A DNA stretch of 49,608 bases, from positions 1-49,608 of IMG/VR virus record IMGVR_UViG_3300033981_000316. One strand, written 5' to 3'. Each line of letters starts with the position of its first letter. The stretch's first letter is position 1. The notes under the pieces were generated by a model. It searched no databases, was not told the DNA's origin, and saw nothing but the letters and a program-made list of their open reading frames with translations. Made by a program: the position numbers and the translations under genes. This document shows, one piece after another, positions 1 through 49,608 of this stretch. Origin of the DNA: a virus.

Positions 1-687
1 ACCTCTTCTATCATAATAAGCACCTATTGCTTCATCTGATGCAACATATGGATTAGGCCTAAGACCTACTGAACCGTATGTACTCATTTTACCATCCATA
101 TTTTGTTTATCATGAAAAAGTTCATGCGCCAACCACCAAGGATTATTTATATTTTCTATTGGACTATTTGGATTATATGTTATAGTTCTAAATGCAGAAT
201 TATAACCTAATTGATGTTCAGGATTATTAGGATCATAATTTTTTATTGGAACATATGTTATACCACCATCTTGAAAATATGGAGAATTAGGATCAAAGAT
301 TTTATTCTTTACAGATTTTGATTTTTTAAATAACGGGTTTTTTGTAAATAATATATTCCTAGCCATTAAGCTTTTGGAATATTTTTTAGGATACTTTTTA
401 CTACCACCTTTCTTAGCTTGTGGTATTTCATAAACCATGTCTCCTTCAAACTGATACTCATTACCTGGAGTCATGTATTGTGCATTACCTAAATTATCTA
501 TACCCAATAAGTCATCTTCTACTCCTTTCATGGTTATCTTTCCAGTAGGTGTAGGTACTGCAGTAGGAAGACCTGGGTAATCCCATTGCCCTCTTTCAGA
601 AACAATAAATCCTTGAGTAAATCTTTTTAACTCATTTGGACCACCGGGTAAACCAGCTTTTTCATATTTCTTAAAAGACTTCTTCAT
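1..687 (-). CDS. Virion-associated protein with HExxH zincin-like site (partial, 3' end cut by window edge)
   Basis: I translated 229 residues from the ATG at 685-687; the gene continues past base 1. The first 100 residues (QWDYPGLPTAVPTPTGKITM and the following GVEDDLLG and PGNEYQFEG segments) resemble an N-terminal domain I recall from large virion or cargo proteins of crAss-like phages. A basic KKGGSKK segment follows at about 92-98. Residues 188-192 read HELFH, the HExxH zinc-protease signature, inside WWLAHELFHD, and E219 (SDEAIGAYY) is placed as a possible third zinc ligand. A Zn-dependent endopeptidase in the virion, for maturation or for host entry, is inferred. The ATG overlaps the stop of the muzzle gene by one base, so the two are probably translated together. 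Confidence 0.75.
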   Translation of the reverse strand, partial: MKKSFKKYEKAGLPGGPNELKRFTQGFIVSERGQWDYPGLPTAVPTPTGKITMKGVEDDLLGIDNLGNAQYMTPGNEYQFEGDMVYEIPQAKKGGSKKYPKKYSKSLMARNILFTKNPLFKKSKSVKNKIFDPNSPYFQDGGITYVPIKNYDPNNPEHQLGYNSAFRTITYNPNSPIENINNPWWLAHELFHDKQNMDGKMSTYGSVGLRPNPYVASDEAIGAYYDRRG

Positions 688-3600
688 TATCTTATTGACA
701 TTTCATTTTTACTATTTACAACTTTTAATATAAAGTTGATATCTCTTTCTTGTTCTGTAGCAAGTTTAGATAAAAATAAATAATTTAAGTAATGTCTAAA
801 CTTCTTTCTTTGAGTATCTAACTTAGCATAATTTAAGTTTGCATTATTCAAAGTTTTAATATAACCATTTGGTTCTGTATTCCAAATAAATTGTTCAGAA
901 TAATTACCAAGAAGTTGTGTAGTTCCAGGAACAAGAGGTCCTGTTGGAGGGTAATCTGACCCAATTGGAAATTCTCCTCTATCTTTTGTAATATCCCAAT
1001 ACTGATTAAACCTATACTTATTTTCTTCTTTTGAAAATAATATATCAAATGAAGATAAGTTGGATTGATTTAATTTAGGATATTGTAATGAAAGAGTAAT
1101 ATTATTTTTTGGGAATATGTTTAAATTAAGATATCCAGATACTTGCTCTGTGTTAGATATAACTGCTTGACTAAAGTTTGCATCAAGAACATGAAACTGA
1201 TCTACACAGTTAAATTGTGAATATCTATAACACTCTAAGGTATATTCTATTGATCTTACAATACTTGGAGCAGATCCTGTATTTATTGGATACTCTATTT
1301 CAAAAGGATATTGTGTACCATAAAAATTACAGAAGTCATCACATACATCATTATGTCTCCAGATTGTATTACCTTTTACAGTAAACAATGTTTCTTTAGA
1401 TGAAAATACAAGATCTGGATGCCAATCATGATAACTAATAAATACTTGTAATTTAGGGTCATAACTTACAGTCCATGATGCATCAACAAAAACATTTGGG
1501 TGCCCTAATGGATAATTTACTCCAAGATAATTAAACTTATTTGTTTCTGGATTATAAGATACTTTACCTATATCCTTTCTTAACTGATAATCTTTCTTAG
1601 TAAAGTATAGTATAGATGATCTTGTATCATATCCTGCTTGAACACCAATACCAGCTACTGGATTATCTTGATGTGGATAATCTGGAAAATCTTCTGTTAG
1701 CTTATATGGTAAAAATAAAGAAAACCACCACTTCAATCCATTTTGTGAAATTTCTTTTATACCCTCACCATATGCAAAAAGTTTACCCTGATTCATTGAT
1801 GCATAATATAATCCAGCTGGTGAGTATATTACAGATCTTATATTTTGAGATGAACCATATTCAAATGGTGCATCAGCATTTACTGCAGACTGTGGAGGAT
1901 TACTAAATAAACCACCATCTCCAATAGTTACTTTTTTACCAGATAAAGTCTGTAATGTATCTATACCTTGATAGAACAAAGGTCCTGTAGTTGGGAATGT
2001 AAAGATCATACCTGTCATACCAACAGGTTTTACCGTAGTAATTTTATCATTAAACTGTACATAGTTTAATGGTAAATAGATCAACCAATTATTATCATAG
2101 GATTGATCATCTTGGTACAATGAGTATAACGCTCTATTTGGATAATATGTAAAACATAATTCTGCAACTTGAGGATCATAATTTGCACCTTGTGTTGATC
2201 CGGCAGAAAGATACTGTGTAAAAAACTTAGTAACACTTAATGAATAATCATAGTTATAAAAGTTACCCTTAGTAATTACTTCTGGATTCATATCAAACAG
2301 CTGTCTTAAATCTGTATATTGATATGGTATATATGGTTGTTGTGATTGTAAAGTTCCTTGTGATCTAAAGTCTACAAGTACATTACTCTCTACAAAGAAA
2401 TCTCTTACACCAGAATTAGCTAAATACATGTATGAATCCTTAACAGATAAAAATCCTGGATAGTTTCCTTCCGTATCATTTTGTCTATCATAATTATCAT
2501 TATCTAAATTATAATATCCTTTTGGCATTGGACCAGTACCAAATGTTGGCTGAGGAGTTAGTAAAGATATTATATCTGCAATTGTTGTTGCAATATTACC
2601 ACCAGCAGCAATTGGATTTTCATCTTTACTGTATGGTGCAGTATTCATCCAATACCTTGCTGTAGGTATATTATTATATAATGCATAGTTCCATATAGTT
2701 CCATCAGGTAAATTATATAACCAGTTGTAAAAGAAAAGCATTGTGTTCTTTTCTGTAAATCTGTTTATATAAGTATCTCCTCCAAATATAATTTCTGATG
2801 TTGGAAGAACTTTATGAAATACTTGTCCATTCAACGGGCAGTTGCCAGATGTTGGTTGAGAAATTATATTATTAGGATCAAATTTTTGTTCACACGTTGT
2901 TGCAACAACTTGTTTAATACTATCAATTCTACCATATTGATTTTGTACATTATATTTTAATCCAACATAATGACTTGCTATATTTCCTAAAAATTGTTTA
3001 AATAATGATTCATTTTTAAAACTCATATCAAAGCTTGGAACATCAGTTGCTTTACCAAGATTAATTAATGAGTTATCTTCTTGAAAACCAATTTGCTGTG
3101 TTGATCCAACATATGTACCAACTAACTGCGGTCCTATTGTTGGAGCAATGGTAGGTGATGTGTATGTTGTATTTGGAGCAGAAGTTCTAATAAAGACTGT
3201 CTTAGGTCTAGAAAGATTATTTATTGTAAATCTTTGAAAATTACCAAATCCATTTAAATAATCTGGAACCTCTTGATTTCTATCACTAAGATAGAACCCG
3301 TTTTCAATTTTAAATCTTTTTAAGAAATTAGTATTAGGTGCAACAAATCTTGCATAGAATCCATGTGCTAATGATTGTAAAGCATATTGTCTAAATGGTA
3401 AAAATGCTTGAATAATTCTTAGTGTTGTATTGAACCCCTCAGTAAAATAATATGGTAACTGCACACCAATATTTATTGCGCTTGTTGCAAAAACACCAAG
3501 CCCTAAATTATTTAAAACAGTTGCTGTATTATAATCTGTTATAAGTGTTGTTGGTGGATATAGTCCAATATTTGCATATGATTGTGCCGTTGTTTCAAAA

Positions 3601-6140
3601 ATCTCTTCAAGCGTTAAAGATGCCGGATTACCAGGTCCAGTAATTGCACCAGAAATTTGTTGAGAGGCACTATTAAAATAGTTATTAAGTTGTGTATAAA
3701 AGTTAAATGCATTACTTGCAGCAGCATTTACTGTAAATGAATCAAGATCTCCTGGTGGTGGATTTGGTGGTGTTAAGTTATTACCATTACCACCTGCAAT
3801 ATTCCAATAATCATATTTTTGATAAGGGACTTGAAAATCTGGAAGAGCTGGTGATGATATCTGTTTCTTACCCAATAAGTTTAATAAAGCATTTCCAAGA
3901 CCAGCTATAATTGCAATATAAACCGCAGCATTACTCATCAACTGATTTTCAGGATGCTTATCTGGTATTACAAAAGAATGTACTGAGTTACCTTCTAAAC
4001 TTCCATAGATTTTTAATTCAGTTTGGTTTATAAAAGGATTTCTAAAGCTAGTATCTGGAGATGTAAATGTAAGAAGGTTTTTTGGTATACCTTGATTTAC
4101 AAATGTTTCATTTCCATCTTTATCTATAGTGGTTGTTTTAATAAAAGGATCATTATAATAATAATCATGATCTCCAATATTTGCAGTATTATCTAATGGT
4201 ATTGAACAGTTAAATGGATAGTTTGCATATAGTCCTGTTCTATTACCTTTTGATTGCCCCTGTATAGGATAAGTCCTAAAGTTATTAATCATCCCTTTAG
4301 CAACTATACTAAGATTACCTTCTCTTGAACCTCTTAGTATTTCATATCCAACTATATTAGGAATATCATTACCGTCATTATCTTTTGGGTAGATTATATT
4401 ATTAAACTCTACACCCATTATTCTAATAAACTTTTTACCATCAGAAGCATTAGCATTTTCTACTCTAAAGTGATATGTATCAGGTGTTAATGCATTATCT
4501 GGAAACTTGTGATGTCTAATAGGTTTACCACAAAGATCATATCTTGGATCTTTAGTAGCTGTCCAACACTGTGAACTTGAATTCCATATGTTAGGTTGGT
4601 TATCAGGATATATTTCTGTAGATTGCCAGTATCCCATTTTACCTTTAGCTAATACAACTCCTCCATCAGGTAATACTGGATAGTTAGGAAAGTATGTATC
4701 TGTCTGCCAAGCTGTATTTACAGTTTCAAATAATAATGTGTTATCTACAAAACTATTCTTATCTGTATATGTATCAGCATCTTTTGTATTTGCAGGAACA
4801 TTATCTGGATTTGGTGTTGGATAGTTTTCTTCTGGTCTTCCAGGAATGTGATAAGATGCAGATTTATCTCCAGTATTGTATACCCATCTTATAAAGAAAG
4901 CATATACCTCATCTCTAAGATAACCTACTTTAGATCCTCCAGTAATATAATAGTCTTCAGGATATTCAACTGACACCCATTTAGTATTTATCAAATTAGC
5001 AAGTGGCTGATAATTAAAATCAAATTTAGATGTGGGAGCAATTCTAAGTAAGTACTGTCCAACATTAACTATCTGATCTGATTTCTCATATACTGGATTT
5101 AATAATGGTATAGCTGATGTTGGTATAGTTATTAATGTCTGTGGTATATCATCTAATAAGATTGATGTTTCAGAAGTAGAATAATAACCAATCTGTTTTG
5201 CTTGAACATTTTCATTAATTGATCTAACTATTACTAATTCAAACTGCTCAAAGTTTTCAGTGTCTAAATCTAATGTTAATAGTAATGATCCTTGTGAAAC
5301 ATCATTAGGATTATATACTGGTTGAAGATTACTTGGAGAAAAATAATTAGTTACATTCTGACCCTTAATAGAATATGCTACAACGGCAAAGTAAGTTCCA
5401 TTTTCTAATGTACCTGTACCAGGTGCAATTGAAAGTTGAACGCATGGTGTCTGTACTAATGATGCCAATCTTATTTTGTCACAATCTAAAAAGTTTAAAT
5501 CTGTACATATTTTACAATCTCCAGGAGTACATTTTTGTTCCCATGCAGTAATTGGCCATAATACAGTTCCACTTGATGAAATATATCTATTATAATTTAT
5601 ACCTGCTGTAGCTTGATTAGAGCCACCCCATTGAAAAGATGAATCTGGCCATGTCTTTGGATCACCAATATTTAAATATCTATCAGGATTTAAACCATCT
5701 GCCCAATACACTTCCCACTTACAATCTCCCTTTTGTCTAGAAGCTCCGGTAATTAAATTATATGGACTAAAATTTAAACATGGTGCAGAAACAATTGGTC
5801 TATACAAACAATGTTCTTCTTCATATAAACCAATTTCAGAATTAACAGGTTTACCATTTACAGTAGCAACAGTAAATATAATCCACTTATCCGCATATAA
5901 ATGTATAATACCAATAATAGCTTTATCACCCTGCATGGTCTCTCCACTTGTTCCGCAGAGATAGTTTGAGTCCTCATTAGATAAAGTACCTAGGTTACCC
6001 TCATCAGTATTATTGACCATGTTTCTTGCATGTGTCCATAGTCCAGATGTTACAAATGATGGGTCTGTATCTTTATTTAGACCTTTAGAGAAACTATTTG
6101 TAATATTCTGAGTAGTATTTTGAAGACCTTTTTTAGCCAT
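687..6140 (-). CDS. Giant tail muzzle/stabilization-type protein (1817 aa)
   Basis: This is the longest gene in the window. The N-terminus (FSKGLNKDTDPSFV, then LWTHARNMVNN) and the repeated beta-strand-rich, Asn/Tyr/Pro-rich sequence fit the large tail proteins of crAss-like phages, which I associate with the tail muzzle and, more distantly, with P22 gp10/T7 gp12-like tail tube and stabilization proteins. It lies directly downstream of two ring-protein genes, where such a protein is expected. A low-hydrophobicity Pro/Asn stretch sits near residues 780-800. Assignment to the muzzle rests on size, position and N-terminal pattern, not on a structural search. The start is the ATG at 6140, overlapping the upstream stop by one base. 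Confidence 0.8.
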   Translation of the reverse strand: MAKKGLQNTTQNITNSFSKGLNKDTDPSFVTSGLWTHARNMVNNTDEGNLGTLSNEDSNYLCGTSGETMQGDKAIIGIIHLYADKWIIFTVATVNGKPVNSEIGLYEEEHCLYRPIVSAPCLNFSPYNLITGASRQKGDCKWEVYWADGLNPDRYLNIGDPKTWPDSSFQWGGSNQATAGINYNRYISSSGTVLWPITAWEQKCTPGDCKICTDLNFLDCDKIRLASLVQTPCVQLSIAPGTGTLENGTYFAVVAYSIKGQNVTNYFSPSNLQPVYNPNDVSQGSLLLTLDLDTENFEQFELVIVRSINENVQAKQIGYYSTSETSILLDDIPQTLITIPTSAIPLLNPVYEKSDQIVNVGQYLLRIAPTSKFDFNYQPLANLINTKWVSVEYPEDYYITGGSKVGYLRDEVYAFFIRWVYNTGDKSASYHIPGRPEENYPTPNPDNVPANTKDADTYTDKNSFVDNTLLFETVNTAWQTDTYFPNYPVLPDGGVVLAKGKMGYWQSTEIYPDNQPNIWNSSSQCWTATKDPRYDLCGKPIRHHKFPDNALTPDTYHFRVENANASDGKKFIRIMGVEFNNIIYPKDNDGNDIPNIVGYEILRGSREGNLSIVAKGMINNFRTYPIQGQSKGNRTGLYANYPFNCSIPLDNTANIGDHDYYYNDPFIKTTTIDKDGNETFVNQGIPKNLLTFTSPDTSFRNPFINQTELKIYGSLEGNSVHSFVIPDKHPENQLMSNAAVYIAIIAGLGNALLNLLGKKQISSPALPDFQVPYQKYDYWNIAGGNGNNLTPPNPPPGDLDSFTVNAAASNAFNFYTQLNNYFNSASQQISGAITGPGNPASLTLEEIFETTAQSYANIGLYPPTTLITDYNTATVLNNLGLGVFATSAINIGVQLPYYFTEGFNTTLRIIQAFLPFRQYALQSLAHGFYARFVAPNTNFLKRFKIENGFYLSDRNQEVPDYLNGFGNFQRFTINNLSRPKTVFIRTSAPNTTYTSPTIAPTIGPQLVGTYVGSTQQIGFQEDNSLINLGKATDVPSFDMSFKNESLFKQFLGNIASHYVGLKYNVQNQYGRIDSIKQVVATTCEQKFDPNNIISQPTSGNCPLNGQVFHKVLPTSEIIFGGDTYINRFTEKNTMLFFYNWLYNLPDGTIWNYALYNNIPTARYWMNTAPYSKDENPIAAGGNIATTIADIISLLTPQPTFGTGPMPKGYYNLDNDNYDRQNDTEGNYPGFLSVKDSYMYLANSGVRDFFVESNVLVDFRSQGTLQSQQPYIPYQYTDLRQLFDMNPEVITKGNFYNYDYSLSVTKFFTQYLSAGSTQGANYDPQVAELCFTYYPNRALYSLYQDDQSYDNNWLIYLPLNYVQFNDKITTVKPVGMTGMIFTFPTTGPLFYQGIDTLQTLSGKKVTIGDGGLFSNPPQSAVNADAPFEYGSSQNIRSVIYSPAGLYYASMNQGKLFAYGEGIKEISQNGLKWWFSLFLPYKLTEDFPDYPHQDNPVAGIGVQAGYDTRSSILYFTKKDYQLRKDIGKVSYNPETNKFNYLGVNYPLGHPNVFVDASWTVSYDPKLQVFISYHDWHPDLVFSSKETLFTVKGNTIWRHNDVCDDFCNFYGTQYPFEIEYPINTGSAPSIVRSIEYTLECYRYSQFNCVDQFHVLDANFSQAVISNTEQVSGYLNLNIFPKNNITLSLQYPKLNQSNLSSFDILFSKEENKYRFNQYWDITKDRGEFPIGSDYPPTGPLVPGTTQLLGNYSEQFIWNTEPNGYIKTLNNANLNYAKLDTQRKKFRHYLNYLFLSKLATEQERDINFILKVVNSKNEMSIR

Positions 6141-7186
6141 TATATTATTCTATTGCCGGTTAAGTTTCTATAATATGCTGCATTAGGAGAATAACTTTCA
6201 AACATATAGTAATACTTACCATACATTGATTTTCTATTTGTCCACCACATCTTTTCAAGTTCCTTGAAGTTTGGTGTATTAACAACACTTAATGCTTGAT
6301 TTCTAGCTGCTCTTAATCTTTGTTCAATTAACTGCATTCTTTGTGCTACATCCTCACCATTAATATATAGGTTTTCAAGTATTCTAGATTTTAAAGCATA
6401 TTCATAATATTCATTTATTAGATCATGATCTGGGACCATTAAGTATCCTTGATCATTTACCATTTCACCTTGATAATTTAAATATACCTTACCAGTTTCA
6501 AATGTTGTAAATAGAAAACCACCTTTTATCCAACCTTGGTTTGCTGTATTAAAATAAAGATTTGGACAGTCACATTCTATTTCTTGACTAGCCTTCATTC
6601 TTAATGGTAATAAATCTGTGTAAACTCTTGTAGCTCCAGAATTATTCATTACTTGAACTAGTTCCCACTTTTCCCCTTTACAATTCATAAAAACTCTAGG
6701 TGCAATACAAGTATCACCATAAGGATTGTTTGGGTCATACTCTGTAGGTATTGGATCTACTATAGGAAAATTAAGATCACATGCTGCAGTTTTGTTACAT
6801 GGATTAGAATTACATGTTCTGCAGTTAACTGTTGGTGGTGCACACACATCTGTAGTAGATGGAGTTTCTTGGTATCTTACTTCTTGTATATTAGTTCCTG
6901 CAGACATTGGACCATATCCAACTTGTTGAACATAGTTACCGCATACTAATGCAAAGTTAAATACATAAAAATCATCTGGTAGTTTTACCTTACCATGACA
7001 TACATCTAGAATAACTTCTTTAGTTTGATTTACCCTTAGACCAAGATCATAATTTAGTTTTTTAACCAGCTTAATTAATTGCTGAGGCTCTATCATGTTT
7101 TCTAGAGCAAAGGTGTTTAAATCAACTGTTACATCTTCTAACAATTGATCAAAAGTTCTATATCTAAGAGTATAATTAAAATCCAT
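6140..7186 (-). CDS. Tail ring/connector protein of crAss-like phages (348 aa)
   Basis: The protein opens with MDFNYTLRYRTFDQLLEDV and continues with a KLNYDLGLRV helix and a KLPDDFYVFNFAL segment, a pattern I recognise from ring-type connector proteins in crAss-like structural modules. Residues about 110-145 form a cysteine-rich insertion with many CxxC/CxC pairs, which could be a zinc or disulfide-stabilised loop. The C-terminal third is helical and basic. It overlaps its upstream and downstream neighbours by one base each, so ring proteins and muzzle form one translational unit. The exact ring number in the tail cannot be assigned from sequence alone. Confidence 0.7.
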   Translation of the reverse strand: MDFNYTLRYRTFDQLLEDVTVDLNTFALENMIEPQQLIKLVKKLNYDLGLRVNQTKEVILDVCHGKVKLPDDFYVFNFALVCGNYVQQVGYGPMSAGTNIQEVRYQETPSTTDVCAPPTVNCRTCNSNPCNKTAACDLNFPIVDPIPTEYDPNNPYGDTCIAPRVFMNCKGEKWELVQVMNNSGATRVYTDLLPLRMKASQEIECDCPNLYFNTANQGWIKGGFLFTTFETGKVYLNYQGEMVNDQGYLMVPDHDLINEYYEYALKSRILENLYINGEDVAQRMQLIEQRLRAARNQALSVVNTPNFKELEKMWWTNRKSMYGKYYYMFESYSPNAAYYRNLTGNRII

Positions 7187-7851
7187 TATCTAAGTATATT
7201 TTGACCATCATCAGGACCATCTGTTGGAACCTGCATAGTCATAGTTAATTCTTTAATTACAAACTGCTCTACTTCAGAAAATAAATACTCTGGAATAGTT
7301 AATAATTTATCTTGTGCTATCTCACACTGTTGAGCAGGATCACACGGATCAGTTACTCCTTGAAAGATAGCCTCCATTCTAATTGCTTCCCAATCTATAT
7401 TGGGGCAGTATAAATATCCATTTAAATACCAAAAATATTTTCTTGTATTATATTTAAATGTAGTAGTCTTTGTCATTGAAACCCATGTACCCGGATCTGT
7501 TCTAAACATTTCTATACTACCATCTATTGAAGATACTGTACGTATAACAGGACCAAATGTTCCTTCTAATATAGTTGGTAGTTTATCTTTTGTTCTTTTA
7601 AAATAACATCCAGAATAAACACCAAGACATCCAGCTTCTACTTTATCTACATCTATAAGTTCAAGATATGGTAATACCTGAAATATAGAGCTAATCTTCA
7701 TTAGCTTGAATTGATTATCCTCTCTCTTTAAAAGAGTCTGGCCATATTTAATTAGAGAGCTATAGATTACTCTATCAGTTAAAAAAGAATCTTCTTTAAC
7801 TGCTTTTAAAGTATTTCTAACCCGTGATATTGCTTCACCTATAGTTGTCAT
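7186..7851 (-). CDS. Tail ring/adaptor protein of crAss-like phages (221 aa)
   Basis: The N-terminus (MTTIGEAISRVRNTLKAVKE, then DSFLTDRVIYSSLIKYGQTL) is a strongly conserved helical pair in crAss-like phages and is typical of head-tail ring or adaptor proteins. A beta-rich middle follows and the C-terminus returns to helix (EYLFSEVEQFVIKELTM). It sits between the 193-aa gene upstream (4-base overlap) and the 348-aa ring gene downstream (1-base overlap). I infer that it contributes a dodecameric ring below the portal; the precise level is unknown. Confidence 0.72.
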   Translation of the reverse strand: MTTIGEAISRVRNTLKAVKEDSFLTDRVIYSSLIKYGQTLLKREDNQFKLMKISSIFQVLPYLELIDVDKVEAGCLGVYSGCYFKRTKDKLPTILEGTFGPVIRTVSSIDGSIEMFRTDPGTWVSMTKTTTFKYNTRKYFWYLNGYLYCPNIDWEAIRMEAIFQGVTDPCDPAQQCEIAQDKLLTIPEYLFSEVEQFVIKELTMTMQVPTDGPDDGQNILR

Positions 7852-8429
7852 AGTTCAAATTCATTATATTGTTTTAAGTCCTCCTGTAGCTTTTTTTGCA
7901 TAGAGTTGACTAAAAAATTTTTAGTATGGTTAAGTTTTATTTTTGCTGTTGGTTCAACTACAAGATACATATTCCAATTTTCTGGATAAGCTTTAGAAAC
8001 CGCTCTTTTAAATTCTCTACATGCAGTAAATCCCCAAAATTCTCTATTCTTCATTTTGTGTTTTAATGCATAACTTGTAAAAAATATTTTTGCTAGTTTA
8101 CCATCTGTTTCCCAATTCTTATTTGTAACAGATACTCCATACTTCTTTGACTTTGCAAAATCAGTATTTTGTTTTTTTGGACTTTGACATGTTCCAATAA
8201 ATATCCAACCTATTTGTTCAGGTAGTTGAACACCATCCCTTGTATCAATAACTGTTTGATAAAAAGTATTATTAAAAGATTTTATAATCTTTCTTAAGTC
8301 TTTATCATCCATCTGTTTATACTTAGGATATTTCTTTTTAAAACTTTCAAAGAACTTCTTGTTCATAATTGTATGTACTTCAGGTCTATACCTTGGTGCA
8401 TTTAAGTCTGGACTTTTAAATTCCTTCAT
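7848..8429 (-). CDS. Conserved structural-module protein (193 aa)
   Basis: Basic protein beginning MKEFKSPDLNAPRYRPEVHT. The N-terminal half is Lys-rich and helical (FFESFKKKYPKYKQMDDKDL), the middle is hydrophobic (EQIGWIFIGTCQSPKKQN) and the C-terminus is helical. I recognise it only as a gene that usually heads the ring-protein operon of crAss-like phages. It is the first gene after a strong terminator at 8481-8510 and follows an AT-rich promoter-like element, so it probably opens the tail transcription unit. A role in tail or connector assembly is inferred from position. Confidence 0.6.
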   Translation of the reverse strand: MKEFKSPDLNAPRYRPEVHTIMNKKFFESFKKKYPKYKQMDDKDLRKIIKSFNNTFYQTVIDTRDGVQLPEQIGWIFIGTCQSPKKQNTDFAKSKKYGVSVTNKNWETDGKLAKIFFTSYALKHKMKNREFWGFTACREFKRAVSKAYPENWNMYLVVEPTAKIKLNHTKNFLVNSMQKKLQEDLKQYNEFEL

Positions 8430-8440
8430 ACTATACTATT

Positions 8441-8448
8441 TAATATAC
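8441..8448 (-). promoter_or_regulatory. Candidate late promoter element, GTATATTA
   Basis: On the minus strand TTAGTATATTAAATAG lies between the terminator at 8481-8510 and the start codon at 8429. The same octamer on the same strand occurs in other short gaps (11244-11251, 38897-38904, 40274-40281, 41990-41997). It is a promoter candidate by position only. Confidence 0.3.
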
Positions 8449-8480
8449 TAAAAATAAATGACTTTAACAAATATAGCAAT

Positions 8481-8510
8481 AAAAGCAAAACCCCCGCGAG
8501 TGCAGGGGTT
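8481..8510 (-). terminator. Intrinsic terminator after the 333-aa appendage gene
   Basis: Read on the minus strand, AACCCCTGC pairs with GCGGGGGTT (nine pairs with one G-U, loop ACTC), followed by TTGCTTTTA. It closes the transcript of the appendage genes and separates them from the tail-ring operon. Confidence 0.85.
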
Positions 8511-8545
8511 CTACCAGTTGTTACAGAAACCAACAAACTGCAACT

Positions 8546-9547
8546 TTATATTTGTTCAACCATCATTTGAGCTTGTAATAACCAAGCTGCAGATGTTGCA
8601 TCTTTTGTTTTAAATTTTAAACTAACTGTTTCACCAGCATTTAAAGTAATATAATAAAAGAAAGAAACATTAAATGGTAACTGACCATTTAAGAATCTAA
8701 ACTCAACTGTATTACCTGCAGTAGTTAAAACTTGATCAGGTGCAATAGAAGATCTATTTACAATATCTCCAACATTTGCACCATCCATTAATGATCCTGA
8801 TAATAACGGTCTTCCAAAATTTTGATAAACTGGTGTATCAATAAAACCAACAGTTTTTATAATTGCTCCATCAACCCAGTTTGCAATATTAGAACTATTT
8901 GCTGATGTTGGTAATGTAACTGTATCATATGATACCCATACTTTATAATTCTTAGCTGCACCTCCAGGATTAGTATATGATAATGCAGAATAATTTACAT
9001 TTGGAAAACTATATATACTTGGTGTTGCACCAGCATTAAGATTTACTGTTTGTACATTATCATCATAGAAAAATTCTTTTGCTGTCGCATTTACAGTATA
9101 TGTAGTTGTGTTACCTACTGTAGATGAAGTAATATTAATTCCTGTTCCTGATTCAAGTTGTACAACTGGCAATTGTGTTGGATCAAAACAAATTGTATAT
9201 GTAGTTACTCCTGTTACTGGGTTAGTGACTGAAGTTATATCTAAATAATCATTTGTATTACATACCTCTACAACAGATCCTAAGTCTGGGCCAGTAATAT
9301 ACTCACAGAAAAAACTAATAATTGCATTAATAGCATCTGCTAAATTTGTATTAGTATCAACAACAACTTGTTGTATACATTCAATTGGTAATCCACTATA
9401 TACAACACATTCTGCATCAAATACCTCAGAACATGCAATTGGATTAGGACATCCTGCTGGAGTAGGACATGGTGCAGGTGAAATTAATCCATTATCTGAA
9501 CATCCACATTTTTTACATCCACAAGAAGTACAAGTATTATGAGCCAT
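8546..9547 (-). CDS. Cys-rich-N-terminus appendage/tail-fibre protein (333 aa)
   Basis: The N-terminus carries a cysteine knot-like stretch (CTSCGCKKCGCSD, residues 6-18) followed by a domain with CVVYSGLPIECIQQ that resembles residues 17-35 of the next upstream gene product. The rest is Thr/Asn/Val-rich beta sequence, and residues about 165-333 form a probable globular distal domain (FFYDDNVQTVNLNAGATPSI onward). The pattern fits a virion appendage with a shared N-terminal anchor and a variable C-terminal tip. It is the last gene before the terminator at 8481-8510. Receptor binding is possible but not shown. Confidence 0.6.
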   Translation of the reverse strand: MAHNTCTSCGCKKCGCSDNGLISPAPCPTPAGCPNPIACSEVFDAECVVYSGLPIECIQQVVVDTNTNLADAINAIISFFCEYITGPDLGSVVEVCNTNDYLDITSVTNPVTGVTTYTICFDPTQLPVVQLESGTGINITSSTVGNTTTYTVNATAKEFFYDDNVQTVNLNAGATPSIYSFPNVNYSALSYTNPGGAAKNYKVWVSYDTVTLPTSANSSNIANWVDGAIIKTVGFIDTPVYQNFGRPLLSGSLMDGANVGDIVNRSSIAPDQVLTTAGNTVEFRFLNGQLPFNVSFFYYITLNAGETVSLKFKTKDATSAAWLLQAQMMVEQI

Positions 9548-9558
9548 AGTTTAAATTA

Positions 9559-11238
9559 TTAAGGACAAACAATTGGTGTTGGTATATCTGTAGTACATGG
9601 ATTAATATAAGCAATCAAACCATCAAGTTGAAAAATAAATCCTCCAAGATTTGTTTCATCATTTGCGTTACAGCTAAACTGATATCTTAGATTTGCATTA
9701 TATTCCATGTTAAGAGGAATGGTTCCCGCAGCAGCATTACTGTTTACATTAGTATTTATATTATCAAACTTTGGAACATAATCTCCAAGACGAACATGTG
9801 AAATAATATAGTTTAAATGTGAAGTATCATAAGCAGCTGTTCCAGAAAAAATGTTTTGTTCTGCATTTTTAACTAATGCAAAGCTTAAAGTTTTATTACT
9901 TGAAATAGATAAGAATCCAACAGTTGTTAAAATTGTACTTGTATCAGGAGCATTGTCAATCTGAGTTCTTCTATATCCTGTAGAAAATTCTTTAGTATAA
10001 TTATCATCTAATAATTCTGCAACTCCCATTACTGTAGATGGAATAACTACATTACCTTGATTAAATGTAATTAATCCAGAACCACTTGTAATAACAGACC
10101 CTGGTCCAACAGATGCAGGAGTAACAGTAGTTGATAAATAATAAGTATCAATTGGTGGAACATTTTGATATTGCCATAACAATGGTGCACCTGTTCCATC
10201 ATCAATAGGTATCATTACTTGACCTTTAAAATGCAATACATTACCAATTCTTCTTACTCTTGGTCTTAATGCATCTGTATCAGATCCAGTATAGAAACTA
10301 AAACCATCTAGGTCTACCCAACCTGTATCAAGAATCTTTGATGATACAGTATAAGCAGGTCCACCAGTTACTGTTGTAGCTATTGTGTTTGTAGTAGCTC
10401 CTGTAACTGTTACTGTTGTACCATTGTATATATCACATAATACAATCCATAAATTATTAATCACAGAAGCGATTGTACTTGCTGGTTGTATCCAAGTAGG
10501 ATATTGTGCAGCATATGTAGCAGCAGGATTTACTTTTGTAAAATCTGTACCCGCAATACACTGAGCAGTTACTGCACTTAGTAAAGATGCAGTTGATCCA
10601 GTTGCAGCATAGAATCCACACCAAACATCATTTATAAACTCTTCTAGCACTACATCTATTCCATATGAGTTTCCAGAAATAAGTGAATTAATAGGACAGT
10701 TTATTGTAAATGATGGTAATGTAAATACAGGTGCAGGAGTTGTTTCTAGTGTAGTTACTCTAACATCTAGATCATTAATCTGTAAATTAATTGTGCTTAT
10801 TTGTGTAATAAGATCACAAATTTTAGTACCCATTGCCTGGGCATATTCTGCAACAGACATTACAGTTGTTGAACCTATAACAAAACATGGTGCTACAGTA
10901 ACTAAAGTATCTGCTGTTGTTGTTCTTACAGTTGCGGATGGAGTTGCTACTGCAGTTGTTTGAGCAGTTTGCAGTGCACAAATCTTTTCAATTAAAAATT
11001 GAATTAATTCTTGAAAATTATTTGGTGCACAGCTTGAAAGATTAAAACAAGATAAATCATATCCATTAACATCTAGTAGGTCTAATACATTACAAAGCTC
11101 AGTTGCAAGCTTATGAATTACATTAGATACAGTGTCTCCAGTACATAATTTTATACAAGGAATATCTGGACCTTGCCATATCACACAGTTACTTGATATT
11201 GGACTACAAGGGCTATTATCTAAATTTAGAGGTTTCAT
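9559..11238 (-). CDS. Appendage/tail-fibre protein (559 aa)
   Basis: The N-terminus CVIWQGPDIPCIKLCTGDT matches in pattern the CVVYSGLPIECIQQVVVDT of the neighbouring 333-aa protein, so both probably attach to the same virion site. Helical segments at about 35-75 and 125-165 (ISTINLQINDLDVRVTTLE is coiled-coil-like) suggest a trimeric stalk. The C-terminal 250 residues are Thr/Val/Ser-rich beta sequence (ILDTGWVDLDGFSFYTG onward) typical of phage fibre tips. It is 11 bases from its downstream neighbour and 19 bases from the upstream Cys-rich gene. Function as an appendage is inferred. Confidence 0.6.
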   Translation of the reverse strand: MKPLNLDNSPCSPISSNCVIWQGPDIPCIKLCTGDTVSNVIHKLATELCNVLDLLDVNGYDLSCFNLSSCAPNNFQELIQFLIEKICALQTAQTTAVATPSATVRTTTADTLVTVAPCFVIGSTTVMSVAEYAQAMGTKICDLITQISTINLQINDLDVRVTTLETTPAPVFTLPSFTINCPINSLISGNSYGIDVVLEEFINDVWCGFYAATGSTASLLSAVTAQCIAGTDFTKVNPAATYAAQYPTWIQPASTIASVINNLWIVLCDIYNGTTVTVTGATTNTIATTVTGGPAYTVSSKILDTGWVDLDGFSFYTGSDTDALRPRVRRIGNVLHFKGQVMIPIDDGTGAPLLWQYQNVPPIDTYYLSTTVTPASVGPGSVITSGSGLITFNQGNVVIPSTVMGVAELLDDNYTKEFSTGYRRTQIDNAPDTSTILTTVGFLSISSNKTLSFALVKNAEQNIFSGTAAYDTSHLNYIISHVRLGDYVPKFDNINTNVNSNAAAGTIPLNMEYNANLRYQFSCNANDETNLGGFIFQLDGLIAYINPCTTDIPTPIVCP

Positions 11239-11257
11239 ATCTATAATATACTAATTA

Positions 11258-13123
11258 TTATTGAGAATTACAAGTGGTTGTTGGTGTCCCACAATTACAT
11301 GGAGCATAACCACAAGATGGAGTACTTGGGCAACATGGATTAATAGAAGTACATATATAATTTGGATCTCTCAAAGCATCCAAATCTATAAGTTCTTTTT
11401 TAATTAACCATTTATCTGTATCTTCTGGACAACAGTCAGATATTCCATATCTTAAGTATAATACTTGTTTGTAATATACTTCTGCTGATTTGCAAGATAT
11501 TTTCTCATATTTTTCAATGGTACATGCCGGTGTGTTATATCCTGGTTGAACACTTCTTCTTGGATAAATAACTGGTGGACAAGACCAAATATCTTGTTGT
11601 GTATCTTCTGTACAATCACCATAAGTTTCTATGTAGTCTGTTTCAGGATAATAAACATCCCAAACTCTCATACAGAATTTTTCAGACTGCGCTCCTGCAG
11701 CAAGTGTAAATGTTTGTACTATTAAATTACAATCAAAATAACTATATGTTTTAGATGTAGTACTATCATTTCTTACAGTAGTACAAACACAAGGATATGT
11801 TAATAAACACTCAGTGCAGTTTGTATATTCTATTTCTGGAAATACTATACCGGCATTTGTAGGATCATTAGTTTGTTGTACAGTCCAACATGTTTCTGGA
11901 CAATACTTTATTTTGATAACTGATCCTATATATTGACTTAGATCTGTATATGTTATAATTGGATCTTTAAATCCTGTACAGTCAAAAAGCTTGTAATACT
12001 CTCTTGCACATGCAATGCAATCTGTGTAAGCTGCAGTAACTGTAACTATTGTATCAGAGGGTATATCTTGTATCTCTTCTATATACCAACATCCTGGACA
12101 ATCCCCTCTAAGAATTACTTGACCTACAAAAGGACTTAAGTCTGAACTTGTGTAAACTATTGTGTTTGGATCATCACAATTTGTGAGCTTATACTTACTT
12201 GGATTTTTACAAGTAGGACAATCATCATATGCTTGAACTACAACTACATCTATTGCACAATCACAATTTGCAGTTGAATTAACTATCCAACATGTATCTG
12301 GATAATTTTCAATTTTTACTATTTGGCCAAGTATTGCATATAATCCTAGTGATAGTTTATTAGTAACAATAGGATCTTGAATACCATCACAGTCTACTAG
12401 TTCATAACACTCATCTGGGCAATTACCATTTACACATGGTCCTATATTCACAATATTAATTGGACTAGGAAATTCATTACCAATTACTGCAGGATATGTA
12501 GAGGAACATGATATTTGCTCAAGTGTTCCAGTAAGTGGTCCAGTATTTTGAACATTACCATCACAGTCTATATATAAACAATCCTTAGAATTTGCAATTA
12601 TATTATAACAATTACATGGACATTCACAGTCTTCTACATACGATAATGTTTCTGTTGTTGAATTACAGAATAAACTTGCATTAGGTGATAAAGCTACCTG
12701 ATAACATGTTGCTGGTAAATCTGTTCCTTGAAGTACTACTGACTGTCCAACATAGGCTGATAAATCTTGTGTGGTAGTAAATGGTGGTATTGAACCATCA
12801 CATGAAACTAATAAATAACAAGGATCACATTCTGCACACTCTCCAAACAATACAGAACAATCTGTATATCCAGGACCAGTTGTTGACATCCAATTACTAC
12901 CTATATTTGGATATGCAGATCCGTCTCCTACAACTTGAGTAAATAAATAACACTGGCCAGATATTAAACCATAGTAATCTCCATGAATTCCTGATGCATC
13001 ATAGACTAGTTGCTGTGGAAAAGTAAAACCATAAATTGGTGAATTATTTGCAATTGGAGGTTGAAAATATAATATTTCACCTGTGCAACATGATTCAAGT
13101 CTATAATAGTAAGGAGCAGACAT
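11258..13123 (-). CDS. Cysteine-rich repeat virion protein (621 aa)
   Basis: At least five imperfect repeats of roughly 60-80 residues follow the scheme aromatic-x-L-x-x-C-D-G, then T-x-D-L-S-x-Y-V-G-Q, then P-x-x-C-W-x-V. Copies start near CYLLVSCDG, CYELVDCDG, KYKLTNCDD and YYKLFDCTG, with degenerate copies at the N-terminus. Cysteines are very abundant, including a C-terminal run CCPSTPSCGYAPCNCG. Similar repeat proteins occur in crAss-like structural modules, but I know of no function. The regular pairs suggest disulfides or metal sites in small beta domains strung along an extended appendage. Its start overlaps the stop of the 52-aa zinc-ribbon gene. Confidence 0.65.
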   Translation of the reverse strand: MSAPYYYRLESCCTGEILYFQPPIANNSPIYGFTFPQQLVYDASGIHGDYYGLISGQCYLFTQVVGDGSAYPNIGSNWMSTTGPGYTDCSVLFGECAECDPCYLLVSCDGSIPPFTTTQDLSAYVGQSVVLQGTDLPATCYQVALSPNASLFCNSTTETLSYVEDCECPCNCYNIIANSKDCLYIDCDGNVQNTGPLTGTLEQISCSSTYPAVIGNEFPSPINIVNIGPCVNGNCPDECYELVDCDGIQDPIVTNKLSLGLYAILGQIVKIENYPDTCWIVNSTANCDCAIDVVVVQAYDDCPTCKNPSKYKLTNCDDPNTIVYTSSDLSPFVGQVILRGDCPGCWYIEEIQDIPSDTIVTVTAAYTDCIACAREYYKLFDCTGFKDPIITYTDLSQYIGSVIKIKYCPETCWTVQQTNDPTNAGIVFPEIEYTNCTECLLTYPCVCTTVRNDSTTSKTYSYFDCNLIVQTFTLAAGAQSEKFCMRVWDVYYPETDYIETYGDCTEDTQQDIWSCPPVIYPRRSVQPGYNTPACTIEKYEKISCKSAEVYYKQVLYLRYGISDCCPEDTDKWLIKKELIDLDALRDPNYICTSINPCCPSTPSCGYAPCNCGTPTTTCNSQ

Positions 13124-13281
13124 TACTTAGTGTATTTTTGTAGATCTTGTTTATTTTTACCTAATTTAAGTTGTGCTTCATATTTTCCAATACAATTAGA
13201 ACACACCTGTTGTCCGTTTGATGCTTTTCTTCTCTGACATCCACAAGACAATTTTGTTTTACAATTTGCACATACTGACAT
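13123..13281 (-). CDS. Small zinc-ribbon protein (52 aa)
   Basis: I read this short gene directly: it begins MSVCANCKTKLSCGCQRRKA and continues through GQQVCSNCIGKYEAQLKLGK. Two CxxC knuckles (C4/C7 and C27/C30) plus C13/C15 make a zinc-ribbon or zinc-knuckle likely. The start is preceded by TAAAAACCAATA, the same leader motif found before several other genes here. Its stop overlaps the ATG of the Cys-rich repeat gene (TAATG), suggesting coupled translation. Function is unknown; a metallo-scaffold or assembly role for the Cys-rich neighbours is a guess. Confidence 0.7.
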   Translation of the reverse strand: MSVCANCKTKLSCGCQRRKASNGQQVCSNCIGKYEAQLKLGKNKQDLQKYTK

Positions 13282-13301
13282 ATTATTGGTTTTTAGTTAG
13301 T

Positions 13302-13862
13302 TTAACAATTTGTACAAGACAATTTATTTAAAAGCTTTAAAGCATAGTTGTATAAAGCCATTCCTTTCTGTGGCTCATGACAAAACTCTACTTTAGATTT
13401 TGCAGCTTGAAGATACATAAATATTAATCTAAGCTCCTCTAGCTTCTGTTGTATTTTAAATGGTGGTTCACATGCTGCTACATCAACATCACAAAGTATT
13501 TTGTAATATTTATTTAGGGCATGTGTTACCCTTAAATGATTATATTCTACATAAACTGTTTCATTAGGTGAAACACTATATTTTATAATATAAATACCAT
13601 CTGGTAAATTATAATATGAAGTTCCACAGTCTACAGTTTGTAGTTGTAAATCACAAGCAGTTATGGTAGCAGATCCTGTAGTATAAAAATTTGTAGCATC
13701 TATTTGATTAGAATATCCAAATCCTGGAACAGTAATGTTCAAGGTAGGACATACTACAGGTATTGCAGGATTTGCTGTTTGATACACACTTGTGTCAAGT
13801 AATTTAAGAACACATTCATTCATTACTTGAGGCACCTCTAAACTTAATACATGATTTGCCAT
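13302..13862 (-). CDS. Conserved structural-module protein (186 aa)
   Basis: The N-terminal two thirds are beta-rich with an immunoglobulin-like feel (LPDGIYIIKYSVSPNETVYV), and the C-terminal 55 residues are helical (IQQKLEELRLIFMYLQAAKS), ending in CTNC. It contains about a dozen cysteines, like its downstream neighbours. The protein follows the terminator at 13876-13910 and precedes the small zinc-ribbon gene, so it opens the Cys-rich appendage unit. I do not recognise a named family; an adaptor between tail and appendages is a reasonable inference. Confidence 0.55.
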   Translation of the reverse strand: MANHVLSLEVPQVMNECVLKLLDTSVYQTANPAIPVVCPTLNITVPGFGYSNQIDATNFYTTGSATITACDLQLQTVDCGTSYYNLPDGIYIIKYSVSPNETVYVEYNHLRVTHALNKYYKILCDVDVAACEPPFKIQQKLEELRLIFMYLQAAKSKVEFCHEPQKGMALYNYALKLLNKLSCTNC

Positions 13863-13875
13863 AACTATGTTTTAT

Positions 13876-13910
13876 AAAAAAGGGAGAGGAGTATAAACTC
13901 TCTCTCCCCT
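13876..13910 (-). terminator. Strong intrinsic terminator after the 547-aa structural gene
   Basis: On the minus strand GGGAGAG, a bulged A, GAGT, loop TTAT, then ACTC and CTCTCCC, followed by TTTTTT. It closely resembles the terminator after the major capsid gene, which suggests that these two genes end abundant, discrete transcripts. Confidence 0.92.
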
Positions 13911-13934
13911 TATATATTTATTAACGTTTAACTA

Positions 13935-15578
13935 TTAGATTCCACACTGAGCTGGAAGAGCTGGAAACTCAATAGCTGAGCATGTAGACTCACAACTAAA
14001 TGTTTCAATCTCACAAACTCCACAGTTATTTAACCAATCAGTAGTAGCAGTAACAAATGCAGCACCACTTGCAGGAGAAGTAAAGATAACTTCTAACAAG
14101 TATTGGTCATTGTCAAATGTACCGGTAGGATTGTTAAATCTTGGAACACTGTGTTGCAAGTAAGTTTTGTAATAAAGTGCTTGTCTGTTGATAGCATTTA
14201 CTATTTGGTTACCTTGTGTAATCTCTCTGATACGGAAATCTGAAGAGAAGAAGTTTTGTCTGTAAGACTCAGAAAGAATCACATCTCTAAGAACTGTTTC
14301 TCCAAGACCCATAGCTTGGCTACCAAGACACTCATTAACTACACAAAGACCTTCAAACTGACAAGGATCTCCATTAAGATCTACTTCACTTGGATACAAG
14401 TTAATTGGTTGTTTCTCATAGAAGTCAGAAATTTGGAAAGTACAATCTCCAAATCTTGTATCTACATAAGCACCATTAAGAATTAAACCTGCACATGCAC
14501 CAGCAGTATGTCCTGGAGATACATAGTTATTCCAAGTATCAGCACCAACTGAAGCTAAGAAAGCTGCATCTGTTCCTGGAGCATACCAGATAACACCTGC
14601 CTCATCCTGAATAGCAATTTGGAAGAATGGAGATACAATTGGAGAGTTTAATAGATCATTAGCCCAAAGGATCATAACTTCAGTAGAATCTACTGCAGTT
14701 GGAGCAATAGCTCCTGCTGGACAGCATCCTGTATAAGCAGATGCAGTATAGTATGCATTGTGATCTAAGAATCTTAGAGCAGGAGAACCTTTAACATCTA
14801 AACGAAGATAGTAAGTCTCACCACATAAGAATTCTTTACAACAGTTAGTTCCAGAAATAACTGGAGCAATTGCAGTTGTAACAGTTAATACATCAATAGT
14901 AGCATCATTGTTACCTGCATCAATAGTTAATGTATCACCAATTGTATATCCTTTACCAGGAGAAAGAAGTGCAACAGCAGTTACTACACCAAGACCATTT
15001 GCATTAAATTCTACAATTGCACCTGTACCTGTACCACCAGTTACACCAGCAGTAGAAGTACCAGCTGGATATCCAGTACCACCAACTAATGATCCTGCAT
15101 CAAGAGTAAGAACACCACCACCTGCACTAGCATAAGTAGAACCAACGTGTACTACATTGTTAGTAGGAGTACAAGGCTCTACATCATAAAATCTAGATAC
15201 ATACTTAGGGTTAACAACTTTAGACTTATTAGTCTCTTGATAACCACCAATGAATGGACTAACTTTATCTTTACAATAGATAGTAGATCCTGCAAGATAA
15301 AGAGGACAACATTCAGTTGCTGTACTAGGAACAACAGAAAGATTAGTTTTAGTATCAAACCAACCAACATAGTTATTCTCAAGACTACCAAATGAAGAAG
15401 TTGCTGCAACTGCCAACTGATTTAATGCATAAGTTGGGCGACTTGCAGTTGATAAAAATCCACCAGTAGCAGATGCATTACCTAATGCACCTCCACTTGG
15501 ATTAGTGATAGCTACAGGACCAATTGTGGCTCCTGTTGCCAAAAACGTTTTTCTAAACGCGTGATTAAAATAAGCCAT
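13935..15578 (-). CDS. Probable abundant virion structural protein (547 aa)
   Basis: Begins MAYFNHAFRKTFLATGATIG, an N-terminus I recognise as conserved in crAss-like structural modules. The middle (residues about 150-225) is Gly/Thr/Ala-rich with a short repeated pattern, and the C-terminal part is mixed alpha/beta with CEIETFSCESTCS near the end. Codon choice is richer in GC-ending codons than in neighbours, and the gene has its own 78-base AT-rich leader and a strong terminator, as does the capsid gene; I infer high expression. A capsid-auxiliary or tail structural role is likely, but the exact position in the virion is not clear. Confidence 0.6.
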   Translation of the reverse strand: MAYFNHAFRKTFLATGATIGPVAITNPSGGALGNASATGGFLSTASRPTYALNQLAVAATSSFGSLENNYVGWFDTKTNLSVVPSTATECCPLYLAGSTIYCKDKVSPFIGGYQETNKSKVVNPKYVSRFYDVEPCTPTNNVVHVGSTYASAGGGVLTLDAGSLVGGTGYPAGTSTAGVTGGTGTGAIVEFNANGLGVVTAVALLSPGKGYTIGDTLTIDAGNNDATIDVLTVTTAIAPVISGTNCCKEFLCGETYYLRLDVKGSPALRFLDHNAYYTASAYTGCCPAGAIAPTAVDSTEVMILWANDLLNSPIVSPFFQIAIQDEAGVIWYAPGTDAAFLASVGADTWNNYVSPGHTAGACAGLILNGAYVDTRFGDCTFQISDFYEKQPINLYPSEVDLNGDPCQFEGLCVVNECLGSQAMGLGETVLRDVILSESYRQNFFSSDFRIREITQGNQIVNAINRQALYYKTYLQHSVPRFNNPTGTFDNDQYLLEVIFTSPASGAAFVTATTDWLNNCGVCEIETFSCESTCSAIEFPALPAQCGI

Positions 15579-15608
15579 TTTTTTTATAATTTAATTAAAC
15601 AAAGAATA

Positions 15609-15623
15609 TACTATAATATAGTA
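15609..15623. promoter_or_regulatory. Inverted repeat in the leader of the 547-aa gene
   Basis: TACTATAATATAGTA is a perfect palindrome (seven-base arms) between the ferritin stop and the next start codon, with a T-run on the minus strand before it. It may be an operator or part of a promoter for this probably highly expressed gene. Confidence 0.35.
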
Positions 15624-15656
15624 AAAAATTTTATAATAACAAAAAAAGCTAGAAAA

Positions 15657-16286
15657 TTATCCAGCTACTTCTGCCATATCATTATCTAATAGTCTTAAAG
15701 CTAATGGATCTGTACCAAATGTTCTTAGTTTATCCATCCAAGTTTGCATCTTATCATGCTCTTCAACTTGTTCTTTTAAGTATCCTAAACATAATTCATA
15801 AAGAATATGATCCTTATTTGACATTGCAAAATCTGCCATTTTTTTAATTTGAGTAGATACTTCTATCTCATGCTCATAAGATAACCTTACAATTTCTGGA
15901 AGACTTCCTGAAAAATCTTGTTGTGGTTGATCTAATCTTGGAGTTAATGGTTGTACTCCAAATGATAATAAATACTTACGTGCAATATCAGCATGAGTTA
16001 ATTCTTCATCTGAATACTTTCTCCATAGAGCAGCAGCACCTTTGAATCCTTTTTCATCTAACCACATTGTCATTGACATATAAATTCTAGAAGAATACTC
16101 TTCTTGTTGAATTCTATAATTTAAATAGTCAACAGCATTATCTGTAATTAATGGGTTCATAGTAGCTACATCTGGAACTTCTTTTGATGCACCAGAACTT
16201 GGTTTATCAATACTAGGAATTCCTGTAGATGGCGGAAGTTTTACTACACTTGTATCTAATCTTTTTAATAATCTTTTCTGTTCCAT
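15657..16286 (-). CDS. Ferritin (209 aa) with complete ferroxidase-site pattern and N-terminal extension
   Basis: Residues about 48-190 align by eye along the whole four-helix ferritin domain. Helix A has E62 in QEEYSSRIYMSM, helix B has E95-L-T-H98 in SDEELTHAD, helix C has E140 in YEHEIEV, and helix D has Q173 and E176 in KEQVEEHDKM. These match the diiron ligands of E. coli FtnA (E17, E50, H53, E94, Q127, E130). The first 45 residues are a Pro/Ser/Lys-rich extension absent from ordinary ferritins, possibly a virion-targeting tail. The gene is 6 bases from the adaptor gene and inside the structural block. Activity would be Fe(II) oxidation and storage. Fold and site are well supported; a virion role is inferred from position. 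Confidence 0.9.
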   Translation of the reverse strand: MEQKRLLKRLDTSVVKLPPSTGIPSIDKPSSGASKEVPDVATMNPLITDNAVDYLNYRIQQEEYSSRIYMSMTMWLDEKGFKGAAALWRKYSDEELTHADIARKYLLSFGVQPLTPRLDQPQQDFSGSLPEIVRLSYEHEIEVSTQIKKMADFAMSNKDHILYELCLGYLKEQVEEHDKMQTWMDKLRTFGTDPLALRLLDNDMAEVAG

Positions 16287-16292
16287 TTTATA

Positions 16293-16994
16293 TTAGTTGT
16301 TTCTTTCAGCAGTTTCTGTACCTCTAGAGAATTGGTTTCCAGATTCAATATCTCCAGCTATAATACTAACTGCCTCATCTATTATTACTTCTATTATATC
16401 ATCTTTAAATTCACACTCTACATTTGCAGTAGACTGAACCCCTGTATATGGATCTACACAACCATCAATTTGTATCTTTCTAGGTTGTCTATAGTATGTA
16501 AGATCTACTTCAGAGATATTAAAGTCATTATTTGTGTAGACATTAATTCTGTCATCTATAAGTGTAGCAAATGTTTCCGCCCATTCAAAACTTGGTTGTT
16601 TTAATTTATCTCTTAAAAGTACAGATACATTACCTTCTTCTGCAAGATATACTACCATCCTTCTTTTATCACAGCAATCCTTTTGTGCATATACATCTAC
16701 TCTTTTCCATTGTAAATAATCTTGAGGAATGCTTAAGAATGAATAGTCTCCTTTATCAGTTAATCCACCAATAGTAGTTTTATAAAGAAGAACTTGTAAG
16801 TCATCCTTTCTCCGGGTAGATTGCTCATCACCTTCTTTAACAATATTAATACCGTGCAACTGCCTTCTAGACCATTCTACTTGGGCTTTATTAAATGCCT
16901 CTACTACCTGCCAACATTCTATGTTGTCGTAGTCTTGGCTATCTAATTTATTTAGCCTTTGCTTAATCTTTACAGTTATAGTACTATTTAACAT
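16293..16994 (-). CDS. Head-tail adaptor/ring protein of crAss-like phages (233 aa)
   Basis: The N-terminal helical part (IKQRLNKLDSQDYDNIECWQ, then VVEAFNKAQVEWSRRQLHG) followed by a beta domain (SFLSIPQDYLQWKRVDVYA) and a C-terminal helix (IIEVIIDEAVSIIAGDIES) is the arrangement of P22 gp4-like or crAss-like adaptor proteins that bind under the portal. It lies 3 bases downstream of the last basic cargo-like gene and 6 bases upstream of the ferritin gene. I am fairly sure of the adaptor class, less of its exact ring. Confidence 0.7.
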   Translation of the reverse strand: MLNSTITVKIKQRLNKLDSQDYDNIECWQVVEAFNKAQVEWSRRQLHGINIVKEGDEQSTRRKDDLQVLLYKTTIGGLTDKGDYSFLSIPQDYLQWKRVDVYAQKDCCDKRRMVVYLAEEGNVSVLLRDKLKQPSFEWAETFATLIDDRINVYTNNDFNISEVDLTYYRQPRKIQIDGCVDPYTGVQSTANVECEFKDDIIEVIIDEAVSIIAGDIESGNQFSRGTETAERNN

Positions 16995-16996
16995 TA

Positions 16997-17491
16997 CTAT
17001 CTATTTTTAGCAATTTTCTTTAAAGTCTTTGCAAGAGCTTTTCTCTTAGGAGTACAAGTAGGTTTAGTCATTGGAGTACAATATCCTTTGTGCGCAGGAT
17101 TAATTGCCTTTTGAATCCACTTCTTATCAGTTGACCCACCTTTTTTAGCTTTAAACATTGGTTTATCTTCAACAGGTGCTGGGGGCGTAGAAGTTTTTGG
17201 AACTCCTCTTAAAACTCCTTTTAAAGTTCTTGTTTCCTTAGCTCTTTCAGGCTCACCATAATTTTTTTTAACTACTGTTTTATAGTTACCATCTGGAGAA
17301 TAAAACTTCATCTTTGCTTCTTTTGGTGCTTTATCACTTAAAGCTCCTCCATTATCAAATTTAGTTCTTGCAGGTTCTCTTTTACCTATAGGAGTATAGC
17401 CTTGATCTTTAGCAGATCTAATCTTACCAGGATATCCTCTCTGTACTTTTACAGATGCTCCAAACTTTGCAGTAGTCTTTTTAGTTGCCAT
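16997..17491 (-). CDS. Basic Lys-rich protein, possible virion cargo (164 aa)
   Basis: The protein is highly basic and low in hydrophobic residues, so it is probably largely disordered apart from short segments. It contains FDNGGAL at about 46-52 and FKAKKGGSTDKKW at about 113-125, the latter a version of the KKGG motif repeated through this gene cluster, and it ends KALAKTLKKIAKNR. A CTPMTKPTCTP segment near the C-terminus has two cysteines. It belongs to a run of short basic proteins between the capsid and adaptor genes. Packaging with or condensation of DNA, or ejection as cargo, is inferred from composition and position. Confidence 0.6.
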   Translation of the reverse strand: MATKKTTAKFGASVKVQRGYPGKIRSAKDQGYTPIGKREPARTKFDNGGALSDKAPKEAKMKFYSPDGNYKTVVKKNYGEPERAKETRTLKGVLRGVPKTSTPPAPVEDKPMFKAKKGGSTDKKWIQKAINPAHKGYCTPMTKPTCTPKRKALAKTLKKIAKNR

Positions 17492-17495
17492 GACT

Positions 17496-17534
17496 TTACT
17501 TTTTTACTTTACCTTTATTTCTACAGCTACACAT
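17496..17534 (-). CDS. Possible 12-residue basic micro-ORF
   Basis: Between the 112-aa and 164-aa basic genes an ATG-initiated reading frame encodes MCSCRNKGKVKK, starting 2 bases after the upstream stop. Composition fits the cluster, but the length is too short to trust; it could be spacer sequence. Confidence 0.2.
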   Translation of the reverse strand: MCSCRNKGKVKK

Positions 17535-17536
17535 GA

Positions 17537-17875
17537 TTATTTCTTTTTAGAGCCACCTTTTTTCATGTAACCCATTTTATTTCTAACAGCTGTTGGTAAT
17601 TTAGACAATCCAACTTTTCCTGCAGGAACTGGTTTAAGTGATCCACCAGTAGCCATTTTTTTAACAGCACCACCTTTCTTCATAGTAGGGTTAGTTCCCA
17701 TTTGATTCTTAGAAATATCTGTGTTACCATTAGTAGGGCGCATTGGTAGGCCATTTAATGGAATACCGTAGTTATAATCTGTAGCTCCACCTTTAGCCAT
17801 CTTTTTTACTTTCTTAACAGGACCACCAGCTTTCATTTTGCCGCAACCCATTTTACAAGTTTTCATAGTTTTCAT
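17537..17875 (-). CDS. Basic protein with five GG-motif repeats (112 aa)
   Basis: Five copies of a short motif are visible: KMKAGGPVKK, KMAKGGATDY, TMKKGGAVKK, KMATGGSLKP and YMKKGGSKKK at the C-terminus. A CKMGCGK segment sits near the N-terminus. Between the motifs the sequence is Pro/Asn/Gly-rich and likely disordered. The consensus is (M/A)KxGG(S/A/P) flanked by lysines, the same as single copies in neighbouring proteins and in the zincin-containing protein at the left edge. DNA binding or a processing/interaction signal is inferred; there is no recognised fold. Confidence 0.6.
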   Translation of the reverse strand: MKTMKTCKMGCGKMKAGGPVKKVKKMAKGGATDYNYGIPLNGLPMRPTNGNTDISKNQMGTNPTMKKGGAVKKMATGGSLKPVPAGKVGLSKLPTAVRNKMGYMKKGGSKKK

Positions 17876-17893
17876 AGTAATATATATAATAAG

Positions 17894-18283
17894 TTAACAA
17901 TTCCACTTTCTTAAAGACTTGTTGATTCTAGAGTTAGGATCATTAGCAGTCTTTGAGCTTGTTAGTTTTTTCTTCATACCAGACATTCTAGCACAAAAGC
18001 TTTTTCTTCTATTGGCATCTTTACTTCCAGCTTTTAGTTTAGAAGGTTTAGTAGTTACTGCTGTCTGAAGTTTACTTCCTGGATTTTCTCTTCTATAAGA
18101 AGCAACTCCTTTAGCATTAAGACCTCCTTCTGGATTCTTACCTTCTTTTCTTTGCCATGCTGGAGTAGAGCCACCTTTCTTCATTTTATGATCTGAGTCT
18201 CTCATTATAGAGCCATCAGGCATTACATGATAACCTTTTGGTATATTAAGAGCAGCTTTCATTAATTTTGAATTCCTTGCCAT
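17894..18283 (-). CDS. Basic protein with C-terminal DUF6321-like motif (129 aa)
   Basis: The last 40 residues contain KSFCARMSGMKKKLTSSKT, then NDPNSRINKSLRKWNC, a signature I recall from a short domain (DUF6321-like) spread among environmental tailed phages, often in structural or packaging-adjacent genes. An HKMKKGGSTPAWQR segment near residue 35 carries the GG motif of this cluster. The rest is basic and low in hydrophobics. The start is 2 bases downstream of the 56-aa gene's stop. Function is unknown; the two conserved cysteines could bind metal. Confidence 0.65.
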   Translation of the reverse strand: MARNSKLMKAALNIPKGYHVMPDGSIMRDSDHKMKKGGSTPAWQRKEGKNPEGGLNAKGVASYRRENPGSKLQTAVTTKPSKLKAGSKDANRRKSFCARMSGMKKKLTSSKTANDPNSRINKSLRKWNC

Positions 18284-18285
18284 GA

Positions 18286-18456
18286 CTATTTTTTTACACA
18301 GTTATTATATGTTTTACCATACATCTTTTTAGTACCTTTCTTTTCATAACCTGGCCAACAACTCTTTGCACTTCCACCAGCTTTCATCTTAGGCTTCTTA
18401 CCAGCTATCTTCATTGAGATAGCTATTGCTGCTTGTTGTGCCCTACTTTTTGCCAT
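18286..18456 (-). CDS. Short basic protein with CWPGY...NNCVKK signature (56 aa)
   Basis: Read directly from sequence: MAKSRAQQAAIAISMKIAGK leads into KMKAGGSAKS and ends CWPGYEKKGTKKMYGKTYNN followed by CVKK. The C-terminal signature resembles a short Cys-containing motif I recall from marine phage genes, often fused to other basic modules. Here it stands alone, next to the DUF6321-like gene, so the two motifs may act together. It overlaps the upstream gene by 14 bases and is too short for many gene callers. Function is unknown. Confidence 0.7.
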   Translation of the reverse strand: MAKSRAQQAAIAISMKIAGKKPKMKAGGSAKSCWPGYEKKGTKKMYGKTYNNCVKK

Positions 18457-18715
18457 TACTTTTTCCTTTACCTTTATACTTATAATCAGGGTTATCTCTA
18501 TGCCATTTCTTTGTAGCAGCTACACCCTGCGCAACTGTTTTGGCTCTACCTATTTTAGTAAGATCAATTGTGTCCCATTGACCTTTATCTTTAGTAGGAT
18601 GGTTGACCATAATATGACCAACCTTTCCTTCTCCTTTTTTTGTAGTCTTCTTATATACTACATGTTTTTCACCACCGGCAGTAACTTTTACTTTCTTAGT
18701 TTTTGCCTTTGCCAT
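18443..18715 (-). CDS. Basic small protein (90 aa)
   Basis: Very Lys-rich at both ends (MAKAKTKKVKVTAGGEKHVV and a C-terminal KYKGKGKSNGKK), with a possibly folded core around VGHIMVNHPTKDKGQWDTID and RAKTVAQGVAATKKWHRDNP. The core pattern is seen in small phage proteins of unknown function. It overlaps the 56-aa gene downstream and is 2 bases from the upstream gene. Nucleic-acid binding is likely from charge. Confidence 0.6.
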   Translation of the reverse strand: MAKAKTKKVKVTAGGEKHVVYKKTTKKGEGKVGHIMVNHPTKDKGQWDTIDLTKIGRAKTVAQGVAATKKWHRDNPDYKYKGKGKSNGKK

Positions 18716-18717
18716 TA

Positions 18718-18963
18718 TTAAATCTTTTTACCAGAAGCAATACTGTTAAATTCTTTTGCTTTCTCAGCTGCCATCTTTTTTACATCTGCCATTAACTTTG
18801 CATTCTTTTGTATTTCAGAAGCTCTTTGTAATGTAGACATAGCAGATTCAACTTCCCATTTTCTCATTTCTGCTTTGTTACCACCAAAAATAGAAATACC
18901 AACTGAAGAATTTGCTTTCTTAGCTGGTGTGGATTTTTTAGTTGTTGTTCTTTTAATTGCCAT
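18718..18963 (-). CDS. Basic helical small protein (81 aa)
   Basis: An N-terminal basic arm (MAIKRTTTKKSTPAKKANSS) is followed by a predicted amphipathic helix or coiled coil (RKWEVESAMSTLQRASEIQK through KMAAEKAKEF). Of the basic cluster it has the clearest helical segment. No named family is recognised. It sits 2 bases from each neighbour within the tight basic-protein run, which suggests co-translation and a shared role. Confidence 0.55.
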   Translation of the reverse strand: MAIKRTTTKKSTPAKKANSSVGISIFGGNKAEMRKWEVESAMSTLQRASEIQKNAKLMADVKKMAAEKAKEFNSIASGKKI

Positions 18964-18965
18964 AA

Positions 18966-19232
18966 CTATCTAAATCTTGCTGCCTTTTGGGCTATGCCCT
19001 TGGGCTGTTTAACAAATTGTTTTCCTTTACTATTACCTTTAGCCTTTGCTTTATTTGTTGCAGCTTTCTCTCCTGCTGATAAAGAACCCCAAGCAGCTTC
19101 AGGTAAATATCTTTTTTTACCTTTTGACTTTACCTCTTTAGAAGAACCTTTCTTCTTATTTGCATAAGTTCCAGATGTCATCCATTTTTGTGCTGACCAA
19201 TCTCTTAAACTTTGCTGAGGATCTTTAGCCAT
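18966..19232 (-). CDS. Basic small protein (88 aa)
   Basis: Begins MAKDPQQSLRDWSAQKWMTS and has YLPEAAWGSLSAGEKAATNK in the middle and a basic tail. The DWSAQKWMT and LPEAAWGSLS pieces are short Trp-containing helices reminiscent of widespread small phage proteins that bind DNA or package with it. It overlaps the upstream 66-aa gene by one base (TAATG). Charge and context are the only functional clues. Confidence 0.6.
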   Translation of the reverse strand: MAKDPQQSLRDWSAQKWMTSGTYANKKKGSSKEVKSKGKKRYLPEAAWGSLSAGEKAATNKAKAKGNSKGKQFVKQPKGIAQKAARFR

Positions 19233-19432
19233 TACTTCTTGGTTTTATAACCACCACCTTTAGACTTATATTCTTTAGCTAAAAGTTGTGCTTTTCTTGC
19301 AGACCATTCTCCAGGATCTCCACCCTTAGAACCAGCTTTAATTCTTTCAAACAAAGACTTACGCATACCAGGCTTAGTGTAAACACCAGCCTGGTTAACG
19401 CGACTTTTAGTAGTAGATTTCTTTAGTGGCAT
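19232..19432 (-). CDS. Basic small protein (66 aa)
   Basis: MPLKKSTTKSRVNQAGVYTK leads to PGMRKSLFERIKAGSKGGDP and GEWSARKAQLLAKEYKSKGG, a segment I recall from small basic proteins in many phages (a GxxGxWSARKAQLLA-type motif). Note the WSARK in this gene and the WSAQK in the next gene, which may be related short motifs. It overlaps both neighbours by one base. Role unknown; probably nucleic-acid or capsid-interior associated. Confidence 0.65.
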   Translation of the reverse strand: MPLKKSTTKSRVNQAGVYTKPGMRKSLFERIKAGSKGGDPGEWSARKAQLLAKEYKSKGGGYKTKK

Positions 19433-19806
19433 TATTTCATTTTTTTAGCACCACCTTTTTTCATCATAGAAGCACCATACATAGCTTTAGGAACTGCAGT
19501 TTTAGGAGCTTTAGAAGTTCCACCTGAACGTCCTTTAGCTATTTTAGATGCAGAAACTTTAGCATTCTCTCCAGAGATTACACCTTTAGAGCCAGCTACT
19601 TTAGAAGCAGTTACACTTTTATTAGCATTAGTCATTCCACCAGTTTTCATTTTTTTACCAGCTGTAGCACCTACCGGACTTTTTGCAGCTTTGCCAGCCA
19701 TAGCACCAAATGTAGCACCTGCTGCACCTCCAGCAAGTTTACCAGCTTCATAACCATAATTCATGGCTGAAGTTCCTTTTTTAGATTTTTTCTTTGGAGT
19801 TAACAT
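19432..19806 (-). CDS. Basic Ala/Gly-rich protein, possible virion cargo (124 aa)
   Basis: Residues about 20-48 form an Ala/Gly-rich stretch (EAGKLAGGAAGATFGAMAGK) that could be a helix-packing or weakly membrane-active segment; the remainder is Lys/Ser/Gly-rich. It contains KMKTGGMTNANK and ends MMKKGGAKKMK, two copies of the cluster's GG motif. It is the first of the basic genes after the 341-aa gene. The composition fits an internal virion protein. Confidence 0.55.
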   Translation of the reverse strand: MLTPKKKSKKGTSAMNYGYEAGKLAGGAAGATFGAMAGKAAKSPVGATAGKKMKTGGMTNANKSVTASKVAGSKGVISGENAKVSASKIAKGRSGGTSKAPKTAVPKAMYGASMMKKGGAKKMK

Positions 19807-19818
19807 TTTATATAATTT

Positions 19819-20844
19819 TTAAGAGTTCCATAATTTTTCAACAGAAGCTGTAACATCTTTAAGAATATCTTCATTTAAAGGATTCTTAAAGTATTCTACA
19901 ACATCTGATACATTTCTACCAAGTAAGCTGTTAGACTTAGCATGATAAATATGACCATCTGCCTTACTTATAATATACTTAAAAAATACGGAATCTCTAA
20001 CAATTGATTTAATTTTTAGTGTTTCCATATCCATATTTACTGCATCAATGAAAGATTTAGCTGCTCTTTCTTTATTAGTCTCACCACCCTCTCCATTAAT
20101 GTACATATCCATATTCTCATAGATAATGTCATTTGGTGTTGATTTTCTGTACTGTGTACTATTAAGATCAACAACTTTTGCAATGTAGAATAGTTTAGTA
20201 CTATTCTTATCAAATAATTTCTGAAGTTCAGAAAGTGCTTTGTTACGCATTTTCTTGTACTCAGTTCTAACCATCACAGTTTCTTCTTCTTTATCTAGAT
20301 AAAACTTAGGTGGTTTTGCTTTTGATCTTGCATCTTCATAACTCTTTGCTATAATTGAAAATGCCCCAGCTTCAATAGCATAAATCTTAATTCTATCAAA
20401 AGGATCTTTTGGATCTAAAAATACTGGCTCATTACCACATTTAATATCAATCTTATTCCAGAAATCTTTATTGTCTGGTTTAAGTAATTTAACTTTGTTC
20501 CAAAAATCCTTATCCTCAATATCTAAAACATTAGCTGCAAGTTCTCTTTCAAGTTCTGCAACTGCTGTTCTTATTTCTCTAATTTTTGCTTCTCTTTGAT
20601 CTGATGGTAATGTTTTAATTTCTGGAGCAAATTCATTAAGCCCAGTAATATATCTTGTTACACCATTTACTTCAAGACAAGCTAATTGTTCTTGGTGCTT
20701 TACACCATCAAACAAAACTTGTTGGTAATTTTCTAATCCCATGTTTGACATTCTGCTGTCAAAGTATGGTCTAATAGCAATAGCTGTTTTTCTTGCGGTG
20801 GCAGCTTTGTTAATTTCCACCATTGTAAATTCTGCGTTTTCCAT
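19819..20844 (-). CDS. Conserved protein following the capsid gene (341 aa)
   Basis: Mixed alpha/beta protein, strongly charged, with Lys/Glu-rich helices (REIRTAVAELERELAANVLD; YKKMRNKALSELQKLFDKNS) and a C-terminal segment RDSVFFKYIISKADGHIYHA. A near-duplicated phrase KDFWNKVKL / KDFWNKIDI occurs at about 110-135. It has an AAAACCAACAAAAATG start context. It lies after the capsid terminator and before the basic cluster, a position conserved in crAss-like phages. I do not recognise a fold; a head-associated or non-virion assembly role is equally possible. Confidence 0.55.
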   Translation of the reverse strand: MENAEFTMVEINKAATARKTAIAIRPYFDSRMSNMGLENYQQVLFDGVKHQEQLACLEVNGVTRYITGLNEFAPEIKTLPSDQREAKIREIRTAVAELERELAANVLDIEDKDFWNKVKLLKPDNKDFWNKIDIKCGNEPVFLDPKDPFDRIKIYAIEAGAFSIIAKSYEDARSKAKPPKFYLDKEEETVMVRTEYKKMRNKALSELQKLFDKNSTKLFYIAKVVDLNSTQYRKSTPNDIIYENMDMYINGEGGETNKERAAKSFIDAVNMDMETLKIKSIVRDSVFFKYIISKADGHIYHAKSNSLLGRNVSDVVEYFKNPLNEDILKDVTASVEKLWNS

Positions 20845-20878
20845 TTTTGTTGGTTTTAAATGTTAATTAAAAATAAGT

Positions 20879-20905
20879 AAAAAGAGGGAGATTTTACTCT
20901 CCCTC
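20879..20905 (-). terminator. Strong intrinsic terminator after the major capsid gene
   Basis: Minus strand GAGGGAGA, loop GTAAAA, TCTCCCTC, then TTTTTACTTATTTTT. It is a perfect eight-base stem with a U-tract, 15 bases past the capsid stop codon. Confidence 0.93.
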
Positions 20906-20920
20906 TCATACTCTGATCTA

Positions 20921-22540
20921 TTATAGAGAGCCACCAGTGATTGGGTTTCTCATAACAATTTTCAAGACTTTTGTAGGGTCTTTTACCCAGATAGCTGGCA
21001 TTGTTTGAGACATCATCACACGGTACCCGTTGAATTGTCCAGAAGACTGGAATCCTTGAGTTCTTCCCATGTAGTCCATAGTACCATTTTGGTACCACCA
21101 CTTCAATTGGTTATCCCAAGAAAGTTTCAACATAAAGATGTTATCATTAGTGTTATCTGTGATATCAAAGATAATAAAGCTGTAAGAAGATAATGGGAAA
21201 CCATCAATGATTGGGTTCTCAATATCATTTGTATGAACATTGTCAAATGCTGGGTTAAGAACAAACTTAACATTTGCCAAGAATGGAATTACATATGAAG
21301 TATAAGCAAATCCAAAGTTCAAGTCCATACCTTTACCAGTGATAGCACCAATATCAGCAGCCTGAATTAACAAACCTGAAGAGATAGCTTCTTGCTTGAT
21401 GGCCTCATTAACCATACGCATACCACCCATACCAGTTTGTACAATAAGAGATCTTTTTGGATCTGGTCCTTGGAACTCAACCTTACCATTGAAGAAGTTA
21501 TAGATTTCTCCACGGAATAAGTCAAGAGTAAAGTTATTTTTGTTGTATACTCTTTTGAACGCATTGTTCAATTGTTGCCAAAGTCCAACAGATAATCTGA
21601 TATCATCTGGACCATCTTGCTTAACTTTACCTCCTTGTCCCCACATTAAGTAAGTCTCAATGTCAGTTGCAATTTTAGAAAGGTGAGCTGCTTCCATGTT
21701 TGTCAAGAAAGTTCTAGACAAATCTCCGTTATCAAATGCTTTTTTAACAGCATCTTTACCCATAACTTTTACCATATCCTCTAAAGATGTGATAGATGGA
21801 TCAGTAACATTTTTGTCAAATGTTCTCCAGATCTCTGTTACAGGAATAGTACCATCTGCATTCATACCACCTTTGATCATTAAGTCTGCTCTAGAAGAGA
21901 TAGAATAATGTACGTGAGCTTCAGCACCACCAACAAAGTTGTAGTATTCACGGAAACCAGCTTGTGTAATGATGTCAGAAAATCTTTCACCATACTCACC
22001 TCTTGCAGAACCTTTTCTGAAGAATCTAGTTCCATTAGCTAAATATGCATTGTCTAAGAATCTAGTGTTGTCATTATTTACAAGTTGAACAGTGTAAATA
22101 AATCCATCACCAATTGGAAGAATGTCTTCATCTGTGATGTACAATTCCACACCATTATACTTGTCATAAGTAATAATGTCACCGTGACCAAATTCTCTAC
22201 GGCTTAATTTAATTCTGAAGGTTGTTCCATCAATACCTTTGAAAGTATTTGTTGGTTCAATATCTTCAATTACATATGGAAGATCTGTAGAGACAGGAGT
22301 CTGCCACTTATACTCTCCACGAGCATTATCAACCATAATTACATTTTTGCCACCAAAGCTAGAAAGCTGATAAAGGGGCATTTCTACTTTTTGAGCCATA
22401 GCCCAAAGGTCTACTGGACCTAAATCCATAGGTTCAGCATCTTTTAACATATTCACTAAGTGATAAGAGTCTACATGCGATGAAGCTTGGTAGGCTGTAT
22501 CTCTCAGGAATATCCCATTGTTTAAAATTGGAGTTGCCAT
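20921..22540 (-). CDS. Major capsid protein, crAss-type HK97 fold (539 aa)
   Basis: The N-terminus MATPILNNGIFLRDTAYQAS and the RKGSARGEYGERFSDI region match the crAss-like capsid protein as I know it. It lies in the standard order portal, scaffold-like, capsid. Length (539 aa) is near that of other crAss-like capsids. A Tyr/Asn/Asp-rich beta region at about 430-510 and a short positively charged C-terminus fit an HK97-like protein with insertion domains. The gene has a short leader and a strong terminator, and uses more GC-rich codons than its neighbours, consistent with very high expression. Confidence 0.92.
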   Translation of the reverse strand: MATPILNNGIFLRDTAYQASSHVDSYHLVNMLKDAEPMDLGPVDLWAMAQKVEMPLYQLSSFGGKNVIMVDNARGEYKWQTPVSTDLPYVIEDIEPTNTFKGIDGTTFRIKLSRREFGHGDIITYDKYNGVELYITDEDILPIGDGFIYTVQLVNNDNTRFLDNAYLANGTRFFRKGSARGEYGERFSDIITQAGFREYYNFVGGAEAHVHYSISSRADLMIKGGMNADGTIPVTEIWRTFDKNVTDPSITSLEDMVKVMGKDAVKKAFDNGDLSRTFLTNMEAAHLSKIATDIETYLMWGQGGKVKQDGPDDIRLSVGLWQQLNNAFKRVYNKNNFTLDLFRGEIYNFFNGKVEFQGPDPKRSLIVQTGMGGMRMVNEAIKQEAISSGLLIQAADIGAITGKGMDLNFGFAYTSYVIPFLANVKFVLNPAFDNVHTNDIENPIIDGFPLSSYSFIIFDITDNTNDNIFMLKLSWDNQLKWWYQNGTMDYMGRTQGFQSSGQFNGYRVMMSQTMPAIWVKDPTKVLKIVMRNPITGGSL

Positions 22541-22568
22541 TTTTATATTTGTTTTATTTGTTACTTAA

Positions 22569-23810
22569 TTAAAATCTCTTGAAGAATCCACCTCTTGAGA
22601 TAGTTTTTTGCGGTTTGCTAGTTCTTGTTTTTGAATCATATTCTCTATCATCATTTACAGAAGAAGTAATTTTTCTAGCTTGTTCTGTCTTTAATTGTCT
22701 TACAACTTTTTCTGTAGCTTGCTTACCACCTTGCTCTTTTATCTTTGACTTATATCCATTTGGATCTGCAAGTAACCAAAGTGCCTCAGCAATTAAATCA
22801 TGTCTTGGTTCTACAAACTGATATTTCTCTAATAAGTGGCCTAGTAAGTTTGTAGGTTTACCAGATATAGATGGATAATTAGGTTGTACTAATCCGGAGT
22901 ATAACATACTTTGTACTTTCTTATCTAATCTTATTCCACCTATCTCACCATTAACAAGAGTACTATATACATTATCTGTATAAGCTCTAGCTGCTTCTTC
23001 TTGCTGTTGCCTTTTTAATTCTTGTTCAGCAAGTTGTCTAGCAACTATTTCTTCTTGCATTCTATCTAACTTTGGTTTAAACTGATTAGCCTTTTGTTCA
23101 AGTCTATTCATATCTTTCCAGTCATTGATTTCTTCTTCAATTTCTTCTGGAGTACCAAAGCTTGTAGCATATAAATACTGACGTGCAATTTCTGCTTGAT
23201 CATATTCATCAGATGGATCTAGTTGTCTCATCTCTTCTACTTGAGCAAGAGTTCTAAAGAGACCTTTAAGATCTGTACCACCATCTGCTACATACTTAGC
23301 TGCATACTGAAGTTCTTCTGGAAGTGCATTAAAAAACTCTTTTGGAGTATTTTCTCTTACTGCATTTTCTCTTTCCTGGAAGTTTGCTTCAAATAGTTCA
23401 CGGAAATCTTTTGTAGTATATTCTTCTAATGGTTTGTCATCATCAAAAGGTACTAAAGATCCTTCCTCAATCATTTTTTGTGCTAATTCAGCAAGACCAG
23501 ATTTATCAATTTTTGGTCTACCTTTATTACCAGCATCTTCTTCTTGAGTAATTAAACTATCTAGCTCAGCTATAGTTTCTTCTACTTCTTCTTTCTTTGC
23601 TACTTCTTCTTTAGAAGCAGGCTTGTCAAGGAACGAGGTATCTGTAGTTTCCTTTGAAAATACAGATTTTGGTTTTTCTTCTTCTACTGGTAGCATTACA
23701 TTTTCTGCTCCCGGCATTCCAAACATCTCATCAATATTTACATCTACATTCCCTACCAGTGTAGAGTCCTGTACCTGACCTTTGTCAGATTTGTTTTCTA
23801 ATTCTTCCAT
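22569..23810 (-). CDS. Putative head scaffolding protein (413 aa)
   Basis: The N-terminal 130 residues are acidic and low-complexity (VEEEKPKSVF; EEVAKKEEVEETIAELDSLI), the centre is a long coiled coil (LDRMQEEIVARQLAEQELKR, QQQEEAARAY), and the C-terminus is basic (SKPQKTISRGGFFKRF). This is the usual build of scaffolding proteins, and the gene lies between portal and capsid genes. A basic C-terminal tail could contact the capsid interior. It starts with a CAAAACCAACACATATG context after a 91-base gap that may hold a promoter. No protease domain is visible. The scaffold role is inferred from composition and order. Confidence 0.75.
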   Translation of the reverse strand: MEELENKSDKGQVQDSTLVGNVDVNIDEMFGMPGAENVMLPVEEEKPKSVFSKETTDTSFLDKPASKEEVAKKEEVEETIAELDSLITQEEDAGNKGRPKIDKSGLAELAQKMIEEGSLVPFDDDKPLEEYTTKDFRELFEANFQERENAVRENTPKEFFNALPEELQYAAKYVADGGTDLKGLFRTLAQVEEMRQLDPSDEYDQAEIARQYLYATSFGTPEEIEEEINDWKDMNRLEQKANQFKPKLDRMQEEIVARQLAEQELKRQQQEEAARAYTDNVYSTLVNGEIGGIRLDKKVQSMLYSGLVQPNYPSISGKPTNLLGHLLEKYQFVEPRHDLIAEALWLLADPNGYKSKIKEQGGKQATEKVVRQLKTEQARKITSSVNDDREYDSKTRTSKPQKTISRGGFFKRF

Positions 23811-23901
23811 ATGTGTTGGTTTTGTTTATAATTTAATATAAGAAATAAACTTCAAAAATTTATGATAATAAAATTTATTTTTCGCACTATATAGCTAAGT
23901 A
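23811..23901 (-). promoter_or_regulatory. AT-rich gap with promoter-like sequence upstream of scaffold and capsid genes
   Basis: This 91-base gap between portal and scaffold genes is the longest in the head module. Minus-strand CTTATATTAAATTATAAAC resembles the GTATATTA elements seen elsewhere. It would give scaffold and capsid a separate transcript; no hairpin is seen. Confidence 0.3.
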
Positions 23902-26652
23902 CTATTCTTTTTCTTTATTTTTATTTTTATTATCGTATTTATTTTTGTTTTCTCTGGCTATTTGTAGCTGTTTATCTGCTATTTCTTTCTGTGCCATGAT
24001 CTTTTCTCTCTCTATATCCATCTTCTGAGACTGTCTTAAGTTTTCATTAGATTGCTTTTCAATCTGTAAACTTGTTTGTTGCTCATAAGCTTCTGACTGT
24101 CTTATCTCTTTCATAGCATCTGCATAATCAGATATTTGATTTTTATTTACATCTGCCATAGAGCCATAACCTGCTGCTTTAATTTCAGCAACCAAGATAT
24201 CTCTTTGTCTATCTTTTTCTTTTTCAGCAGCTTGTGCATCAAGTTTCATCTTCTCAGTTTGCTGCATTGACTGTAATTGCTGTTGTTGCATTTGCTGTTG
24301 TTGCTGTAGTTCTTGTTGTTTTTGTGATGATATTTTTTCTTCAGAAGCTTTAAGAACATTATTAAGCTCTGCAATTGAATCAGATTGTACTATTCTTCCA
24401 AGATCATAAATACTTGCTCCAGTAGTATTATTTTGAATAGCCATTTGTTTTAACTGTTCTAATACAGATCTATGATTAGCAGTTGTAGAACAATAAATAT
24501 TTAAATCTCTCATTAAGAGATCTGTACCATTTACTTCAAAGTTTACTTTCTCATCTGCAGAAGTTGTATATGTAAGTCTTGCAGATGGTTTTGTAGAGTT
24601 ATAGTATTGTGCCAAGTCAGTTCTCATTTGATGAACTCTTGGCATTAGATAATCACAGTGCTGAATAAAGAATACTTCTGTCTGTGCATATGACGCTTGT
24701 AAAGCTTGTTCTACTCCGGTAGCTGTAGTTTGAGATAACTGTTGACCCATTCTTTGTGGGTTAACACCTATTACTTCATATGCTTGTTGCTTAAAGTGAT
24801 TAGCTAAACTAATTCTTGACATTAATCTTTCTGTCTGAGAAAGATCTAGTTTTTGAAAATGCTGGAAGTTTAATGCATTCTCTGTATTTGTAATAGATGT
24901 ATCCAAAGGTAACATCTGGAAGTTCTTCATTGCAACATATGCTTTAGCATAGTTTCCTTTACCCCAGTCTTCTCCAAGAGAATGTTTAGGTAGAGTATTC
25001 TGATCAAGCATGATAATAGTACCTAGTTCATCTACTAAGATATCTGCAATCTGATTGTTTACAATGTTATATCCAATCTGATATGGCTTCATTAGATCTA
25101 TAAGTGCAGTAGACTTAGTATTTCTATCTGAGAACACAGAACCTTCTACTGGTAACTTACAACCATATAAACTTTGATCTCCTTTAAATTGGAACTTTAA
25201 TGCTCCAATTTTATTTTTTTGTACACCAATATATATTGGAGAGAATCCTCCTGGATTATTCATACCCCAGAAAGAAGGAATGTTTGGACCAATTTTAATA
25301 CCACCCCAAACTTCATTAATCCAAATCCAATCTATATGCTCACCTTGTACAAGAGTATCTTTAGTTTTGTTTTTGAATAATCTATTATCATATATTGGTT
25401 TGTCTGTTACTTCATAATCTTCTGTAACAATTTCATTTGCAACTTCTCCAGTTTCTGAAATCTTTGTAAGGTGACCAACTTTTCTTTGTGACTTCCAATA
25501 TGCTGTAGTTACTCTTAATAGATATGCAGTACCTTGATCAAAGTAATCTTCACCTTGTGAAAGTATTTGATTTATAATATCGCCACCATCTGTAATTGAG
25601 TTTGCAACTGCAGTTGTATACTGTCTATATGCAAGAGAAGGCATATTAACATTCCATTCATGAGATTTTGTGCCGTCATAATATGTACCATCATTTTGAT
25701 ATCCACCAACTATATAACCACCAGATCTAATAGGATAGATTGCTTCTAATGCCTTTAATTGTTCTTCAGACATAATATATCCAAACTTGTCTATTACATC
25801 TGATACAGTAAACATATCTATCTTACCTACCCAGTTACCTTGTGATATATATCTTGCATCTGGAGATTTGTGATAGAATGTAACTACTGGATTCCAGAGT
25901 TCTACCTCATAGTCATCTTCCATCATGTGGAAGTGCCAGAACTCTCTATCTGTAATAAGCATGTCTCTAAAGGCTCTTTCCTCTAGCTCATCCATTCTAA
26001 ATCTTTCAACATCTACTTTATGCTGATGATATGCCCACTGCTCTATCATAGATCTATAATCTTTCTTAAAGAAAGATTCTATCTCTGGTAATGTTTTAAG
26101 ATTTTCTGGTGATACTTGCTCTTGTACTTCAGGTGCTTGAGGATCTATTCCCTGCTCTATTAATGCAGTAACAATTTTTAACTGTGCATCTGCTAAAAGA
26201 GTTTCTTCTACCATCTGTCTTTTTTCTTCTAGCATCTCATTATATGAGAACTCATCTACCGCTCTATATGTCAGTTTAGTTGATCTTTTAGCAAACTCTG
26301 CTACTAACACATTAATTACGTTTGGAATAATTGGATAGAACTTTAACTCAAGAGCTGTTGCTTCTTCTCTGGTTAATATTTCTACTATATCTCTATATTC
26401 ATTATTCTCCTCAATTATATAATCTGTTCTATCTATAATTCCCTTTGCAAGTTTATAGTTCTTCATTAGTCTTCTTGCATTTCTTCTGATTTGCTTAAGA
26501 CCATTCCATTCTAACCAGTCTAAGTTCCAAGCTGCCCATTCTTCATCTTTATCTTTCTTAGATAAAAACTGTAGAGGCTGGGTAATACTACCCATCCTAT
26601 TTTGTTCTGTTTTAGCTCCTTTTTTTAACTGTAATGCGTTATATACCTGCAT
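23902..26652 (-). CDS. Portal protein (916 aa)
   Basis: It directly follows the terminase gene, 2 bases downstream, and is large as in crAss-like phages. The N-terminal half has the portal-like helical/beta mix (WLEWNGLKQIRRNARRLMKN; YYDGTKSHEWNVNMPSLAYR; WINEVWGGIKIGPNIPSF), and the C-terminal 200 residues are a long Gln/Lys/Glu-rich coiled coil (QKQQELQQQQQMQQQQLQSM), likely the barrel or an internal extension. Twelve copies should form the DNA channel. I recognise the SRISLANHFKQQAYEVIGVN segment as crAss portal-like. Confidence 0.88.
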   Translation of the reverse strand: MQVYNALQLKKGAKTEQNRMGSITQPLQFLSKKDKDEEWAAWNLDWLEWNGLKQIRRNARRLMKNYKLAKGIIDRTDYIIEENNEYRDIVEILTREEATALELKFYPIIPNVINVLVAEFAKRSTKLTYRAVDEFSYNEMLEEKRQMVEETLLADAQLKIVTALIEQGIDPQAPEVQEQVSPENLKTLPEIESFFKKDYRSMIEQWAYHQHKVDVERFRMDELEERAFRDMLITDREFWHFHMMEDDYEVELWNPVVTFYHKSPDARYISQGNWVGKIDMFTVSDVIDKFGYIMSEEQLKALEAIYPIRSGGYIVGGYQNDGTYYDGTKSHEWNVNMPSLAYRQYTTAVANSITDGGDIINQILSQGEDYFDQGTAYLLRVTTAYWKSQRKVGHLTKISETGEVANEIVTEDYEVTDKPIYDNRLFKNKTKDTLVQGEHIDWIWINEVWGGIKIGPNIPSFWGMNNPGGFSPIYIGVQKNKIGALKFQFKGDQSLYGCKLPVEGSVFSDRNTKSTALIDLMKPYQIGYNIVNNQIADILVDELGTIIMLDQNTLPKHSLGEDWGKGNYAKAYVAMKNFQMLPLDTSITNTENALNFQHFQKLDLSQTERLMSRISLANHFKQQAYEVIGVNPQRMGQQLSQTTATGVEQALQASYAQTEVFFIQHCDYLMPRVHQMRTDLAQYYNSTKPSARLTYTTSADEKVNFEVNGTDLLMRDLNIYCSTTANHRSVLEQLKQMAIQNNTTGASIYDLGRIVQSDSIAELNNVLKASEEKISSQKQQELQQQQQMQQQQLQSMQQTEKMKLDAQAAEKEKDRQRDILVAEIKAAGYGSMADVNKNQISDYADAMKEIRQSEAYEQQTSLQIEKQSNENLRQSQKMDIEREKIMAQKEIADKQLQIARENKNKYDNKNKNKEKE

Positions 26653-26654
26653 AG

Positions 26655-28856
26655 TTATTTTATATTTTTAAATGGTGATTTTTTAAATACCGAACCATTT
26701 GTTAATCTACCGTTATTACCCATGTGCCTAAATGGACTACTATTTAATTTAAACAAATTTTCTGACTTTTGCAAGTTTTTAGCGGCATCATCCATTATAG
26801 TTCTTCTTGCATATCCCCTATTAGATTGTTGCACTCTCATAAATGCAACTAATGCTGTAAATGCTACAAGTCTATCCACGTTCAGACCATCTGTATATTC
26901 TTGCATCTCTTTGAGTAACATTGGATCTGGAATTCTTTCTATACCATATTTAGTCTTAACAATTGTACCATCCGGTTTTGTAACTGTATCTAACTCCTCC
27001 TTACAATATTCAATAGCATAACTTAATAAGTGACCTTTAAATAAATTACCAGTATTTCTCCAACCATACTCTTGGTATACGTTAGTATTAGCACCTAGAT
27101 CCTTTAAAAACATGATCTGACTCTTTGGTACAAGATACCTTTGTTTTTTCTTAGATATCATGTATTGTATAAATAAAGAGATGTTACTTTCTATTAGTGC
27201 CCAGGCATTATACCATTCTATTATTAGCTCTAACTTCTGATGTGTTTTATTTATATCATCATATCTACCACACCATGATGCAACAATTTTATCTTGTTCT
27301 ATATATGTTTCTGTTTCTACACCCGTATGTCTAGTTACTTGTATAGGGGCTTTCATTACAAATATAGAACACAATGAATCTGATGTAGTTGTCTTACCTT
27401 CTGATACAGGGTCAATAGAAGCATAATACTGTCCGAACTCTGGATCCTTAACCGGTCTTTCCCATACAACAAGAGTACCTGTTTTATCTTCTAATTTTTT
27501 AGATACGGGAAACTGCATGATGGGCAGCTTATTAGTTTCCTTAACTTTTGGCTTTCCATTCTCATCATAGAATATATCTAAGAATTCATATGCATATTCT
27601 TTCTCATCTATTCTTCTCTGCTGTGCTGCTACCAGATGTGTTGGGAATACAGAGACTGATCTATGTGCAAATGCTTCTTCAATATTTCTAGGGTGCTGAG
27701 ATATTCTTAACTGGTAGTCTTCTGGAGATAAATCTTTCTTCCACTGTTCAAATTGATTCTCAAGTGCAACTAATGCTTCTTCTACAAGTGAATTACCATA
27801 TTGATCTATATGTGGTGGCATAGACCATTGCTCAGGAATAAACAATCCTGAGAGACCTTCTGTTCCTTTGCTATCTATCAAGTTTGTTTCTACCGCATAG
27901 ATATCTTTAGATGTAGGGTTTAGAATCATATCCTTAAGGGGATTACACTGAGATAAATCTCCTACTGATCCTGCAGCTATAAACATACCAGTAGTAATTA
28001 AACCAGATCTCATTGCTGGCCTCATATACTCATATGTTTGATCCATCTTTGGTGCAATACCAGCCTCCTCATGGAAGAAGAATTTTACTGGACCCCCTAC
28101 ACCATTTGTAGGATCTTTCTCAAATGACATGCCCTGCATTGTACCTTTGAGACCTACTTCATTTTTTCTATCTCCCTTTCTTACTTCAATCTTTTGCTGC
28201 CACATCATTACCTTATGTGGTGTCATTGGTCTATACCATGCGGTATGCTCATTTAAGAAAGCAGCATATTCATCTAAGAACTTCCATGAACCTTTCTCAT
28301 TTATATAGTCTTTAAGACTTGCTCCTATCTTTAAAGTAACCCCAGATTCAAACCAAATCTGATTTAATAGTTTGGCCATGTGAAAATAAGAAGATGCTAT
28401 CTGTCTTTTTTTTAGAATAGCTACATGCTTATAGTTGAGCTCTGCCAATAGTTCATAGAGGGCCATGTGATACTGGGCGTCACGTATTTTAGCAAAGTCA
28501 AAAATTTGTTGTTCTTTATCAAATATTGGTAAGAAGTTAAGCCACATGTAGTAATCTCTTGTAAGGTACCAGGTGTTTTCTCCTGACTTATAGATAACTC
28601 CTCTTCTACATCTAAGTTTTTGATCATCCCAGTAATTGATAAAATCTTTGGATTTAAAGGGTGCGTCACAATAGTATCCATTGTCTCTAAACTTTCTTGA
28701 TTCTGTATTAAATAGTAAGCTAGTTTCATCAAATTTATATTTACCGGGTTCATCAAAAATATCTCTTACAAACTTAGAAAATTCCTCTCTTGAGGAAAAG
28801 TCTGTAATAGTCCAATTTCCATTATCATAGGTTGGTATATTTTCAAATATTTCCAT
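26655..28856 (-). CDS. terL: Terminase large subunit, crAss type (733 aa)
   Basis: ATPase: a degenerate Walker A, KKRQIASS at 149-156, and Walker B with catalytic glutamates, KFFFHEEAG at 258-266. Nuclease: YYASIDPVSEGKTTTSDS, with D482 as a probable metal ligand in an RNase H-like domain, and later LVAFTALVAFMRVQ near the C-terminus. It pumps DNA into the procapsid through the portal and cuts concatemers. Long N-terminal and C-terminal segments around the motor are usual for this group. The ATG overlaps the stop of the 171-aa gene by one base. Confidence 0.93.
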   Translation of the reverse strand: MEIFENIPTYDNGNWTITDFSSREEFSKFVRDIFDEPGKYKFDETSLLFNTESRKFRDNGYYCDAPFKSKDFINYWDDQKLRCRRGVIYKSGENTWYLTRDYYMWLNFLPIFDKEQQIFDFAKIRDAQYHMALYELLAELNYKHVAILKKRQIASSYFHMAKLLNQIWFESGVTLKIGASLKDYINEKGSWKFLDEYAAFLNEHTAWYRPMTPHKVMMWQQKIEVRKGDRKNEVGLKGTMQGMSFEKDPTNGVGGPVKFFFHEEAGIAPKMDQTYEYMRPAMRSGLITTGMFIAAGSVGDLSQCNPLKDMILNPTSKDIYAVETNLIDSKGTEGLSGLFIPEQWSMPPHIDQYGNSLVEEALVALENQFEQWKKDLSPEDYQLRISQHPRNIEEAFAHRSVSVFPTHLVAAQQRRIDEKEYAYEFLDIFYDENGKPKVKETNKLPIMQFPVSKKLEDKTGTLVVWERPVKDPEFGQYYASIDPVSEGKTTTSDSLCSIFVMKAPIQVTRHTGVETETYIEQDKIVASWCGRYDDINKTHQKLELIIEWYNAWALIESNISLFIQYMISKKKQRYLVPKSQIMFLKDLGANTNVYQEYGWRNTGNLFKGHLLSYAIEYCKEELDTVTKPDGTIVKTKYGIERIPDPMLLKEMQEYTDGLNVDRLVAFTALVAFMRVQQSNRGYARRTIMDDAAKNLQKSENLFKLNSSPFRHMGNNGRLTNGSVFKKSPFKNIK

Positions 28857-29371
28857 TACTGATCATATGCCATTCCAATACCACCTCTTACTCTACTAGA
28901 TTGTTCTTCCTGTAGATCTTTATATGCACCTTTAAATGATGCTCTAATCTGTTCAAAGTTTTTAGCTGCAGCTACCAGAGAGTTAATATTACCATCTCTA
29001 CCATGTGAGATAGGTGTAGTCTCCATATACTTAGCTAATCTGTCTAACATGGATGCAATACCTTTATATGCTCTAGATGTAGGTGTTTCATACATTCTTT
29101 GGCAAAACTGTAAGGCTATAAATATATCCTGATCTTCTGTAGAGAACTCAGCATCTATCTGTTCAAGTATAAGTGACTCTTTATCTACTTCTGGTGTATA
29201 AAAGAATGGGTTCAAGTCTGGGTTAGGGCAAGTCATATAAAACAAGTATTGATATATCTTGATATAATTATCAGGATAATTATCCATAACATCTTTTAAT
29301 GCCTTTAATGTATAGCAATGTTCTGTTGGAATTACTTTACCATTCTGTATGTCAAATAGTTTTACAATCAT
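28856..29371 (-). CDS. Conserved protein just upstream of terL, small-terminase candidate (171 aa)
   Basis: Mostly helical and acidic at the N-terminus (MIVKLFDIQNGKVIPTEHCY), with LDRLAKYMETTPISHGRDGN and FEQIRASFKGAYKDLQEEQS towards a basic C-terminus. No small terminase is readily recognised by sequence in crAss-like phages, and this gene occupies the place where one is usually found, with coupled translation to terL. No helix-turn-helix is obvious, so the assignment is a positional hypothesis. Confidence 0.5.
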   Translation of the reverse strand: MIVKLFDIQNGKVIPTEHCYTLKALKDVMDNYPDNYIKIYQYLFYMTCPNPDLNPFFYTPEVDKESLILEQIDAEFSTEDQDIFIALQFCQRMYETPTSRAYKGIASMLDRLAKYMETTPISHGRDGNINSLVAAAKNFEQIRASFKGAYKDLQEEQSSRVRGGIGMAYDQ

Positions 29372-30201
29372 TTCTTTTTAATATTGTTTCTATTATCATG
29401 TAAATAATGCATAATAGCTGTTACTTCATCTTTTAAATATGGTATTTCCATTTGAACTACATCTTTAACAATTGGATCACCATTATCATCATAGCTTGTT
29501 AAAGGATACCCATATCTATCTTCCCCCTCTGTTTCAAATAGTATATGATGAATAAACATTCTTCCGGGTTGCAATTTAGGATTATGTTTTAGTATCATAT
29601 ACATGTAGATACTTAACTGTAAGCTGTAGTGATTAAAATTACAATCATCTAAGTTAGATATAGGAGGGAGTAATTTTTCAGAAACTCCCTCCCAATCTTT
29701 GTAAGATTCAGTCTTAATCTCTTTATTAGTTTTGTAATCAATAATATTTACTCTACCATTAACTACTTCTACGAGATCTGACTGACCACAGATGCCTGCT
29801 GATTTAAGATAAACCATATGCTCTGGATACACGCCTGGTTCTAATTTTTGTGAAGGTGCTGTCTTAATTCCATTTGCTAAATCATTAGGTTTAAACACTG
29901 GAACTGTAACACCTTCTCTTTCTATTGAAGCTAAAGAACATAAGTCAGCCTCTCTTTGATTATGATAAAATGTACCAAGAGTAACTGCTCTTTCTGATTC
30001 TGCATTCCAAATAGATATAATATCTTTTGGTGAAAAACCAAACCACTTAGATCTCTTATTCTTACAAACCTTTTTTGCTACTTTTTCAGCATCAAAAGGT
30101 TTTTTAAAATGAGATACAAGTGTAGTAACACTTATCCAATTAATCTCTGAGCCGTCATTGCTTTTATAGCTATGATCCTTGGCATTAAATACTATACTCA
30201 T
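29368..30201 (-). CDS. PD-(D/E)XK superfamily nuclease, RecB/Cas4-like (277 aa)
   Basis: The motif chain of RecB-like nucleases is visible: a histidine in GTFYHNQREADLCS (motif I region), G-Q-S-D-L-V-E-V with the catalytic Asp at about 141, then IIDYKTNKEI at about 152-161 supplying D-x-K, and YSLQLSIYMYMI as the Q-x-x-x-Y-like helix. This is a DNA exonuclease or end-processing enzyme family found near the packaging genes of crAss-like phages. It may trim DNA ends for recombination or packaging. Overlap with neighbours is 4 bases on both sides. Confidence 0.85.
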   Translation of the reverse strand: MSIVFNAKDHSYKSNDGSEINWISVTTLVSHFKKPFDAEKVAKKVCKNKRSKWFGFSPKDIISIWNAESERAVTLGTFYHNQREADLCSLASIEREGVTVPVFKPNDLANGIKTAPSQKLEPGVYPEHMVYLKSAGICGQSDLVEVVNGRVNIIDYKTNKEIKTESYKDWEGVSEKLLPPISNLDDCNFNHYSLQLSIYMYMILKHNPKLQPGRMFIHHILFETEGEDRYGYPLTSYDDNGDPIVKDVVQMEIPYLKDEVTAIMHYLHDNRNNIKKK

Positions 30202-30491
30202 AGTTTTTCTAATTCTTCTTCTTGTTCTTCAGTAATAATAGCTTGCCATTTACCTAATGGACATTCTGATGATAAAGATCTAGTTTTAAAGGCTAGTGAA
30301 CATCCACACTCATTACAGCATGGAGCCGTTCCTTTTACAGCACACTTTTTACCTTTATGTTGACATTCATCACAAATATCATATCTGAGTCTAGATATTT
30401 CTTCTACTGTCTCATCTCTAATAACAGAGTTTTTAATACCCTCAAATATTTGTGATCTATTTTGCCAGATTAGATTAAGTACATTTTTCAT
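30198..30491 (-). CDS. Zinc-ribbon protein (97 aa)
   Basis: Cysteines form ICDECQHKGKKC, then CCNECGCSLAFKTRS and a last cysteine in SSECPLGKW: a two-knuckle zinc ribbon with treble-clef look, a pattern common in small phage proteins. The N-terminal 35 residues are a helix (LNLIWQNRSQIFEGIKNSVI). Nucleic-acid or protein binding is the likely role; a transcriptional role cannot be excluded. The acidic C-terminus EEQEEELEKL overlaps the nuclease gene. Confidence 0.7.
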   Translation of the reverse strand: MKNVLNLIWQNRSQIFEGIKNSVIRDETVEEISRLRYDICDECQHKGKKCAVKGTAPCCNECGCSLAFKTRSLSSECPLGKWQAIITEEQEEELEKL

Positions 30492-30850
30492 TTATTCTTG
30501 TTTTTAAAAAAAGCTTCTCTTTTTTCTGTTTGATCTTGAATCTTAAGATTTAATTTCAATAGTAGTTCTAATTTATTTTCTAGTGCTTTCTTATTATGAT
30601 AAGCTTTAAATGTAGATGTGTCATGTTCTTTTAATATTCTTGATATCTTTTCTATTGATCCATATACCATCTTTGGTTTTGAAACAAAATGACCAAGACC
30701 CTCTATGTTTATTCTAGGATATTCTAAATTAGATAATAAACTTCTGACATCTTTGTAATAAAACTCTACTAAGTCTTCTACTAAATCCTTATCAATATTT
30801 AATTCTTCTGCAACTTCTTGATATATTCTTTTAGGCTTTCTGGGATTCAT
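30488..30850 (-). CDS. HU/IHF-like DNA-binding protein (120 aa)
   Basis: The arrangement matches the HU/IHF core: helices (KRIYQEVAEELNIDKDLVED; LVEFYYKDVRSLLSNL), then the beta turn YPRINIEGLGHFVSKPKMVY, where GLGHF corresponds to the G-x-G-x-F of HU, and a basic C-terminal helical tail. IHF-like subunits are known in crAss-like genomes close to packaging genes. It should bend DNA, for packaging or transcription. The DNA-binding arms are short and the C-terminus is extended by about 30 basic residues. Confidence 0.72.
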   Translation of the reverse strand: MNPRKPKRIYQEVAEELNIDKDLVEDLVEFYYKDVRSLLSNLEYPRINIEGLGHFVSKPKMVYGSIEKISRILKEHDTSTFKAYHNKKALENKLELLLKLNLKIQDQTEKREAFFKNKNK

Positions 30851-31208
30851 CTCCTAAAAATTTATAGTCTAATAAAATAGTACCTGTTGTCTGAATTTTT
30901 AAACTTGGATTTATCCGAATTAATTTTTTGTTTTCCTCATCTTTAACAACTAAGTTTGTTTTCTCAGCTTTATTTATACAGTTTCTCACAGTTTGTGGAG
31001 ACTTGAAAATAGGCTCTTCTTCTGAAGATGCATCATAACAAAAATGTGTTAATTCTATTGGCTCATTAAAACTTAGTAAGGTCAAGCAGTTAAGGTCAGA
31101 GTCACTTAAGTTGATTCTATTAATATAGCAGTGGGTAAGTATTTGAAACTTAACCACATCCCACTTAGGCATTCTTACACGCTTCTGTACTTGATTTACT
31201 ATAGCCAT
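30831..31208 (-). CDS. Winged-helix-like conserved protein (125 aa)
   Basis: A core KWDVVKFQILTHCYINRINL, then SDLNCLTLLSFNE, and KSPQTVRNCINKAEKTNLVV followed by a beta pair (DEENKKLIRINPSLKIQTTG) fits a winged helix with the recognition helix at PQTVRNCINKAE. I recall this gene as conserved next to the IHF-like gene in crAss-like phages. Its C-terminus overlaps that gene by 20 bases. It is a candidate late-gene or packaging regulator. Confidence 0.6.
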   Translation of the reverse strand: MAIVNQVQKRVRMPKWDVVKFQILTHCYINRINLSDSDLNCLTLLSFNEPIELTHFCYDASSEEEPIFKSPQTVRNCINKAEKTNLVVKDEENKKLIRINPSLKIQTTGTILLDYKFLGDESQKA

Positions 31209-31210
31209 GA

Positions 31211-31510
31211 CTAGCCTCTTTTAAGCTTTCTCTTTCCTTGATCTGCTGTATTAGACTCTTTATCAATATCAAAATCTGAACCTCTTTCTTCATCTGCTTC
31301 TTCTTGTTGAGGAGCCATCATCATAGCATACTGATATTGAATACTAGATCTTTTAAATCTTGCTTCATCAATTTTTAAAAGCATTTCTTCATAATCTAAT
31401 TGTGCTCTTAAATAAGGCATAGAAGTTTGATAAAACTCTAGCATTTTTTCTTTTTGCTCTTCTAACTGTTCAGGAGTTAGTTGCATTTCTGGTTGTTGGT
31501 TTGTTTCCAT
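31211..31510 (-). CDS. Coiled-coil acidic protein (99 aa)
   Basis: Residues 10-65 are a helical coiled coil (LTPEQLEEQKEKMLEFYQTS, then RAQLDYEEMLLKIDEARFKR), followed by an acidic disordered tail and a basic end (GKRKLKRG). It is the first gene of the packaging unit, right after the terminator at 31577-31608. I do not know its function; a helper of packaging or a structural linker is possible. Confidence 0.55.
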   Translation of the reverse strand: METNQQPEMQLTPEQLEEQKEKMLEFYQTSMPYLRAQLDYEEMLLKIDEARFKRSSIQYQYAMMMAPQQEEADEERGSDFDIDKESNTADQGKRKLKRG

Positions 31511-31536
31511 AAGACTTTAATTTATATTAGTTTACA

Positions 31537-31569
31537 CAAATATATATATAAAAAGTTTAAATAAAACAA
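31537..31569 (-). promoter_or_regulatory. Possible Bacteroidetes-type promoter upstream of the packaging unit
   Basis: On the minus strand TATATTTG (31537-31544) matches the host -7 consensus TAnnTTTG, with TTG at 31567-31569 upstream. The 22-base spacing is a little longer than the usual 19-20, so the match is only fair. Confidence 0.35.
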
Positions 31570-31576
31570 GTTTAAA

Positions 31577-31608
31577 TAAAAAAATCCAGGCATACTATAT
31601 ACCTGGAT
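31577..31608 (-). terminator. Intrinsic terminator after the lysis cassette
   Basis: Minus strand ATCCAGG, an 11-base loop, CCTGGAT, then TTTTTTTATTT. It separates the lysis genes from the packaging genes. Confidence 0.9.
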
Positions 31609-31636
31609 CACCTTACTTAGAGAAGTTTAAGTAATA

Positions 31637-31795
31637 TTATCTATTCTTAATGGTAAGATTTAATATAGTAAGTAAGTAAAAGTTTCTAGATATATCCATT
31701 TCAAAAGAAAAAATATCTAATGATGATAATCTTATTCTTATCATTATTTTATCCCACTGTTTTGTGGATGATTTCCAAGAGTTTCTAAATTTCAT
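31637..31795 (-). CDS. Small protein after the endolysin (52 aa)
   Basis: An ATG one base after the amidase stop opens a frame starting MKFRNSWKSSTKQWDKIMIR and ending in LLTILNLTIKNR. It is basic at the N-terminus and mixed hydrophobic later. It ends just before the terminator, so it lies inside the lysis transcript. No family is recognised. Its position suggests a lysis accessory, but translation itself is not proven. Confidence 0.5.
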   Translation of the reverse strand: MKFRNSWKSSTKQWDKIMIRIRLSSLDIFSFEMDISRNFYLLTILNLTIKNR

Positions 31796-31796
31796 T

Positions 31797-32444
31797 TTAT
31801 AGGTTTTTTAACATTTCTATTACTTTAGGATCTGGATACATATCACTCTTATCCTTTCTTACTGAATTATGTGTATATATTCCAGGAACCCCCTTAAAGG
31901 CTTCTCTATCTATTGCCCAGATTTCTGATCTGTAAGTCTTAGGAATATCATATGTTTCACATAAGTATTCTACTAATTGTCTTAAAGATTCAATCTGTGC
32001 ATCTGAATATTTGTACCAATATTTGGTACCTTTAAATGGTGTCTCAAGAGTTGTTACATTCTCTGGTTTAACCACACCATTTACATAGTTATAGTATTTA
32101 CCATTGCGGAATTTTAATGGTCCCCAATTACAAACTTCTATACCTACAGAAAGTTTATTTAAGTTTTGATATTTTGCACCGTTCTTAGTAAAGTCTTCTG
32201 AATCTATTCCTAAATGCCATGCCCAATGTTTAGATGAGAAGCATTGTACAATATCTCCATTTTCACCAATAACAAATGCAGTTGCTATTCTTGTATCATT
32301 ACTATTCCAGTACCGTGATACAGCTACTGCATTGCCTCCACCCGCTGTATGATGCAGATAGATTTGTGTCTTTTTAGACTCTTCAGCATAGAACTGATCT
32401 TTATCTAATCTTGCTTGAACAATTTTACTAATATCTAGTTTCAT
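31797..32444 (-). CDS. N-acetylmuramoyl-L-alanine amidase, endolysin (215 aa)
   Basis: Amidase_2/PGRP-type enzyme that cuts the bond between muramic acid and the stem peptide. Visible zinc-site elements are H31 in YLHHTAGGG, H192 in YTHNSVRKDK and D201 in SDMYPDP, with a central SVGIEVCNWG strand and the typical WAWHLGI segment. There is no signal peptide, so it needs the holin encoded just upstream to reach the wall. It is single-domain, without a cell-wall-binding domain, as usual for phages of Gram-negative hosts. Start overlaps the holin stop by one base. Confidence 0.93.
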   Translation of the reverse strand: MKLDISKIVQARLDKDQFYAEESKKTQIYLHHTAGGGNAVAVSRYWNSNDTRIATAFVIGENGDIVQCFSSKHWAWHLGIDSEDFTKNGAKYQNLNKLSVGIEVCNWGPLKFRNGKYYNYVNGVVKPENVTTLETPFKGTKYWYKYSDAQIESLRQLVEYLCETYDIPKTYRSEIWAIDREAFKGVPGIYTHNSVRKDKSDMYPDPKVIEMLKNL

Positions 32445-32941
32445 TAGTTCTTGATGTCTTTATAAGTGTCTGATGCGTCTTTTAGACCTTTTCTTAATTT
32501 CTTTACAGTATCACATGTTTTTTTAAGAACATTGTTACCTGTAATATCAAACCAGTTTTCATTAATAGATGCAAGTTCTATAATTGAGAATATACCAAGT
32601 AAAATATTAGTAAGAATAGCAGGCACTCCTATAACAAAATCAAAATTTAAAAACTTTAGCAGTCCATTGATAAATGGAGTTAATGCATAATAGTCCAAAG
32701 GAAAAACTACTCCTGCAGTAATATAATATCCTAAAGCTTTATATACATATCCTTGTCTAAGTATTCTTGACTTAAATACCTCTCTATATTTTCTATTAGT
32801 TTCTTTAGCAATTTTCTTAAGAGAAATTAATTTAACTACAGTATCTACAAAGATAATTAGCATTAGAACAAGAGCCATTAGCTCTATTGGTGCAAAGAAT
32901 GATGTGATTGACAAGGTTACAAGAGTTAATTTTGTTTTCAT
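32444..32941 (-). CDS. Holin (165 aa)
   Basis: Three or four membrane segments are visible: about 15-40 (FFAPIELMALVLMLIIFVDT), 68-95 (KALGYYITAGVVFPLDYYAL) and 100-126 (GVPAILTNILLGIFSIIELA), with a charged C-terminal tail rich in Lys/Asp. The architecture fits the phage holin families common in Bacteroidetes phages. It forms the inner-membrane lesion that releases the amidase. It lies between the u-spanin and amidase genes with 4-base and 1-base overlaps. Confidence 0.85.
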   Translation of the reverse strand: MKTKLTLVTLSITSFFAPIELMALVLMLIIFVDTVVKLISLKKIAKETNRKYREVFKSRILRQGYVYKALGYYITAGVVFPLDYYALTPFINGLLKFLNFDFVIGVPAILTNILLGIFSIIELASINENWFDITGNNVLKKTCDTVKKLRKGLKDASDTYKDIKN

Positions 32942-33426
32942 ATTGCAGGTATTTGAGCTTTAATCAGACGATATATAATATATAATATAATAATTATTAA
33001 CCATATACCGCCAATCCATGCCAGGAAGTTTACCCAACCCGGGATATATTTTATCTTTTCAGGCTTTAATGTTTTAGTTACTACTTGTGTTTTATAAACT
33101 GTATTACCAGGTACAAGTTTATAAATAGTATCTGTCTTAGCAATTACTTTGTATTTATTGTTCTTTATTCTAGCTTGGAGCTTAAGTATTGTTCCATCTT
33201 TTTCAGATAGTCTAGAAGCATAAACATTACCAAGAGAATCACAAAATAAAGTATCTTCTATAAATACAGTTTCTCCTGGGATTTCTATTGTGGTATCTTT
33301 ATATTGTATTACTGTAACTGTACTATCTTTTTGAGTACATAGTGGACAGTATTTAGCTAGTCTTTTTTCTAATGAACAAGAAGTAATAAATACTAATAGT
33401 AAAGAAACTACAAATAAATTTTTCAT
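32938..33426 (-). CDS. Unimolecular spanin (u-spanin) candidate (162 aa)
   Basis: An N-terminal lipoprotein signal with lipobox FITSC places a lipid at Cys17 in the outer membrane, and the C-terminal 34 residues hold a transmembrane helix (WVNFLAWIGGIWLIIIILYI) anchored by basic residues in the inner membrane. Between them lies a roughly 110-residue periplasmic span of beta/coil sequence. This double anchoring is the defining plan of u-spanins such as T1 gp11. It would fuse the outer and inner membranes after holin and endolysin have acted. It is directly upstream of the holin with 4-base overlap. Confidence 0.85.
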   Translation of the reverse strand: MKNLFVVSLLLVFITSCSLEKRLAKYCPLCTQKDSTVTVIQYKDTTIEIPGETVFIEDTLFCDSLGNVYASRLSEKDGTILKLQARIKNNKYKVIAKTDTIYKLVPGNTVYKTQVVTKTLKPEKIKYIPGWVNFLAWIGGIWLIIIILYIIYRLIKAQIPAI

Positions 33427-33686
33427 TATAATGTTGCTACCGTTAAATGTGCCACATATGCTTGATCAACAGTGTTCCAAACCATTGTTTTAGATACAAG
33501 GTATTTATCAGGATTAGCAGTAAAATATGCATCAATTTGATCTTTCATATTTGTTGCATTTAAATCTGAAAATACAATCTCATCACAATTGCTTAATTGT
33601 GATAGTGCTAGTCCTTGTAAAACTTTTAGTTGATATGGAAAGTTATTTCCTTTATTTCCATAATCTTTTAAATTTCCTACTGACAT
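33426..33686 (-). CDS. Short tag-bearing fibre/adaptor protein (86 aa)
   Basis: The first 26 residues, MSVGNLKDYGNKGNNFPYQL then KVLQGL, are nearly identical to the start of the 439-aa protein encoded just upstream, after which the two diverge completely. The remaining 60 residues (DEIVFSDLNATNMKDQIDAY onward) form a small alpha/beta domain. It looks like a short member of a set of proteins that attach to one virion site through the same tag. Function unknown. Confidence 0.6.
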   Translation of the reverse strand: MSVGNLKDYGNKGNNFPYQLKVLQGLALSQLSNCDEIVFSDLNATNMKDQIDAYFTANPDKYLVSKTMVWNTVDQAYVAHLTVATL

Positions 33687-33704
33687 AATTTCTATTTATT
33701 TTAA

Positions 33705-35024
33705 TTATCTACTTACTTCTTCCCAGTCTATTGATGCAAACACACTTTCACCACCTGATGTAGTTCCTACAGCAACTTCAATTACTAATTCATAAGCAGT
33801 GCTTGTAAATGAGTTTCTTTCTAACTGCGTTGCAAAAAGAGCTTCTTTTAAAATGTTTATGGTTGGAGATCCTTGATTAGAAGAATTTAAATATCCTTGT
33901 GCTAATACTCTACCACCCGCAGTAGATGTTCCTGTAAGATTATACTCTACAGCTGAATCAGCACCTGCAGAAACCCAAGCACCACCAGTTATAGTAGCTG
34001 ATTGCACAATTCTCCATGCATAGTTTTTACCATTACCAGTACCAAGTATTGATATTGCTGTTGCAATTACAACAGCATCTAGTTTACTTGCTGTTAATTT
34101 AATTCCTACTATAGGATAAAATGTTCCTGCAACAGCAAATGTTCTAGGTGTTGTAATTGGTGTACCAACAGCTTGTTGTCCACCTCTAAGTTCATATCCC
34201 CCTTCTGAAATTGCTGTAGAGCAAACTTGTTTTAATGTGCTACTATTTGCTGTAACTCCAGTATTTGTTATTTCATATCTAATTGGAAGAGATGCTGTAG
34301 TAATATAAGTTGATGTAACAAGATTGGCATGGTTAAACTTATGACATAATAAAAATACACCATCTATAATAAACCCAACTCTTACTGTTCCTTCACCTAA
34401 CCACTCAATATCCATAAATAATATTTGAGCTTTAGTAATATCTAGAACTACACCAGAGGGACCATTACCATCTAAAGTATCTACATTCCATGCAGATTGA
34501 TTTACTACAGTTTCAGTAACTACTCCAGTAACTAAACTTCTTTCTACAAAACTTAGTGTTTGGTTATTTAATTGAAGATATATTCCGTTACTAGTTCCAA
34601 AATAACCAACTCTTTGTCTTAAGTTAGTTTGAGCAGGAGCCATCACAAATGTATTAAAAACTAAAAGTGATTTTCCAGGTTGATAGGAAAATACTTTAAG
34701 GGTTTCTCTTAATACTTGTGAGCCACTTGTAGTATTTACATTTAAGTTTACTAGTCCTTCATTTGCACTAAATACAGCAGCACCTCCACTAGCAGTAGAT
34801 GTTGCCCATAAACCATTATCTTTATATCTATGAGATGAATCAAATAATGTCAAAGGACTAGAAACTCTTTGCCTTCCAAAGGCATCAATAGCCATTGAAT
34901 TGGCATTTGTAATGTTACCGGTTACTATACTACTATTAATAGTATCTAACCCTTGCAACATTTTCAATTGCCAAGGAAAATTATTCCCTTTATTCCCGTA
35001 ATCTTTTAGGTTGCCTACTGACAT
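33705..35024 (-). CDS. Tag-bearing virion fibre/tip protein (439 aa)
   Basis: Starts with the MSVGNLKDYGNKGNNFPWQL tag shared with the 86-aa protein. Residues about 45-250 contain DAFGRQRVSSPLTLFDSSHR and NLRQRVGYFGTSNGIYLQLN, a beta-domain signature I recall from virion proteins of many environmental tailed phages. The C-terminal 150 residues are Thr/Ala-rich beta sequence. It is likely a surface appendage of head or tail. It is 18 bases from its downstream neighbour. Confidence 0.6.
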   Translation of the reverse strand: MSVGNLKDYGNKGNNFPWQLKMLQGLDTINSSIVTGNITNANSMAIDAFGRQRVSSPLTLFDSSHRYKDNGLWATSTASGGAAVFSANEGLVNLNVNTTSGSQVLRETLKVFSYQPGKSLLVFNTFVMAPAQTNLRQRVGYFGTSNGIYLQLNNQTLSFVERSLVTGVVTETVVNQSAWNVDTLDGNGPSGVVLDITKAQILFMDIEWLGEGTVRVGFIIDGVFLLCHKFNHANLVTSTYITTASLPIRYEITNTGVTANSSTLKQVCSTAISEGGYELRGGQQAVGTPITTPRTFAVAGTFYPIVGIKLTASKLDAVVIATAISILGTGNGKNYAWRIVQSATITGGAWVSAGADSAVEYNLTGTSTAGGRVLAQGYLNSSNQGSPTINILKEALFATQLERNSFTSTAYELVIEVAVGTTSGGESVFASIDWEEVSR

Positions 35025-35056
35025 GATTATGTGTTTTTATAGATTATTAAATATAT

Positions 35057-35081
35057 TGCCGGGACAATAAATGCCCCGACA
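35057..35081 (-). terminator. Hairpin after the 156-aa fibre gene
   Basis: Minus strand TGTCGGGGC pairs with GTCCCGGCA (nine pairs including two G-U) with an ATTTATT loop. The following sequence is AT-rich but lacks a clear U-run, so termination may be partial. Confidence 0.5.
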
Positions 35082-35099
35082 AAAGTATTTTAACATCTA

Positions 35100-35570
35100 T
35101 TAGTTAATAATCATAAAGTGTACTTTAACTATATTGTTTAATGCAGCATTTCCACCATTTGCTATAACAACCTTGAATGATCCAGCAGCAATATCAGATA
35201 CACCAACTACAGGAATTCCTGTTGCAGCTTCATCATATTGCACACTTACTAAAATGCGTGATGTAGCAGTTATGTTTGAGTTGTTTACTGTAAAAAATGT
35301 TTTAGCATTTGCAGCTAATGTAGAAGATACAGTAGTTATTACACCGTTTAATGTATCCAATGTTACAGCCGTTGTAATAGAAGTTAACTGAGTTACAGTA
35401 CCTGTATTATACAAAGATTGTAAAGGTCCTGCATTTACTGCTAATGGTAACCAAGCATCATCTCTAGTTACATCTTTTGATCCAATTGCCAATAGATTAG
35501 GAACATCTGTTGGAAGAGTTTCTCTATAGTTTCCTGCTTTAATCCAGGAGATAAAATTTAAAACATCCAT
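35100..35570 (-). CDS. Short head/tail-fibre protein with MDxLNFISWI tag (156 aa)
   Basis: N-terminal MDVLNFISWIKAGNYRETLP is the same tag type as in the upstream 327-aa protein (MDILNFISWIRGRR). Both continue with a short acidic link (KDVTRDDAWLPLAV against QDDRRDDEYLTGAI). The C-terminal 85 residues form a beta-sandwich-like tip (KTFFTVNNSNITATSRILVS, then GSFKVVIANGGNAALNNIVK), the plan of trimeric phage fibre tips. Probably a head or tail fibre. Confidence 0.65.
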   Translation of the reverse strand: MDVLNFISWIKAGNYRETLPTDVPNLLAIGSKDVTRDDAWLPLAVNAGPLQSLYNTGTVTQLTSITTAVTLDTLNGVITTVSSTLAANAKTFFTVNNSNITATSRILVSVQYDEAATGIPVVGVSDIAAGSFKVVIANGGNAALNNIVKVHFMIIN

Positions 35571-35595
35571 GACTTTTTGTTTTTATATATTATTA

Positions 35596-36579
35596 TTAAA
35601 TTCTTACAACTGATAAATATCTAGCTCCAATTTGGTCTGTTGCACTTGATTGAACTGTAACTACAACATATATGTTTTGAGTCCAATCAATTGTTCCAAC
35701 TGACATACCATTATCAAATATACTTGAATTATATGTAGCTGCATTTGCTCCAATTCCAGAATCTGAAAAGCCATCACTTGGAAGACCCAATGGTAAAAAT
35801 TGTAAAGTTGATCCTGAAAAGAAAATATCTTTTTCAATTTTTACAATTTTTTGACCTGAGCCATTAGTTGCTGTATCAACTTCAGCAATTAATGTTGCTC
35901 CTGCAGTAAAATAATCAATTCCTTGAAAAGGAACATTATTTGAAACATACACTCTTACAACCATAGTGTTTGCAGATGCTATTTTTTGTAAAGCAGTTTT
36001 AATTGCAAAAATTGGTCTAATAGAATTATTAAAAGTATTAGCCGGTATTGTTGAAAAAGAAACAACTGTATTAAATGGTGAAGATGCTGAAACTAATCCT
36101 GATGGTACTGCGCTAAAATTAGGATTTGAACTTCCTGCAGGTCCAACAGGACCTTGGATTCCTTGAGGACCTTGGGGACCAGTGGCTCCTTGAGAAGCTA
36201 ATAAAGCCCAATTTAAAGGATCTGTAGCAGGGTTTGTAGGAGATGGTCCAACAGGATTAATACAAAAATATGATGCTCCACCAAAACCTACTGCATCATT
36301 TAATACATAAACTCCAGCTGCTGACCATGATCCTTGCCAGTTAAGCCCTGCTGGTCCTACTGGTCCTGGTACACCTTGAGGTCCAATTGGTCCTTGTGCA
36401 CCAGCTGGTATATTTGCTGCAACTTGTGTTGTAAAATTTTGTACAGAAATTGCACCTGTTAAATATTCATCATCTCTTCTATCATCTTGAAGAGCTACAG
36501 GTAGTAATGTTTTATTAGGATCAACAGAGTTAACCACTCTACGTCCTCTAATCCAAGAGATAAAATTTAAAATGTCCAT
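35596..36579 (-). CDS. Fibre protein with collagen-like stalk and carbohydrate-binding-like module (327 aa)
   Basis: Order of parts: the MDILNFISWIRGRR tag (1-14), linker, a collagen-like G-x-Y stretch GPIGPQGVPGPVGPAG at about 62-77, a WQGSWSAAGVYVLNDAVGFG module with SYFCI at about 80-107 resembling family 5/12 carbohydrate-binding modules, a second collagen-like stretch GPQGPQGIQGPVGPAG at about 134-149, and a beta-rich tip of 170 residues. Two collagen triple helices flanking a sugar-binding module suggest a trimeric, glycan-touching fibre. Capsid or tail location is open. Confidence 0.72.
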   Translation of the reverse strand: MDILNFISWIRGRRVVNSVDPNKTLLPVALQDDRRDDEYLTGAISVQNFTTQVAANIPAGAQGPIGPQGVPGPVGPAGLNWQGSWSAAGVYVLNDAVGFGGASYFCINPVGPSPTNPATDPLNWALLASQGATGPQGPQGIQGPVGPAGSSNPNFSAVPSGLVSASSPFNTVVSFSTIPANTFNNSIRPIFAIKTALQKIASANTMVVRVYVSNNVPFQGIDYFTAGATLIAEVDTATNGSGQKIVKIEKDIFFSGSTLQFLPLGLPSDGFSDSGIGANAATYNSSIFDNGMSVGTIDWTQNIYVVVTVQSSATDQIGARYLSVVRI

Positions 36580-36641
36580 TTCTAAATAATTATATACATT
36601 ATATCTATAATATAATGAAAATTATTTAGATAACAAATTAA

Positions 36642-36776
36642 TTAAGATATTATATCCCCAATTTCTAATATGTCAGAAATGATATAAGTTGTTTCTGAAA
36701 GCATGTATAGATTTTCTTCTTCTATACTTATAATATTTTCTACCTTATTATCTACTATTATTGCTACTCTTAACAT
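36642..36776 (-). CDS. Small acidic protein downstream of the tail fibre (44 aa)
   Basis: Read directly: MLRVAIIVDNKVENIISIEE then ENLYMLSETTYIISDILEIG and DIIS. The IVDNKVENII opening followed by an acidic middle and a final IGD is the pattern of short accessory proteins that accompany tail fibres in many phages. The ATG overlaps the fibre stop (TAATG). A chaperone or fibre-capping role is inferred from neighbours only. Confidence 0.65.
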   Translation of the reverse strand: MLRVAIIVDNKVENIISIEEENLYMLSETTYIISDILEIGDIIS

Positions 36777-38581
36777 TAGAAGTAAGTTATAATTATACAA
36801 AACCCATTTCCTCCAGTTCCTCCACCACCTGAGTTTGCACCATTTGTAGATGCACCACCACCAGCACCACCAGCACCAGGTCCACCGTTACCACCTTTTC
36901 CACCAGCTATTGTGCCCGCAGCATCTCCTGAATTTCCACCACTACCACCAGTTGAGAAAAACAATCCGGAAGGGCTATTAGTTATTAAACTGCCATTATT
37001 ACCACTTGCACCTACAGTTCCAGATACAGTAACACTTGCTATTATTTGAGCTGTAGCAAGACCTGTTAAGTTCATACCTCCACCAGTATTAGTAGCATTT
37101 ACTGTGCTAAGACCTCCTCCTTGTCCACCAGCCATTAATGGTCTAGATATATAAGTTGTTGTACCTCCAGAAAAGTTAGCTGGTCCAACAGAACCAGTAC
37201 CAAAAATTGATGTAGTATAAATTACACCAAACATTATTGAGTTACCAATACCAGAGCTACCTTGTGATGCTGCAGTTCCACCTAATCCACCAAATCCATT
37301 TCCAGTACTAAGTTTTGCTGTAGTAGAAACACCTGTTCCTCCAAAGAAAGATGGTGCTCCTGTTCCTCCTGCTGCACCATTAGTATCATTGACTCCTATA
37401 GCTGAAGCACCTGTTCCACCAACACCAATCCAAACATTTTCTGTAGACCCTAAGTTGTTTGCATTTATTTTAGCAATGTTAAAAGAACCAGAAGACCCAC
37501 CCCCACCGCCATATCTAGCTGTACTTGCTGCACCTCTTCTACCTGAAGCACCTCCACCACCTCCTCCAACTAAATAAATTTCAACATATTTTGCATTAGC
37601 AGGTTTTGTCCATACACCACTAGATAAGAAAATTTGAGTATCTATTAGTGATTCTGTTGATGTATAATTAGGAATATTTAAAGTAGAACCTGTAAGTGTA
37701 GCTGCACCTGACGTACCTGTAGTAGTTAAACTAAGTATTGGCTGATATGTGCTTGCTGCTGTTGCTGATGTAAGATAAGGTAATAAAGCAGATGATGTTA
37801 TATAACCAGCAGGGTTAGCATTATCATAGGGTGTATAACCAAGAGCAGTAGTAATATCAAAAGCTGTAATTCCTGAAATATAACCTGAAGGGTTGCTGCT
37901 ATCATAGGGAACATACCCTAAAGCACTAGTAACCATTGATCCTGATATGGCATTTAAGTAACCAGCTGGGTTACTAGAATCATATGGTGTGTATCCTAGT
38001 GCAGTTGTTACATCTAAACTTGTTATACCTGTGATATATCCATTAGGATTTGTAAGTGGATAATAAGTACTAGCTGCTACAGCAGAAGTTAAATAACCTG
38101 AGAGAGCTGCACTTGTAATGTATCCAGCTGGATTAGTACTGTTATATGGTGTAAACCCTAATGCGGTTGTTACCATTAAACTAGTTATTCCAGAAATATA
38201 TCCAGAAGGATTAGTTAAAGGATAGTATGTACTTGCTGCAGTAGCAGAAGTTAAATATGGTGTTAGTGCAGTAGAATTAATATATCCCGCTGGATTGGCT
38301 GAGTCATATGGTGTATATCCAAGAGCACTGGTAACCATAGACCCAGATATAGCGTTTAAATAACCTGCAGGATTTGAACTTAATGGATAATAGTACATAT
38401 TATATGTAGATACTCCTAAATTCCAATCTACTCCTGGGTTAGGATAAGTACCATAAAGGTCCCCACCTGCTGGTCCAGTAGGAGATCCACCACCTCCACC
38501 AGTAGTTTTTGGTTTACCATCAGGACCAGTTATCTCAATCCCACCACCAAATACATTACCATTACTATCTATTACTTGCAT
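36776..38581 (-). CDS. Repeat-shaft tail fibre with glycine-rich adhesin-like tip (601 aa)
   Basis: Residues about 55-280 are a shaft of roughly six repeats combining VTTALGYTPYDSSNPAGYI with AASTYYPLTNPSGYI. An intermediate segment reads SSGVWTKPANAKYVEIYLVG. From about residue 345 on, long Gly-rich stretches (GGGGGGASGRRG, GGGGGSSGSF, GGSGGNSGD, GGKGGNGGPGAGGAGGGA) alternate with short hydrophobic pieces, as in polyglycine-helix adhesins such as phage S16 gp38. The tip ends FCIIITYF. The protein most likely determines host binding, and repeat number and Gly loops are places where it could vary by recombination. Confidence 0.82.
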   Translation of the reverse strand: MQVIDSNGNVFGGGIEITGPDGKPKTTGGGGGSPTGPAGGDLYGTYPNPGVDWNLGVSTYNMYYYPLSSNPAGYLNAISGSMVTSALGYTPYDSANPAGYINSTALTPYLTSATAASTYYPLTNPSGYISGITSLMVTTALGFTPYNSTNPAGYITSAALSGYLTSAVAASTYYPLTNPNGYITGITSLDVTTALGYTPYDSSNPAGYLNAISGSMVTSALGYVPYDSSNPSGYISGITAFDITTALGYTPYDNANPAGYITSSALLPYLTSATAASTYQPILSLTTTGTSGAATLTGSTLNIPNYTSTESLIDTQIFLSSGVWTKPANAKYVEIYLVGGGGGGASGRRGAASTARYGGGGGSSGSFNIAKINANNLGSTENVWIGVGGTGASAIGVNDTNGAAGGTGAPSFFGGTGVSTTAKLSTGNGFGGLGGTAASQGSSGIGNSIMFGVIYTTSIFGTGSVGPANFSGGTTTYISRPLMAGGQGGGLSTVNATNTGGGMNLTGLATAQIIASVTVSGTVGASGNNGSLITNSPSGLFFSTGGSGGNSGDAAGTIAGGKGGNGGPGAGGAGGGASTNGANSGGGGTGGNGFCIIITYF

Positions 38582-38583
38582 AT

Positions 38584-38892
38584 CTATTGAGCATAATCTG
38601 TACCGTAAACATAGTATGATGTTCCTACTATATCACTATATACAATTAATTGATCTCCTGGGTTTAGGGCATATATGGTATTATCAGTAACTGAATCCCC
38701 AGCAGATAGATTAAATTCATATATTGTTTCAGTAGATGCTGTTAAAGCATCATATCTAGTTAAGGTAAGTATGTAAGCTGCTGGATTATAAAACTTTAAT
38801 AATGTTATTTTAGTAGATAAGGGTCCGGCTATACCAGTATATATTACTGTACCTAAAACACTTACTTGACCCTGATTTATAATTTCTGCCAT
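38584..38892 (-). CDS. Small beta-rich virion protein (102 aa)
   Basis: Almost entirely predicted beta strands (SVLGTVIYTGIAGPLSTKIT, AAYILTLTRYDALTASTETI, GDQLIVYSDIVGTSYYVYGT). This resembles small surface or collar proteins encoded next to phage tail fibres. It is 2 bases upstream of the large fibre and is the first gene after the terminator at 38905-38934. An appendage attachment role is inferred. Confidence 0.5.
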   Translation of the reverse strand: MAEIINQGQVSVLGTVIYTGIAGPLSTKITLLKFYNPAAYILTLTRYDALTASTETIYEFNLSAGDSVTDNTIYALNPGDQLIVYSDIVGTSYYVYGTDYAQ

Positions 38893-38904
38893 AAACTAAT
38901 ATAC

Positions 38905-38934
38905 AAAAAAATCCCCAGCTTTGCAACTGGGGAT
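38905..38934 (-). terminator. Intrinsic terminator before the fibre block
   Basis: Minus strand ATCCCCAG, loop TTGCAAAG, CTGGGGAT, then TTTTTTTG. It ends the 39-42 kb unit; a GTATATTA element follows at 38897-38904. Confidence 0.93.
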
Positions 38935-38972
38935 TATAGCCTGAAGTAAACCATTGGAAAGAAGAGAACAGG

Positions 38973-39164
38973 CTAAAGTAGTAGGCCAATGGTAAATGCA
39001 AAAAACAACATAAAGAATACACAGACTATTGCCAGTTTAATACTATCTTCATCTGATACATATTCTTTTTTGAGTTTGTCATATGCAGGTTTATACATCA
39101 CATGTGCAACCATCCATAATATTGCTATTGCAGATAATAACATTATGATAGATAAAACCTTCAT
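38973..39164 (-). CDS. Small membrane protein with two helices (63 aa)
   Basis: Helix one spans about 3-24 (VLSIIMLLSAIAILWMVAHV) and helix two about 43-62 (LAIVCVFFMLFFAFTIGLLL), separated by a charged loop (KPAYDKLKKEYVSDEDSIK). No family is recognised. Location after a gene run of chaperonin and DUF3310 proteins gives no functional hint. It ends just before a strong terminator and overlaps the upstream gene by one base. Confidence 0.6.
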   Translation of the reverse strand: MKVLSIIMLLSAIAILWMVAHVMYKPAYDKLKKEYVSDEDSIKLAIVCVFFMLFFAFTIGLLL

Positions 39165-39418
39165 TACTTCATATTTAATAGCTTCTCAACAATTAATTGA
39201 GCAGCTGTAATTTGGCCAATTGCTTGATCAAATAATAAACTCTTTACTGGAGATTTAGATTGGTTATAATTTTCTTTTAACATCTCAGCTATCTTAGAAA
39301 TTGATCTTCTTATTTCTAAAATTTCTTCTGTCTCTGTAAATTCTTCTTTATCTAAACCAACTAAGATATCTCCAAAAGAATAGATCTTAGTTTCTTTAAA
39401 AGCTACTTGCTCACTCAT
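39164..39418 (-). CDS. Small helical protein (84 aa)
   Basis: An acidic N-terminal half (SFGDILVGLDKEEFTETEEI) is followed by two helices (EIRRSISKIAEMLKENYNQ and VKSLLFDQAIGQITAAQLIV). I considered a small cyclic-nucleotide sponge of the Acb2 kind because of size and helix layout, but the match is weak. Function unknown. It overlaps the DUF3310 gene by 4 bases. Confidence 0.5.
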   Translation of the reverse strand: MSEQVAFKETKIYSFGDILVGLDKEEFTETEEILEIRRSISKIAEMLKENYNQSKSPVKSLLFDQAIGQITAAQLIVEKLLNMK

Positions 39419-39723
39419 AATCTATCAATTCTTCTTTGTAAATATACTAAAGCTTTTTGTAAATCCTCTTTCTTACTAGAAGTTTTTTTACCCGCTCTTG
39501 CTAAATATTTTATAACATTCCCCAGATAGAAATCTTCATCTAAACCCCAAGCTTCTAATACATTAAATACTTCATAAGTATTCCCTGCACCACCATAATA
39601 CTTAGGCCTATCAAGATTTATAATTCTATCTTTTAATGGTATCTCTTTAGATATTATTCTATCAAAAGGTGTACTCATTTTACTTTGATAGAGATCTTCT
39701 GATTCTTGTGTAAAGTTTACCAT
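39415..39723 (-). CDS. DUF3310 (SaV-like) protein (102 aa)
   Basis: The segment PKYYGGAGNTYEVFNVLEAW followed by GLDEDFYLGNVIKYLARAGK, KEDLQKALVYLQRRID is the DUF3310 signature, a domain often found in phage nucleotide-metabolism genes and sometimes fused to nucleotide kinases. The first 35 residues are an extra N-terminal part. A role in nucleotide pools is suggested by family context only. It overlaps the chaperonin gene by 7 bases. Confidence 0.85.
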   Translation of the reverse strand: MVNFTQESEDLYQSKMSTPFDRIISKEIPLKDRIINLDRPKYYGGAGNTYEVFNVLEAWGLDEDFYLGNVIKYLARAGKKTSSKKEDLQKALVYLQRRIDRL

Positions 39724-40097
39724 ACAATTGCAATATCTCTTTCAGCAACCATTAACTTCATTCCATCCTCAAGCTCTACTGCTTCAGATGCTTGTAACCC
39801 GGTAATTCCCATGTACACTTTATCCCCCACCTTTACACTTGATACTTCATCCCCTACTGCATAAACTTCTAGTTTAGTCCATGTCTTTCTCATATCCATT
39901 TCAAGTGCAAGCTTGTCAGCTTCACTTAATTCAAATGGAGATTCTTTTACTTCTGGTTTATTTAATAAAACCCTTTTTCCTTTTAGTTGCATTGTATTGG
40001 TTTTTAATTTTTCAAATAATTCTCTAGCTTGCAAGTTGTCTTCTGCAAGAGTAGTAGCCTTTTCCCAAAGTACTTTTTCTTCTAGAGTCACAGACAA
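39717..40097 (-). CDS. GroES-like co-chaperonin (91-126 aa depending on start)
   Basis: From residue 36, MQLKGKRVLLNKPEVKESPF opens a GroES-type beta barrel; a possible mobile loop follows, then TKLEVYAVGDEVSSVKVGDK, VYMG and a GMKLMVAERDIAIVW C-terminus matching the GroES end pattern. It would replace or modify host GroES to fold the capsid protein, as T4 gp31 does. The ATG at 39992 gives 91 residues, the normal length, and has a TAAAAACCAATACA leader. The in-frame extension to 40097 (TTG start, GTG at 40091) looks coding by composition, so I keep the longer span and leave the start open. Confidence 0.82.
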   Translation of the reverse strand: MSVTLEEKVLWEKATTLAEDNLQARELFEKLKTNTMQLKGKRVLLNKPEVKESPFELSEADKLALEMDMRKTWTKLEVYAVGDEVSSVKVGDKVYMGITGLQASEAVELEDGMKLMVAERDIAIVW

Positions 40098-40112
40098 ATA
40101 TAAATAAAAAAT

Positions 40113-40250
40113 TTATTTACCTTGTCCTCTATATAACTTTTTATAATTCTTGCTTGCTTTAAGTTTGCTAATTTTAGTTTTAGCATGTACTCCTGGACGG
40201 GATACTTTTACTGCAACTATTTTTTTTGGAGCTTCTTTTATTTTTGCCAT
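40113..40250 (-). CDS. Small basic protein (45 aa)
   Basis: Read directly: MAKIKEAPKKIVAVKVSRPG then VHAKTKISKLKASKNYKKLY and RGQGK. The RPGVHAKTKISKLKxSKNYKK portion is of a type seen in tiny phage proteins. It is strongly basic, as are the 17-20 kb proteins, but lies away from them. Nucleic-acid binding is likely from charge. It is too short for many gene callers. Confidence 0.65.
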   Translation of the reverse strand: MAKIKEAPKKIVAVKVSRPGVHAKTKISKLKASKNYKKLYRGQGK

Positions 40251-40285
40251 GATATAAATAATTAAGTACTATATAATATACTCAA

Positions 40286-40918
40286 TTATTCGTTATCATA
40301 AAACATTCTTTCTGAATCTTCTGTATGCCACTTATCAAATCCCTCACAGTTATAGTAATCTTTATTAACTAAGTAATCTGGTTTTTCAGGGAATGGTTTA
40401 GTTACAAAACTTGGTTCAGACCACTTGATTCTATTATTTGGTTGAAGAGCTATTTGTCCGTTGTCAAGTAAAATCACATGATGACTCTTGTGTTCTAGTG
40501 GGTCTTCTGCTAAAGATATGTCAGTATTAATATCTCCGCTACCCCAGTTTATTGTTGCATAGTAACTACCTGGGTAGAACTTGTGATCTTTCATATATAC
40601 TTCTACAGGAGTATCATACAAATATGATAGATGTAACAAAGTAAAGTTATAAGAGAAACAATTCCATATCTGTAGAAAGTGAAATGGTAGATCTGGATCT
40701 GGTAACTCAGGCTTAGTCAGTAGGGCATGGCTTGGTAACTTGTCTCTAAGTACGCCATTCTCTAACAATACCTGGAACAATGCTGCTTGTCCTGGTAGAC
40801 ATCTTACAGATATAATTACCCCCGGGGTAAATTCTCCATGACCTTTTGTACCTTGGTACATGTACTCATTCCTAACAAATACCTTGAGAGGAAAGAAGTT
40901 GTGTTCTATGTATGCCAT
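40286..40918 (-). CDS. Conserved phage protein (210 aa)
   Basis: The opening MAYIEHNFFPLKVFVRNEYM and the following KGHGEFTPGVIISVRCLPGQ with FQVLLENGVLRDKLPSHALL are highly regular, and I recognise them as conserved across several phage groups, without known function. The middle is aromatic-rich (FHFLQIWNCFSYNFTLLHLS). No membrane segment or signal peptide is visible. It overlaps the small metallopeptidase gene by one base. Confidence 0.6.
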   Translation of the reverse strand: MAYIEHNFFPLKVFVRNEYMYQGTKGHGEFTPGVIISVRCLPGQAALFQVLLENGVLRDKLPSHALLTKPELPDPDLPFHFLQIWNCFSYNFTLLHLSYLYDTPVEVYMKDHKFYPGSYYATINWGSGDINTDISLAEDPLEHKSHHVILLDNGQIALQPNNRIKWSEPSFVTKPFPEKPDYLVNKDYYNCEGFDKWHTEDSERMFYDNE

Positions 40919-41361
40919 TATTTCTTAAAGAAGTTTTTCTTTGGTTGTTCCTTTGTACTAAATCCTAGCTTTTCAATTATCTTGTTTGCTTCATCTTCAG
41001 CAAAGGTAATAGCTTCTTCTTCTTTATCCTTGATATTCCAGTTATTTAATAAAAGACTCATATGCATAGTTTCATGCATAACAGCTGTGGCTTTCTCTGT
41101 AAGAGAGTATTTCTTAAATGTCCCTAGATTAATAAATAGAAATGGTTTGTATGGGGCTTTTGCTGTTAGCTTTTTATCAGCGGGATCATAGTTAGTAAAA
41201 CCATAAATATAAACCCCATTGCCAACAGTCTTATCTACTTCTTCTGCCTTGGCATCTTTACGGTTTAACCCGTGCATTTCTGTAACGTCATAGTAATCAA
41301 ATATCTCAGTAGCATTATTACCAGCTATTAAGATATATTTACCCATATCATACTCTTTCAT
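40918..41361 (-). CDS. Small HExxH metallopeptidase-like protein (147 aa)
   Basis: H96-E97-T98-M99-H100 (AVMHETMHMSLLLNNW) is a classical zincin HExxH motif, followed by an acidic helix (KEEEAITFAEDEANKIIEKL) with E114-E116, E122 and E124 as third-ligand candidates. It is a minimal single-domain zinc protease by sequence. It could process virion or host proteins. A second HExxH protein occurs at the left edge of the window, otherwise unrelated. The start ATG at 41361 is preferred; M6 is an alternative. Confidence 0.75.
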   Translation of the reverse strand: MKEYDMGKYILIAGNNATEIFDYYDVTEMHGLNRKDAKAEEVDKTVGNGVYIYGFTNYDPADKKLTAKAPYKPFLFINLGTFKKYSLTEKATAVMHETMHMSLLLNNWNIKDKEEEAITFAEDEANKIIEKLGFSTKEQPKKNFFKK

Positions 41362-41371
41362 AACACTAGTT

Positions 41372-41977
41372 TTAGATATCTGTAGATTCTAGCAAAGTAT
41401 AAGAAAACTTATTGCCATGTATCTTAGCTGCCCTTTTACATATGGACATAAACTCATTAAAGTCTTTTACTCTTTTAAACACTTGACATCCCTCACTCCA
41501 ATTCTCTACCCATGTGCTGTCAGTACCTGCTTTGTGAATATTAATTCCAAATATGCCGGTATCTTTTACCTTTTCATCAAACACTAAATCTTTATTAGCA
41601 TCTCTCCATACAGTAACATTACCTAGTCTCTGGCATAATGCATCATATTTGCCCTGGTGTTTATCAACCATCCATGTTGATCTATACTGCCCAGGTACTA
41701 GTCTTGCTACACCCTTGGCATTGTGGAATTGTTGTACTCCCTTTTTGCCCGGGTCAGTAGTTGCATTCCAGCAGAAAAAGTTCCAGTTACCTAAGCTATC
41801 CTTAAATGTAATGGTAATACAATCATCAAATACATTGGTTACTTTTCTATAAACTGCTGGAGAATTATTGCGGACACCCACAACATTAACATCATACCCT
41901 TTATTAGCAGCATCTTCAAACCACTTATAACCTTTAGCTTTTACAGCACGTTCTATTTGCTCTCTAGTATAACACAT
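41372..41977 (-). CDS. Putative cell-wall-active protein with His...Ser-x-Gly-Cys motif (201 aa)
   Basis: GIFGINIHKAGTDSTWVENW then SEGCQVFKRVKDFNEFMSIC places a histidine ahead of S-x-G-C, the spacing seen in YkuD-type L,D-transpeptidase active sites, here with SEGC for SHGC. The N-terminus MCYTREQIERAVKAKGYKWF is helical. It could act on peptidoglycan during infection or lysis. The homology is suggested by motif only, so the enzyme class is tentative. It is at the upstream end of the late block, just after the lipoprotein gene. Confidence 0.6.
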   Translation of the reverse strand: MCYTREQIERAVKAKGYKWFEDAANKGYDVNVVGVRNNSPAVYRKVTNVFDDCITITFKDSLGNWNFFCWNATTDPGKKGVQQFHNAKGVARLVPGQYRSTWMVDKHQGKYDALCQRLGNVTVWRDANKDLVFDEKVKDTGIFGINIHKAGTDSTWVENWSEGCQVFKRVKDFNEFMSICKRAAKIHGNKFSYTLLESTDI

Positions 41978-42000
41978 ATCCTTTTACTTTAATATACAAA

Positions 42001-42132
42001 TTATTTCCGGATACTAGTCTTACTATAAGCATCACACTTTTGAGTAGACTTACATCCCGTCATAAGATACCCTATAGCCAAACCTATGCATATACCAAAT
42101 ACACATAAGCAAAATACTTTCCATTTTTCCAT
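42001..42132 (-). CDS. Small lipoprotein of the CDAYxK type (43 aa)
   Basis: Read directly: MEKWKVFCLCVFGICIGLAI then GYLMTGCKSTQKCDAYSKTS and IRK. The hydrophobic signal ends in a lipobox-like LMTGC, leaving a mature peptide CKSTQKCDAYSKTSIRK. The mature part resembles that of the 46-aa lipoprotein at 44622-44762 (CKSAHVHCDAYGK), encoded on the other strand. Short CDAYG-type lipoproteins are, as I recall, common in Bacteroidetes genomes. Function unknown; surface exclusion or envelope modification are possible. Confidence 0.7.
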   Translation of the reverse strand: MEKWKVFCLCVFGICIGLAIGYLMTGCKSTQKCDAYSKTSIRK

Positions 42133-42152
42133 ACAACAAATATAATAAAATA

Positions 42153-42186
42153 ACAAAGGCCCGGGCTTTCAACTCCAGACCTTTGT
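42153..42186 (-). promoter_or_regulatory. Hairpin in the late-transcript leader (possible attenuator)
   Basis: Minus strand ACAAAGG pairs with CCTTTGT and the stem extends through five more pairs (two G-U), with TATTTTATTATATTT following. It lies upstream of the first late gene, so it could act as an attenuator or end a short leader RNA. Confidence 0.5.
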
Positions 42187-42281
42187 ACCAGTATTAACCA
42201 AATAATATAGCATGACAAATATACAACTGTATTTTAATATTCCAAACCGGTGGTAAAAATATTTTGTTTTAGAGATTGTTA

Positions 42282-42332
42282 GGGACCCCTAGTAGCCAGA
42301 CCCCCCCACCTGCCGCGCTTGGTGCTACCCCC
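42282..42332. other. GC-rich island with C-runs
   Basis: About 70% GC in a genome near 30%. C-runs of four, seven and five bases on the plus strand give G-runs on the minus strand, compatible with a G-quadruplex; GTAGC and GCTAC also form an inverted repeat around the island. It directly precedes the first TACTTCTT motif. Confidence 0.5.
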
Positions 42333-42357
42333 TACTTCTTTCTACTAGACATGTTGA
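42333..42357 (+). promoter_or_regulatory. TACTTCTT motif, copy 1
   Basis: TACTTCTTTCTACTAG followed by ATGTTGAAT, right after the GC island. Candidate phage early promoter by repetition and position. Confidence 0.55.
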
Positions 42358-42401
42358 ATTGTAGAATAATTTGTAAATGTTTTACAGCTGGAAGTTTCTG
42401 G

Positions 42402-42425
42402 TACTTCTTTCTACAGATGTTGAAT
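42402..42425 (+). promoter_or_regulatory. TACTTCTT motif, copy 2
   Basis: TACTTCTTTCTACAG followed by ATGTTGAAT, ending 17 bases upstream of the 76-aa gene. The shared ATGTTGAAT makes copies 1 and 2 a pair. Confidence 0.6.
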
Positions 42426-42441
42426 CATTAAAATTTTTATC

Positions 42442-42672
42442 ATGAAAAAGTTACTTGTTACTGTTATGTTCTTTGCTGTTTTGTTTGGTGTACCAATGAT
42501 GTTTTATTGGGTAGTGTTCTATATATTATATATGGGCTTTGCGGTAGATATTGTTATTAGCTTCTTGATATCTCTTATGGGTAGTGTGACCATGTTTCTT
42601 GGACTTGTTAAGGTTGCTGAGAAGTTAGTTAATAAGGGTTTGGATATATACATTATTGATATGAGAAGATAA
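42442..42672 (+). CDS. Small membrane protein (76 aa)
   Basis: Two or three membrane helices: about 4-26 (LLVTVMFFAVLFGVPMMFYW), 27-40 and 41-62 (IVISFLISLMGSVTMFLGLV), followed by a short polar tail ending in IDMRR. It begins 17 bases after the second repeated motif and its stop codon overlaps the following terminator hairpin, making a monocistronic unit. It is the first rightward gene, so probably among the earliest expressed; envelope takeover or superinfection control is inferred from this only. Confidence 0.65.
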   Translation: MKKLLVTVMFFAVLFGVPMMFYWVVFYILYMGFAVDIVISFLISLMGSVTMFLGLVKVAEKLVNKGLDIYIIDMRR

Positions 42673-42690
42673 GGGCTTTGCCCTTTCTTC
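42671..42690 (+). terminator. Terminator of the 76-aa gene
   Basis: AAGGGC, loop TTT, GCCCTT, then TCTTCTTG. The next TACTTCTT motif begins 3 bases on. Confidence 0.65.
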
Positions 42691-42693
42691 TTG

Positions 42694-42716
42694 TACTTCT
42701 TCTTACTTGTTTAGAA
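42694..42716 (+). promoter_or_regulatory. TACTTCTT motif, copy 3
   Basis: TACTTCTTCTTACTTGTTTA directly abuts the candidate RNA at 42715, which suggests that transcripts start at or just past the end of the motif. Confidence 0.6.
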
Positions 42717-42818
42717 TATAACAAGGAATGTTTCCTGGGGGAGCAAGGCCAGCCGTGGCTACTGCTTAATATACCTACGAGAGGAAGTCCTACGGAAACA
42801 CTTGTTATATTTTTTTTA
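42715..42818 (+). ncRNA. Candidate structured small RNA 1 (about 104 nt)
   Basis: No convincing reading frame is present. The ends AATATAACAAG (42715-42725) and CTTGTTATATT (42801-42811) pair perfectly over 11 bases and are followed by a U-run, giving a long-range terminator-type closing stem. A second nested stem is TGTTTCC with GGAAACA. Inside, GCCA-GCCG-TGGC forms a hairpin enclosed by GCA and TGC. The interior is clearly GC-richer than the surrounding DNA. It has its own upstream motif copy and its own terminator. I do not recognise a known RNA family; an sRNA acting on host or phage transcripts, or on a host enzyme, is possible. Confidence 0.65.
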
Positions 42819-42841
42819 TACTTCTTCTTACTTGTGTTAAA
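42819..42841 (+). promoter_or_regulatory. TACTTCTT motif, copy 4
   Basis: TACTTCTTCTTACTTGTG followed by TTAAA, starting within the U-run of RNA 1 and ending 18 bases upstream of the 49-aa gene. Confidence 0.6.
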
Positions 42842-42859
42842 CTATTAAAATTATTTATT

Positions 42860-43009
42860 ATGAAAGATTTTGTTAACTATTTGATTGCTGTTGTATCTAT
42901 GGGTTGTATAACAGGTTTACTTGTTTCTATGGGATCTCAGATCTTATTAGCTATGGGAATTATGTCTTTATTTTGGGCAGGTATGTTTGCGCCAATGTTA
43001 AGGGGATAA
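42860..43009 (+). CDS. Small two-helix membrane protein (49 aa)
   Basis: Read directly: MKDFVNYLIAVVSMGCITGL then LVSMGSQILLAMGIMSLFWA and GMFAPMLRG. Nearly the whole chain is hydrophobic, probably two short membrane helices. The unit is motif copy 4, gene, hairpin (43000-43020). No family is recognised. It is short, but the clean start, stop and flanking signals support it. Confidence 0.65.
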   Translation: MKDFVNYLIAVVSMGCITGLLVSMGSQILLAMGIMSLFWAGMFAPMLRG

Positions 43010-43020
43010 TTCCCCTTTTA
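43000..43020 (+). terminator. Terminator of the 49-aa gene
   Basis: AAGGGG, loop ATAATT, CCCCTT then TTA, overlapping the stop codon and running directly into motif copy 5. Confidence 0.7.
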
Positions 43021-43045
43021 TACTTCTTTGTACTTATTAAGAACC
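43021..43045 (+). promoter_or_regulatory. TACTTCTT motif, copy 5
   Basis: TACTTCTTTGTACTTATTAA then GAACC, directly after the terminator stem of the preceding unit. Confidence 0.6.
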
Positions 43046-43061
43046 AATAAAATTTTATGCT

Positions 43062-43136
43062 ATGGGAACTGTAACTTATGTTATTATCAATGGAGTTTTA
43101 ACTGTTAAGTCTTGGGTAAAGAACCCCAATGCTTAA
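43062..43136 (+). CDS. Microprotein (24 aa)
   Basis: MGTVTYVIINGVLTVKSWVK followed by NPNA, preceded by AAGAACCAATAAAA, the recurrent start context, and followed by a terminator at 43148-43175. The unit has the same plan as its neighbours, which is the main support for this very short gene. Alternatively the transcript acts as RNA. Confidence 0.5.
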   Translation: MGTVTYVIINGVLTVKSWVKNPNA

Positions 43137-43147
43137 TGGTTTAAGTT

Positions 43148-43175
43148 AAGGGAGAGCAATCTCCCTTTTCTTTTG
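43148..43175 (+). terminator. Terminator of the 24-aa unit
   Basis: AAGGGAGA, loop GCAA, TCTCCCTT, then TTCTTTTG. Perfect eight-base stem with GNRA tetraloop. Confidence 0.85.
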
Positions 43176-43200
43176 TACTTATTTATACATATTAGAAACC
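43176..43200 (+). promoter_or_regulatory. TACTTCTT motif, copy 6 (degenerate)
   Basis: TACTTATTTATACATATTAG then AAACC, in the same place relative to terminator and gene as the other copies. Confidence 0.45.
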
Positions 43201-43216
43201 AATAAATTATTTACTT

Positions 43217-43384
43217 ATGGAAGAGACCAGATTAGTTATGACTTGGGAAGAATACAAGTTACTATTAGATGTATTAAACCATGTATATCACCAGACAGAT
43301 TACAAACCAATAAATGATTTGTATGTCAAGTTATACATGCAGATGAATGCGCGTAAAGTAGAAGATATAGAGTTACCCTTTTAA
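43217..43384 (+). CDS. Small early protein (55 aa)
   Basis: Read directly: MEETRLVMTWEEYKLLLDVL then NHVYHQTDYKPINDLYVKLY and MQMNARKVEDIELPF. It is soluble, acidic and helical, unlike the membrane proteins around it. It has the AGAAACCAATAAA leader and its own hairpin at the stop codon. Not recognised; a small inhibitor of a host enzyme would fit its early, monocistronic setting, but that is speculation. Confidence 0.65.
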   Translation: MEETRLVMTWEEYKLLLDVLNHVYHQTDYKPINDLYVKLYMQMNARKVEDIELPF

Positions 43385-43398
43385 TAGGGTAATTCTTT
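43373..43398 (+). terminator. Terminator of the 55-aa gene
   Basis: TTACCC, loop TTTTAATA, GGGTAA, then TTCTTTCT, overlapping the stop codon and motif copy 7. Confidence 0.6.
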
Positions 43399-43413
43399 CT
43401 ACTTATTTAATAA
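43391..43413 (+). promoter_or_regulatory. TACTTCTT motif, copy 7
   Basis: ATTCTTTCTACTTATTTAAT then A, immediately upstream of candidate RNA 2. The first T-A of the consensus is AT here. Confidence 0.5.
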
Positions 43414-43415
43414 AA

Positions 43416-43537
43416 GTTAGCCAAGGAATGTAAAGTGTTTTACCGGTGGAGAAAGTAGACTTTGGTGCTGATAATCAAGCACTTACAAAAAGCAAGTTTT
43501 TACACAAATTAATACCGCACAAAGCCTTGCTTATTTT
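43416..43537 (+). ncRNA. Candidate structured small RNA 2 (about 120 nt)
   Basis: No good reading frame. AGCCAAGG (43419-43426) pairs with CCTTGCT (43525-43531) with one bulged C, closing the structure before TATTTTG; AAGCAAG (43490-43496) can pair with CTTGCTT as an alternative. Local hairpins include GTAAA/TTTAC, AAAGT/ACTTT and GTGCT/AGCAC. Like RNA 1 it carries AAGGAATGT near its 5' end, begins at the end of a TACTTCTT motif and is followed by a terminator (43537-43556). The shared AAGGAATGT may mark a common function. Confidence 0.55.
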
Positions 43538-43556
43538 GTCCTTCGGACAGCTTTTA
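43537..43556 (+). terminator. Terminator after RNA 2
   Basis: TGTCC, loop TTC, GGACA, then GCTTTTAT. The same design (stem ended by a TTC loop, then GCTTTT) recurs at 43991-44010. Confidence 0.7.
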
Positions 43557-43559
43557 TTA

Positions 43560-43581
43560 TACTTCTTTTTACTGTTTTAGA
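43560..43581 (+). promoter_or_regulatory. TACTTCTT motif, copy 8
   Basis: TACTTCTTTTTACTGTTTTA then GA, 25 bases upstream of the 111-aa gene. Confidence 0.6.
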
Positions 43582-43606
43582 TTATTAACCTTTTAATTTA
43601 TTTATT

Positions 43607-43942
43607 ATGTCTAAAATTAATTTTAGTGAAACAAAGTCCTTGGTTGAATTCTTTGGTCAAATATCTGCTACTGATTTGCAGATTTGTCAAAGTAAAAGAA
43701 CAGGTGGGTTATATGTAGTATTCAAATGTGCTGATGGTACAGAACAGAATGCTATGTTGGCAAAGTCTATATCTAATATAGATGCTAACAATGCTGCTGA
43801 TTTGCAAGTATCTTGGATAGAAGGTACTACAGAAACAGGTAACCCATTGGAAGGTTTTATGATTCATCCAACAGGTGAGCGTAAAGTTGTATCCAACTTT
43901 AGCCTTGCAGACCTTACTGCAAAGGTTGGTGCTATTGGTTAA
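43607..43942 (+). CDS. Conserved early protein (111 aa)
   Basis: MSKINFSETKSLVEFFGQIS leads into a beta-rich core (GGLYVVFKCADGTEQNAMLA; DLQVSWIEGTTETGNPLEGF) with a positively charged turn HPTGERKVV. Size and strand pattern suggest a small OB-like or beta-barrel fold. I cannot name the family. It has the strongest terminator of the region and motif copy 8 upstream, which suggests high early expression; single-strand nucleic-acid binding would be consistent but is unproven. Confidence 0.65.
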   Translation: MSKINFSETKSLVEFFGQISATDLQICQSKRTGGLYVVFKCADGTEQNAMLAKSISNIDANNAADLQVSWIEGTTETGNPLEGFMIHPTGERKVVSNFSLADLTAKVGAIG

Positions 43943-43954
43943 TAGTACAACAAG

Positions 43955-43988
43955 AGATAGTGTCAGAAATGACACTATCTTTTTTTTA
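43955..43988 (+). terminator. Strong terminator of the 111-aa gene
   Basis: AGATAGTGTCA, loop GAAA, TGACACTATCT and eight T: perfect 11-base stem with GNRA loop and U-run. Confidence 0.95.
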
Positions 43989-43990
43989 TA

Positions 43991-44010
43991 TTGCCTTCGG
44001 CAGCTTTTGT
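43991..44010 (+). terminator. Second, tandem hairpin
   Basis: TGCC, loop TTC, GGCA, then GCTTTTG, only a few bases after the strong terminator. Same design as 43537-43556. Confidence 0.55.
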
Positions 44011-44012
44011 TT

Positions 44013-44031
44013 TACTTCTTTCTACTTAGTG
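44013..44031 (+). promoter_or_regulatory. TACTTCTT motif, copy 9
   Basis: TACTTCTTTCTACTTAGTG, the last clear copy. No gene follows within 240 bases; it may drive a small RNA ending at the U-run 44073-44081. Confidence 0.5.
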
Positions 44032-44220
44032 TGGTAGGATATGTGTAGAGACAAGAACCTGTTATATGTATAATTTTTTTTATTTGGCTGTTACTAACCC
44101 AAGTTACTGTCAAAATATCTCTTACGCGCGTGTATGTTTGTTTAAATAAGTGATAGTATCTTGTTTATAGTAAACCTATTACACTATTCTCTACCACTAA
44201 TAACTCTCTATATTCTATAT

Positions 44221-44238
44221 ATAATACTTTAGTATTAT
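44221..44238. promoter_or_regulatory. Perfect inverted repeat (operator candidate)
   Basis: ATAATACTTTAGTATTAT: eight-base arms around TT, 40 bases upstream of the 75-aa gene, in the place of a core promoter or repressor site. Confidence 0.45.
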
Positions 44239-44278
44239 AACAAGATTTTATATAGCTAACCCTTTAATCTTATTACCT

Positions 44279-44506
44279 ATGCTTAGAACTACTTACTTCC
44301 TAATAGGAATGTTATTCTCTTCCTTAGTATATGCTCTATTACTCTCTATAGAAGAAACACAGAGAGAGCTTCCGGTTAAAGGTATAGACCGGGAATATTA
44401 TTTAGAAGTTACCGGTGATAGTATCTTCTTAGAATCTAGACAAGGACAAATCTACCGTGGTAAGTACTCAGACTTAGACAGTCTTATTAATGTAGATAAC
44501 TTGTAA
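44279..44506 (+). CDS. Single-pass membrane protein (75 aa)
   Basis: An N-terminal hydrophobic segment (YFLIGMLFSSLVYALLLSIE, about 6-24) is followed by a soluble part with YYLEVTGDSIFLESRQGQIY and KYSDLDSLIN. It is either a signal-anchored protein or secreted. The soluble part reads as a small beta domain. No family recognised. It precedes the lipoprotein operon by 115 bases that carry a long-stem hairpin. Confidence 0.6.
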   Translation: MLRTTYFLIGMLFSSLVYALLLSIEETQRELPVKGIDREYYLEVTGDSIFLESRQGQIYRGKYSDLDSLINVDNL

Positions 44507-44514
44507 CAACTATG

Positions 44515-44562
44515 AACCACAGTATGAGTATTCTCTACTAACACATCTAGCGGACTGTGGTT
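44515..44562 (+). promoter_or_regulatory. Hairpin upstream of the lipoprotein operon
   Basis: AACCACAGT and ACTGTGGTT form a perfect nine-base stem around a 30-base loop. There is no U-run, so a leader structure or processing site is more likely than a terminator. Confidence 0.4.
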
Positions 44563-44621
44563 TCCCGTTAAACTAATTACCTCTATATATATTTTATTAA
44601 CCCGTTTAAATTTTATTTACT

Positions 44622-44762
44622 ATGAAAACAATTAGCATTGTTCTATTATGGTTTGCCTTTATTGGTGCCGTTGCTTTTCTTACCGCTTGTAAGAGTGCTC
44701 ATGTACACTGTGATGCCTATGGTAAGACAGAACAAGTTTCCCGAGATGATTCTGCCAAATGA
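44622..44762 (+). CDS. Small lipoprotein of the CDAYxK type (46 aa)
   Basis: Read directly: MKTISIVLLWFAFIGAVAFL then TACKSAHVHCDAYGKTEQVS and RDDSAK. The signal peptide ends in a lipobox FLTAC, giving mature CKSAHVHCDAYGK plus a charged tail. It parallels the 43-aa lipoprotein at 42001-42132 (CKSTQKCDAYSK), so the phage has two related lipoproteins on opposite strands. The stop overlaps the next ATG (ATGA), placing it first in a three-gene operon. Envelope function is inferred from the signal only. Confidence 0.75.
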   Translation: MKTISIVLLWFAFIGAVAFLTACKSAHVHCDAYGKTEQVSRDDSAK

Positions 44763-45001
44763 TATTTGACAGATATAAAACACTTGTAGAAGAAAGAGCA
44801 GATAATATCCTAATTCTAGATGCTCTTAAAAACTCAAATCAAGATCCAGAGATTGTATCTATTGAGATCAGTGATCTTATCTATGAAATAAATTCATTAG
44901 ATAAAAAGATTAACCAAGAGATAGCCGCAATATCTCTAAAGCTTATAGGGTCAGCCCTAATATTATTTACAATTACATTAACATTAATTAAATTACTATG
45001 A
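44759..45001 (+). CDS. Coiled-coil protein with C-terminal membrane anchor (80 aa)
   Basis: Residues 1-55 are charged and helical (DRYKTLVEERADNILILDAL; IYEINSLDKKINQEIAAISL), and residues about 58-80 form a membrane helix (LIGSALILFTITLTLIKLL). It is a tail-anchored topology. It is translationally coupled on both sides (ATGA overlaps). It may form a complex with the neighbouring lipoprotein and secreted protein across the envelope; that is an inference from the operon. Confidence 0.6.
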   Translation: MIFDRYKTLVEERADNILILDALKNSNQDPEIVSIEISDLIYEINSLDKKINQEIAAISLKLIGSALILFTITLTLIKLL

Positions 45002-45276
45002 TTAAAACTATTATCTTAGCAAGTACATTACTGTTCTCAGTTATTACTGATGACAAGTATGAAGGTTTAACAAAAGAAGAGAAGAAATTTGTAAAGAACA
45101 TTGAACTAATTGAATTAGAGGTTCTACAAAAGGTTTACAGAGCTTCCGAAAACACTCTTATGGTAGAGTTTGGTAGTATTAAATATCTCCTTAATTCTGA
45201 GACAGGTCATGTTGACAATGTCTGGGTTCTTGGAGATGATGATATAACCTGGGAAGAATTAGGTCCAGAATACTAG
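44998..45276 (+). CDS. Secreted/periplasmic small protein (92 aa)
   Basis: N-terminal signal-like stretch (MIKTIILASTLLFSVITDD) without a lipobox cysteine, then a helical, charged section (LTKEEKKFVKNIELIELEVL) and a beta section (ENTLMVEFGSIKYLLNSETG, HVDNVWVLGDDDITW). Last gene of the lipoprotein operon, ending 8 bases ahead of the tRNA gene. No family recognised. Periplasmic location is likely. Confidence 0.6.
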   Translation: MIKTIILASTLLFSVITDDKYEGLTKEEKKFVKNIELIELEVLQKVYRASENTLMVEFGSIKYLLNSETGHVDNVWVLGDDDITWEELGPEY

Positions 45277-45284
45277 AAAGGTAT

Positions 45285-45358
45285 AGTCCCATAGCTCAAC
45301 TGGATAGAGCAACACACTTCTAATGTGTAGGTTACAGGTTCGACTCCTGTTGGGACTA
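45285..45358 (+). tRNA. tRNA-Arg (UCU anticodon)
   Basis: Full cloverleaf by eye: acceptor AGTCCCA/TGGGACT, D arm GCTC/GAGC, anticodon stem ACACA/TGTGT with loop CTTCTAA (anticodon TCT), variable AGGTT, T arm ACAGG/CCTGT with loop TTCGACT, discriminator A. No encoded CCA. It reads AGA codons, which are very common in these genes. Confidence 0.95.
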
Positions 45359-45382
45359 CTTCTATTCACTAAAATTAATTAC

Positions 45383-45601
45383 ATGAAAGACAATAAGCTT
45401 ATAACATCAGTAATGGGATTTGATCTTGAATGCAAAGTTCTAGATGAAAACAATCAACCAGTAAAACAAGGATTTACCACTGTTTACAAATTTAAAGGCG
45501 GACCAAACTTTAAAAACAGAATGATTAACAGAAAGTTTTGGACTAATTACAATGAGGGTCTATTGAACAAGATTCTAGATTACAGAAGAAATAATGATTA
45601 A
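45383..45601 (+). CDS. Small early protein (72 aa)
   Basis: Begins MKDNKLITSVMGFDLECKVL; I choose the ATG at 45383 because the upstream extension would run through the tRNA. The middle is beta (QPVKQGFTTVYKFKGGPNFK) and the end is basic (ILDYRRNND). It overlaps the 140-aa gene by 8 bases. No family is recognised. Basic patches suggest nucleic-acid contact. Confidence 0.6.
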   Translation: MKDNKLITSVMGFDLECKVLDENNQPVKQGFTTVYKFKGGPNFKNRMINRKFWTNYNEGLLNKILDYRRNND

Positions 45602-46016
45602 GACACACATACAATTTGATGAAACAGATGTTGCCAAGATACTTGAGAAAGTAATTACTGGTGATAACAAAGAAGAGATGATTAAGTTATTGACTCCAAT
45701 AATATGTGAGGATAATAACAGTGTTGAGCTACTTACAAAAGTATACATTGGTCATCCACTTCCTAAAGTAATACCAGAGGGTTCCTTCTGTCATGTAAAC
45801 TATGATAATCTTGGATACATATCTAACAATAAACAACAACTCTATCTAGATAACAGAGATGAGAATAACATGCTGGTTGGAATGGTTGGAGATTTCCGCG
45901 GTTATCATAAGGACATGTATAAGGTTACATTTAGACTTAAAGATGATAATGGTAATGTAGTTGAGGATTACAGCTACATAAGATCATATGAAATTGAAGT
46001 AATCAAGGAGTTTTAA
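45594..46016 (+). CDS. Uncharacterised early protein (140 aa)
   Basis: N-terminal helices (DVAKILEKVITGDNKEEMIK) are followed by a beta-rich C-terminal half (GSFCHVNYDNLGYISNNKQQ, YKVTFRLKDDNGNVVEDYSY). Acidic overall. The HPLPKVIPEGSFCHV segment could begin a separate small barrel domain. Last gene before the terminator at 46057-46083. Unknown function. Confidence 0.6.
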   Translation: MIKTHIQFDETDVAKILEKVITGDNKEEMIKLLTPIICEDNNSVELLTKVYIGHPLPKVIPEGSFCHVNYDNLGYISNNKQQLYLDNRDENNMLVGMVGDFRGYHKDMYKVTFRLKDDNGNVVEDYSYIRSYEIEVIKEF

Positions 46017-46056
46017 GATAGTGTATTCTGTGAATATACTTTTCCAATCCAAATAA

Positions 46057-46083
46057 CAGGGGGTATTATTGCCCCCTTTTATT
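46057..46083 (+). terminator. Terminator after the 140-aa gene
   Basis: GGGGG, T plus loop ATTATTG, CCCCC, then TTTTATT. Confidence 0.88.
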
Positions 46084-46165
46084 GTTAGCTATATATTGCA
46101 TTATTTTATTTTCTGTAAGCAGTTTTACTTGATATTATCACGTATTTTTACTACAGCTATAATAA

Positions 46166-46438
46166 ATGCAATATCAGTTACCAAATGGAAAGGTTATATA
46201 CCTAACAATTGAAGAGTATTTAGAACTTACAGATCTAGATATACAATTCTTAATGTCCATTGATTATGGTGAACACATTATAGATCCTTTTATTGGTTCT
46301 GCTGTTGAGAAAAACACCAGAGAAAAATTTATTGATATAGACTTTCTTCCACTAGAAGATTATGACCTTAATGATATACCATCAGATGATTGTCCATTTG
46401 ATGATATCATTGACTTAGAGGATCCACTGGATAACTAA
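46166..46438 (+). CDS. Acidic conserved early protein (90 aa)
   Basis: MQYQLPNGKVIYLTIEEYLE then LTDLDIQFLMSIDYGEHIID, followed by an extremely acidic C-terminal part (DYDLNDIPSDDCPFDDIIDL, EDPLDN). I recall the N-terminal pattern from several crAss-like phages. The negative tail suggests a protein that mimics DNA or binds a basic partner, such as an inhibitor of a host nucleic-acid enzyme; this is not shown. Its stop codon lies inside an inverted repeat. Confidence 0.65.
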   Translation: MQYQLPNGKVIYLTIEEYLELTDLDIQFLMSIDYGEHIIDPFIGSAVEKNTREKFIDIDFLPLEDYDLNDIPSDDCPFDDIIDLEDPLDN

Positions 46439-46465
46439 TATTGCTAATCGCGATATGCAATATTA
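46436..46465. promoter_or_regulatory. Inverted repeat between the 90-aa and 158-aa genes
   Basis: TAATATTGC and GCAATATTA (nine-base arms, 12-base loop with CGCG core) begin at the upstream stop codon. A weaker pair TTGAGTA/TACTCAA (46482-46516) and a TTTA tandem repeat (about 46523-46543) follow. Possible operator or leader structures of the 158-aa gene. Confidence 0.45.
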
Positions 46466-46555
46466 ACACTTATCACTTAGCTTGAGTAACTAATGATATA
46501 GTACAATTCTACTCAAACAATCTATTTATTTATTTATTTATTAAAAACAAGAATT

Positions 46556-47032
46556 ATGAATTCAACAGTTAAAGTTGTAGCTGATGCTACTACAGGTGCA
46601 GTAGTTAGAGTTTCTGAATCTAACCCAGAGTTTGCAAGTGTAAGATTAGAGCAAACACGTATGGTAATTGGAAACAATAACTTTATTGAAAGAAAAACAG
46701 TATCTACTTTGTTGCAAGGTGCTACTGCAGATTTAACAGCTATGGGCTTTTATGCCGGACAAGAGCTACCAGGTTCTATTGTTATTGAGGAGTCATTGAC
46801 TGCATTTAACAAGAAAAATCCTGAGCGTGATCTTAAGATTGCTGGAGAAACAGGTATTGTTTGTACTGTAGGTGGGCAACCAATCTACCGTAGAGCAACT
46901 TATTCTACTGCATCTAATGCACAAGACACACTTGTTAAGCATGATAATGTAGAACAATTGCGTTCTGCTTATGCACAAACTAGTAATAGTGCAGCACTTA
47001 AATCTGCTGCTGGACAAGAGTTCAATATCTAA
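46556..47032 (+). CDS. Conserved crAss-like early protein (158 aa)
   Basis: Beta-rich with PEFASVRLEQTRMVIGNNNF, GFYAGQELPGSIVIEESLTA and GIVCTVGGQPIYRRATYSTA, then a helical, flexible C-terminus (KHDNVEQLRSAYAQTSNSAA). Its Ala/Ser/Thr-rich composition and GC-ending codons differ from its neighbours, as do the structural genes thought to be highly expressed. It has a long structured leader and a strong terminator, so it is probably an abundant early product. An OB-like ssDNA-binding role fits abundance and position near helicase genes, but no motif proves it. Confidence 0.65.
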   Translation: MNSTVKVVADATTGAVVRVSESNPEFASVRLEQTRMVIGNNNFIERKTVSTLLQGATADLTAMGFYAGQELPGSIVIEESLTAFNKKNPERDLKIAGETGIVCTVGGQPIYRRATYSTASNAQDTLVKHDNVEQLRSAYAQTSNSAALKSAAGQEFNI

Positions 47033-47048
47033 GAACTAGATGAAATAT

Positions 47049-47077
47049 AAATGGGGGTCACTGGCCCCCATTTTTTA
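47049..47077 (+). terminator. Terminator of the 158-aa gene
   Basis: AATGGGGG, loop TCACTGG, CCCCCATT, then TTTTTATT. Confidence 0.92.
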
Positions 47078-47095
47078 TTATTATGATTTATTAAT

Positions 47096-47596
47096 ATGAA
47101 AATGTATAAAATGGAAAAGTTAAAACAGGAAATTAGAAGTTATCAGTTAAATGCAGGTAAAACCTACATGCAATATGAATCAGATGGATACTCTCAATAT
47201 CAGAATTATCTGTACAAAAGAGCACTATATGGTTTAAATGCACTGACACAAGAAGAACTTGCTTCAATGTGTAGCAAAAAGAAACAAAGGGTGCTTAATG
47301 TGTATAAGCGTGCACAGAAGGTACTTAATGTATTCAAACAAAAGGTTACTATTCAGTATACTAATGAGATATTCAAGACTCTATTCCCAAAGAGCCCTTG
47401 GACAGATGACATGCTTACATACGTGGAAACAGATGAGAAATTTGTAAACACTTTAACTTTTAAAGATTTAAATATATCCAAAAAGGATATTATCACTATC
47501 TTTATGTCTGAGGGTATTCTTCCCAAAAACTTTTTAAGTTTAAAAGAAGCACCAGTAACATTACCAAGATTAAAGAATGAAGTTAAAAGTATGTGA
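47096..47596 (+). CDS. Conserved basic early protein (166 aa)
   Basis: A helical basic protein: YQNYLYKRALYGLNALTQEE, KKKQRVLNVYKRAQKVLNVF and SKKDIITIFMSEGILPKNFL. The ALYGLNALTQEELASM piece and the KKDIITIF helix are plausible DNA-contacting helices. I recall a similar gene near replication genes of crAss-like phages. It overlaps the HNH gene by 20 bases. Function unknown. Confidence 0.6.
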   Translation: MKMYKMEKLKQEIRSYQLNAGKTYMQYESDGYSQYQNYLYKRALYGLNALTQEELASMCSKKKQRVLNVYKRAQKVLNVFKQKVTIQYTNEIFKTLFPKSPWTDDMLTYVETDEKFVNTLTFKDLNISKKDIITIFMSEGILPKNFLSLKEAPVTLPRLKNEVKSM

Positions 47597-47981
47597 TGGC
47601 TGTCAAAAAGAGACAGTAATATGGAAGAACCATGGGGGATTTAAATACTGTAAATATTGTTGGAGTTGCCAAAAAGCCATTGATAGTAACAGTGTACAGA
47701 AACCAACTGACTATAAAATTCCCCAGGTTTCTTCTAAACGGAAGAAAAAAGACCAAGAGTATTTAAAGCTAAGAAACAGGTTTCTTACTGATTTCAGTCT
47801 ATGTCAGATTGCAGTAAAAGGTTGTAGTGTTAATGCTACAGATGTACACCACACATATGCTGGTGCTAACAGAGATGCCTTTTATTTGGTACAGTCTACA
47901 TGGCTTGCAGTTTGTAGAAACTGTCATGATTGGATTCATGCTCATCCAAAAGAATCAAGAGCATTTGGTTACTTAAAATAA
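47577..47981 (+). CDS. HNH-type endonuclease-like protein with zinc knuckles (134 aa)
   Basis: N-terminal zinc ribbon VCDGCQKE...YCKYCWSCQ (C6/C9 and C25/C28/C31). Then a typical HNH pattern: LCQIAVKGCSVNATDVHHTY at about 81-100, with H-H as the first HNH histidines, and AVCRNCHDWIHAHP at about 112-125, giving the CxxCH zinc site. The order C..C, HH, C..CH..H is that of HNH/NinG-like proteins. It may cut or process DNA in phage recombination or be a structural zinc protein; the lone gene does not look like an intron or homing insertion. Confidence 0.78.
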   Translation: MKLKVCDGCQKETVIWKNHGGFKYCKYCWSCQKAIDSNSVQKPTDYKIPQVSSKRKKKDQEYLKLRNRFLTDFSLCQIAVKGCSVNATDVHHTYAGANRDAFYLVQSTWLAVCRNCHDWIHAHPKESRAFGYLK

Positions 47982-47991
47982 TTTAAAATTT

Positions 47992-48735
47992 ATGATTATG
48001 AATATGATTGGAAAAGAACTAAAAGTAAACACAACTACAGATTATTCAAAGTTTGCTGTACTACCTATGAACAGAGGTATTGATAGCAAGCATGTACAAA
48101 AGATGATTGCTAGTATCCGTAAAATGGGAGTACTAAGATGTGTTATCACAACAACCACTAATATAATAGAGGGTGAAAATAAAAGATACATTATTGATGG
48201 TCAGCATCTTGCTACTGCATTAGAAAGAGAAGAAATGCCCATTCCTTATATTGAGATTAATGTAGAATCAGAACAAGATTTAGTTGAAAAAATGGCTTAT
48301 CTTAATAACTCATCTAAGTCTTGGGATTTAATGAATTACATTAATGCATGGAAAATGATTCAGCCAGACTACATGAAGTTATTCAAGTGGAAGAACATGT
48401 ATGACATAGAAATAACTATGTTAGCTGCAATTGGTATTAATAATGCTGGTTTTAAGAGCAGTTCACAAAGCATAAAGACAGGTGATTTTAGAATTACTAA
48501 TCCAAATGCAGAAGATATGTGTAAAGCATTTAATGATATCTTCTTAAAGATTGGTATGTCTGAGCGGTCAGTAAAGTTTCAGTTTCTCACAGCATTCTTA
48601 CAAGCTTATGGTAATTATAACCATGAGAAGGTAATTGCTAATCTTGATAAACATCTTAAAACTGTAAAGCTTATGATGAATGGAGATGAAACTGCTACTT
48701 ATATCAGACGTAAAATATTTAATTTACCAAAATAA
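47992..48735 (+). CDS. ParB/Srx-fold protein (247 aa)
   Basis: FAVLPMNRGIDSKHVQKMIA, IRKMGVLRCVI and KRYIIDGQHLATALEREEMP, PIPYIEI form the ParB N-terminal fold with DGQH for the usual G-x-R/Q-H nucleotide site. Members include CTP-binding segregation proteins and small nucleases. No HTH of the ParB type is obvious; the C-terminal half is a helical domain of unknown kind (SERSVKFQFLTAFLQAYGNY). No ParA is visible nearby. I suggest a DNA-modifying, nicking or regulatory role. Two further ATGs (47998, 48004) could serve as starts; the stop overlaps the helicase ATG. Confidence 0.78.
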   Translation: MIMNMIGKELKVNTTTDYSKFAVLPMNRGIDSKHVQKMIASIRKMGVLRCVITTTTNIIEGENKRYIIDGQHLATALEREEMPIPYIEINVESEQDLVEKMAYLNNSSKSWDLMNYINAWKMIQPDYMKLFKWKNMYDIEITMLAAIGINNAGFKSSSQSIKTGDFRITNPNAEDMCKAFNDIFLKIGMSERSVKFQFLTAFLQAYGNYNHEKVIANLDKHLKTVKLMMNGDETATYIRRKIFNLPK

Positions 48736-49608
48736 TGGAAAGACAGGAAATACAAGATGAAGCTCTAAAAGCAACTGAGGGAAAGCAAAGGTGCACCATA
48801 GTACTTGGTACGGGTGTAGGCAAAACTCTTGTTGGTCTAAAGCACATGGCAAAATATTACTCTCCATTGCAAAGTATTCTGATTGTTGCTCCTAAACTTT
48901 CTATCATAAGCTCATGGAGATATGAAGCTGAGAAATTTGGATTAAGTAAAGTGCTTGAGGGTGCTACTTTTTCTACTTATCTGAGCTTAAATAAACATAA
49001 TCCTAATGATTATGATGCAGTTTATTTTGATGAAGTCCACAGTTTATTAGATAGTCACAGATCTTTTCTTAATAGTTATGCGGGTAGAGTACTGGGTTTA
49101 ACCGGTACTCCACCCAAGCATAAGAACTCTGAGAAAGGTAGATTAGTATCAGAATATTGTCCAGTTGTCTACACTTTTAAGGCAGATGATGCAATAGAAA
49201 ATGGTATTATTAATGACTATCAAATAATTGTGCATGAAATTAATCTTGACACTGCCAAGAACTATAAAGTATCAACACAGAAAGGAAGTTTTATGACATC
49301 TGAGTTGCAAAATTATGGTTACTGGGGTACAAGGATTGATACAGGATCAGGGCAACCTCATATACTTAGAGTAATGAGAATGAAAGCTATGATGGAGTAT
49401 CCAAGCAAAGAAAGATATGCAAAAGCTCTGTTATCTAGTATAACAAGCAAGTGCATTGTATTTGCTAATACTCAAGAACAAGCTGATAGAATGTGTACAC
49501 ATAGCTATCATAGTAACAATCAAGATTCTGAAGAGAATCTACTTGATTTTAAAAATGGTAAGATAAATAAACTTTCATGTGTATTGCAATTAAATGAAGG
49601 TGTAAACA
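48735..49608 (+). CDS. SF2 DNA helicase (partial, 3' end cut by window edge)
   Basis: I translated 291 residues from the ATG at 48735. Walker A is GTGVGKT at 25-31, motif Ia lies in ILIVAPKLSIISSW, Walker B is DEVH at 99-102, motif III-like LTGTPP is near 122, and the second RecA-like domain starts with KCIVFANTQEQADRM. Overall it resembles the UvsW/SNF2-like SF2 helicases of crAss-like phages. It should unwind or remodel DNA in replication and recombination. The ATG overlaps the ParB-fold stop (TAATG). The rest of the second domain lies outside. Confidence 0.9.
   Translation, partial: MERQEIQDEALKATEGKQRCTIVLGTGVGKTLVGLKHMAKYYSPLQSILIVAPKLSIISSWRYEAEKFGLSKVLEGATFSTYLSLNKHNPNDYDAVYFDEVHSLLDSHRSFLNSYAGRVLGLTGTPPKHKNSEKGRLVSEYCPVVYTFKADDAIENGIINDYQIIVHEINLDTAKNYKVSTQKGSFMTSELQNYGYWGTRIDTGSGQPHILRVMRMKAMMEYPSKERYAKALLSSITSKCIVFANTQEQADRMCTHSYHSNNQDSEENLLDFKNGKINKLSCVLQLNEGVN

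Follow-up and report, generated by a model that had tools for sequence, protein, structure and literature searches.

Ferritin and Dps-like genes with a common N-terminal tag replace each other in a Crassvirales-type virion operon

Encapsulins, shells of the HK97 fold, load ferritin-like proteins (EncFtn, IMEF) via short targeting peptides on flexible linkers, and different cargo classes share this loading logic (PMC11202242). Ferritin-superfamily enzymes also occur in phages. As far as the accessible text of the two papers goes, gut phages of the Gratiaviridae encode DPS and Mn-catalase, which are discussed as oxidative-stress enzymes (PMC8008677), and a ferritin-like gene lies near the replication genes of Lactobacillus phages (PMC6669764), with no common tag, exchange or virion-operon slot reported in either case. 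Within the crass-like phages, capsid and tail of phiCrAss001 virions contain cargo protein amounting to several MDa, which means that this order has space for cargo, and no ferritin or Dps-like protein is reported among the named cargo proteins (PMC10172136).

In this study, we examined a ferritin gene in a phage structural operon and found that the ferritin opens with a short peptide and is exchanged for a Dps-like protein in sister phages. The likeness to encapsulin cargo lies in the combination of ferroxidase, flexible linker and short peptide, and in different cargo classes sharing one logic. It is a likeness in outline, since encapsulin targeting peptides are usually C-terminal, whereas the tag described here is N-terminal and the particle is a phage; what the sequences establish here is a lineage-bound tag, and we do not file the locus as a member of the encapsulin systems. 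A literature search on ferritin or Dps in virions, on DUF5856 and on ferritins of crass-like phages returned no earlier account of tagged ferritins and Dps proteins replacing each other in a virion operon, which is weak evidence given its slight coverage of subscription and preprint sources.

An FtnA-type ferritin in the virion operon

The window, i.e., the whole analysed stretch of 49,608 nucleotides (IMG/VR record IMGVR_UViG_3300033981_000316), contains a Crassvirales-type virion operon with genes for the major capsid protein (MCP), the muzzle protein and tail ring proteins 1 and 2; a P22-like portal match fell below Pfam's cut-off. The relevant features, with E-values in brackets, are as follows.

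687 to 6140, minus strand: Crassvirus muzzle protein (crAss_MUZ, 5.7e-28)
6140 to 7186, minus strand: tail ring protein 1 (CrAss_Ring_1, 5.9e-14)
7186 to 7851, minus strand: tail ring protein 2 (CrAss_Ring_2, 2.8e-23)
13935 to 15578, minus strand: virion structural protein, directly downstream of the ferritin gene (PHROG 18802, 9e-7)
15606 to 15620, minus strand: AT-rich motif TATATTATAGTATAT between the ferritin gene and the structural protein gene, kept in several relatives
15657 to 16286, minus strand: FtnA-type ferritin of 209 amino acids (Pfam PF00210, PHROG 16594, PDB 3qz3, AF2 model)
15660 to 16145, minus strand: ferritin domain, residues 48 to 209, with the A/B/C iron-site ligands E62, E94, E95, H98, E140, E172, Q173, E175 and E176
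16152 to 16253, minus strand: Pro/Ser/Lys-rich disordered linker, residues 12 to 45 (pLDDT mostly below 50), without similarity between ferritin and Dps versions
16254 to 16286, minus strand: N-terminal tag, residues 1 to 11, MEQKRLLKRLD, common to the Dps versions of the slot
16293 to 16994, minus strand: tail-barrel ring-protein family (R3/R4/R5 type), directly upstream in transcription (profile match to a homologue in locus L309)
20921 to 22540, minus strand: major capsid protein (Crass_capsid, 9.8e-31)

The ferritin start codon lies 6 nt after the stop codon of the ring-protein gene. A profile of this ring-protein family found no direct match in the PDB, and the family link runs via the L309 homologue, which is matched by the window's profile with an E-value of 5e-11 and itself matches gp34 (2e-7) and gp35 (2e-6) of phiCrAss001. 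A reading made from the sequence alone had placed the ferritin inside the structural operon, between an adaptor and a structural protein. The order of ring protein, ferritin and structural protein bears out the operon setting and the downstream flank, but the supposed adaptor belongs to the tail-barrel ring-protein family instead. For the products of 13935 to 15578 and 13302 to 13862, no solved relative was found by sequence. The AT-rich motif TATATTATAGTATAT is partly palindromic, has equivalents in three relatives (L057, L017 and L128) and is kept whichever of the two genes is present; it is a possible candidate for a promoter or a recombination site.

The open reading frame had been delimited exactly and recognized as a ferritin over its helices, and both points hold. 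Pfam Ferritin (PF00210) matches residues 53 to 189 with an E-value of 3.5e-26 and PHROG 16594 matches with 1.1e-22, while the nearest solved relative by sequence is the Vibrio cholerae ferritin 3qz3 (3e-26), to which the predicted fold compares with a TM score of 0.92 and an rmsd of 1.5 Å. The AF2 model (pLDDT 82.6) shows, with high confidence, four long helices and a short fifth one (residues 49 to 78, 82 to 108, 129 to 156, 160 to 190 and 194 to 208). In the alignment, E62, E95, H98, E140, Q173 and E176 correspond to E17, E50, H53, E94, Q127 and E130 of Escherichia coli FtnA, in agreement with the complete ferroxidase ligand set proposed before, and the residues of the third iron site (C site), E94, E172 and E175, are present as well. 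The fold, the A/B/C-site ligands and the C-terminal fifth helix are thus common to the window ferritin and bacterial FtnA (V. cholerae 3qz3, E. coli 1eum). Unlike the bacterial proteins, the window ferritin has a disordered, tagged N terminus of 45 amino acids, is encoded in a phage virion operon and is exchanged for Dps in relatives.

Loss of ligands in relatives, which would have spoken against a functional enzyme, was not seen: all A/B/C-site residues are invariant in the 52 ferritins found in the same slot, and an earlier survey of 37 phage ferritins from several lineages, which counted these residues except E94, found all of them invariant. The ferritin domain has a pN/pS of 0.09, indicating purifying selection. 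With intact active sites and purifying selection, ferroxidase competence of the window ferritin is very likely and, as judged from sequence, well supported; enzyme activity and cage assembly are predicted properties of the slot proteins. Invariant ligands and the low pN/pS rule out a decayed ferritin. An ordinary, recently acquired host ferritin was also rejected as a full account, since a genome scan returned a single close relative outside the virus collection, a 5.5-kb contig of ambiguous origin, and the synteny is fixed across ferritins of 55 to 100% identity.

Exchange of ferritin and Dps-like genes in one slot

In relatives sampled via an MCP 89 to 97% identical to that of the window, 42 slots downstream of the ring-protein gene were readable, and 41 of these encode a Dps-like protein and one a ferritin. 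The protein that takes the place of the ferritin has 149 to 172 amino acids and starts with the same opening peptide, followed by a DUF5856/PHROG 858 Dps-like domain (1e-11 to 1e-15 for DUF5856, 1e-17 to 1e-21 for PHROG 858). It is matched by Dps/NapA profiles and was aligned with NapA. The top Foldseek matches of its predicted fold in the PDB are Dps proteins, with a probability of 1.00 but an E-value of just 0.017, and the TM score against Dps folds is near 0.5 when computed with the disordered tail included. The inter-subunit ferroxidase ligands of E. coli Dps (H51, H63, D78 and E82) have equivalents at the right spacing, H70, H82, D97 and E101 in the L057 protein (spacing 12, 15 and 4), which are invariant in 114 of 114 slot Dps proteins. 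A Dps-led scan placed the gene directly after the ring-protein gene in all 80 loci returned. Most relatives of the window thus hold in this slot a domain of the DUF5856/PHROG 858 phage family where the window holds a ferritin, and the slot versions differ from other members of that family by their LKR tag and their fixed position after the ring protein. The gene rI.-1 of RB49, JSE and other T4-type phages, annotated as "starvation-inducible transcriptional regulator", is distantly related to the slot Dps and possibly encodes a Dps instead of a regulator.

A ferritin-led search of IMG/VR yielded 52 loci, mostly with the same gene order, and an alignment-based search enlarged this set. In total, 332 loci with ring-protein genes from several scans were classified and counted once per distinct ring protein. 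This gave 117 slots with Dps, 54 with ferritin and 15 empty ones, totals that are not frequencies because the scans were partly ferritin- and Dps-led; the less biased samples gave Dps-to-ferritin ratios of 41:1 (MCP-led) and 24:5 (first ring-led). Three further distinct ring proteins were left unclassified by BLAST, and the loci L349 and L374 read as Dps. The start codon of the cargo gene, as we call the gene in the slot, mostly lies 0 to 13 nt after the ring-protein stop codon, and wherever the ferritin was found in the window's lineage it was kept beside the gene once taken for an adaptor.

The two cargo genes exclude each other. No slot in the window's lineage holds both among the classified loci, and each of 19 near-complete records contains exactly one cargo over its full length, a ferritin in 10 and a Dps in 9. 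The ring-protein tree implies at least 24 switches between Dps and ferritin, 15 of which are forced by supported branches (16 and 11, respectively, in a smaller tree). Like the active sites, the tag and the synteny, this mutual exclusion and repeated exchange can be read from the sequences themselves. The exchange is the strongest feature of the locus and lay beyond the reach of the sequence-only reading. The clearest pair are L290, with ferritin, and L340, with Dps, whose flanks are 98 to 99% identical over about 6 kb. They diverge at codon 12, immediately after the unchanged tag MAEQPRNLLKR, and rejoin past the stop codon of the cargo gene. A third locus with the same ring protein, L337, has lost both tag and cargo, and at L337:3717-3781 the start codon is fused, out of frame, to the remaining last codons of a Dps gene. 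The empty slots in some relatives and this natural deletion indicate that the cargo gene is dispensable, at least in L337.

Absence from syntenic relatives had been put forward as an argument against a role of the ferritin. The ferritin is indeed missing in most of the closest relatives, yet a tagged Dps stands in its place, which favours a shared need for a ferroxidase over a refutation of the role. Since one cage is swapped for another of different subunit count, the selected function would be what the two share, namely iron oxidation and sequestration, and not a property of either cage type.

The N-terminal tag and its possible roles

The 45-residue N-terminal extension that the sequence-only reading had noted is real and disordered in the AF2 model, with pLDDT values below 50 at residues 1 to 26 and 31 to 36. 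Slot ferritins and slot Dps proteins open with the same short tag of core xLKR (e.g., MEKPRMLKR in a Dps version), which varies by lineage, as in MAEQPRNLLKR, MNTPQRGLLKR and MQKLTRPSIF. Among the 5044 ORFs of the loci then compared, an N-terminal R[ML]LKR was limited to the ferritin and Dps genes of the slot. In comparisons of ferritins with Dps proteins, tag similarity tracks ring-protein similarity (Spearman rho 0.47, 0 of 999 permutations as high), while the same comparison of residues 15 to 26 shows no such link. The tag is thus a property of the phage lineage, whichever cargo follows it. Its pN/pS of 0.25 to 0.48, versus 0.09 to 0.15 for the domains, indicates a constraint that is weaker than that on the cages.

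Two other accounts of the tag were rejected. A general virion sorting tag common to many proteins is unsupported, as the motif heads no other ORF in that set. Retention merely as DNA is likewise unsupported, because the tags of L283 and L206 are identical as protein and differ synonymously as DNA. As the tag adjoins the ring-protein gene, its lineage link may partly reflect linkage and crossovers favoured by short homology; retention of the tag at the protein level and its variation between lineages are less readily explained in this way.

Most simply, the retained tag is a docking peptide for a phage-specific partner, and the operon setting makes a virion or assembly protein the natural candidate. 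We infer virion localisation, late expression and the function of the tag, and on balance we lean towards the explanation that the tag serves to dock an exchangeable ferroxidase cage onto a partner specific to the phage, and that the cage is probably virion-associated. The cargo gene would then consist of two parts, about 11 codons of tag (core xLKR) with a flexible linker, and a ferroxidase cage domain, which would be a 24-mer-type FtnA ferritin in the window and a 12-mer-type Dps in sister phages. Cargo would be made late, together with the ring protein encoded just upstream, and the tag would bind its partner, the likeliest candidates being virion and assembly proteins, thereby tethering the cage to the particle or assembly site. 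There the cage would take up Fe(II) and consume O2 or H2O2, shielding genome or particle from Fenton damage. The two families would swap through recombination downstream of the tag; if the selected job is "ferroxidase attached to this tag", ferritin and Dps can replace each other. Such an arrangement suggests a replaceable iron-handling module attached to something of the phage's own, possibly the virus particle. The roles proposed from the sequence alone are partly supported by this, in that an iron module associated with the virion is a plausible role, for which the lineage-bound tag now gives a better reason.

More tentative, with chances slightly under even, is the fuller claim that these environmental crass-like phages use the lineage-specific N-terminal tag to place an exchangeable ferroxidase nanocage in or on the virion, which would thereby bring along its own means of detoxifying iron and oxidants. 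Cargo loading of the encapsulin kind would then have a phage equivalent that accepts ferritin or Dps alike. Should the tag indeed direct cargo, an abundant phage order would possess a natural protein-loading system for which evolution has already produced matched cargo swaps, and the tag would be a possible loading peptide. Whether virions carry iron-handling enzymes would become directly testable, and the locus would offer a present-day parallel to how encapsulins, HK97-fold shells carrying ferritin-like cargo, arose.

Alternatively, ferritin and Dps could be soluble late auxiliary proteins that store host iron or limit oxidative damage in the infected cell during replication, an explanation we regard as unlikely but deserving of weight. 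The operon position would then just provide late expression, and the tag would be a by-product of recombination or translation coupling. The short distance between ring-protein stop and cargo start, as in coupled translation, is in line with this, as is the DUF5856-like gene that adjoins the holin gene in Methylophilaceae phage P19250A. The DPS and Mn-catalase of the Gratiaviridae (PMC8008677) and the location of the Lactobacillus phage gene (PMC6669764), as described in the accessible text, point the same way. Solubility accounts poorly, however, for one peptide that is kept at the protein level, tracks the lineage and heads two cage families, and for ferritins that recur beside capsid or portal genes in L298, L309, L326 and L324. 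Even with a cytosolic protein, the repeated one-for-one exchange would mean that the phages were selected for ferroxidase activity itself and not for either protein as such.

E. coli Dps has a Lys/Arg-rich, basic N-terminal tail with an established role in DNA binding. By analogy, the tag might be a DNA-binding tail that brings either cage onto phage DNA without a protein partner, and protects or condenses that DNA before or after packaging. The tail is disordered in the models of both ferritin and Dps, and its mean net charge is positive (+2.4 and +2.0, respectively, over the first 14 residues; +3.2 and +2.9 over the N-extension). The charge is modest, though, and the conserved core is hydrophobic as well as basic and varies by lineage, which resembles a protein-binding motif more than generic DNA binding, so that we consider this reading improbable. 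A Ferrojan-type use, in which iron carried by the virion is presented to TonB-dependent receptors of the host and aids adsorption, is very improbable: the position of the ferritin gene among tail ring protein genes would allow a tail location, but exchange with Dps, whose main function is detoxification, gives no indication that iron is presented.

Ferritins and Dps-like proteins of other phages

Ferritin genes beside head genes were found outside the window's lineage. In a second crass-like lineage, the ferritin directly follows the portal gene (L309 and L326). In L298, tandem genes for Dps and ferritin lie between those for portal and MCP (7558 to 8931) and are followed by an ORF of 87 amino acids that by eye reads like GroES. 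In an unrelated phage (L324:7998-11759), the ferritin gene is directly followed by those for a head maturation protease (PHROG 1028) and an MCP (PHROG 752). The ferritins of these four loci lack the LKR tag. Further ferritins lie upstream of portal-cluster genes (L264, L278 and L285).

Leptolyngbya phage Lbo-JY46 (PP438436), which has a recorded cyanobacterial host, encodes a crass-like MCP 28% identical to that of the window, and its slot has no ferritin or Dps annotated. In five phages not recognisably related to the window (L038, L040, L044, L051 and L053, near position 10000), untagged ferritins were observed immediately upstream of large ORFs without clear Pfam families, several of which have about 1400 to 1900 amino acids. 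Ferritin-fold matches in BFVD with weak E-values included three proteins annotated as "Prohead protease" (A0A6J7WPK9, A0A6J7WIS1 and A0A6J7XDU5), possibly reflecting Dps-protease fusions in other phages.
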